Program-made: the position numbers and the translations under genes
Part shown: positions 1 through 38,836 of the stretch, in pieces
Numbering within the stretch: position 1 is the stretch's first letter
Layout of the letters: the number at the start of each line of letters is the position of its first letter
NCBI GenBank assembly: GCA_002897735.1
Contig: BDTW01000037.1
Location: forward strand, 1 to 38,836
Source: a bacterium BMS3Bbin13
GTDB taxonomy: Bacteria > Pseudomonadota > Gammaproteobacteria > 21-64-14
Direction of reading: 5' to 3'
DNA: 38,836 nt
Notes under the pieces: model-generated
Databases searched by the model: none
Seen by the model: only the letters and a program-made list of their open reading frames with translations
Told to the model about the DNA's origin: nothing

Positions 1-432
1 CGAGTGGCCGGCCGGAGTCCCTTCGGCCGCCGGGGGGGGGCTGCGCTATGATCTATGGGCCGAGCCGCTCCAGGAGTCGGTCGGTGTCTGGATTTGCGCA
101 CCGGTCGCTTCGTCGATCCGCCGCCGGATCGATTGTTGTTAAGGTACTCACGCGGCTTCTCGGCCTGCAGTAAAACCTACAAGGCCGGGTGGTTATATGC
201 CCGATATGCCGGTTTTATCGGCGTATCGGTAGATTCGATTGGAAGACGCAGTCGCTACAGTGGCGTAGCGCGGCGGTTGGCGGTATCCTTTTGCGCCTCT
301 TTGCGACTTATATAATGTGTTTCGTCCGGCGCCTTCTGCGAGGGGATCCCGCGCGGGGGAGCGGATAGTCTTGGTGCGGGTCTCTTCGCACCTTGGCGGA
401 TCGGGCGAATCGGGCGGACCGGAGGGCAATCG
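1..432 (+). promoter_or_regulatory. qmoA upstream region with a probable promoter
   Basis: No convincing gene is present. The short open frames here lack ribosome binding sites and family resemblance. The stretch ends at the ribosome binding site GGAGGG (421-426), six bases before the qmoA start. A strong -10-like TATAAT sits at 311-316 in a locally AT-rich stretch, but no good -35 is found at standard spacing, so the promoter may need an activator. This is inference from base pattern only. Confidence 0.4.
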
Positions 433-1719
433 ATGTCGGATGCAGTGGCGACCAACCAGTCCATCCTGGTGGTGGGTGGGGGGATCAGCGGCATGACCGC
501 GGCCCTGGAGGCCGCTGAGTGCGGTAAGCAGGTGGTGCTGGTGGAGAAGAATCCCTCCGTCGGGGGACGAGTCAGCCAACTCTACAAGTACTTCCCGAAG
601 TTGTGTTTTCCGACCTGCGGCATGGAGATCAATCTGCGGCGCATGCGTGCCAACCGCAACCTGCGGCTCATGACCCAGACCGAACTGGTCTCTCTCGGCG
701 GTAGTCCGGGCGACTACACCGCCACTCTGCGTGTCACGCCCCGTTACGTCAACGAGAGCTGCACTGCCTGCGGCGAATGTGCGAAGGTGGTGGAGGCCGA
801 GTTCGACGACGAATTCAATTACGGGCTGAAGAAGCGCAAGGGCGCCTACCTTCCGTTCAACATGGCCTATCCGTCGCGTTATGTCCTGGACTCGAGGATC
901 ATCGGGTCCGAGGACGCGCAACGCGCCATGGCGGCTTGCAAGTACGATGCCATCGATCTCGACATGCAGGAGCATACGTTTGAGTTGCACGTCGGGGCGG
1001 TGGTCTGGGCGACGGGTTGGCGGCCCTACGACGCATCCCGCATTCAGCCCTACGGCTACGACCGCTTTGCGAACGTCATCACCAGTGTCGAATTCGAGCG
1101 GATGATGGATCCGTTCGGGCCCACCGGCGGTAAGCTCCTGCGGCCCTCCGACGGCAAGCCGGCCAAGGACGTGGCCTTTATACAGTGCGCCGGTTCCCGC
1201 GACCGCAATCACCTCAAGCACTGCTCGCGTATCTGCTGCATGGCTTCACTGAAGCAGAGTACTTACGTGCGCGAGCAGTTCGGGGACGAGGGACGGGTGT
1301 CGATCTATTACATCGACATCCGCGCCATCGATCGGTTCGAGGACTTCTACGCTCGGGTGAAGGCCGACGGGAACGTCCGTTTCATCAAGTCCAAGGTGGC
1401 CAGTATCACCGGGGATCGCGCCACCGACAATGTGATTCTCAACGGTGTGAATACCGAGGGTTACCACCGCTACAGCAATCCGCACGACCTGTGTGTGCTG
1501 GCCGTCGGCATGGAACCGAGCGTGGATCGCGGCAAGTTCCCGGTGGAGGTGGTGGTCGATCAGAACGGATTCATCGAGGCGGCCCCGGGGAACGGTGCGG
1601 TCTTCGCGGCGGGCTGTTCGTCCGACGCGCTGGACGTGAACCGTTCGGTGCAGAGTGCCACCGCGGCGGCGCTACGCGCCATACAGGTGGTCAACCGGGT
1701 CGCTGGAGTGGAGGGCTGA
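433..1719 (+). CDS. qmoA: QmoA, HdrA-like FAD subunit of the quinone-interacting oxidoreductase
   Basis: This 428-residue flavoprotein is related to the A subunit of heterodisulfide reductase. A dinucleotide-binding motif VVGGGISG lies near residues 13-20 and is followed by VEKNPSVGGR. A cysteine motif CTACGEC begins near residue 110, and a CSRICCMAS segment lies further on. In the family, QmoA binds FAD and works with QmoB to pass electrons between APS reductase and the membrane quinone pool; in sulfur oxidisers the flow is from sulfite oxidation to quinone. The ATG at 433 has GGAGGG six bases upstream. qmoB starts three bases after the stop, so the two genes are one transcriptional unit. 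The cytoplasmic location and role are family knowledge; the motifs are seen directly. Confidence 0.93.
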   Translation: MSDAVATNQSILVVGGGISGMTAALEAAECGKQVVLVEKNPSVGGRVSQLYKYFPKLCFPTCGMEINLRRMRANRNLRLMTQTELVSLGGSPGDYTATLRVTPRYVNESCTACGECAKVVEAEFDDEFNYGLKKRKGAYLPFNMAYPSRYVLDSRIIGSEDAQRAMAACKYDAIDLDMQEHTFELHVGAVVWATGWRPYDASRIQPYGYDRFANVITSVEFERMMDPFGPTGGKLLRPSDGKPAKDVAFIQCAGSRDRNHLKHCSRICCMASLKQSTYVREQFGDEGRVSIYYIDIRAIDRFEDFYARVKADGNVRFIKSKVASITGDRATDNVILNGVNTEGYHRYSNPHDLCVLAVGMEPSVDRGKFPVEVVVDQNGFIEAAPGNGAVFAAGCSSDALDVNRSVQSATAAALRAIQVVNRVAGVEG

Positions 1720-1722
1720 GTC

Positions 1723-3948
1723 GTGGCTGAGGTGAAGATCGGAGCGTACGTCTGCAAGGGTTGTGGCCTCGGTGAGCGGCTGGATACCCAGGCGCTGGCC
1801 GCCATCGCCACCCGCGAGGGCAAGGCGGTGTTCGCCAAGGAGCACGATGTACTCTGCTCCCAGTCGGGTGTGGAAATGATCCGCAAGGATATCGAGGCGG
1901 GCGAGGTGAACCGGGTGGTGCTGGCCGCCTGCTCGCGCCGGGCCAAGACCGATGCGTTCCATTTCGATACGGTGGCCGTCTCCCGGTGCAATCTGCGCGA
2001 GGGGGTGATCTGGACGCAGCCGGACGCGGACGAGGCGCGCGAGCTTACCCAGGAGATGGGCGAGGACTACGTGCGGATGTCGTGCGCCGAGGTCAAGCAG
2101 ATGACCCCGCCGCGCCCGAACGAGCAGGCGGAGCGCAATCGTCACGTGTTGGTGGTCGGGGGCGGGATCAGCGGTCTGACCGCCGCGGTGGAGGCCTCGC
2201 GCGCGGGTTACCCGGCGACCATCGTGGAGAAGGGCGACGCCCTTGGCGGTTGGGCCGCGAAGCTCTGGCGGCGCGTGCCGACCCGAGCCCCGTATGCCGA
2301 TCCGCGGGAGACCGGTGTGGCGGAGCTGATCGCCGAGGTCGAGGCCGATCCCAACCTCACCGTCTATTTGAATGCGACCGTTACCCGTACGAGCGGCGCC
2401 CCCGGGCGTTTCGCCGCGGACATCGCGACCGAGAGCGGCAAGACGGTCACGGAGAATTTCGGTGCGATCGTGCAGGCGAGCGGCTTTACGCCCTATGATG
2501 CGAACCGCCTGCCCGAGTTCGGCTACGGCAAGAGCCCGGACGTGGTCGATCAGCTCGGGCTGGAGAAACTGGCCCGGCAGGCCGACGGCGGGCCGATCAA
2601 GCGTCCCTCCGACGGCAAAGAGGTTCAGAGCGTCCTGTTCATCCAGTGCGCGGGCCAGCGCAGTCAGGCCGAGGGGCACCTTTCATACTGCTCGGGACAC
2701 TGCTGTAACACCTCCATCAAGCAGGCCATGTACTTCAAGGATCGCAACCCGGACGTGGATACCCTCGTCCTGTACACGGATCTGCGCACTCCGGGCAAGG
2801 GCGAGGACCTCTATCGTAGCGGCCAGCGCAAGGGGGTGATCTTCACCAAGGGCGTCGCCCGGGAGGTCAAGCTCGGCCCCGACGGATTGCAGGTGCAGTT
2901 CAGAGATCTGATCCTGGATCAGGAGGTCAGCGTCGACGAGGACCTGGTGGTTCTCGCCACGGGTATGGTTGCCAACTCCGGAGTCGACATCGAGGCATCT
3001 CTGCAGAAGGAGGCCCCGAACGGCGAACAGGCGCCGGCGTCCCAGGAAGTCTCGGTCCTGAACCTCGACTATCGCCAGGGTCCGGATCTTCCGCATCTGG
3101 TGCATGGGTTCCAGGATTCGCATTTCATCTGCTTCCCCTATGAGACGCGGCGCACCGGGATCTATGCGACCGGGCCCGTGCGGCGTCCGATGGACATCGC
3201 GCAGGCGATCGAGGACGCCACGGGAGCCGCCCTCAAAGCCATTCAGGCTCTGGAAAACGCGGCCCAGGGGCGTGCAGCCCACCCGCGTTCCGGGGATCTG
3301 AGCTTCCCGAGTTTCCATCGTGACGGCTGCACGCAGTGCAAGCGATGCACCGTGGAGTGTCCGTTCGGCGCGATCGACGAGGACGAGCAGCGTTATCCGC
3401 TGTTCAATGAGGCGCGCTGTCGGCGTTGCGGAACCTGCATGGGCGCCTGCCCGGTGCGCGTGATCTACTTCGACAACTACTCGATCGATACCGTGGGCCA
3501 GCAGATCAAGGCCGTCGACATGCCCGAGGAGAGCCAGGAGAAGCCGCGTATCCTGGTGCTCGCCTGCGAGAACGACGCCTACCCGGCGCTGGATATGGCC
3601 GCGATGAACCGCGTCGGCTACAGTGCCTATGCACGGGTGATCCCGGTGCGCTGTCTGGGGTCGGTGAACTCCATTTGGGTGACTGACGCCCTGAACGGCG
3701 GCTATGACGGCATCATGCTCATGGGCTGCCAGAAGGGTGACAACTACCAGTGCCACTTCGTGAAGGGTTCGGAATTGGCTCACGACCGGATGAGCAAGGT
3801 CTACGATACCTTGGAGCAGCTGCAGCTCGAGAAGGATCGCGTCGAGACCCACGAGGTGGCGATTACCGATATTCAGCGGGCGCCGCGGCTCATCGAGGCC
3901 ATGGCCGAGACCGTCAAGCGCGTCGGCCCGAGCCCGTTCAAGTTCTAG
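1723..3948 (+). CDS. qmoB: QmoB, FAD/iron-sulfur/MvhD-domain subunit
   Basis: The product is 741 residues with HdrA-like and MvhD-like parts. An N-terminal domain is followed by a FAD-binding motif VVGGGISGL near residues 143-151. Two ferredoxin-type cluster motifs follow: CTQCKRCTVECPFGA near residue 536 and CRRCGTCMGACPVRV near residue 566. A C-terminal MvhD-like domain (about 605-741) carries the RCLGSVNSIWV and GCQKGDNYQC segments. The length matches QmoB of sulfate reducers and sulfur oxidisers. Start is the GTG at 1723, with GGAGG about nine bases upstream inside the end of qmoA. Its job is electron transfer together with QmoA; the MvhD-like part in this family suggests a possible further electron partner. 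The hdrC ribosome binding site overlaps the stop codon. Confidence 0.93.
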   Translation: MAEVKIGAYVCKGCGLGERLDTQALAAIATREGKAVFAKEHDVLCSQSGVEMIRKDIEAGEVNRVVLAACSRRAKTDAFHFDTVAVSRCNLREGVIWTQPDADEARELTQEMGEDYVRMSCAEVKQMTPPRPNEQAERNRHVLVVGGGISGLTAAVEASRAGYPATIVEKGDALGGWAAKLWRRVPTRAPYADPRETGVAELIAEVEADPNLTVYLNATVTRTSGAPGRFAADIATESGKTVTENFGAIVQASGFTPYDANRLPEFGYGKSPDVVDQLGLEKLARQADGGPIKRPSDGKEVQSVLFIQCAGQRSQAEGHLSYCSGHCCNTSIKQAMYFKDRNPDVDTLVLYTDLRTPGKGEDLYRSGQRKGVIFTKGVAREVKLGPDGLQVQFRDLILDQEVSVDEDLVVLATGMVANSGVDIEASLQKEAPNGEQAPASQEVSVLNLDYRQGPDLPHLVHGFQDSHFICFPYETRRTGIYATGPVRRPMDIAQAIEDATGAALKAIQALENAAQGRAAHPRSGDLSFPSFHRDGCTQCKRCTVECPFGAIDEDEQRYPLFNEARCRRCGTCMGACPVRVIYFDNYSIDTVGQQIKAVDMPEESQEKPRILVLACENDAYPALDMAAMNRVGYSAYARVIPVRCLGSVNSIWVTDALNGGYDGIMLMGCQKGDNYQCHFVKGSELAHDRMSKVYDTLEQLQLEKDRVETHEVAITDIQRAPRLIEAMAETVKRVGPSPFKF

Positions 3949-3959
3949 GAGGCGGAGCG

Positions 3960-4586
3960 ATGAGCGATCTCGACACCGTGATGGTGAAGAAGTACCGCAA
4001 CAACTTCCTCAAGGAGGTCGAGGCCAACGTCGAGGAAGGCGAGTGGGTGAAGATGTGCATGCAGTGCGGCGTGTGCGCCGGTTCCTGTCCCCTGGGTCCC
4101 TACTGGGAGCACCCTCCCCAGGAGATCTTCATGATGATCCGGGCCGGGAAGCGTGATGAGATCCTGCGGTCCTCGTCGATGTGGATGTGCACCTCATGCT
4201 ACAACTGTATCGTCCGCTGCCCGCGCGAGTTGCCCATCACCCATATCATGCACGGTCTGGCGCACTATGCCGAACGTCTGGGCATTGCACCCAAGCAGAA
4301 CCCTACTCGCAAGTTCGCGCGGATCTTCTGGGGCAACCTGACCAAGGCCGGCCGTGTGAATGAACCGGTCCTCGGCGTCGGTCTGTATTTCATGAACGGA
4401 TTCAAGGAAGGAATCCGGACCACGCTCAAGATGGCGCCTGTCGGCATGGGTATGATGAAGACCAAGCGATTCAATCCCTTCGCCTTCATGTTTTACCGGG
4501 GTTGCAAAGGCAAGAAGGACATTCACAAGATCATCAAGAAGGCGCGGGAGTTGGAACTTGCCAAGGCCGCGAAGTTCGGCGGCTAG
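3960..4586 (+). CDS. hdrC: HdrC-like iron-sulfur subunit replacing QmoC
   Basis: This 208-residue protein has two ferredoxin-like [4Fe-4S] motifs: C33-x2-C36-x2-C39-x3-C43-P and C77-x2-C80-x2-C83-x3-C87-P. That is the hallmark of HdrC and of the N-terminal half of QmoC. There is no haem-b membrane domain of the kind that QmoC carries at its C terminus; the C-terminal third is basic and amphipathic instead. ATG 3960 has AGGAGG seven bases upstream, overlapping the qmoB stop. In some sulfur oxidisers (for example Thiobacillus) HdrC and HdrB are known to stand in for QmoC next to qmoAB, and this gene order matches. How the complex reaches the quinone pool without the membrane domain is not visible here. 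Confidence 0.9.
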   Translation: MSDLDTVMVKKYRNNFLKEVEANVEEGEWVKMCMQCGVCAGSCPLGPYWEHPPQEIFMMIRAGKRDEILRSSSMWMCTSCYNCIVRCPRELPITHIMHGLAHYAERLGIAPKQNPTRKFARIFWGNLTKAGRVNEPVLGVGLYFMNGFKEGIRTTLKMAPVGMGMMKTKRFNPFAFMFYRGCKGKKDIHKIIKKARELELAKAAKFGG

Positions 4587-4600
4587 AGGGGTTAGGCGAT

Positions 4601-5503
4601 ATGGCCAAGAAGGAATACATGTTCTATCCCGGCTGCTCGTCCGAGCGCCTGGCCTCGGCGTCGAACTACGAGATCTCGGCGCAGGCGATGTGCGACGTGT
4701 TGGACATCCGGCTCAACGAGATCCCGGACTGGAACTGCTGCGGCGCCTCCATCGGTTATGCCGTCGGCGGCGAACTCCCGCGCCTGGCGCTTAGCGCCCG
4801 CAATTTGGCGATTGCCGAGCGGGAGCACCCGGAACAGGATATCGTAGCGACCTGTGCCGCCTGTTGGCTGGCCACCCGTGAGGCCAGGGATCGTCTGGAG
4901 GAGGACGGCGTGCTTATGCGCGAGGCCAATGAGGCCCTCGCGGAGGCCGGACTCAAGTACGAGGCGAAGCAGCGCGTCCGGCACATGGTCGAGGTCTTGA
5001 TCGAGGACGTCGGCTATGAAGAGCTGGGTCGGCACGTAAAGAAGCCCCTGAGCGGGATAAAGATTGCCGGCTACGTCGGCTGTCAGACCAACCGGCCGTT
5101 CGGAATCGAGGGCGAGTCTTTCGAGAACCCCAAATACCTCGACAAGCTGGTCGAGATCATGGGCGCGGAGCCGGTGGAGAAATACGACAAGAAGGTCGCC
5201 TGCTGCGGCGGTGCCCTGGGGTTTTCGGAGCCGGAGAAGAGTCAGGCGCTGATCAAAGACATCGTCGAGGCCGCCTACGACGGCGGTGCCGACATGATCG
5301 TCACGCCCTGCCCGATGTGCCAGTTGAATGTCGAGATCTACCAGAATCAGATCAACAAGAAGTACCGGACCAAGTTCGAGATCCCGGTGCTCTACTACAG
5401 CCAGATTATGGGCGTGGCCTACGGCAAGACTTCCAAGGAGGTCGGGTTGGACGGTCAGATCATTCGCGCCCGGAAGCTGGAGGAACTGGCGGAGAAGGGG
5501 TGA
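4601..5503 (+). CDS. hdrB: HdrB-like subunit with two CCG domains
   Basis: The 300-residue product carries two cysteine-rich CCG domains. The first includes YPGCSSE near residue 9, NCCGASIG and CAACW; the second includes GCQTNRPFG, ACCGGALGF and TPCPMCQLN. In HdrB such domains bind unusual non-cubane iron-sulfur clusters that perform heterodisulfide or quinone-linked chemistry. In this cluster it should act with HdrC as the terminal module of the Qmo-type complex. I chose ATG 4601 because MAKKEYMFYPGC matches HdrB N termini; the longer open frame from 4502 overlaps hdrC and has no family resemblance. It is the last gene of the qmoAB-hdrCB unit, with a strong terminator 28 bases downstream. 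Confidence 0.9.
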   Translation: MAKKEYMFYPGCSSERLASASNYEISAQAMCDVLDIRLNEIPDWNCCGASIGYAVGGELPRLALSARNLAIAEREHPEQDIVATCAACWLATREARDRLEEDGVLMREANEALAEAGLKYEAKQRVRHMVEVLIEDVGYEELGRHVKKPLSGIKIAGYVGCQTNRPFGIEGESFENPKYLDKLVEIMGAEPVEKYDKKVACCGGALGFSEPEKSQALIKDIVEAAYDGGADMIVTPCPMCQLNVEIYQNQINKKYRTKFEIPVLYYSQIMGVAYGKTSKEVGLDGQIIRARKLEELAEKG

Positions 5504-5531
5504 TCGGGGTCCGCATTCGTTATTCTTCTGC

Positions 5532-5557
5532 AACCCCCGGAATTCCCGGGGGTTTTT
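5532..5557 (+). terminator. Rho-independent terminator after hdrB
   Basis: Perfect 9-bp inverted repeat AACCCCCGG / CCGGGGGTT with a 5-base loop, followed by a T-rich run (TTTTTGTTTT). It lies 28 bases after the hdrB stop and separates the qmo/hdr operon from the solute-binding protein gene. Confidence 0.85.
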
Positions 5558-5678
5558 GTTTTCGCCGCCGGGTGGGAGGGGGCGCCGCGGTCTACCGGCC
5601 GCGCGATCTGCAAGTGACCCTCAAGGGCGGTGGCACTGCGGCCGATAGGGAGGTCTGAAACCAGGAGGGAGCGCAATC

Positions 5679-6659
5679 ATGACCAGACAGATCTTCCGAG
5701 GGTGCCGGATTGCACTGGCTCTGGCCGGCCTCACGGCGCTGTTCGCCGGCACGGCCTGGGCCAACGCCGGGGCATCGAAGAGCGCCCCGGCGGCGCGCGC
5801 CGGGGCTCCCGTGGTACAGGTGACCGGCACGGCGCACCGCGAGGGCGGGCTGCTGTGGGTCGGTTGCGGTATCAGCAAGAAGTCCTACATGATCGCCGCG
5901 GCCAAGGCCTTCACCGAGAAGACCGGTATCAAGATCAAGGTGGAGGGCGGCGGTGCGACGCGCGGAATCCGCGATGTGGCCGCCGGCAAGGCCGACTTCG
6001 GAGGATCCTGCCGCTTCGTCATTCCCGGCATCGCTTCCGAGATGGGTGATGTCCTCAAGCCGGTGGCCTGGGATGCCCTCGTCGTGATCGCCGACAAGGG
6101 CAACCCGGTGAAGAATATCACCCTGGACCAAGTCCGCGGTGTCTATCTCGGGAAGATCACCAACTGGAAGCAGTTGGGTGGGCCGAACAAGCCGATCCAC
6201 CTGTTCGTACGTCGCGGCAAGATCTCCGGAGTGGGGCGTACCATCCGCAAACTGGTGTTCGGCAACTACAATCAGAATTTCGTGGCGACCAAGGCCTTCA
6301 GGTCCTCAGGGCCGTTGGAAAAGGCCGTGGAAAGGGATCCCGATGCGATCGCCATGACCGGTATCAGCAGTGCGCGCAAGCGCAACGTCGATATTCTGGC
6401 GTTGAACGGCAAGCAGCCGACCTATGACAACATTCGCAACGGGAAGTACATCTTGTACCGCCCCCTGTACCTCGTCATCAATCCGGACAGCCCAAAGATC
6501 GCCGAGGTGAACCGCTTCGTTCAGTTCATCTACAGCCCGGAAGGCCGTCGGGTGATTCGCCGGAACGGTGTGGTGCCCTACATGGACGCCCTGCAGTTGG
6601 TGATGAAACAGGTGGCTCAGGACCAGCAGGCCCGCGCGATGGGGCTTTATCGCCGCTGA
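5679..6659 (+). CDS. PstS-like periplasmic substrate-binding protein
   Basis: This 326-residue exported protein of the phosphate-binding PBP-like family has a signal peptide: basic start, hydrophobic stretch 11-26, probable cleavage after AWA at residue 28. Later come family-typical segments: GGGATRGIRDVAAGKADFGG, a GVYLGKITNWKQLGG block typical of PstS-like proteins, AMTGISSARKRN, and a C-terminal block ending in GRRVIRRNGVVPY. ATG 5679 has AGGAGGGAG about nine bases upstream. No ABC transporter permease or ATPase genes accompany it, which is unusual for PstS. It has its own leader after the hdrB terminator and ends just before an inverted repeat. The ligand cannot be told from sequence: phosphate is the family default, another oxyanion is possible given the sulfur-gene setting. 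Confidence 0.8.
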   Translation: MTRQIFRGCRIALALAGLTALFAGTAWANAGASKSAPAARAGAPVVQVTGTAHREGGLLWVGCGISKKSYMIAAAKAFTEKTGIKIKVEGGGATRGIRDVAAGKADFGGSCRFVIPGIASEMGDVLKPVAWDALVVIADKGNPVKNITLDQVRGVYLGKITNWKQLGGPNKPIHLFVRRGKISGVGRTIRKLVFGNYNQNFVATKAFRSSGPLEKAVERDPDAIAMTGISSARKRNVDILALNGKQPTYDNIRNGKYILYRPLYLVINPDSPKIAEVNRFVQFIYSPEGRRVIRRNGVVPYMDALQLVMKQVAQDQQARAMGLYRR

Positions 6660-6667
6660 GCGTCGTC

Positions 6668-6732
6668 GTCGGCGGGGCGAGCCCCGCCCTACCGGCACCC
6701 CATACCTGTAGGGCGGGGCTCGCCCCGCCGAC
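6668..6732. repeat. REP-like element: perfect 25-bp inverted repeat
   Basis: Two 25-base arms (6668-6692 and 6708-6732) are exact reverse complements around a 15-base spacer. Their core is GGGCGGGGCTCGCCCCGCC. The element sits between convergent genes, the solute-binding protein gene and the ykgJ-like gene, and could act as a bidirectional terminator or mRNA-stabilising hairpin. Related copies are at 13400-13476, 18501-18638 and 18847-18940. Confidence 0.85.
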
Positions 6733-6774
6733 GTCATTGGATGCGCACCGTGCCGTCGCGTTACCCGGCGTCGG

Positions 6775-7683
6775 TCAATCCTCTTCCTGCGGGGCGTCGT
6801 AGCGAGGGTCGAACGGCTGTTCCGTCTCTTCCTTGCCCTCTTCCAGGCGGCGCCGCTTTCGCTCCATGCGTTGTTCCATGCGCTGCTCCCGGACCCCTTC
6901 CCGAAGCGGGATGGTTTGTTCCCCGAACAACACCTGCTTGAGGAAGCGCGCGGAAAAGCGCAGCAACGCCTCATCGTCCTCCTCGAGCTGCGTATAGGTC
7001 TCGGCCTCGAGATCGAAGGTCTCCCGGAAGTTCGTGCTCAGCACGAAGCGACGGAAGCCGTCCAGGTCGTAACTTGCCAAGTGGAACAATTGGAAGCTGC
7101 GCTCGGTCGGGCTACCCACCGCCGGACCGCTGGATCGCTTTTTCAGGATGATATCCCGCCACTCGCGATTGAGATCGTCGTGGACTTCGACATCCTGTTC
7201 ACGGCGATACTCGCGCACGGTCAGGGTGCGTGGTTCCCGATGTCCATGGCAGTGCGGTTCCTTGACGAGAAAATAGACATCGTCCACTCCCGCCGAGTCC
7301 TTGCGGTGCAGGCCCATGCTCCCGAGTGCGTAATAGCGACACGCCGCCGGCCGGTCTTCATAGACGCTGCAGCCCTCTTCGGTTACGAACCGGCATACCG
7401 GAGAGTCCTCGCGGGTGCGCAGCTTGTAGCCCGGCATACCGTGCTGGTCCATCTCGAACGCAACCGCGTTCAGGGCCAGGCACTCCGAGGTCGGGATGTC
7501 GAGGCGACGGGACAGTCGCAGTATGTCGTAGGGCGTCAGCGTGATGTCGATGTCCATGCAGCACTGGTTGAAGCAGTCGATATCTTTGTGGCAGCGGAAT
7601 TGGATGCGGTCGTCCAGGCCCAACTGCACCGGCTCGACCGGCCCGCGCGGGGGGTCCTGCACCAACGTCTTCGGATCCTTCAT
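6775..7683 (-). CDS. YkgJ-family cysteine-cluster protein
   Basis: The 302-residue product has the CxxxCC-type cluster-binding domain of the YkgJ/UPF0153 family. C31, C37, C41 and C42 form the first group; C97, C105 and C115 follow in the pattern CRFVTEEGCSVYEDRPAACR. Such proteins are thought to bind iron or zinc. The C-terminal 40 residues are highly charged (Arg/Glu/Met-rich) and probably helical. ATG 7683 is chosen because GAGGTG lies five bases upstream; the longer frame to 7725 would run into the aprA terminator. It follows aprA on the same strand after that hairpin. A role in APS reductase maturation or iron handling is only an inference from position. Confidence 0.8.
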   Translation of the reverse strand: MKDPKTLVQDPPRGPVEPVQLGLDDRIQFRCHKDIDCFNQCCMDIDITLTPYDILRLSRRLDIPTSECLALNAVAFEMDQHGMPGYKLRTREDSPVCRFVTEEGCSVYEDRPAACRYYALGSMGLHRKDSAGVDDVYFLVKEPHCHGHREPRTLTVREYRREQDVEVHDDLNREWRDIILKKRSSGPAVGSPTERSFQLFHLASYDLDGFRRFVLSTNFRETFDLEAETYTQLEEDDEALLRFSARFLKQVLFGEQTIPLREGVREQRMEQRMERKRRRLEEGKEETEQPFDPRYDAPQEED

Positions 7684-7708
7684 AAACACCTCGTGAAGAA
7701 ATAAGAAA

Positions 7709-7739
7709 GGCCGGACGCCCCGCAAGGGGACGCCCGGCC
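7709..7739 (-). terminator. Hairpin terminator after aprA
   Basis: Read on the minus strand this is a GC-rich hairpin with nearly complementary arms (GGCCGGGCGTCCCC against GGGGCGTCCGGCC), followed by the T-rich TTTCTTATTTCTT. It lies about 40 bases after the aprA stop and before the ykgJ-like gene. Readthrough into that gene is possible because one arm pairs imperfectly. Confidence 0.7.
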
Positions 7740-7775
7740 CGTCGTACAGCAGAGCTTAGTGCCTGCGGCAGCGGG

Positions 7776-9683
7776 TTACTTGATCAGCTGCACGTAGGGC
7801 ACCTTGCGGAGCGTCCACTCGCCGGTCGCCCGGTTGTACTTCGAGTTGACGAACACACGCCAGTTGTCGTCGTCCAGATCCAGGAAGTCGGCCCGGTAGT
7901 AGTAGCCGGGATACCGTGTCTCCTCGCGGAACTGGATGTGCCGCATATGGGCCTCGGCGGTGAGGATGCGGTGGTAGTTCTCCCACGCGCGCAACAGCTC
8001 GTGCAGATCCTTGGCGCGCATCTTCAGGGAGTCTTCCTTGAGCATCTGCAGCTTCTTCTCCGCAATGCCCAGCAACCGACCGTTCGTCTGGTACCAAGTG
8101 GATATGCCCGCAACGTACTCGTCCATGAGCTTCTGCAGCCGGAACTGCAGCATCTTGGGGGTGATGTAGTGCGGGTTGACGTCTTCCGCCGTCGTGTAGT
8201 CCTTGTGCTCCAGATAGGTCTTCACCGGCTGATAGATTTCCTCGACCAGCTTCGAGACCGGCGTGTCGAGTTCCGGTTTCCAGTCCTTGTTGTCGCGTAC
8301 GAACTGCACCATGGACTTGGCGGCAATCCGACCCTCGGTGAACGAGCCGGAGGAGAACTTGTGACCCGATGCGCCCACGCCGTCACCGCCGGTGAACAGG
8401 CCCTTGACGGTGGTCATGCCGCGGTAGCCCCAGCTCCAGTCGTCGGGGACGCCCGGCAGGTCGGTCGGGCCGGAGACCCAGATGCCCGCGCAACCGGCGT
8501 GGGAGCCCAGCAGGTAGGGTTCGGTCGGCATCAGCTCGGACATCTCCTTGTCGGGCTCGATGTTCTCGCCCGCCCAGACGCCGCACTGGCTGATGGTCAT
8601 GTCCAGGAAGTCCTCCCAGGCCTCGGCCTCGAGGTGCTTGATCTCCTTGGGCGTCATGGTCTCGGCGAGCTTGGCCAACGCCGACGGGGTGTCCATGAGG
8701 ATCGGGCCGAGCCCCTCGCGCATCTCGTGCAGCATGAGATGGTTGCGCAGGCAGGTGCCCATCACGTGACCCTTGGAGTGGTTGGAGTAGTTGTGCTGCT
8801 TGAGCATGTCGGCGTTCTTGGCGGAGTAGTCCTCGTCGAGGCCGTTATAGGCCTTGGCCTTGAACAGCAGGAACCAGGCACCGACCGGGCCGTAGCCGTC
8901 CTTGAAGCGGGTCGGCACGAAGCGGTTCTCCATCATGGTCAGCTCGGCGCCGACCTCTGCGGCCATCGCATAGGTGGAGCCGGCATTCCAGACCGGGTAC
9001 CAGGCGCGCCCCGTACCCTCGCCGATGGAGCGCGGGCGGAACACGTTGACGGCGCCGCCGCACACCAGCAGGCAGGCCTTGAACTTGTAGACATGCACCT
9101 TGTGGTCACGCACGGAGAAACCGACGGCGCCGGCGACCCGCTCCGGATCGTTCTTGTCGTTGATCAGTTTCACGACGAAGATGCGCTCTTCGATGTTCTC
9201 CATTCCCAGCGCCTTCTTGGCGGCCTCGGCGACGATCCACTTGTAGGACTCGCCGTTGATCATGATCTGCCACTTGCCCGTGCGCACCGGCTTGGCGCCC
9301 TCAGTGAGCTTCTTGCCTTCCTCGCCGGGCTGCTTCCACATTGGCAGGCCCCACTCCTCGAACAGGTGCACGGAGGAGTCGACTTGACGGCCCACGTCGT
9401 AGACCAAGTCCTCGCGGATGATGCCCATGAGGTCGGTCCGGACCATGCGCACGTAGTCCGCCGGGTCGTTGTCGCCCATGTAGGTGTTGATCGCGGACAG
9501 GCCCTGCGCAACCGCGCCGGAGCGCGCCATCGCGGCCTTGTCGACCAGCTTGATCTTCATGTCGCTGTCGGCCCACTGCACGATTTCCACCGCGGTGCCG
9601 CAGGCGGCCATGCCCCCGCCGATGATGAGGATGTCGACCTCCTCCTCGACGATCTCGGGATTTCCAAATGCGTAATCGGCCAT
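7776..9683 (-). CDS. aprA: AprA, adenylylsulfate reductase alpha subunit
   Basis: The 635-residue FAD protein is the catalytic subunit of dissimilatory APS reductase. The N terminus holds the FAD-binding motif ILIIGGGMAACGTAVE (about residues 18-33) and the ARSGAVAQGLSAINTY block. The central part has the FAD/substrate-site segments GGAVNVFRPRS and MMENRFVPTRFKDGYGPVGA, then GSHAGCAGIWVSG and GGDGVGASGHKFSSGSF. Full length and all main family blocks are present, so it should be active. In a sulfur oxidiser the enzyme runs from sulfite and AMP to APS. Upstream is aprB (104-base gap with a hairpin) and sat; a ribosome binding site (AGAGGG) precedes the ATG. It may receive or donate electrons through the qmo/hdr products encoded on the facing strand. 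Confidence 0.97.
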   Translation of the reverse strand: MADYAFGNPEIVEEEVDILIIGGGMAACGTAVEIVQWADSDMKIKLVDKAAMARSGAVAQGLSAINTYMGDNDPADYVRMVRTDLMGIIREDLVYDVGRQVDSSVHLFEEWGLPMWKQPGEEGKKLTEGAKPVRTGKWQIMINGESYKWIVAEAAKKALGMENIEERIFVVKLINDKNDPERVAGAVGFSVRDHKVHVYKFKACLLVCGGAVNVFRPRSIGEGTGRAWYPVWNAGSTYAMAAEVGAELTMMENRFVPTRFKDGYGPVGAWFLLFKAKAYNGLDEDYSAKNADMLKQHNYSNHSKGHVMGTCLRNHLMLHEMREGLGPILMDTPSALAKLAETMTPKEIKHLEAEAWEDFLDMTISQCGVWAGENIEPDKEMSELMPTEPYLLGSHAGCAGIWVSGPTDLPGVPDDWSWGYRGMTTVKGLFTGGDGVGASGHKFSSGSFTEGRIAAKSMVQFVRDNKDWKPELDTPVSKLVEEIYQPVKTYLEHKDYTTAEDVNPHYITPKMLQFRLQKLMDEYVAGISTWYQTNGRLLGIAEKKLQMLKEDSLKMRAKDLHELLRAWENYHRILTAEAHMRHIQFREETRYPGYYYRADFLDLDDDNWRVFVNSKYNRATGEWTLRKVPYVQLIK

Positions 9684-9747
9684 TGTTCGTTACCCTCTGG
9701 TCTCTTCAGTAATCCATTGTGTACCGTATCAACCGAAACCGGCGCGT

Positions 9748-9773
9748 GTGCCCCGCTTGGCGGAGCGGCGCAC
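9748..9773 (-). other. Stem-loop between aprB and aprA
   Basis: Inverted repeat of 10-base arms (GTGCCCCGCT and AGCGGCGCAC, one mismatched pair) around six bases, in the 104-base aprB-aprA gap. There is no T run, so it looks more like an mRNA processing or stability hairpin than a terminator. Confidence 0.5.
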
Positions 9774-9787
9774 CGTTTACCCTTGCC

Positions 9788-10252
9788 TCAGCCGTTGACG
9801 AACTGGCTCATGTCGCAGGCATGCGGGTCGTGGTCGAACAGCACGTCCGGCTTTCCGATCTCGGATCCGTCCGGCTTGCCTTTGCCCACGGTGGGGTCGG
9901 CGGAGCCCTCGGGCGTGGTGCGGATCGGGAACTTGAAGCGCTTCATGGTGCCGTTACGGAACTTGATGGTCCACATGATCGAATCGGTGCCGCGCAGCGG
10001 CTGCACGGAAGCACCCAGCGGGACGATGTCCGCATAGTGGCGGCATTCGATCGCCTGCTGAGGACAGATCTTCACGCACGAGTAGCACTCCCAGCACTGC
10101 TCGGGCTCCTGGTTGAACGCCCTCATGGCGTGTCCGGTCTTGGAGCCGTCCTTGTCGAGCAGCATGAGATCGTGAGGGCAAATGTACATGCAAGCGGTCT
10201 TGTCCTGACCCTTGCAGCCGTCGCATTTGTCGGTGCGGACGAAAGTAGGCAT
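9788..10252 (-). CDS. aprB: AprB, adenylylsulfate reductase beta subunit
   Basis: This is the 154-residue iron-sulfur subunit that carries electrons to or from AprA's FAD. Two [4Fe-4S] motifs are seen: C10, C13, C21, C25 (the long first spacing typical of AprB) and C53, C56, C59, C63. The second is followed by the IECRHYADIVPLGA block that is characteristic of the family. The C-terminal tail ends in DMSQFVNG and in AprB structures wraps around AprA. ATG 10252 is chosen: MPTFVRTDKCDGC matches AprB N termini and a purine-rich GGAGAG lies upstream; the longer frame to 10294 has no family support. It lies between sat and aprA on the same strand. Confidence 0.96.
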   Translation of the reverse strand: MPTFVRTDKCDGCKGQDKTACMYICPHDLMLLDKDGSKTGHAMRAFNQEPEQCWECYSCVKICPQQAIECRHYADIVPLGASVQPLRGTDSIMWTIKFRNGTMKRFKFPIRTTPEGSADPTVGKGKPDGSEIGKPDVLFDHDPHACDMSQFVNG

Positions 10253-10334
10253 GGTTCGCTCTCCACCTTGACGTTTCACTACAGTTGAAAACACCCACCG
10301 CGCGCATCATGCCCGCTGTGGTTTCCGGAGTCGC

Positions 10335-11552
10335 TTATTTCGCGGAATGGCCCGTCAGCTTGATCGTCACCTTCTGGTCGTCCGCGAGACCTGCGTAGTA
10401 CTCGCGCAGGATCTCCAGTACTTCGGGGCGGCTGAAATGATCCGGGACCGGATCGCCCTCCGAGAGCGCCTTGCGCAGCTTCGTGCCGGAGAGCAGCAGA
10501 CGGTCGGATGCCTCGTGCGGGCAGGTCTTCATCGACGCCATGCCTTCGCACTTGTTGCACCAGAACGTCCAGTCGATCTTGAGCGCCTTGGTTTCCAGGG
10601 CGTCCGAGGGGATCTCGTCGAAGATGTGGTGCGCGTCGAACGGCCCGTAGTAGTCGCCGACTCCCGCATGGTCGCGGCCGACGATGAGGTGCGAGCAGCC
10701 GTAGTTCTGACGGAACAGGGCGTGGAGCAGCGCCTCCCGCGGGCCCGCGTAGCGCATGTCCAACGGATAGCCGGATTGCACCACCGTGTCCTTGGCGAAA
10801 TACTTGTCGATCAGCGTGGAGATGGCCTTGGTGCGGACCTCAGCCGGGATGTCGCCGGGCTTGAGCTTGCCGAGCAGGGAGTGGATCATCACGCCGTCGC
10901 CGATCTCCACCGCGATCTTGGCCAGGTATTCGTGGGAGCGGTGCATGGGGTTGCGGGTCTGGAACGCCGCCACCGTCGACCAACCCTTGGCCTCGAACAG
11001 GGCCCGGGTCTCGGCCGGAGTCATGTACAGACCGGGGTACTTCTCGGGGAATCCGCCCTGGGAGAGGACCTTGACCGGGCCGGCCAGATTGACCTCGCCC
11101 TGATTCATGACCATCTGGACGCCCGGGTGTTCGCGGTCGACGGTCTTGAAGACCGCCATGCACTCGTGATCCTTATCGATGGTGTACTTCTCGGTGACCG
11201 TCATGGTCGCCAGGATCTCGCCGCGCTCGGTGTCGAACAGCGCGATCTCTCCGCCGGTCGCAATGCCGTCGGCGGTGGCGCGGTCGGTGGAGAGCGTGAT
11301 CGGGATCGGCCAGAATATCCCGTTTGCGAGCTTCATGCCGTCGCAGACGCCCTGCCAGTCGGCATGGGTCATGAATCCGTCGAGCGGCGTGAAGCCGCCG
11401 ATGCCCAACATGATCAGATCCCCGGCCTCGCGTGAGGCGACCGGTACCTGCGTCAGGCCCTGCGCACGCTTGCGCTCATCTTCCAGCGATTGGCCCGTAA
11501 GCAACAGGGGTTTAAGATCACTTCCACCGTGGGGTCCGACTAGCTTCGACAT
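10335..11552 (-). CDS. sat: Sat, dissimilatory ATP sulfurylase
   Basis: The 405-residue product is the single-chain ATP sulfurylase used in dissimilatory sulfur metabolism. The nucleotide-binding QTRNP (198-202) with HRSH (204-207) and the GRDHAG motif (292-297) are intact. C332, C335, C344 and H346 form a zinc-site-like pattern seen in this subgroup. No APS kinase domain is fused. In sulfur oxidisers it converts APS and pyrophosphate to sulfate and ATP, giving substrate-level phosphorylation. ATG 11552 has GGGAGGAG five to eight bases upstream. It is the first gene of the sat-aprB-aprA run, with an AT-rich leader that probably holds the operon promoter. Confidence 0.96.
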
Positions 11553-11864
11553 AAAGCTCCTCCCTCGAAGGGCTGGGGCCGGACCGGGGTGCGACGGCTG
11601 GTAATAGACTCGCGCCCGTCTGGTCCGGACGGGTTGCTCGGAGAGCCGTATACGGTAATGAAATCCCGTACGAAAAGCTAACCAAACTTGACTTTAATGC
11701 CCATAAAATGGATTTATTACCGGAATTTAATACCCGATGTCCCCCGGTTGAGCGCTCCGGGGGCGTCGGATGAGGAGGCTGGAGCATTTTTTGTATCCGG
11801 TCTTGCAGGGACGGAGCGCGTGCGGTCCCGCCGCTTCCCGGCCGCGCCCCGCCTTGCCGTTCGC
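11553..11864 (-). promoter_or_regulatory. AT-rich leader of the sat-aprBA operon
   Basis: The 312-base gap upstream of sat has no gene. Bases 11660-11740 are strikingly AT-rich compared with the flanks and, on the minus strand, contain TAATAAA- and TATTAAA-like boxes suitable as -10 elements. A CCCCCGG/CCGGGGG hairpin with a 9-base loop lies at 11741-11763 and could end transcription of the aldehyde dehydrogenase side or act as an operator. The exact promoter cannot be fixed by eye. Confidence 0.45.
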
Positions 11865-13232
11865 TCAGCGGATCCAGATCGTCTTCACGTTCACGAATTC
11901 CCGCATCCCGTGATAAGACAGCTCGCGCCCGTAACCGGAGGCCTTTACGCCGCCGAACGGTAGCCGCGGGTCGCTCTTGACGAGCCCGTTCACGAACGCC
12001 GCCCCGGACTCCAGGCGGCGCGCGACGCGTTCCCCGCGCGCGGTGTCGGTGGTCCACACGCCGCCCCCCAGCCCGAAGCGCGAATCATTGGCGATGCGTA
12101 CGGCGTCGTCCTCGTCACGCGCGCGGATGACGACGGCCACCGGCCCGAACAGTTCCTCCTCATAGGCGCGCATCCCCGGCGTCACCCGGTCCAGGATGGA
12201 GGGCTGATAGAAGGCGCCGGGGCCTTCCCCCGGGGCGCAGCCGGTCACGGCTACGGCGCCCTGCCGGAGGCCGTCGAGCACCTGTCGGTGGAGTTCGTCG
12301 CGCAGGTCGTGGCGGGCCATCGGCGGCAGGGTGGTACGCTCGTCGAGCGGATCGCCCGGAACCAGCGCCTCGACCCCGGCCCGGAAGCGCGCCAGGAACG
12401 CATCGGCGATCGCCTCTACGACAATGAAGCGCTTGGCGGCGATGCAGCTCTGGCCGGCGTTCAGGAACCGCGAGGTCACGGCGGCGCCCGCCGCGAGGTC
12501 GAGGTCCGCGTCCTCCAGGACCACGAAGGCATCCGAGCCGCCGAGTTCGAGTACGGTCTTCTTGAGGTTCCGGCCCGCCTCACAGGCCACCCGGCGCCCG
12601 GCGGGTTCACTCCCGGTGAAGGTCACGGCCCGCACGCGCGGGTCGGCGATCACGCGTGCGACGAGGGACGCCGGGATCATCAGGGTCTGGAACACCCCCT
12701 TCGGGACTCCCGCGTTGCAAAACACCGCCTCGATGGCCAGGGCGCACTGGGGGACGTTGGATGCGTGTTTGAGCACTCCGACGTTGCCGGCCGCGAGCGC
12801 CGGGGCGGCGAAGCGGAACACCTGCCAGAAGGGGAAGTTCCACGGCATGATCGCCAGCACCGTGCCGAGCGGCTGGTAGGCCACGAAGCTGCGCGTGGCG
12901 TCGGTCTCGATCACTTCATCGGCGAGGAACCGCGGGGCCTCATCGGCGTAGTAGTTGCAGACCCACGCGCACTTGTCGATCTCCGCGCGCGCCTCGCGGA
13001 TCAGCTTGCCCATCTCCAGGGTCATGGCGCGCGCGAGTTCCTCGCGCCGTTCCCCGAGTACCCGGGCCACGACCCGCAGGTGTTCGCAACGCTCTTCCAC
13101 GGCGGTCGCGGCCCACCGTGGGGCCGCCGCGTCGGCGTCGGCGAGTGCCTGTTCCAGGCGCGGCGCCTCCCAGGTCTCGAACTCCCGGAGCGTGCCGCCG
13201 TCCAGTGGGTTGACCGATTTCATACGCGCCAT
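11865..13232 (-). CDS. NAD(P)-dependent aldehyde dehydrogenase, succinate-semialdehyde type
   Basis: This 455-residue aldehyde dehydrogenase oxidises an aldehyde to its acid. Key features are the PWNFPFWQ cofactor segment (130-137), the general base E229 in VLELGG, the catalytic C263 in GQSC, and the C-terminal block PFGGVKASGYGREL. The overall pattern resembles short GabD/Sad-type succinate-semialdehyde dehydrogenases, so that substrate is the best guess but is not proven. The start at 13232 follows GGAGGGAGG closely; ATG 13223 is an alternative. The upstream aminopeptidase frame overlaps its first 293 bases in another frame, see that entry. No neighbouring GABA genes support a pathway assignment. 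Confidence 0.88.
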   Translation of the reverse strand: MARMKSVNPLDGGTLREFETWEAPRLEQALADADAAAPRWAATAVEERCEHLRVVARVLGERREELARAMTLEMGKLIREARAEIDKCAWVCNYYADEAPRFLADEVIETDATRSFVAYQPLGTVLAIMPWNFPFWQVFRFAAPALAAGNVGVLKHASNVPQCALAIEAVFCNAGVPKGVFQTLMIPASLVARVIADPRVRAVTFTGSEPAGRRVACEAGRNLKKTVLELGGSDAFVVLEDADLDLAAGAAVTSRFLNAGQSCIAAKRFIVVEAIADAFLARFRAGVEALVPGDPLDERTTLPPMARHDLRDELHRQVLDGLRQGAVAVTGCAPGEGPGAFYQPSILDRVTPGMRAYEEELFGPVAVVIRARDEDDAVRIANDSRFGLGGGVWTTDTARGERVARRLESGAAFVNGLVKSDPRLPFGGVKASGYGRELSYHGMREFVNVKTIWIR

Positions 13233-14583
13233 GCCTCCCTCCACGAGGTTGCGAATGCGGATCCCAATCACCTCGAATAAGTATACGGCTGCGCGGGAGG
13301 TGGTGCGTGGAGGGTGCGGTGCGATCGCCGGTCATCGAGGCGATCGCGCGATGGACATCCTCAATGAGCGGCGCCGCGGGCGCGACTTCCGTTACAAACG
13401 TCGCCGGCGGGCCGAGGCCCGCCCTACGCACGAATCCCCGTTGTGCCGCCTGTAGGGCCGGGCTCGCCCGGCCGACGTCGTTGGAATCCGAGACGCCGTC
13501 GCAATTACAAGCGTCACCGGCGGGCCGTTTCGTGCAGGTCGACAACGCGCCCAACACCGTGTCGCGTTGTGCCTTCGGCAGCCGCGCGAGGGCGCGGGCG
13601 GTGGCGTAGAACGCGGCGAAATTTCCATGCGCCCGGGCCAGCAGGCGGCGGAACGCCGGCACATATTCGCGGTAGGTCTGCAGGGCCGCGAGCTTGGCGT
13701 TGTTCATGCCGCCATCGAACCAGTGATCGTAACCGGCGTAGCCGCCCCAGGATGTCTTCAGCACGCGGTAGCGTTCCCGGAGTTCGCGCAGGATCCGCGC
13801 CTTGCCCGCGCGCTTCGCGTCCGGTGCGCGCTCGCTCGCGTATAGTCGGGCGAGCCGGTGCCGAGTCGTCGCGATCAGCGGGTAGAAGGTCGCCTCGCGC
13901 CGGCGCGAGGCCCGCCAGGCGCGTCGTTCGGCGGTGCCGGCGTGGGTGCGCAGCCAGCGTGCGACCCCGGCCTCCTGGACCGCCACCGCGAACGACTCGT
14001 CGAAGCGGCTGTCGCCCGGCACGAACAGCTCCTGATGCGCCAGTTCGTGGAAGATCAGACCGGCGAGGTTCGGGGCCGGCCAGTCGATGACCGTGCTCGG
14101 CAGGGGATCGGCGAACCAGCCGAGCGTCGAGTAGTCGGGCACGCCGCTCACATACACGTCGTCGCCGTGGCGGTGCAGGCGCGCGGCGAAGGCTTCGGCC
14201 GCGGCGCGGCGAAAGTAGCCGCGATAGACCGCGCAGCCCACCACGGGATAGCACCAGTGTACCGGCGTCAGCGACAGGGCCGGGGCGGCGAATACCGCCC
14301 AGCTCAGGTAGGGGCGGTCGAGGGCGACGTAGCTGCGGTAGCTGGCGTTGTCCGGCAGCCCGAGTTCACGGCTCGCAAACTTCCGGATGCGCAGTGCCAG
14401 GGCCAGGTGTGACTTGAGTGCGGCGGGGGTGTCGGGCGAGCGCAGCAGCTTCCCGATCGGCTCGCGGTGCGCCAGGAGCGCCGCCTGCCCGCGTACCGAC
14501 TGGGCGTAGTAGCCGAGGTTGGCGCATCCGGCCAGGGCGAGAGCGGCGAGGAGCAGGGCGAGTGGGCGCGCGCGGCGGACCAT
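12940..14583 (-). CDS. Lipoprotein aminopeptidase (HEXXH) with a displaced stop
   Basis: The first roughly 346 residues match a putative aminopeptidase family of proteobacterial lipoproteins. A signal peptide ends in the lipobox LALAGC (C20), and the zinc motif HELAH is at 179-183 with a downstream FDES glutamate (E196). The family normally ends near the sequence LARLPKAQRD (about 333-341). Here the frame stays open for some 200 more residues, through a REP-like repeat (residues about 369-395) and into the start of the aldehyde dehydrogenase gene in another frame. The tail has no protein character and is best explained by repeat insertion near the original stop. The catalytic part looks intact. 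The start ATG 14583 is back to back with cca. Confidence 0.7.
   Translation of the reverse strand: MVRRARPLALLLAALALAGCANLGYYAQSVRGQAALLAHREPIGKLLRSPDTPAALKSHLALALRIRKFASRELGLPDNASYRSYVALDRPYLSWAVFAAPALSLTPVHWCYPVVGCAVYRGYFRRAAAEAFAARLHRHGDDVYVSGVPDYSTLGWFADPLPSTVIDWPAPNLAGLIFHELAHQELFVPGDSRFDESFAVAVQEAGVARWLRTHAGTAERRAWRASRRREATFYPLIATTRHRLARLYASERAPDAKRAGKARILRELRERYRVLKTSWGGYAGYDHWFDGGMNNAKLAALQTYREYVPAFRRLLARAHGNFAAFYATARALARLPKAQRDTVLGALSTCTKRPAGDACNCDGVSDSNDVGRASPALQAAQRGFVRRAGLGPPATFVTEVAPAAPLIEDVHRAIASMTGDRTAPSTHHLPRSRILIRGDWDPHSQPRGGRHGAYEIGQPTGRRHAPGVRDLGGAAPGTGTRRRRRGGPTVGRDRRGRALRTPAGRGPGTRGTARGTRARHDPGDGQADPRGARGDRQVRVGLQLLRR
13400..13476. repeat. REP-like inverted repeat pair inside the aminopeptidase 3' region
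   Basis: The two arms (13400-13427 and 13452-13476) carry the same core as the element at 6668-6732, with C/G substitutions that keep the pairing within each arm (GGGCCGAGGCCC and GGGCCGGGCTCGCCCGGCC). The right arm is followed by GACGTCGTTGG, a tail shared with the copies near 18.5 and 18.87 kb. Confidence 0.75.
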
Positions 14584-14621
14584 GATTGGTGAACGATAGC
14601 ATGCGCCGGTACCATGGCGGC

Positions 14622-15872
14622 ATGGAGGTCTATCTGGTCGGCGGTGCGGTGCGCGACGAACTCCTCGGGCTCCCGGTGCACGAGCGCGACTGGGTCGTGG
14701 TGGGCGCCGCTCCCGCGGAGTTGATCGCGCAGGGGTTTCGTCCGGTCGGGCGCGACTTTCCGGTGTTCCTGCATCCGCAGACGAACGAGGAGTACGCGCT
14801 CGCGCGCACCGAGCGCAAGACCGCGCCGGGCTATCGTGGCTTCGCGGTGCATGCCGAGCCCGGCGTCACGCTCGAGCAGGACCTGCGCCGGCGCGACCTC
14901 ACGATCAATGCCATGGCGCGCGCCGCCGACGGTACCCTGATCGACCCCTACGGCGGGCGCGCCGACCTCGAACGGCGCCTGTTGCGCCACGTCTCCGCGG
15001 CGTTCGTCGAAGATCCGGTGCGCGTCCTGCGCGTCGCGCGCTTCGCCTCGCGCCTCGCGCCGCTCGGATTCACGGTGGCGCCGGAGACGCTGGAGCTGAT
15101 GCGCGCCATGGTGGCGGCGGGCGAGGTGGACGCGCTGGTGCCCGAGCGCGTGTGGGCCGAACTGCAGCGCGCCCTCGGCGAGGTGCGCCCGAGGCGCTTC
15201 ATCGAGATCCTGCGCGAGTGCGGCGCGCTGGCGCGGCTGTTTCCGGAGATCGAGTGCCTGTTCGGGGTGCCGCAGCCCGCCCGTTATCACCCCGAGATCG
15301 ACACCGGCGTGCATGTGCTCATGGTGGTGGATATGGCGGCGCGGCTGTCGCCCGATCCGCGGGTGCGCTTCGCGGCGTTGACTCACGACCTCGGCAAGGG
15401 CGCCACCCCTTCCGGACAGTGGCCGAGTCACCGTGGCCACGAAGAGCGCGGTGTGCGGCTGGTGCAGGGATTGTGCCGGCGCTATCGGATCCCCAACGAC
15501 TACCGTGATCTCGCGGTGCTGGTGGCGCGCTGGCACGGCCATGCCCATCGGGTCGCGCAACTGCGCCCCGCCACCGTCCTAAAGCTCTTGGAGGCCCTTG
15601 ACGCCTTTCGCCGCCCGCAACGCATGGAGGGTTTCCTGCTCGCCTGCGAGGCCGATGCGCGCGGGCGCGCCGGTCTGGAGGATCGACCCTATCCGCAGGC
15701 CGAACGGCTGCGTGCGGCGCTGCGCGCAGCCGCGGCGGTCGAGGCGGCGCCGCTCGCCGCGCGCGGCCTGCGCGGGCCGGCCATCGGGCGCGAGCTGCTC
15801 CGACAGCGTGTCGAGGCGATCCGCCGCGCCCTCCCGGGACACGACCCGGACCGGCACCCGAAACCGGCGTAG
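14622..15872 (+). CDS. cca: Multifunctional CCA tRNA nucleotidyltransferase
   Basis: The 416-residue enzyme adds or repairs the CCA end of tRNAs. The N-terminal nucleotidyltransferase domain shows [10 protein letters not shown] (residues 3-12), the catalytic ERDWVVVG block, and [11 protein letters not shown]. The C-terminal HD domain (ALTHDLGKG, then HRGHEERG) is present, so the multifunctional gammaproteobacterial form is likely, with 2'3'-cyclic phosphodiesterase and phosphatase activity expected from the family. ATG 14622 is chosen because [12 protein letters not shown] matches Cca N termini; upstream start codons in the same frame overlap the divergent aminopeptidase start. The 3' end runs into the tandem-repeat region. 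Confidence 0.94.
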
Positions 15873-15884
15873 CCCGGACCGCCG

Positions 15885-16324
15885 TTCCCGGATTTCGCTG
15901 CGCTTCATCCAGGCTACATGAGGATGTTGATGTAGCCTGGACGCAGGCCGCAGGCCGAAATCCAGGGATCCCACCGTCTTGATCCGAACCATTGTTCCCG
16001 GATTTCGCTGCGCTGCATCCAGGCTACATGAGGATGTTGATGTAGCCTGGACGCAGGCCGCAGGCCGAAATCCAGGGATCCCGCCGTCTTGATCCGAACC
16101 ATTGTTCCCGGATTTCGCTGCGCTGCATCCAGGCTACATGAGGATGTTGATGTGGCCTGGATGCAGGCCGCAGGCCGAAATCCAGGGATCCCGCCGTCTT
16201 GATCCGAACCATTGGTCCCGGATTTCGCTGCGCTGCATCCAGGCTACATGAGGATGTTGATGTGGCCTGGATGCAGGCCGCAGGCCGAAATCCGGGGATC
16301 CCGTTGCGGGCCCGGGCCGCCGTT
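15885..16324. repeat. Tandem array of four 110-bp palindromic units
   Basis: Four head-to-tail units start at about 15885, 15995, 16105 and 16215, each 110 bases and nearly identical, followed by a degenerate partial copy at about 16323. Within a unit, the segment from GGATTTCGCTGCGCTGCATCC to GGCCGAAATCC folds into a long hairpin around the core GTAGCCTGGA/TCCAGGCTAC, like REP/BIME elements widespread in gammaproteobacteria. The array fills the gap between cca and the uppP 3' end. Copies differ by a few substitutions (for example GTAGCC to GTGGCC in the last two), which suggests recent duplication. Confidence 0.92.
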
Positions 16325-16347
16325 CCCGGAGTGCGCTTCCGCGGCGG

Positions 16348-17145
16348 TTAGAGGAACAAAACGAGCAGCACCGCACCCAGGATCAGGCGGTACGCCACGA
16401 ATGGCATCATTCCGATACGTCGTAACAGGCGCAGGAAGAAATGGATGGTGAGATAGGCGCTCACCGCCGAGATCGCGATACCCAGCGCCAGGAGGCCGAG
16501 CGTCCCGTGGGGGGCGGCGAGCAGCCTGGGGCCGACCTCCAGGGCCCCGGCGGCGGCGATGATGGGGATCGAGAGCAGGAACGAGTAGCGTGCCGCGGCG
16601 GTGCGGTCGAGGCCGCAGAACAACGCCGCGGTGATGGTGATGCCGGAGCGGGAGGTGCCCGGGATCAGGGCCAGGGCCTGGGCGCAGCCGATCACGGCGA
16701 CGTCACGCCAGGTGAGTTGATGTTCGTCGCGCGAACCGCCGCCGCGTCGGTCGGCCCAGCCGAGCAGCAGCCCGAAGGCGAGCGTCGCGCTCGCGATCAC
16801 CAGCGGCGTGCGCAATTGCCCTTCCACCATCTTGTGCAGCAGCAGTCCGGCGAGGCCCGCCGGGATCGTGCCGAACAGTACCGCCCAGGCGAGCCGCGCG
16901 TCGGGCGTGGCTCGCCCGCCGGCGAGCGTCGCCAGCCAGTCGTGCGCCATGCGCATGAGTTCGCGCCGGAAATAGGCGATCACGGCGGCCAACGTGCCCA
17001 GGTGTACCGCGGTGTCGAAGGCCAGCCCCTGGTCCGGCCAGCCGAGCAGCCGCGGCACCAGGATCAGATGCGCGTCGCTGGAGATCGGCAGGAACTCGGT
17101 GATCCCCTGCAGCAGTGCCAGCCACGCGGCGTGGGCGGTGTCCAT
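16348..17145 (-). CDS. uppP: Undecaprenyl-diphosphatase UppP (BacA)
   Basis: This 265-residue polytopic membrane protein recycles undecaprenyl diphosphate, the lipid carrier for cell wall synthesis, and gives bacitracin tolerance. Two signature regions are present: QGITEFLPISSDAHL near residues 13-27 and PGTSRSGITI near residue 162. About seven to eight hydrophobic segments are visible. The first motif has SDAHL where STAHL is more common, a tolerated variant in some bacteria. The start ATG 17145 leads directly into the expected N terminus. It sits downstream of the MidA-type methyltransferase gene on the same strand with a 126-base gap, and its 3' end borders the tandem repeat array. Confidence 0.93.
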   Translation of the reverse strand: MDTAHAAWLALLQGITEFLPISSDAHLILVPRLLGWPDQGLAFDTAVHLGTLAAVIAYFRRELMRMAHDWLATLAGGRATPDARLAWAVLFGTIPAGLAGLLLHKMVEGQLRTPLVIASATLAFGLLLGWADRRGGGSRDEHQLTWRDVAVIGCAQALALIPGTSRSGITITAALFCGLDRTAAARYSFLLSIPIIAAAGALEVGPRLLAAPHGTLGLLALGIAISAVSAYLTIHFFLRLLRRIGMMPFVAYRLILGAVLLVLFL

Positions 17146-17271
17146 CAGCGATATCGCCGCGCCGCGGGGCGCCGGTGCGGTGTGGGCGGGCTCGATGCGG
17201 CGGTGGTGCAGGGGGATGGCACGATGGGGTGCGTCCGGCTCGTCCGGCGCCGCGCGCCGTGTCCGAGAAGC

Positions 17272-18471
17272 CTACAATCGATCACGCAGATCGCGCAAGG
17301 CGAACCCCGCGAGCGGTGCGTCGAACCCGCGCGTGAAGGCCAGGGCCTTGAATCGCTCGCCCATCTCACCGGGCAGGGTGAGGGTCTTTACCTGCTGTGT
17401 AAGCGCGAGGTGGCGGCGCACGTCGGTCGGGTCGGAATCGGCGAGCAGTTCCGTCAGTCCCGCCCCGAGCAGGAAGTGCGCCTGCGTGGTGTAGCCGGCG
17501 AGCCGCAGGCCCGCGTCCACGCCGGCCTGCGCGACGGCCGTGAAATCCACATATGCGGTGATGTCCTGCAGTCCCGGGAGGATCAGCGGGTCGGAGTGCG
17601 CGTGGTGCCGGTAGTGGCACATGAGGGTGCCGGTCGCACGCTCCGGGTGGTAGTACTCGTGGCGCGGATACCCATAGTCGATGAGCAGGACGGCGCCGGC
17701 GTCGAGGACGTCGGCGACGCCGGCGAGCCACGGCTCGAACGTCGGATTGACCTCCGAGCTATAGCCGGGCGCAAGCGGTTCGGGCAGATCCTGTTGCAGG
17801 CGCTCGACGGTTGCCGCGAGTCGCCCGCCGGCGGGGCCCTCGGCCCAGATCAGACGCTCGCCTTCCCGGTCCACCTGCAGCTCGTGCACCCCGTCCGGGA
17901 CGATGCGGAAGCGTTCCACCGGCATCGCGTCCAGGACCTCGTTGGCCAGCACCACGCCGCGCAACGGGGATTCCGGCAGGCGATCGAGCCACTGCACACG
18001 CCCGAGTTCACCCGGCACCAGCGCCGCGAGCGTCTCGCGCTGGCGTGCACGCAGCTCGCCGCTCACCTCCAGGATTCCGTAGCGCTCCGGCTCGCACCCG
18101 AGGCCCCGCAGCTCGCCGAGGATCCCGGCGGCCATCGCCCCGCTGCCGGCCCCGAACTCCAGGATCTCCCCGCCGCCCAGTTCGGCCAGCACCTCGGCAC
18201 ACTGGCGTGCCAGGCAACGCGAGAACAGCGGGGCGATCTCCGGGGCGGTCACGAAATCCCCCTCGGCGCCGAATTTGCGCAAGCCGCCCGCGTAGTAGCC
18301 GAGGCCCGGCGCGTAGAGCACCAGTTCCATGTACTCCGCGAACGGGATCGGCCCGCCGCGGGCGGCGATGCGTTCGCTCACCCGCGCGAGCAGCGCCGCG
18401 CTGCGCGCCGCCGTTTCCGGATCCGGGATCGGGAGTTGCGGCGGCGAATGTCCACGAGGGGGTGCGGGCAT
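17272..18471 (-). CDS. MidA/NDUFAF7-type SAM-dependent methyltransferase
   Basis: The 399-residue product belongs to the family of class I methyltransferases that includes mitochondrial NDUFAF7/MidA, which methylates an arginine of a respiratory complex I subunit. The SAM-binding motif ILEFGAGSGAMA, VVLANEVLDAMPVERF and LLIDYGYPRHEYYHP are typical. In bacteria the substrate is generally unproven. ATG 18471 gives the expected length; the open frame continues upstream only through a repeat-rich region of no protein character. Downstream is uppP; upstream is a 650-base non-coding repeat zone, so it probably has its own promoter there. Confidence 0.88.
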   Translation of the reverse strand: MPAPPRGHSPPQLPIPDPETAARSAALLARVSERIAARGGPIPFAEYMELVLYAPGLGYYAGGLRKFGAEGDFVTAPEIAPLFSRCLARQCAEVLAELGGGEILEFGAGSGAMAAGILGELRGLGCEPERYGILEVSGELRARQRETLAALVPGELGRVQWLDRLPESPLRGVVLANEVLDAMPVERFRIVPDGVHELQVDREGERLIWAEGPAGGRLAATVERLQQDLPEPLAPGYSSEVNPTFEPWLAGVADVLDAGAVLLIDYGYPRHEYYHPERATGTLMCHYRHHAHSDPLILPGLQDITAYVDFTAVAQAGVDAGLRLAGYTTQAHFLLGAGLTELLADSDPTDVRRHLALTQQVKTLTLPGEMGERFKALAFTRGFDAPLAGFALRDLRDRL

Positions 18472-18500
18472 GATACGGTCCGTTTCCGATGGCACCGTGC

Positions 18501-18638
18501 CGGGCAAGCCCGGCCGGCGTCGTTGGGGTGTAACACATCCGGTGGGATTTCCCGGCGCTGTCGGCGGGCCGAGGCCCGCCCTACACGATTTCATGCGCCG
18601 CGGACCCCGATAGGACCGGGTTTGTCCGGCCGGCGTCG
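18501..18638. repeat. Cluster of three REP-like arms
   Basis: Arms at 18501-18526, 18560-18584 and a degenerate one at 18611-18638 share the family core, GGGCC(G)AGGCCCGCCCTAC or its complement, and the GGCGTCGTTGG tail. The first and second arms are in inverted orientation. Confidence 0.7.
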
Positions 18639-18846
18639 CAGGAACCGTACAGCGGCGAGTGGGGCCTCTTGCGACCGTTGAGAATAGGGCGCCCGCGGCC
18701 GGCTGGCAAGGCGCATAGGCGCTGTTAACCTGCGGCGGATCCGCCCGCCGGGGGGGGAATCGGACCGCAATCCGACGCACGCCTGAGCCGCCCGATGAAC
18801 TACTTCGGATTCGAGCGCTTCCGCCGGGCTGCGCAGGCATCTTCCT

Positions 18847-18940
18847 GTAGGGCGGGGCTCGCCCCGCCGACGACGTTGGGGATTCCAATGCCGTGTGCGG
18901 ACGTGGTTCCGCGGTGTCGGCCGGGCGAGCCCGGCCCTAC
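18847..18940. repeat. REP-like inverted pair
   Basis: The left arm 18847-18871 is identical to the right arm of the element at 6708-6732. The inverted partner at 18916-18940 uses the C-rich variant (GTCGGCCGGGCGAGCCCGG...). They are separated by 44 bases. Confidence 0.8.
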
Positions 18941-19121
18941 AGGTGGGCGTGATCGCCGATACGCGCGTAAGGCGGAGCGCGCTCCGCCGGGGGGGGGCGA
19001 TCCCCTTGGGGATGGAACCTGCCGGGGTATGACGGTTTTCCCACACCTCGCGCCGTCGGTGCGGTGCCGCCCGCCCGTGAGGGCCTTCGCGCCTATCGGG
19101 TGCCGACGGTGCGGGAGCGTC

Positions 19122-19625
19122 CTATGGCGTCAGATCCGCCGGCCGGAAGGAAAGCGGGCGCAGTGTGTGATGCGGCGCGCCGAGCGCTTCCCACAGATCG
19201 CGGAGCGGGCGTCCCGATACCGGGTGGTGCAGGTCGCCGGCGATCTCGGTGATCGGCCCGAGGATGAAGGCGTGGCGAGTGAAGTCGGGGCGGGGCAGTT
19301 TCAGCCCCGGCTCGTGCAGCACGAGGTCGTCATAGAGCAGCAGATCCAGATCGAGGCTCCGGGAGGAGTAACGCGGCGACGTGCGCGCCCGTCCGTGGGC
19401 GTCCTCGACGGCGTGCAGGGAACGGACCAGGGCGCGGGGGTCCTCGTCGGTGTCGAATCCGACCGCCAGATTATAGAACGGCGGACCCTGGAAGCCGACC
19501 GTGTCCGTTTCGTAGACGGTACTGAGGAGCAGCGTGCCGTAGCGCGCGTGCAACGCCGCGATCGCGGAACGCACGTTGCGCTCCGCGTCGATGTTGCTGC
19601 CGACGCTTATGTAGGCCCGCGCCAT
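19122..19625 (-). CDS. folK: 2-amino-4-hydroxy-6-hydroxymethyldihydropteridine diphosphokinase
   Basis: The 167-residue enzyme transfers pyrophosphate from ATP to the pterin in folate synthesis. Signature segments are AYISVGSNID near the start, FQGPPFYNLAV, and the metal/ATP-binding RSLDLDLLLYDD followed by LPRPDFTRHAFILGP. ATG 19625 is chosen because MARAYISVGSN matches FolK; the longer frame to 19670 overlaps the folB 3' end without family support. It is directly downstream of folB on the same strand (47-base gap), so the two consecutive folate steps are probably co-transcribed. Confidence 0.93.
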   Translation of the reverse strand: MARAYISVGSNIDAERNVRSAIAALHARYGTLLLSTVYETDTVGFQGPPFYNLAVGFDTDEDPRALVRSLHAVEDAHGRARTSPRYSSRSLDLDLLLYDDLVLHEPGLKLPRPDFTRHAFILGPITEIAGDLHHPVSGRPLRDLWEALGAPHHTLRPLSFRPADLTP

Positions 19626-19672
19626 TCCATTCCATTCCTTCGTCCCGCCGTGCCCGGGGCGTGCCGGCATGA

Positions 19673-20029
19673 TCAGGGCGGTGTGCCCCGCTCGATGACG
19701 ACACCCACGTCGCGGACCCCGCGTACGGCGCCCATCTTGTTCACACTAAGGCGCAACCACGGGACCTGGAATTCGGTGAGCACCACCTCGGCGGCGCGCT
19801 CGGCGAGCGTCTCCACGAGCTGGAACCGGCTTTCGCCGACGAACCCGATGAGCCGCTTGGCGACCGCCTTGTAGTTTAGTGTGTCCTCGAGGGCGTCGCG
19901 CCGCGCGGCCTTGGCTACGTCGGCGGCCATCTCGAGGTCCAGGCGCACGGCCTGTTTCACCCGCCGCTCCCAGTCGTAGACGCCGATGATGGTATCGATG
20001 CGCAGGTCGCGCAGATAGATAATATCCAT
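19673..20029 (-). CDS. folB: Dihydroneopterin aldolase
   Basis: The 118-residue protein cleaves dihydroneopterin in folate synthesis, the step before FolK. MDIIYLRDLRIDTIIGVYDWE is the family's N terminus, with the substrate-site glutamate in the DWERR segment; LNYKAVAKRL and FQLVETLAERAA follow, and VNKMGAVRGVRDVGV lies near the C terminus. ATG 20029 gives the standard length. The gene is divergent from plsY across 85 bases that must carry both promoters. Confidence 0.92.
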   Translation of the reverse strand: MDIIYLRDLRIDTIIGVYDWERRVKQAVRLDLEMAADVAKAARRDALEDTLNYKAVAKRLIGFVGESRFQLVETLAERAAEVVLTEFQVPWLRLSVNKMGAVRGVRDVGVVIERGTPP

Positions 20030-20114
20030 CGTGCCACTATAGAGAATCGGGCACGGCGAACGCAAAGTGCGCGCCGCCCTTGACCGCGCCGCGTCGAACC
20101 ATTCCAATACCGCC

Positions 20115-20702
20115 ATGCCGCTGGATGCCGTCCTTGTCTTCGTCGCCTACCTGCTGGGCTCGCTGTCGAGCGCGGTCATCGTGTGCCGGGCGCTCGGCCT
20201 TGCGGATCCGCGCGGCGTGGGCTCCGGTAACCCCGGGGCTACCAACGTGCTGCGCTTCGGCGGCCGCAAGGCGGCGGCGGCGACTCTCGCCGGCGATCTG
20301 GTGAAAGGTCTGGCGCCGGTCGTGGTGGCGAAGTTCCTCGGCGTGGGTCCGCTCGCCCTGGGCCTGGTGGGTCTGGCGGCCTTCCTCGGCCACCTCTATC
20401 CGGTGTTCTTCGGTTTCCAGGGCGGCAAGGGTGTGGCCACGGCCCTGGGCGTCTGGTTGGGGATCGACTGGCGCCTGGGGCTGGCGCTCGGCCTGGTGTG
20501 GCTGGCGATGGCCGCTGTGGTCCGGATCTCGTCGGTCGGGGCGTTGAGCGCCGCCCTGCTCGCCCCTTTGGCGGTGGCCTGGCTCGAGGGAAGCCCGGCC
20601 CTGACGGTCACCACCGCCGCGATCAGTCTCATGCTGTTCTGGCGCCACCGAAGCAACCTCCGCAATCTGCTGGCCGGCACCGAACGGCGCATCGGCCGCT
20701 GA
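20115..20702 (+). CDS. plsY: Glycerol-3-phosphate acyltransferase PlsY
   Basis: The 195-residue inner membrane enzyme acylates glycerol-3-phosphate from acyl phosphate, the first step of phospholipid synthesis. Motifs seen are SGNPGATNVLR (residues about 37-47), the GHLYPVFFGFQGGKGVAT segment, and a hydrophobic pattern of five to six membrane spans. ATG 20115 gives the expected N terminus beginning with a membrane span. plsY next to folB and tsaD on the opposite strand is a common gammaproteobacterial order. Confidence 0.94.
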   Translation: MPLDAVLVFVAYLLGSLSSAVIVCRALGLADPRGVGSGNPGATNVLRFGGRKAAAATLAGDLVKGLAPVVVAKFLGVGPLALGLVGLAAFLGHLYPVFFGFQGGKGVATALGVWLGIDWRLGLALGLVWLAMAAVVRISSVGALSAALLAPLAVAWLEGSPALTVTTAAISLMLFWRHRSNLRNLLAGTERRIGR

Positions 20703-20730
20703 TTCACGCCGCGACCCCGCCGGGACGGGG

Positions 20731-21780
20731 CTACGGCGGCCCGAGGGAATCGAGCGGCCAGCGCGCCCGAGTCTCCACGGCGAGCGGCGCGCTCTCGCCG
20801 GCGGCCAGGCGCAGCGCACCCGCCAGTGCGATCATCGCCCCGTTGTCGGTGCAGAATTCCGGACGCGGGTAGTAGACCTGCGCGCCTTCGCGCCGCGCCA
20901 AGGCGTCCAGCGCCGAGCGCAGGGCCCGGTTCGCGCCGACCCCGCCGGCCACCACCAGACGCGGGATCCCGATCTCGCGCAGGGCCCGGCGGCACTTGAT
21001 CACCAGGGTATCGACCGCCGCGTCCTGGAAGGCGCGCGCCACGTCGGCGAGTGTGCGCGGGTCGCGCGGGAGGTTCGCGAGCATCTGTAGTACGTGGGTC
21101 TTGAGGCCGCTGAAGCTGAAATCCAACCCGGGGCGATCGGTCATCGGGCGCGGAAAGTGGAAGCGTTCGGTGTCGCCGTCCTCGGCCAGGCGTGCCAGGG
21201 CCGGCCCGCCGGGGTAGGGCAGGCCGAGGAGCTTGGCGGTCTTGTCGAAGGCCTCGCCCACCGCATCGTCCAGGGTCTGTCCCAGCGTCCGGTAGCATCC
21301 GAGACCGTCCACCCGTACCAACTGGGTGTGGCCGCCGGACACCAGCAGGGCGAGGAACGGGAACTCCGGCGGGTCCGGCTCCAGGAGCGGTGCCAGCAGG
21401 TGCGCCTCCAGGTGGTGGACCCCGATCGCCGGTACGCCCCACGCCCAGGCCAAGCTGCGCGCCAGCGTGGCGCCGGTGAGCAGGGCTCCGATCAGGCCCG
21501 GCCCCGCCGTATAGGCCACACCGTCCACGTCTTCGGGCGCGGTACCGGCCTGCGCGAGCACCCGGCGGATCAGCGGCAGCAGGCGGCGCACATGGTCGCG
21601 CGAGGCCAGCTCCGGTACCACCCCTCCGTGGGCCGCGTGGACCTCCACTTGGCTGTGCAGGGCGTGGGCGAGTAGCCCGCGCCCGCTCTCGTAGAGCGCC
21701 ACGCCGGTCTCGTCGCAGGAGGTCTCTATGCCCAGGGTCCGATGCGGGGTCCGACGCGGCCCGGCGGTGGTGTTTTGCAT
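20731..21780 (-). CDS. tsaD: tRNA N6-adenosine threonylcarbamoyltransferase TsaD
   Basis: The 349-residue ASKHA-fold enzyme joins threonylcarbamoyl to A37 of ANN-decoding tRNAs, acting with TsaB and TsaE. Family motifs are [14 protein letters not shown] (residues about 17-30), the metal-binding [19 protein letters not shown], and [10 protein letters not shown] towards the C terminus. ATG 21780 gives an N terminus about 15 residues longer than usual; no closer in-frame start is obvious. It is divergent from rpsU across 81 bases, the classical tsaD/rpsU arrangement of gammaproteobacteria. Confidence 0.94.
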
Positions 21781-21861
21781 TTGGGGGTTCGCCCGTATAG
21801 CATTACCGGTTTTCCGGGTGGCCCAGCCTATCACCCTGCGGATACCGAGGTAACGGGTTTT

Positions 21862-22077
21862 ATGCCGAACGTGAAAGTACGTGAAAATGAGCCTTTCGAT
21901 GTGGCGCTGCGGCGCTTCAAGCGTACCTGCGAGAAGGCGGGGGTTCTTACCGAGATTCGCCGCCGCGAGTTCTACGAGAAGCCCTCCGTAATGCGCAAGC
22001 GCAAGGCCGCGGCCGCCGTCAAGCGGCACCTCAAGAAACTGGCCCGGGAAGCGGCGCGGCGCGTGCGCCCGTTCTGA
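21862..22077 (+). CDS. rpsU: Small ribosomal subunit protein bS21
   Basis: The 71-residue basic ribosomal protein has the typical sequence [18 protein letters not shown] followed by a lysine/arginine-rich C terminus. It is the first gene of the macromolecular synthesis operon (rpsU-dnaG-rpoD). ATG 21862 has GAGGT about ten bases upstream. yqeY follows after 25 bases. Confidence 0.97.
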
Positions 22078-22102
22078 GTCCCCGCCCGGATCCCGCCGGA
22101 TC

Positions 22103-22576
22103 ATGGCCGCCACGTCCGGATGCCCCCTGAGGCAACGTGTCGAGCAGGACATGAAGGATGCCCTGCGCGCCCGGGACCGGCGCCGCCTGGGGACGATCCG
22201 ATTGGTCCTGGCCGCCCTCAAGCAGCGCGAGATCGACGAGCGGATCCAGCTCGACGACGCGCAGGTCATCGCGGTGTTGGACCGGATGATCAAGCAGCGG
22301 CGTGACTCCGTGGTCCAGTACGAGGCCGCGGGGCGTCAGGATCTGGCGGATCAGGAGTCCTACGAGATCGGGGTGATCCGCGAGTACCTGCCGCCCGCGC
22401 TCGGCGAGGCCGAGATCGACTCGCTGATCGAAGAGGCGATCGCCGCCACCGGGGCCGCAGGGCCACGCGAGATGGGCAAGGTCATGGGCTATCTCAAGCC
22501 GCGGATGCAGGGGCGCGCCGACTTGGGCGCCGTCAGCGCCCGCGTCAAGGTGCGCTTGGCAGCCTGTCGGACTTAG
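22103..22576 (+). CDS. yqeY: GatB/YqeY domain protein
   Basis: The 157-residue protein matches the YqeY family, which resembles the tRNA-binding tail domain of the amidotransferase subunit Gat[28 protein letters not shown]-like and [12 protein letters not shown] segments and a C-terminal [17 protein letters not shown] block are typical. Its biochemical role is not established. It lies between rpsU and dnaG, a frequent position in gammaproteobacteria, and probably shares their transcript. The ribosome binding site before ATG 22103 is weak. Confidence 0.9.
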
Positions 22577-22611
22577 AGGTTCGTAGCGAGGCGTGCAGGT
22601 GACGGCACACG

Positions 22612-24384
22612 ATGGCGGGTCGTATCCCCCAGGAGTTCATTGACCATCTGCTCGGCCGCGTCGACTTGGTCGAGGTCGTCGAGGCGCGCGTTCCGCTACG
22701 CAAGGCGGGGCGCGAGTACGTGGCGTGCTGCCCGTTTCACAACGAGAAGACGCCGTCCTTCACGGTCAGCCCGGCCAAACAGTTCTATCACTGCTTCGGG
22801 TGCGGGGCGCACGGCAACGCCATCGGCTTCCTCCTCGAGTATGAACACATGGACTTCGTCGAGGCGGTCGAGGAGTTGGCCGGCAGCGTCGGGCTCCCCG
22901 TCCCGCGCGAGGCCGGCGTACACGCCGGACCGCGAGACCCGGACCTGTACGGGATACTGGATCAGGCCGCGGGCGCGTTTCGGGACGCACTGCAAAATCA
23001 TTCCGTCGGGGTCCGGGCGCGGGACTACCTTGCCGGCCGCGGTCTCGATACCACTGTGATCGAAGCCTATGGCCTCGGCTACGCGCCGCCCGGCTGGGAC
23101 CACCTGCTGCGCGGGGTCGGTGCCGATGAGGGCCGGCGGCGCCGGCTTCTGGACGCCGGTCTCGCGGTGGCCAAGGACGGCGGCGGGGCCTATGACCGCT
23201 TCCGGGACCGGGTCATGTTTCCGATCCGCGACCGGCGCGGGCGCATCATCGCCTTCGGCGGGCGTGTGCTCGGGGAGGGCACACCCAAGTACCTGAATTC
23301 CCCGGAGACGCCGCTTTTTCATAAAGGGCGGGAGCTATATGGCCTGTACGAGACCCGGCACGCCCTGCGCCATCTCCCGCGGCTGCTGGTGGTGGAGGGC
23401 TACCTGGACGTGATCGCCCTTGCCCAGTATGGGATCCGCTACGCGGTGGCCACCCTGGGGACCGCCACCACCGCCGAGCACCTGGATCGAATGTTCCGGG
23501 CGAGCGCCGAGGTGGTGTTTTGTTTCGACGGCGATCGCGCCGGCCGGCAGGCGGCCTGGAGGGCGCTGGAGACGTCTCTGCCGGTGTTGCGGGGTGGCCG
23601 ACAGGTCGGCTTTCTGTTCCTGCCGGAGGGCGAGGATCCGGACACCATGGTGCGCAAGGAGGGCGGCGAGGCCTTCGAGATGCGTATTGCGCAGTGCGTT
23701 CCACTTTCGCGATTCCTCTATGAAGAGCTGGAGCGCCAAGCCGATACCACCAGTGTGGATGGGCGTGCGCGGCTCGTGGAACTGGCCCGCCCGCTCCTCG
23801 CGCGGGTTCCGGAGGGCGTCTTCCGGGATCTGCTGATCGAGGGGTTCGCCGAGCGGGTGCGCGTCGAGCCCGGTCACCTGCGGCGTTGGATCCGTGACGG
23901 GCGCGCCACGGATCGGCCGGGATACCGGCGGCCGCGCCCCGCGGCGGTGCGTACCCGCAGCCCGATCCGGCACGCGGTGACTCTGCTGCTGCAACGCCCG
24001 GCCCTGGCAGCAGGGGCCGGAGATCCCGGGCGCTTCCGGGAGCTGGATCGGCCCGGCGTGGCATTGCTGGTGCAACTGCTTGAATTATTGCAGCAGCACC
24101 CGCATTTAAACACAGCAGCGGTCCTCGAGCGGTGGCGGGGAACCGAAGAGGGTGGGCACCTGGAGCGGCTTGCCGCGTTGCCCCTGGATGTGCCGGAGGA
24201 GGGCTTGGAACAGGAATTGCGGGATACCCTGGCGTTCCTGGCAGCGGAATACGGGGCGCGCGAGCGCGAGCGCCGTTGGGCGCAGCTCTCTCTCAAGCGG
24301 CCCAGCGAATGGTCCGAGGAGGAGCGACGCGAGGCGCGCCGGTTGTTTCCGGAAGGCGCGCCGCAGGGCGCAGAAGACGGGTAA
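22612..24384 (+). CDS. dnaG: DNA primase DnaG
   Basis: The 590-residue primase makes RNA primers at the replication fork. The N-terminal zinc domain uses C40, H43, C61 and C64 (CPFHNEKTPSF and HCFGCG). The catalytic core contains the RNA-polymerase basic segments, LNSPETPLFHKG, and the Toprim motifs VVEGYLDVIALAQ and FCFDGDRAGRQAAW. The C-terminal 150 residues form the helicase-binding domain, which is poorly conserved as usual. It lies between yqeY and rpoD on the same strand. Confidence 0.96.
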   Translation: MAGRIPQEFIDHLLGRVDLVEVVEARVPLRKAGREYVACCPFHNEKTPSFTVSPAKQFYHCFGCGAHGNAIGFLLEYEHMDFVEAVEELAGSVGLPVPREAGVHAGPRDPDLYGILDQAAGAFRDALQNHSVGVRARDYLAGRGLDTTVIEAYGLGYAPPGWDHLLRGVGADEGRRRRLLDAGLAVAKDGGGAYDRFRDRVMFPIRDRRGRIIAFGGRVLGEGTPKYLNSPETPLFHKGRELYGLYETRHALRHLPRLLVVEGYLDVIALAQYGIRYAVATLGTATTAEHLDRMFRASAEVVFCFDGDRAGRQAAWRALETSLPVLRGGRQVGFLFLPEGEDPDTMVRKEGGEAFEMRIAQCVPLSRFLYEELERQADTTSVDGRARLVELARPLLARVPEGVFRDLLIEGFAERVRVEPGHLRRWIRDGRATDRPGYRRPRPAAVRTRSPIRHAVTLLLQRPALAAGAGDPGRFRELDRPGVALLVQLLELLQQHPHLNTAAVLERWRGTEEGGHLERLAALPLDVPEEGLEQELRDTLAFLAAEYGARERERRWAQLSLKRPSEWSEEERREARRLFPEGAPQGAEDG

Positions 24385-24396
24385 GCTGGAATCTTT

Positions 24397-24426
24397 TTGG
24401 TGGGAGCCAGTCTTATCGACTATACT
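24397..24426 (+). promoter_or_regulatory. Probable internal promoter for rpoD
   Basis: TTGGTG (24397-24402) and TATACT (24421-24426) are separated by 18 bases in the 81-base dnaG-rpoD gap, 40 bases before the rpoD start. The position fits an extra promoter that lets rpoD be transcribed apart from dnaG. Confidence 0.45.
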
Positions 24427-24465
24427 GGTACGTTAACTTTTTCAAGCATGATAGACAGGAATCGT

Positions 24466-26310
<1,845 letters not shown>

Positions 26311-26328
26311 GAAACCGGGATTGACGAG

Positions 26329-26356
26329 CCGGTCCGGGGCGCACGCCCCGGACCGG
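26329..26356. terminator. GC-rich hairpin between rpoD and the ClC gene
   Basis: Perfect 13-base arms CCGGTCCGGGGCG / CGCCCCGGACCGG with only CA between them, lying between two convergent genes. There is no T run on either side, so it may work as a bidirectional barrier rather than a canonical terminator. Confidence 0.6.
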
Positions 26357-26384
26357 GCCCGGAACCCGGCGATCCCGCCCCTCG

Positions 26385-28130
26385 CTACTCCTTGGCGGCC
26401 TCGTCCGCTTTGATGATCGGGTCGTCCTCATCTTTCACCGCGATCTGCTCGCGGAACTTGGTGATCGCCTCGCGGGTACCGGCGATGAGGAGTTGGTCGC
26501 CGACCTGCAGTCGCGTGTCCCCGGCGGGCACGATGTGTTTCTCGCCGCGCAGCAACCCGGCGATCAGGACGTCACGGCAGCCCAGCGCGCGCACCTCCTG
26601 ACCGGCGACCGGGGTGCCGGCGCGCAACGGCAGAGTCACCAAGTGTTCACGCCCGCCGAGCAGCGGGATCCCCTTGCCGCCTACCAGCGCGTCGTCCAGA
26701 TGCTTGTCGAGCAGATGGATATCCACTTTGACACGCTGCTCCTTCAGGAAGTCGGTCACGATGCGCCGGTAGGTTTCCAGGTTCGCCGGGCTGTCCACCT
26801 GCCCGCGCACTTGGGCTTCATAAAGGGTCGGATAGCGCGCGTTGCGTGTGAGAAAGGACTGGACCAGGTAACTCACCGCTACCGCGAGCATCGCCGGCAT
26901 GATCAGGTCGTAGCCGCCGGTCATCTCCACCACCATCAGCATCGAGGCGATCGGCACCCGCGCGGCACCCGCGAACAGTGAGGCCATTCCCACCACCGCC
27001 AGCGCCGAGGCGTTCACACCGGTGATGCCGGCGGTGTGCAGCAGCGAGGCGAACGCCGCTCCAAGCAGCGCACCCACGAACAGGCTCGGTGCGAACACGC
27101 CGCCCGAACCGCCGGAACTCACGGTGAGCGAGAGCGCCAGTACCTTCCCGATCGAGAGGAAGAACAACAGCCACAGGCCCAGCCCCGCGCTGCCCTGCAG
27201 GGCGAACTGGATGTAGCCATAACCGCCGCTCAGCAACTGCGGCACGAAGATGCCGATCAGTCCGAGGGCCAGCCCGCCGATCGCCGGTTTGATCTGATTC
27301 GGAACCCGTAACTGATGGAACGCGTCGCGGATGTAATAGAACACCGTCGGCAGGATCGCCCCCAGAATCCCCGCCACCACCGCCAGGACGATGAACCAGC
27401 CTATGTCCATAGGCTGTCCGAAGGTGACCCCGTGGGGCAGGATGAACAACGGAGTCCAACCGTCGAACATGCCGGTGAGGCCGTAGGCGACCGCCGAGGC
27501 CACCAGCGTGAAAATCAGCGCTTCGCCCTCGAAGGCCATACCGGAGTAGAGGATCTCCACGGCGAAGAAGGCGGTCCCCAGGGGACTCTTGAAGATCGCC
27601 GACAGCCCCGCCGCCATGCCCATCAAGATCAGGTAGCGACGCTCCGTGTCGGAGAGCTTCAGCAGCCCGCCGGTGATCGAGCCCACACCGGCCGCGATCT
27701 GGGCGGTCGGTCCCTCGCGACCGGCCGATCCGCCTGAGCCGATGGTGATTGCGCTGGCGAGTGCCTTGATCGGCGGTACCCGCCAGCGCATGCGCCCGGC
27801 GGTGCGGTGGAAAGTCTTTACCGCGGCGTCGGTGCCGTGCCCTTCCGCCTCCGGGGCCCAGGTATAGACGATAAATCCCGAGATCAGGCCGCCCAGCGTG
27901 GTGGCTATGGGGACCAACCAATACCAGTGTCCGAGCGGCGGCGCCGCTGCCATGGCGGCGGCGCCGCTCACCGTGATCGGGTGATAGCCGCTGATCCATT
28001 CCAGCATCCACTTGTTGCCCACGTGGAGCATCCAAAGGAAGGCCTGCGCCCCCAAGGCGCCCACGACGCCGAGGAACACACTCAGGATCATCAGTCTTGG
28101 GGTCCGATCGATACGTAGCAGCCAGCGCAT
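26385..28130 (-). CDS. ClC-type chloride channel/transporter with C-terminal RCK_C domain
   Basis: The 581-residue protein is a ClC-family anion transporter. The selectivity-filter segments GSGGSAGREGPT (131-142; E139 corresponds to the gating glutamate) and GGSGGVFAPSL (340-350) are intact, with ten or more membrane helices across residues 10-440. The last 80 residues look like a TrkA-C/RCK_C regulatory domain (VRALGCRDVLIAGLLRGEKH... LQVGDQLLIAG). In bacteria such proteins often exchange Cl- and H+ and help with acid or osmotic stress; which mode applies is not provable here. The gene is convergent with rpoD and has a 410-base upstream gap before the tRNA. Confidence 0.9.
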   Translation of the reverse strand: MRWLLRIDRTPRLMILSVFLGVVGALGAQAFLWMLHVGNKWMLEWISGYHPITVSGAAAMAAAPPLGHWYWLVPIATTLGGLISGFIVYTWAPEAEGHGTDAAVKTFHRTAGRMRWRVPPIKALASAITIGSGGSAGREGPTAQIAAGVGSITGGLLKLSDTERRYLILMGMAAGLSAIFKSPLGTAFFAVEILYSGMAFEGEALIFTLVASAVAYGLTGMFDGWTPLFILPHGVTFGQPMDIGWFIVLAVVAGILGAILPTVFYYIRDAFHQLRVPNQIKPAIGGLALGLIGIFVPQLLSGGYGYIQFALQGSAGLGLWLLFFLSIGKVLALSLTVSSGGSGGVFAPSLFVGALLGAAFASLLHTAGITGVNASALAVVGMASLFAGAARVPIASMLMVVEMTGGYDLIMPAMLAVAVSYLVQSFLTRNARYPTLYEAQVRGQVDSPANLETYRRIVTDFLKEQRVKVDIHLLDKHLDDALVGGKGIPLLGGREHLVTLPLRAGTPVAGQEVRALGCRDVLIAGLLRGEKHIVPAGDTRLQVGDQLLIAGTREAITKFREQIAVKDEDDPIIKADEAAKE

Positions 28131-28540
28131 GGGGGTCCCTTATTTTGGTGTATTCGTTCCCGGGGCCGACGCGAGCGCAGCCCCCCCTTTGGAGACAGGC
28201 GGCTGCACACCGCCCGTCCCCCGCGAGGACGTGCCCGGTTCGAATAATGGAGGATGCGGAGGGCTCGCCGACCCCGGGGGTACGGCAAACCGCCCTCGAC
28301 CGGCGACCAGCCGACAGCCGTGGCATTCAAATGCCACACGCCTGCCGGGCCGGGGGGCGTCGGTAACTCGGGTCGGGCACGCAAAAACACCCGTCCGACC
28401 GCTTTGGCGGGCACGAACGGGAGCCTCGGAATTATAACGACTTCCGAACGGTTATTCGAGCCCACCGCAGAGAGGGGGTTTGCGGCGCCCGTAGACACGA
28501 CGCCGGATCACCCAACAGTTTATACTTAGGTCCGCAAAAT
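28131..28540. other. Intergenic region between the ClC gene and the tRNA
   Basis: The 410 bases contain no supported gene; overlapping open frames in several phases have no family character. A perfect 8-bp hairpin GTGGCATT/AATGCCAC lies at 28320-28337. A -10-like TATACT at 28521-28526 lies 14 bases before the tRNA and probably serves it, though the -35 is weak. Confidence 0.5.
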
Positions 28541-28617
<77 letters not shown>

Positions 28618-28872
28618 TAAAATCAATGTGTTATGCATATATCAATTCGGCTAATATTTATATGTAGACATTCTGTAGACGAATGCGCATGGTGTACCCT
28701 AACTCGTAAAACACGGTTAATCCTTCCGATGGACTTAGAAAAGCGGGGCAGTATCACCTTTACCGCTGTTGAGCGCTAACGAAATTCCTTACATGGCCGA
28801 AATCCACTAACATGGCGCGTGAGCGGTTGCAGTCCAGGAAGGCTTTTGTGGGATCTGTAAGGTAACTCGGGG
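28618..28872. other. Island start: non-coding, AT-rich, with TGTAGAC repeats
   Basis: Just after the tRNA the base composition changes abruptly (ATAAAATCAATGTGTTATGC...). Two TGTAGAC copies at 28664-28670 and 28675-28681, four bases apart, recall the arm-type sites often found beside tRNA-targeting integrases. No integrase frame is present, and I see no gene in these 255 bases. Confidence 0.4.
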
Positions 28873-29285
28873 GTGCGGATGCTCAAAACAGCGGAGTTAC
28901 CACTGCCACAAGAGGGTTCTGATTATCGACTCGCAATCCACTTTCTTGCGCATCCCAACACGCAACTTTTTATGATGTTCCGTTGGATACAAGAGTGTCG
29001 CCGTGCTCAGTATGCGGAATGGGGCGTCCGAGTCGCAATTTCGCCTCGCGCTCGGCGACAAGCTTTTGGGCTTCGGCCGTCCTGCGTTCGTCGCCGCTGT
29101 GGACTTCCTCGTTGGGAGGCTTTTCGAGACGGCTCCCTCAAATGGCTTGATGGCGTGCCGAATGCACTTGCATATCGCCTCCGCGGCTTTGCCATTACGC
29201 CGATACGCCCGTGCCCTACGCCTACCGGGGATTATTCGCCCCCGCTTTGCTCTCCCTGGCGCGTAGCGCCGGTTGTGTTCAAGCC
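28873..29285 (+). pseudogene. Possible decayed coding stretch, unrecognised
   Basis: An open frame of 138 codons from 28873 begins plausibly (MRMLKTAELPLPQEGSDYRL), but after about residue 58 it becomes arginine-rich and loses protein character. A second frame from about 29003 looks more protein-like (for example GRPAFVAAVDFLVGRLFE). That is compatible with one frameshifted old gene, or with no gene at all. There is no ribosome binding site of note and no recognised family. Confidence 0.25.
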
Positions 29286-29972
29286 ATGAAGCTAGTAATC
29301 CCAGAGTCGTATCACAACTCGATCAAGAAGCTCAACGAACTGAGCGATGCCGTATTGGTACCGCTTTGTGATGCCTTGTTGGATGCGCCGCCATCGTTCG
29401 TGGTCGAAGATCTCGTTTCGCACATTAAGTCGAAAGCAAAACTCGACATCAATGACGAAGATCTCGGTGAGATTGTTGGCGTGTCAGTGGCGATGTACTA
29501 CATCTGGTCAATTGGTTTCAATAAGCTTAACCATAATGAATTCGCCGCCCGCGTCGCTCTCGCTGCAAAAGGGATAGACAGTGGTCGAGATTGGTCGACA
29601 CTAGAGAAAAACGCTATTTTATTATTGGGCCTTGACAAGCCGATAGGCGTAACCGCAAAGGCCCTTGATTTGATGAGAGACTTCCAGCACGTCGTCGCAG
29701 ACATTCGAATTATTACCGATTCTAGGCCTGTGTTTGCAGCAGAAGATAGCGACAATAGTCCTGTCGCGGTCATGACCACGCACGTCTTGAAAGTGATGTA
29801 TATACGTGATAATAAACTCGAATCTTTTTATGCGGCAATGGACTGCAACGATATCCGCCACCTCCAGGCTACTCTCGAAAGAGCGCTTAAAAAAGAGGCG
29901 AGCCTACAACGGTTGGCGAGGAAAGATGAAATCTTTTGTCTCGATGCACGGGCGCTTGAGGACGAGGAATGA
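29286..29972 (+). CDS. Unknown protein A of the metallophosphoesterase unit
   Basis: The 228-residue, mainly helical, acidic protein is not recognised. The first two thirds have alternating helices with a conserved-looking VGVSVAMYYIWSIGFNKL segment (about 67-84). The last third has a beta-strand pair (VAVMTTHVLKVMYIRDNKLE) followed by FYAAMDCNDIRHLQATLERA, a strand-then-helix pattern that loosely recalls COMM domains. No signal peptide or membrane span is seen. ATG 29286 is chosen to exclude an unconvincing 25-codon extension; no clear ribosome binding site is seen. Its stop overlaps the start of the next gene by four bases (ATGA), so the two are translationally coupled. Base composition is far more AT-rich than the core genes. 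Confidence 0.75.
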   Translation: MKLVIPESYHNSIKKLNELSDAVLVPLCDALLDAPPSFVVEDLVSHIKSKAKLDINDEDLGEIVGVSVAMYYIWSIGFNKLNHNEFAARVALAAKGIDSGRDWSTLEKNAILLLGLDKPIGVTAKALDLMRDFQHVVADIRIITDSRPVFAAEDSDNSPVAVMTTHVLKVMYIRDNKLESFYAAMDCNDIRHLQATLERALKKEASLQRLARKDEIFCLDARALEDEE

Positions 29973-30913
29973 CAGATATCATCCCGCAACTGGTACAACA
30001 TCGCATCGGAAAACGCATATATTCCCCATTACCTAAAGTATGCGATTGGTCCCCCCCGCCAACTGGGGCTATTTGCAGCTCCGAGGAGCAGTGGGGTGCG
30101 TGGCTCGGTTGTCAACCGGAAGATCAAGGAAGCCGCGTTACAAAGATTGCACCCCGGGTGCTCGCGGGGATGAGCGGCTTTTACATAGTTAAAGCCCATC
30201 TCGTGAGCGGATCTGTTTATCAATGCTGGCCCTCAGTCCCAAAGTCAGGCCGAGGATCTTTAGTTTTAGTCCTCGCGTTACCTAGTGAGAACGAACCCAA
30301 TCGAATTCTCGAACTCCCTACTCCGAAAAGCAGAGGGCTGCAGCGCACCATTGCCAATAATTTAAAAGTCCCTTCCCCCCGTCCTTCTATCCTCACCACT
30401 TTTGAACCCAGCAATAGGCTGGCAGGATATCTGGTTGACGCAGTAGCGGAGCTTCGCGAGACGGAGAATAGGGACTTCCAGCGGTATGCGAAGGTTCTCG
30501 ACCACCATGATCTGCAACTCTTGGCCCACTTAGAGCAGAGTCTTTCAGGTAGAGCAGACGACTATCAAATTGACGATGCAAAAGAACATTTGCGCAAAAG
30601 TGTCAAGCGATTGATCGACACACTTGGGAGGGGTCTTCAGGGCCTTGGCATAGACGAATACGAGCTTACTCGTGCCGGAGGCAAGTTTGTTGTAAACGTC
30701 AGGGATGCGATTTTTGAGAGAATGATGGTGCGCCAGTATGATGCCAAGGATTTTCTGGAAAGACTTTATATGGAGCTCAAGCCAGTTGCGCGCTGCGGTG
30801 AATATGGGGGGCTGTGGGGCCGATTGCATCTTTGCGATGGTGAACTTTGCCTGCAAATAAATTCAATAGCGGAAACTAGGTCTGAGCCATGGACGAAGGC
30901 TATCTCTACATAA
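29969..30913 (+). CDS. Unknown protein B of the metallophosphoesterase unit
   Basis: This 314-residue protein belongs to no family I recognise. The N-terminal 130 residues are predicted mixed strands with many Pro/Gly/Trp (CSSEEQWGAWLGCQP); the middle has long charged helices (about residues 150-215); the C-terminal part ends in a strand-rich region (GGLWGRLHLCDGELCLQINS). No membrane segment or signal peptide is seen. The start overlaps gene A (ATGA), with GAGGA just upstream. The 18-base gap to the metallophosphoesterase gene and the shared strand indicate one three-gene unit. It could be a sensor or partner of the phosphoesterase; this is inference. Confidence 0.75.
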   Translation: MTDIIPQLVQHRIGKRIYSPLPKVCDWSPPPTGAICSSEEQWGAWLGCQPEDQGSRVTKIAPRVLAGMSGFYIVKAHLVSGSVYQCWPSVPKSGRGSLVLVLALPSENEPNRILELPTPKSRGLQRTIANNLKVPSPRPSILTTFEPSNRLAGYLVDAVAELRETENRDFQRYAKVLDHHDLQLLAHLEQSLSGRADDYQIDDAKEHLRKSVKRLIDTLGRGLQGLGIDEYELTRAGGKFVVNVRDAIFERMMVRQYDAKDFLERLYMELKPVARCGEYGGLWGRLHLCDGELCLQINSIAETRSEPWTKAIST

Positions 30914-30931
30914 CCACTGGCCGCCATAGCC

Positions 30932-32032
30932 ATGGAAACATTTAGATTATTTCATTTGTCTGATCTTCATTTTTCAGCTAAAGAAATCGGGTGGCGAAAT
31001 GAGATTGTATCAGTAGGGAGTTTCTTTAGCAGGTGGACCTTATCGAAACTATTTTCTGGGAAGATTTTTTATCCCTCCACCTTCGATAAGGATGTCGCTT
31101 TAGCAGCGGCCGAGTACATCTATCGTGAGCGAAACAATGTTGATGCTTTGGTAATCACCGGTGACTTGGCAACAACAGGGGATGATCAAGATCTTACCGT
31201 CGCACGAAATTTCCTTCTCGGAGATGTGCCGCCTTCGTGGAAAGGAGGCGGCTTTCTTCGATCCTACCCGATCCTTGGCTCTGGCCTGAATACGGTAATA
31301 ATGCCTGGTAATCACGATCGTTATCGGACCACCCGGCGAGCGTGGTTGCACCCAGGGGGCCAAGGCTTCGAAGTGGTTTTCGATCGTGATTGGTCCCTAT
31401 TGTCCGAGCAGCCGGGCCTAAAGGTCCACGGAGTTGGAGGGGGCGGCCGCGCTTTATCGGATCCCGACTCAGTACGTTTTTTTCAGTTTACAAAGGGAAC
31501 TGAAAGAGTGCTGATCTTTTGCGCGGATTTCACCCTAAGAGCACCGCACGATTCTTGCTACCAATCTAATTTCGGATATATGGGGCAGGGGCGCGTATAT
31601 CTGGACACCGTTGGTCTCCTTAAAGATCTAACAATGGTCGCTCGTATGTGTACGCGCCCAAAAAACGCGGTAATTTGGCTGATTCATTTCCCCCCGGAGG
31701 ATACTGACCAGCAGTGCGCAACTTGCAACAATCTGTCGTTGCTTGATAGCGAATATCTCATAGAGGCAGCTGCAGAATGTCAGGTCGATTTATTCCTGGC
31801 GGGTCATATTCATAAGCAGCGGCAATTTACGGTCCAATGCAGAGGAGATCCCATTCGCGTTCTTTGTGCCGGGACAGCTTGCTCAGTTGATGAAAATGGC
31901 GACGGAAATCGGTTTGGAAGACTAGAGTTTGATGTCTGCGAAGGGAGAGTCGGGCGACTATCTTTGCAGGATATCGCCTATAATGACCAAGATGGTTGCT
32001 TTCGGGCAACAGGTTGCATGTCAGCCATCTGA
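30932..32032 (+). CDS. Calcineurin-like metallophosphoesterase (unit C)
   Basis: The 366-residue protein has a complete metallophosphoesterase active site: D11 and H13 (HLSDLHFS), D78 (ITGDLA), N127/H128/D129 (PGNHDR), H252 (LIHFPPED) and H292/H294 (AGHIHKQ). These residues bind two metals in enzymes that split phosphomonoesters, phosphodiesters, cyclic nucleotides or nucleic acids. A stretch of about 40 residues between the first two motifs (WRNEIVSVGSFFSR...) is an insertion that might be an amphipathic or partner-binding helix. No signal peptide, so it is cytoplasmic. It is the last of a three-gene run; the substrate is unknown. The gene lies in the AT-rich island after the tRNA. Confidence 0.88.
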   Translation: METFRLFHLSDLHFSAKEIGWRNEIVSVGSFFSRWTLSKLFSGKIFYPSTFDKDVALAAAEYIYRERNNVDALVITGDLATTGDDQDLTVARNFLLGDVPPSWKGGGFLRSYPILGSGLNTVIMPGNHDRYRTTRRAWLHPGGQGFEVVFDRDWSLLSEQPGLKVHGVGGGGRALSDPDSVRFFQFTKGTERVLIFCADFTLRAPHDSCYQSNFGYMGQGRVYLDTVGLLKDLTMVARMCTRPKNAVIWLIHFPPEDTDQQCATCNNLSLLDSEYLIEAAAECQVDLFLAGHIHKQRQFTVQCRGDPIRVLCAGTACSVDENGDGNRFGRLEFDVCEGRVGRLSLQDIAYNDQDGCFRATGCMSAI

Positions 32033-32284
32033 GTGCTCCTGATTCAGGATGGTTTTGGGATGCGCGTACAGTTATTGACAGAAACTCCAAGTGGGCAGTA
32101 GCCCGTCGTCCGTCGTCTAGGCAGGTCTTCACCTGCACACGATACCGGATGTAGTGCCGGACACGATATAGGTAGGGTCTGCTCAGAAAAGTATAACTTA
32201 TTGATATAGACGCAATAATAATTGGTTATGCGGTATCTAATGATACGTAGAAAGCAAGCCAACCCCACCAAAAGCCGTGCACCT
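32033..32284. other. Intergenic region before the IS5-type remnant
   Basis: No gene is seen in 252 bases. A GCAGGT/ACCTGC hairpin with a CTTC loop lies at 32121-32136, followed by a repeated ACCGGAT/GCCGGAC motif. The stretch after about 32180 (AAAAGTATAACTTATTG...) may hold the left end of the insertion sequence, but I could not match terminal inverted repeats because the right end is lost. Confidence 0.35.
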
Positions 32285-33183
32285 ATGATCCGCTATCACA
32301 GCCACAAACAACTTTCCCTCGCAGGATTTGACTGGCCCTTCCAGAGCGCCCTGGATGAAAACAACTGCTGGGTAAAGATGAGTCAGTGTATTCCCTGGGA
32401 CGCACTGGCAGAAGGGTATTATCAAGATCTCTCCCTCAAGCAGGGGCGGCCCACCAAAGATGCTCGATTGGTCATTGGTGCGGTGATCATCAAACGCAAA
32501 CTCTGCCTGTCCGATGAAGAGACTGTCGCACAGATCCAGGAGAACCCTTACCTGCAGTACTTCGTCGGTCTGGCAGGTTATCAAATGGAGGCACCGTTTG
32601 CTCCCTCGTTGTTTGTTGAGATCCGCAAGCAGATGGGACAAGGCGTGTTTGAGATTTTTCAAGTCGCCATTATTGATGCTTTGGAAGAGGCAAAGGCGAA
32701 GAAAAAGTCACAGAGTCGAACCGGGCACAGCACATCCGAACCACTATCCAGAAGGCAGTGATGATAATTCACCAGCCTCTTCAGGCGGAACGCACCAGGA
32801 GGAGGAACTCCGGGACAAACTGATCCTGGATGCAACGGTGGCCCCACAGGTGATCCGCTACCCCACAGACCCGAGCCTGCTGGATGAAGCCCGGGAGTTC
32901 AGTGAAAAGCTCATAGACGAGCTTTATCCAAAGACGGATTGGAAGAAGAAACCGAGAACCTATCGTGAGAAAGCGCGCAAGGCATTTCGCGCCATTGTGA
33001 AACAGAGACATCCGTCTGGCAAAGTACGGCGTCGCGGAATCAAACGGCAGCTACAGTGCCTGCGTCGCAACCTGGGTCATATTGAGCGTTTGCTGGAATA
33101 CTGGCCGGAGGGCACAGCGATCCCTTTACCCCGTTGGTTACTGTACCGTTACTGGGTAATCCAGTAGGTCTATTCACAGCGCT
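32285..33183 (+). pseudogene. IS5-type transposase remnant, frameshifted and truncated
   Basis: The first part (32285-32761) is the N-terminal DUF772-like domain of an IS5/IS1182-type transposase, with segments such as GRPTKDARLVIGAVIIKRKL and QENPYLQYFVGLAGYQ. Around the A-run at 32698-32712 the coding shifts frame: the next domain (LRDKLILDATVAPQVIRYP, then KPRTYREKARKAF) continues in a different phase to 33167. An in-frame TAG there interrupts the frame, and four more matching codons (VYSQ) follow before similarity stops. The catalytic DDE core is largely missing, so the element is dead. The copy marks past mobile-element activity between the metallophosphoesterase unit and the glycosyltransferase gene. 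Confidence 0.8.
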
Positions 33184-33251
33184 CTCATGGAATCCGATGG
33201 AATGGCGCTCGCAGGATCAATAACGGTCTGGCTTGAACGGTTACATACAAA

Positions 33252-33998
33252 ATGACTTCTGCAATCAAAGTTAGCTTCGTTGTGCCGGCCTTTAACGAGG
33301 AGCGTCTACTACCACTCACGCTCAGGTCCATTGTTGCCGAAATCCGTCACGCCAATTGCCCTGCTGAAGTCATCGTCGTTGATGACGGAAGCACCGATTC
33401 TACCTCTGAAATCGCTAGACAATTCGGGGCACTTACTTTAAGTCACGCAGGTAGAGCCGGCCTAGTGAGCGCCCGAATGACCGGCTTCCATGCGGCGCGC
33501 GGAGAGTTGATCGCTAACGTCGATGCCGATACTATCATACCAAAAGGATGGCTTCAAAGCGTGTTAACCGAATTCGCGCACAATCCTTCTTTGGTCTGTG
33601 TTAGTGGGCCATATTTTTACAATGACTTATCTCGACCCGTCCAGATGGCCGTACGGCTGTTTTATTGCTTCGGGTATTTTCTATATTTGCTAAATCAATT
33701 TGTCTTCCGGGTCGGCTCGCTTGTGCAGGGTGGCAACTTTGTAGTGACGAAGCAAGCGCTGCTTCAAATAGGCGGATATAGCGAGGGTTTCAAGTTTTAT
33801 GGAGAGGATACGGACCTTGCGCGTCGATTAATCGCTGTCGGTTATGTCAAATTTACGTTCGGCCTTTTGGCCTCCTCATCCGGCAGGCGTTTGCGTAGTG
33901 AAGGTCTTCTTACGATGGGTCTCCGGTATGCATTGAACTTCTTTTGGGCCACATGGCTTCACCGACCTTTTACGAACGAGTGGAAGGATATCCGCTGA
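33252..33998 (+). CDS. Family 2 glycosyltransferase
   Basis: The 248-residue GT-A-fold enzyme transfers a sugar from a nucleotide donor. The N-terminal VPAFNEERLL, the VVDDGSTD motif (43-49), the metal-binding DAD (91-93) and the late GEDTDLARR acid motif (184-192) are all present. A hydrophobic stretch (QMAVRLFYCFGYFLYLLNQF, 131-150) may touch the membrane. Length is short but complete for soluble GT2 members. It stands alone, with no other polysaccharide genes near, flanked by the IS5 remnant and an IS3 scrap, so it was probably carried in with or split from another locus. No strong ribosome binding site is seen before ATG 33252. Confidence 0.88.
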   Translation: MTSAIKVSFVVPAFNEERLLPLTLRSIVAEIRHANCPAEVIVVDDGSTDSTSEIARQFGALTLSHAGRAGLVSARMTGFHAARGELIANVDADTIIPKGWLQSVLTEFAHNPSLVCVSGPYFYNDLSRPVQMAVRLFYCFGYFLYLLNQFVFRVGSLVQGGNFVVTKQALLQIGGYSEGFKFYGEDTDLARRLIAVGYVKFTFGLLASSSGRRLRSEGLLTMGLRYALNFFWATWLHRPFTNEWKDIR

Positions 33999-34074
33999 TA
34001 GCTATGCGAGTCGCCTTGCCATTTGCAAAATGGATGGTTTTGTTCTCTTTAAATATGGGAAATTGGAGAAAATA

Positions 34075-34524
34075 ATGCGTAAAATTAAACCAGAAGATAA
34101 AGAGAAGATTTCGATCTTGGCAATGGAATACGGTTCATTGCGTGGCCATATCAATGCCAGAATATCCAGTATAGTTCAGCTGATTGCTGTTTCCGTAGCG
34201 ATTGCGGCATTATTCCCGCGACCATTTGCGGCGCACATCATTATAATCGAAGTCATCATTGTCCTTGTTCTTTCCGTATTCGTACTTCTAGTGCTAGATA
34301 TAATCGAGGCTGGGAAACAGGTACAGCGTTTGGAAGCCAAGATAAATCTGTGTGCAAACGAAAAGCTACTTATTTGGGAAACGGAGCTTGGCGGCCTCCT
34401 AAGCTTCAGACGAAGCGTCAGACGCGTCAGATGCCTTTGGGTGAGGATTAAGTCGATGCTTGTCAGGTGCGGAAGGAGAGTAACAGGGGGCGGCAAGGGG
34501 GTGAGGGATCTCGAAATACAGTGA
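34075..34524 (+). CDS. Small membrane protein with two spans, unknown
   Basis: The 149-residue protein has two membrane segments: about residues 27-45 (ISSIVQLIAVSVAIAALF) and 51-75 (AAHIIIIEVIIVLVLSVFV). A cytoplasmic-looking basic C-terminal half follows (LSFRRSVRRVRCLWVRIKS). Start ATG 34075 is chosen because GGAG lies six bases upstream; an earlier in-frame ATG at 34030 lacks one. The final 10 to 15 codons may belong to foreign sequence, because an IS3 scrap begins right at this point in another frame. The family is not recognised. Confidence 0.6.
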   Translation: MRKIKPEDKEKISILAMEYGSLRGHINARISSIVQLIAVSVAIAALFPRPFAAHIIIIEVIIVLVLSVFVLLVLDIIEAGKQVQRLEAKINLCANEKLLIWETELGGLLSFRRSVRRVRCLWVRIKSMLVRCGRRVTGGGKGVRDLEIQ

Positions 34525-34592
34525 AGAGTTCAAAGAGCAAGCGGTACGAAAGATGATGGCCCCGAATGCGATGTCAGTGGTGCAAGGTAAGT
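34505..34592 (+). pseudogene. IS3-family orfA fragment
   Basis: In the frame through 34514 the DNA encodes KYSEEFKEQAVRKMMAPN, followed by AMSVVQ, the start of the helix-turn-helix domain of IS3-family OrfA transposases. No start codon is present, and the reading continues only to nonspecific sequence after about 34592, where it stops matching. It is a dead scrap of about 30 codons. Confidence 0.6.
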
Positions 34593-34912
34593 GCCCACGA
34601 ATCGACACCTATCAATTCAGGCAATAACCGGTCAATACTTTCTCCTGTCCCCAACACAGGAGGGGAGATAAAGGGGACGGAGGGAATAAATAATATTCCC
34701 TCCGTCCCCTTTACCCCAACTTCGAAAAGCCCGCCCTGGGCACATTGGTTGTCAGGCCGGAGGATCGCCCGGCGTTTCTGATGGCGTGGTGCCTATGGCC
34801 AATGTAGAAACGGGGGTCGTCCCAAGCAATGGCTCCCTTGCGGGACGCTAAGCTATGGATGCTTCCACGGCACTGAAAATTGAGCGGTGTGAATGCTCCA
34901 TTCATAGCGACC
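34593..34912. other. Intergenic region with a long hairpin
   Basis: No supported gene. Apart from the inverted repeat at 34670-34712 (separate entry), the stretch 34720-34900 shows only weak open frames on the minus strand without family character. Confidence 0.5.
34670..34712. repeat. Perfect 18-bp inverted repeat
   Basis: AAAGGGGACGGAGGGAAT (34670-34687) and ATTCCCTCCGTCCCCTTT (34695-34712) are exact reverse complements with a 7-base loop AAATAAT. The motif resembles palindromes that are found beside REP-associated tyrosine transposases, but no such gene is in the window. It may alternatively end transcription. Confidence 0.8.
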
Positions 34913-35401
34913 ATGCTCTCAAATGTCGAAATATACTTTGCCATTGCTCGGGAAGCACATGCCGAGATGAAGAGGCTAGAGGGTACATCGCGCCGCTCGA
35001 AACCGGATGGTAGCCCAGGGCATGTTGTAACTTACGATCCCGCCCGCCGCTCTTTAAAACAAGCCATGATCGCTATTGCGTTCTCCGGCATGTACTTTGA
35101 GGCTGCAGTGTACCTGGTAGCTCTGAAGAAATTCCCAGAAGGCGAGGCTAGAAAAATTGATCGCCTCCCATATGAGGAGCGGCTGCGGGTGCTTGGAATA
35201 GCTGACCGGGCGCTATTGGATGGCGCGCAGACCCTCAGAGAAGCACGGAAGGAACTTGTTCATGAAAAGGCGCTTTCGCCTGCGGCATTGGAATCGGTTA
35301 CGTTTGGCTACGCACAGGAGATGGCGGATCACGCGTGGGGTTTCATCAATCAGCTTCACGGGGCCCTAACTGTGGCGGGCGGTGCGGGTGGGCAAATCTA
35401 A
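34913..35401 (+). CDS. HEPN-like protein of unknown function
   Basis: The 162-residue all-helical protein has an R-x4-H motif, R112 to H117 in REARKELVHEK. That is the signature of HEPN-fold ribonucleases. Segments VEIYFAIAREAHAEMKRL (5-22) and QAMIAIAFSGMYFEAAVYLVA (50-70) fit the family's helices. HEPN proteins often act as toxins or RNA-cutting arms of defence systems, but many are inactive, and I see no nucleotidyltransferase (MNT) partner next to it. ATG 34913 is chosen; a TTG at 34880 could add 11 residues. The stop is followed directly by a 22-base palindrome. Function is inferred from the motif only. Confidence 0.6.
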   Translation: MLSNVEIYFAIAREAHAEMKRLEGTSRRSKPDGSPGHVVTYDPARRSLKQAMIAIAFSGMYFEAAVYLVALKKFPEGEARKIDRLPYEERLRVLGIADRALLDGAQTLREARKELVHEKALSPAALESVTFGYAQEMADHAWGFINQLHGALTVAGGAGGQI

Positions 35402-35423
35402 AGCCCGAACCATGGTTCGGGCT
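35402..35423. repeat. Perfect 22-base palindrome after the HEPN-like gene
   Basis: AGCCCGAACC and GGTTCGGGCT are separated by AT. It starts one base after the stop codon, so it may act as a terminator or stabilise the mRNA end. There is no T run. Confidence 0.65.
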
Positions 35424-35478
35424 ACCGTGTTCAGATCCACCACGCCAGCGCCGGCTATCGCAACGTCAGGAGCGCAGT

Positions 35479-35781
35479 ATGACTGCGGAGAACTTCGCGT
35501 ACTCAATTGCATCTATTGGCGGCGGCCTCCTTGGTGGGCTGGCTATCACCGGAATAATATCGCGCCTTTTTCTGCGAAAGACAGGAAGATCCAAGAAGGG
35601 AGCGATGAAGGCATGCGCCTACACCGCGGCCATCGCGCTAGTGATCGCCAGTCTTAGCATGGGGTTGCGAGATGCTCTCGTCACATATCTTCCTCCTCTT
35701 GCACTGTGGCTGGTATTCGATCTGATGCGATCCGCGCCGCAAACGGCGAATCCTCGTAAGTCCGGGAAAGCCGGGGAGTGA
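35479..35781 (+). CDS. Small membrane protein, unknown
   Basis: The 100-residue product has a glycine-rich first span (SIASIGGGLLGGLAITGIIS, 9-28) and two further hydrophobic stretches (about 44-60 and 68-82), with basic loops between (RKTGRSKKGAMK). No signal or known family. ATG 35479 lies after GGAGCGCAGT, where GGAG is a weak ribosome binding site at eight bases. It may be co-transcribed with the genes downstream. Confidence 0.5.
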   Translation: MTAENFAYSIASIGGGLLGGLAITGIISRLFLRKTGRSKKGAMKACAYTAAIALVIASLSMGLRDALVTYLPPLALWLVFDLMRSAPQTANPRKSGKAGE

Positions 35782-35865
35782 ATGACCCTCTAAGGTGCCA
35801 CTGCGCATGCCTAAACCGCATGGGTGTGGGTGCTCGGAATAACCGCTGCGGTCTGGAGCCCAGAC

Positions 35866-36045
35866 ATGAAAATAATTGTTTGCGCCATTCTCGCTTATTT
35901 ACTTACGGGCGTTTCTCAGGTAATAGAAGATCTGAGCGGTCGCACGATAGATCGCCCAATGTGGGCCATGGGACCAACGCTATGGGAAGCGATCTTTGTG
36001 GTGCTTACTTGGCCTACTCGACTGCTGCGGGTGTACCGCCAATGA
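35866..36045 (+). CDS. 59-residue membrane protein
   Basis: The short product has one clear span at residues 2-20 (KIIVCAILAYLLTGVSQVI) and a second hydrophobic stretch near 42-50. Start ATG 35866 is supported by GGAG eight bases upstream; the frame extends back to a GTG at 35824 without support. Its stop overlaps the next start (ATGA), so the two proteins are coupled and may act together. Confidence 0.55.
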   Translation: MKIIVCAILAYLLTGVSQVIEDLSGRTIDRPMWAMGPTLWEAIFVVLTWPTRLLRVYRQ

Positions 36046-36875
36046 CTGCCCTTGAGAAGTTCCTTGATGGAATTACACCATCATACGTGTCTGGCCGTGC
36101 AAAAGAACTCGATGAGGACATGAAGGTCCCGTTCGCCCAAACTATGTCTGTTTTTCTTTTCTCACGGTTATTCACAAAACACCTGGATTCTTGCGCTCAA
36201 GAATTTCCTGAACCATTGAAGACGAATTGGGAGTTCCCTCACGACCGGATATTCACTGAGGTGGTGTCTTTTTACTTTTTCGTCCTATTGCGGGAGTATT
36301 TTGAAAAACGCCAAATAGAATATGATGAGAATGGGCGCGATGACCATGGGGACGGGGAAGAAGACGGCAGACTGAAAGATCCCTATACTTCATCGCTGGT
36401 CAAGGCGATAAGTCTCGCCAGCGTGCTCATCCATAGATACGCTGATTTCGGCCCCCCCAAAGAGTTTGTCCGGAACAGGGCTTTCTCCTACTCGTTACCC
36501 ACCAATAAGGACAACCCTGTGGATCTTCTTGAACGGCTTATCTTTAAGAGCTGGAACCCTGATAAGAGCGGGAACACCCGTTTGGGTATTTCGGAACCGT
36601 TCCTTCCGATCATGACCACTATCGCGGCGATGCCGATTGAGGCCGTTCAGAAATCATGCAAGGGGTTATACGAAGACCTTGCTCGGGGCCCCAATACTCG
36701 GGTTTCGCCCAAGACCAAAACAAAACCCTCAGCTGATGGGCCACCAGGATCTGGCCTCCGTGAGGTTTCGGTGTGGGGCGGTTTCACCGTGTGGCAAAAA
36801 CTCATCCGGATCGTAGTCGCTTTGGCGATCCTCGCCCTGCCATTCTTGGCTGTATTTATGCTAGCAAAGATCTAG
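36042..36875 (+). CDS. C-tail-anchored protein of unknown function
   Basis: The 277-residue protein is hydrophilic and largely helical, with a low-complexity acidic stretch near residue 105 (DDHGDGEEDG) and one hydrophobic C-terminal segment (LIRIVVALAILALPFLAVFM) that should anchor it in the membrane with its bulk in the cytoplasm. No family is recognised and no catalytic motif is seen. It overlaps the 59-residue membrane protein gene by four bases (ATGA), the usual sign of coupled subunits. Confidence 0.7.
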   Translation: MTALEKFLDGITPSYVSGRAKELDEDMKVPFAQTMSVFLFSRLFTKHLDSCAQEFPEPLKTNWEFPHDRIFTEVVSFYFFVLLREYFEKRQIEYDENGRDDHGDGEEDGRLKDPYTSSLVKAISLASVLIHRYADFGPPKEFVRNRAFSYSLPTNKDNPVDLLERLIFKSWNPDKSGNTRLGISEPFLPIMTTIAAMPIEAVQKSCKGLYEDLARGPNTRVSPKTKTKPSADGPPGSGLREVSVWGGFTVWQKLIRIVVALAILALPFLAVFMLAKI

Positions 36876-37066
36876 AACCGCAAGCTGATACTGCTTGTAG
36901 TACGCAGGCGCACCAGACTCTGTGAATCGGCCCTGGACTCGTGGACGCTATTTGGTTTAAGTCAGGCGGTGGCTCATCACGACGGGTAGTTAGGTTACAT
37001 TTTCGAATTGACGGGATGTCGCTGTTTTCTCTGCAAAGCGGTTTCGCGCAACAAACGGGGGAAGCA

Positions 37067-37777
37067 ATGTCGTGGGTAATCGGGGGCGTCCTTATTGTTT
37101 TAATTATGCGTTTTTTCTGGCAGAGCTATATCCATCCTGCCAATGCTAGGGCCCGCCAAGCTGCGGGCATGAACTGGGTCGCCGTGGGACGACGCGATAA
37201 CCCCAAAGGGGGCAAAGATGTTCTCCTTGGACGGGGCAGGCTTGTGTCCAGGATTGACTGGCGCACCGAAGAAGTGCACCTCATTGAGCCGTATGAGGCA
37301 GGGCCCTTCGCTGACTACCTTACACTTGAACGTTGGTTAACCCTGAAGGAGAAAGAAGCGCACGATGTCCTAGATGCCCACGCCCGCCGGAAATACGCTT
37401 TCTATCCAATGGCAAGGGCGCAAGAGGACACGCCTTCCGAAGCGGGGACTCGGACGGAGGATGATACGGAGGTAGATCCTGGAATTGAGGAGTTATATCA
37501 GTTCACGGTTTCCGTTCAAGCACGGTTGCGTGAGGGACCGGGCGGCGAAGAGTTACATGATATTGATGAAACGTTTCGTCTGAACAGCCCTGAATACCTG
37601 CACATTACTACCGAACTATTTCGAACCGCAATCGATCTGGGTAAATCTCCAACAGAAGCCGCTACCTGTTTGGTCATGGCGTTCGCCGCCGCTAATGAAG
37701 AAAACGCCCTGGAACCGGTTACACGTGTGATCGTGTATTTACGCGGAGTCATTACCTATTGGCACAACCACGCTTGA
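37067..37777 (+). CDS. N-terminally anchored protein of unknown function
   Basis: The 236-residue protein has one N-terminal membrane span (WVIGGVLIVLIMRFFW, 3-18) and a hydrophilic remainder, with a strand-rich middle part (GRLVSRIDWRTEEVHLIEP) and a helical C-terminal part (EYLHITTELFRTAIDLGKS). I chose ATG 37067 for the GGGGGAAG upstream; ATG 37016 in the same frame would add 17 residues. The family is not recognised. A 191-base gap separates it from the gene before, so co-transcription is uncertain. Confidence 0.65.
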   Translation: MSWVIGGVLIVLIMRFFWQSYIHPANARARQAAGMNWVAVGRRDNPKGGKDVLLGRGRLVSRIDWRTEEVHLIEPYEAGPFADYLTLERWLTLKEKEAHDVLDAHARRKYAFYPMARAQEDTPSEAGTRTEDDTEVDPGIEELYQFTVSVQARLREGPGGEELHDIDETFRLNSPEYLHITTELFRTAIDLGKSPTEAATCLVMAFAAANEENALEPVTRVIVYLRGVITYWHNHA

Positions 37778-37889
37778 AAAGAAAGCGATTGACTAGCCTC
37801 CTCACTGGGACCGGTAAGCGCCGATAACCCGCCAAGGGCTCGGAATGTGTCAATGAGAATGAGACACCGGGTTGTCGAAATTAGTGTAG

Positions 37890-38836
37890 CTATGCGACCT
37901 CCTGCTGGTCGGCTGAGGCATCGGACGGTGGGTTGATCCAGACTGCCTCCGGGGGGCGGTTGGGTACGGGCCGTTTGCCCTTAAAGCGTGCGGGGTTGGC
38001 CTCGTAGGCGGCGTCCAGGGTCCGTGCGCGGGCTTCGAGGATCTCGTCGGCACGGCCGTAGTGGACGTCTTTCGGTGCCAGGTAGGCGATGCCCGAGTGG
38101 CGGTGCTCGTGGTTGTACCAACGGAAGAAGGCTTGGCAGTGGGTCCTGGCGTCCTCCAGGGAACCGAAACACCGGGGGAAGCCGGGGCGGTACTTCAGGG
38201 TCTTGAACTGAGCCTCGGAGAAGGGGTTGTCGTTGCTCACGTGGGGGCGGCTATGGGTTTTGGTCACGCCGAGGTCTGCCAGCAGCAGGGCCACTGCCTT
38301 GGAGGTCATGCTCGAGCCCCGGTCGGCGTGCACGGTGAGCTGGCCGCGGGCGATACCCTGCTTGGTGCAGGTCTCGCGGATGAGCTTTTCGGCCAGGGTG
38401 GCCGACTCCCGGGTGGCCACCATCCAGCCGACCACGTAGCGGCTGAACACGTCGAGGAGGACGTAGAGGTAGAAGTAGGTCCATTTCGCCGGTCCCTTGA
38501 GCTTGGTGATATCCCACGACCACAGTTGATTGGGACCGGTGGCCAGCAGCTCCGGCTTGGTGTAGAGGGGGTGGCGAAGCTGGTTGCGTCGCTCCCGTGC
38601 CTCGCCGGCTTCCTTCAGGAGACGATACATCGTGCGCACCGAGCAGAGGTAGCGGCCCTCCTCGAGCAAGGTGGCGTACACGTTGTGGGGCGAGGCATCT
38701 ACGAAGCGCGGACCGTGCAGCAGATCCAACGTGGTCTGGCGCTCTTGCTCATCGAGCTTCAACGGCGGTACCGGGCGCGATAGCGCCTCGGATGCCGGTT
38801 GGGCGGCTTGGCTCCGATGCCGGTACAGCGTCGCCC
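37890..38836 (-). mobile_element. IS3-family transposase OrfB, cut by the window end
   Basis: The open frame runs without a stop to the right edge and so is partial at its 5' end; a TTG at 38762 is not needed as a start. It encodes the integrase-core domain of IS3-type transposases with the catalytic DDE residues: D in LWSWDITKLKG, D in VHADRGSSMTSK, and E in NPFSEAQFKTLKYR. The upstream orfA would lie beyond 38836. TGTC at 37848, about 40 bases after the stop codon on the minus strand, may be near the element's right end, but no matching left end is in view. The high GC content differs from the neighbouring island genes, suggesting separate arrival. Confidence 0.85.

Follow-up and report, generated by a model that had tools for sequence, protein, structure and literature searches.

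In the Commander assembly of eukaryotes a ring of COMMD proteins is joined to Retriever. One of the Retriever proteins, VPS29, has a phosphoesterase fold. A study of Commander from 2023 reported no COMMD homologs in bacteria or archaea and placed the family on the eukaryotic stem (PMC10187114). Bacterial COMMD-like proteins are already known from a structure deposit of 2025, in which MBK5214510 of a Flavobacteriaceae bacterium was solved as an octamer (PDB 9q6a, 9q6c and 9q6d; released 2025-10-01). Within the literature covered, which lacked preprints and most subscription papers, no paper on the cellular role or the genetic partners of bacterial COMMD proteins was found.

Two groups of metallophosphoesterases are of relevance here as well. 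The first comprises the class III cyclic-nucleotide phosphodiesterases, like Rv0805 and Icc. The second is found in the anti-phage systems DS-8 and DS-9, which were described with DefensePredictor and in which the catalytic residues of the phosphoesterase are essential for protection (PMC13092281). Below we describe a three-gene unit (A-B-C) that combines a COMMD-like protein with a protein without a recognised family and a phosphoesterase, a combination that to the above extent (i.e. within literature without preprints and most subscription papers) is undescribed. In two unrelated bacteria, the locus provides a COMMD-like protein with two genetic partners, one of them a phosphoesterase that appears to be active, and in this way the role of these proteins becomes a testable question.

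Organization and acquisition of the unit

The unit lies in a window of 38,836 nucleotides, by which we mean the whole stretch of DNA that was analyzed. All three genes have open frames on the plus strand: gene A (29286-29972) encodes a bacterial COMMD-like protein of 228 amino acids, gene B (29969-30913) a protein of 314 amino acids with a homolog at a second locus, and gene C (30932-32032) a calcineurin-like metallophosphoesterase of 366 amino acids (PFAM: PF00149). Genes A and B overlap by the sequence ATGA (29969-29972) and 18 bases separate the stop of B from the start of C, as the original prediction, made from the bare sequence, had stated. The start of A at 29286 is supported by the alignment with the solved homolog 9q6a, which begins at the same 'MK..IP'.

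The G+C content over the unit is around 0.49-0.52, versus 0.61-0.73 upstream, and the drop comes after a tRNA-Met gene (anticodon CAT; 28541-28617, plus strand; identified with ARAGORN) that forms the border of the AT-rich stretch. The difference is larger at third codon positions, where A, B and C have a G+C content of 0.46-0.54 and the host rpoD gene in the same window one of 0.87. Downstream and outside of the unit, at 32222-33167 (plus strand), we found an IS5-type transposase gene (DUF772; PF05598, E 2.7e-12) that is broken into two overlapping frames and, over a short stretch of DNA, matches the gene of an IS5 transposase. Both the AT-rich stretch behind a tRNA gene and a dead insertion sequence beside the unit had been predicted, and both were recovered. 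The genome set contains two genomes of the host's order, and the other one, G156, is of the same genus. In G156 the upstream gene clcA and the tRNA-Met gene are kept, with 83-96% identity; the DNA beyond the tRNA gene is unrelated, and a search of this genome for A, B and C yielded none of them. Considering the deviating composition, the tRNA border, the unrelated DNA in G156 and the broken transposase downstream, the A-B-C unit looks horizontally acquired. A phage-type integrase or an attachment repeat was not found within the window.

Gene A

Neither Pfam, NCBIfam, PHROGs nor PADLOC provided a family for A, and initially both A and B had been described as matching nothing known. For A this description has to be revised. 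A phmmer search with A alone recovered PDB 9q6a at E 5e-8, over residues 1-209, and a two-sequence profile of A recovered the same entry among the solved structures at E 4.6e-18. The homology to MBK5214510 thus extends over the helical part as well as the COMM-like domain, at around 24% identity. The match of A to 9q6a scored 34 bits, whereas the best of 1000 shuffled sequences reached 6.3, and the fragment of A at the second locus matched 9q6a independently with 51 bits. Judging from sequence, A is a relative of the bacterial COMMD-like proteins in both domains, that is, a helical N-terminal part and a C-terminal COMM-like domain (around residues 119-210).

A fold search gave a similar picture. 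The model of A was built from a two-sequence alignment and its confidence is low (pLDDT 41), so that the search offers support, short of proof. Ranks 1 to 9 of the 350,542 chains were all COMMD structures, with 9q6a and 9q6c at the top and six human chains of the CCC complex/COMMD ring (8f2r, 8p0w) at ranks 4-9. The fact that the equally poor model of B gave no fold match below E 0.2 indicates that such COMMD matches do not come from any weak model. In the model of A (pLDDT 41) the C-terminus is predicted to fold as strand-strand-strand-helix, the order in which the COMM domain has been described (PMC6089597). The COMM fold is a sheet of three strands with a helix as its cap. A would therefore be alike in fold to the eukaryotic COMMD1-10 proteins, as far as a model of this pLDDT allows; unlike these, it has no match to the Pfam COMM profile. 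In fact, this profile (PF07258) had no match in the genome of the window up to E 10, and 9q6a itself lacks a hit too. Since PF07258 does not reach A, we file A as bacterial COMMD-like, outside the eukaryotic family. The octamer has been solved for MBK5214510, whereas A is known from sequence; by analogy with this relative, A most likely forms a homomeric ring. As a COMMD-like protein, A is more suggestive of a ring scaffold than of an obvious sensor.

Gene B

For B the initial description stands. No family was found in Pfam, NCBIfam, PHROGs or PADLOC, comparison with the PDB by sequence and by fold yielded nothing significant, and genome contigs searched with only B as the query gave no match. 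Structure prediction, which had been proposed as a check on both proteins, thus led to COMMD structures for A (pLDDT 41) and to nothing for B. The sole recognisable relative of B is its counterpart at the second locus. The alignment of the two places the conserved part at around residues 131-296, and in a low-confidence model, made from this two-sequence alignment, the conserved part is predicted to consist of helices followed by a strand pair. We consider B a candidate adaptor or sensor.

Gene C

The assignment of C to PF00149 (E 1.2e-8; 36.1 bits, cut-off 21.5) is clear, and the DxH, GD, GNHD, H and GHxH motifs are all present. The statement that C keeps all metal-binding residues was confirmed, as C and three aligned relatives all share the ligands D11, H13, D78, N127, H128, H252, H292 and H294. 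On basis of these motifs C looks catalytically intact. A profile of C and its relatives, compared to the solved structures, gave Rv0805/Icc as the best match (E 3.5e-4) and VPS29 only at E ~1. C shares the core and the metal motifs with Rv0805 and Icc and differs from them by long inserts and by its conserved operon partners. VPS29 was considered as the closest relation of C and rejected, C being nearer to Rv0805/Icc.

The original prediction also regarded the surroundings as typical for a defence module, and here we found nothing that shows defence. PADLOC returned weak matches to C and none to A or B. The NCBIfam model DS9_1_antiphage (NF053862) matches C at E 1.4e-9, with 37.3 bits against a cut-off of 420, and with a score far below the curated cut-offs a membership of C in DS-8 or DS-9 was rejected. 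The likeness to these systems, in which a metallophosphoesterase is the essential catalytic part, appears distant and at the level of the superfamily only. The partners differ as well: the unit contains no HAD phosphatase or NACHT domain and has the COMMD-like A and B instead. A Pfam search of A and B for the HAD domain of the DS-9 partner was negative.

A second A-B-C locus and other relatives of C

To find relatives, genome contigs were scanned with an alignment of C and its two first relatives, and in this way three contigs (L006, L007 and L008) were found. L006, a contig of a Betaproteobacteria MAG, carries the three genes in the same order, on one strand and with the same tight spacing, at 27-33% protein identity to the window. 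The search for this order in other genomes, which had been suggested at the outset, thus gave a positive answer: the three genes are neighbors in another genome. The C homolog aligns over 367 amino acids (29%, E 7e-41), the B homolog, located between A and C, over 168 (27%, E 2e-9) and the C-terminal part of the A homolog over 92 (33%, E 2e-15); the latter extends past the start of B, the same arrangement as in the window. An insertion sequence of around 0.8 kb, bounded by 18-base inverted repeats at 5707-5724 and 6511-6528, splits the A gene of L006; downstream of it, the frames of B and C are open. A frame of 70 residues before the insertion sequence sits where the N-terminal part of A belongs; by itself it matches A or 9q6a weakly. 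Given an interrupted A next to open B and C, A may not be required in every case. As in the window, the unit in L006 is AT-rich (0.45-0.52 versus 0.65-0.69 downstream).

The distribution of the genes is sparse. C was found in 3 genomes out of 398 from the phylum, its own included, and within the class (369 genomes) in its own genome only. Of the 250 and 100 genomes searched around L006, none but the L006 genome had C, and for A the window's own genome was the only one among 398 and 200 genomes. The profile of A had three further matches at E 0.03-0.04 in other genomes, which we took as noise. Collections of plasmids, phages and viruses contained no relatives. Two A-B-C loci are thus known, with A interrupted in one of them. 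As the same trio recurs in the same order in unrelated hosts, A-B-C is a real conserved unit, and a very rare one.

Elsewhere, relatives of C are found in the absence of A and B. In genome G320 (L010:2460-4765) a close relative of C lies directly behind another gene, with a frame of up to 424 amino acids, and in a Magnetococcales MAG (L007:7354-8942) one lies directly behind a gene of 216 amino acids, with an ATGA overlap. These neighbors match neither A nor B. We considered both as divergent forms of B and rejected them, as their scores were below those of shuffled controls. The two loci may represent parallel units of two genes, built around the same branch of phosphoesterases, and given the other neighbors in G320 and the Magnetococcales MAG, the partners of this branch seem exchangeable between loci. 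L008 contains an ordinary phosphoesterase, and A and B are not nearby.

Possible function of the unit

On balance, we consider it slightly more likely than not that A, B and C constitute one horizontally spread accessory assembly, with A as a ring, B as an adaptor or regulator and C as an active phosphoesterase. In such an assembly A would dimerise through its COMM domain and close into a homomeric ring, as its octameric Flavobacteriaceae relative does. B, which would be translationally coupled to A via the ATGA overlap, would most likely bind the ring and either link it to C or regulate C. C itself would depend on metal for its phosphoesterase activity and most likely cleave phosphodiesters in a nucleotide or nucleic acid; the assembly as a whole might serve in anti-phage defence or stress signaling. 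The solved relative suggests the ring, the conserved operon structure suggests the complex and the motifs of C suggest phosphodiester cleavage, whereas a defence role is suggested by the context and by DS-8/DS-9. Against the assembly count the pLDDT of 41 for the A model, the silence of PF07258, the number of loci (two, with A interrupted in one) and the C relatives with other neighbors. The evidence also agrees with the original idea, in which B or A would sense something and C would cleave a phosphodiester.

In a stricter form, the unit would act against phages: the A ring or B senses infection and switches on C, which then destroys a nucleotide, a signal or a nucleic acid, so that phage growth stops. 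The foreign composition, the rare and patchy distribution and the position behind a tRNA gene, with the unit absent from the same-genus G156, all fit, and so do the seemingly exchangeable partners of the C branch and the essential role of phosphoesterases in the proven systems DS-8 and DS-9 (PMC13092281), to which C is similar at the superfamily level. However, no known defence gene was recognised beside either A-B-C locus, C is far under the curated cut-offs for DS-8/DS-9, and tRNA-linked islands carry much other than defence. We regard an anti-phage role of this kind as a serious candidate that falls somewhat short of an even chance.

More doubtful, yet still to be reckoned with, is a complex outside defence, in which the COMMD-like ring would organise a phosphoesterase. 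The enzyme would either adjust a second messenger of the host or, at a membrane or another site, process nucleotides or the head groups of lipids. This reading agrees with the cyclic-nucleotide phosphodiesterases being the best solved relatives of C, and with the reports that eukaryotic COMMD proteins act in membrane trafficking and that some bind acidic lipids (PMC6089597). Genes for general signaling would, however, not be expected to be as rare, patchy and foreign in composition as these.

A COMMD-like gene next to a phosphoesterase gene makes a striking parallel with Commander. The parallel can be taken further, as a COMMD ring, an adaptor and a partner with a phosphoesterase fold would amount to a free-standing bacterial form of the same principle, perhaps working in immunity and with an ancestry common to the eukaryotic sorting machine. 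We consider this very improbable. Of Commander only the COMMD-like part is recognisable in the unit, and CCDC22/93, VPS35L and VPS26C are not. C, with its complete metal motifs and a match to VPS29 only at E ~1, does not resemble VPS29 in sequence, and B cannot be recognised as a CCDC protein. Bacterial operons, moreover, often include phosphoesterases. We regard a common ancestry of the two assemblies as unlikely.

A small operon with little space between its genes, located in mobile DNA, would also suit a toxin-antitoxin-like unit, with C or B as the toxin and A neutralising it. Such a function has little to recommend it, considering that A resembles a ring scaffold and shows no likeness to an antitoxin. 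In addition, the split A of L006 is followed by open frames for B and C, which would be hard to explain for an antitoxin gene, barring a silencing effect of the insertion on B and C as well. Least probable of all, though only one other A-B-C locus was found and C relatives occur without A and B, is that three accessory genes with only an island in common became neighbors by chance, as order, strand, tight spacing and the A/B overlap are alike in two distant genomes at 27-33% identity.

Other genes in the two islands

The AT-rich stretch of the window continues beyond the broken transposase (33252-37777), with a family 2 glycosyltransferase gene at 33252-33998 and genes for proteins without a family at 34030-34524, 34880-35401, 35778-36875 and 36941-37777. 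A transposase gene whose product contains an rve integrase core lies near the end of the contig, on the minus strand (37890-38762). At the second A-B-C locus we observed two genes upstream of the unit (L022:9878-12290): an apparent remnant of a TnsA-like endonuclease gene (PF08722, E 7.5e-4, under the cut-off) and a gene with an NYN domain. They hint that a Tn7-like element shaped the island there.
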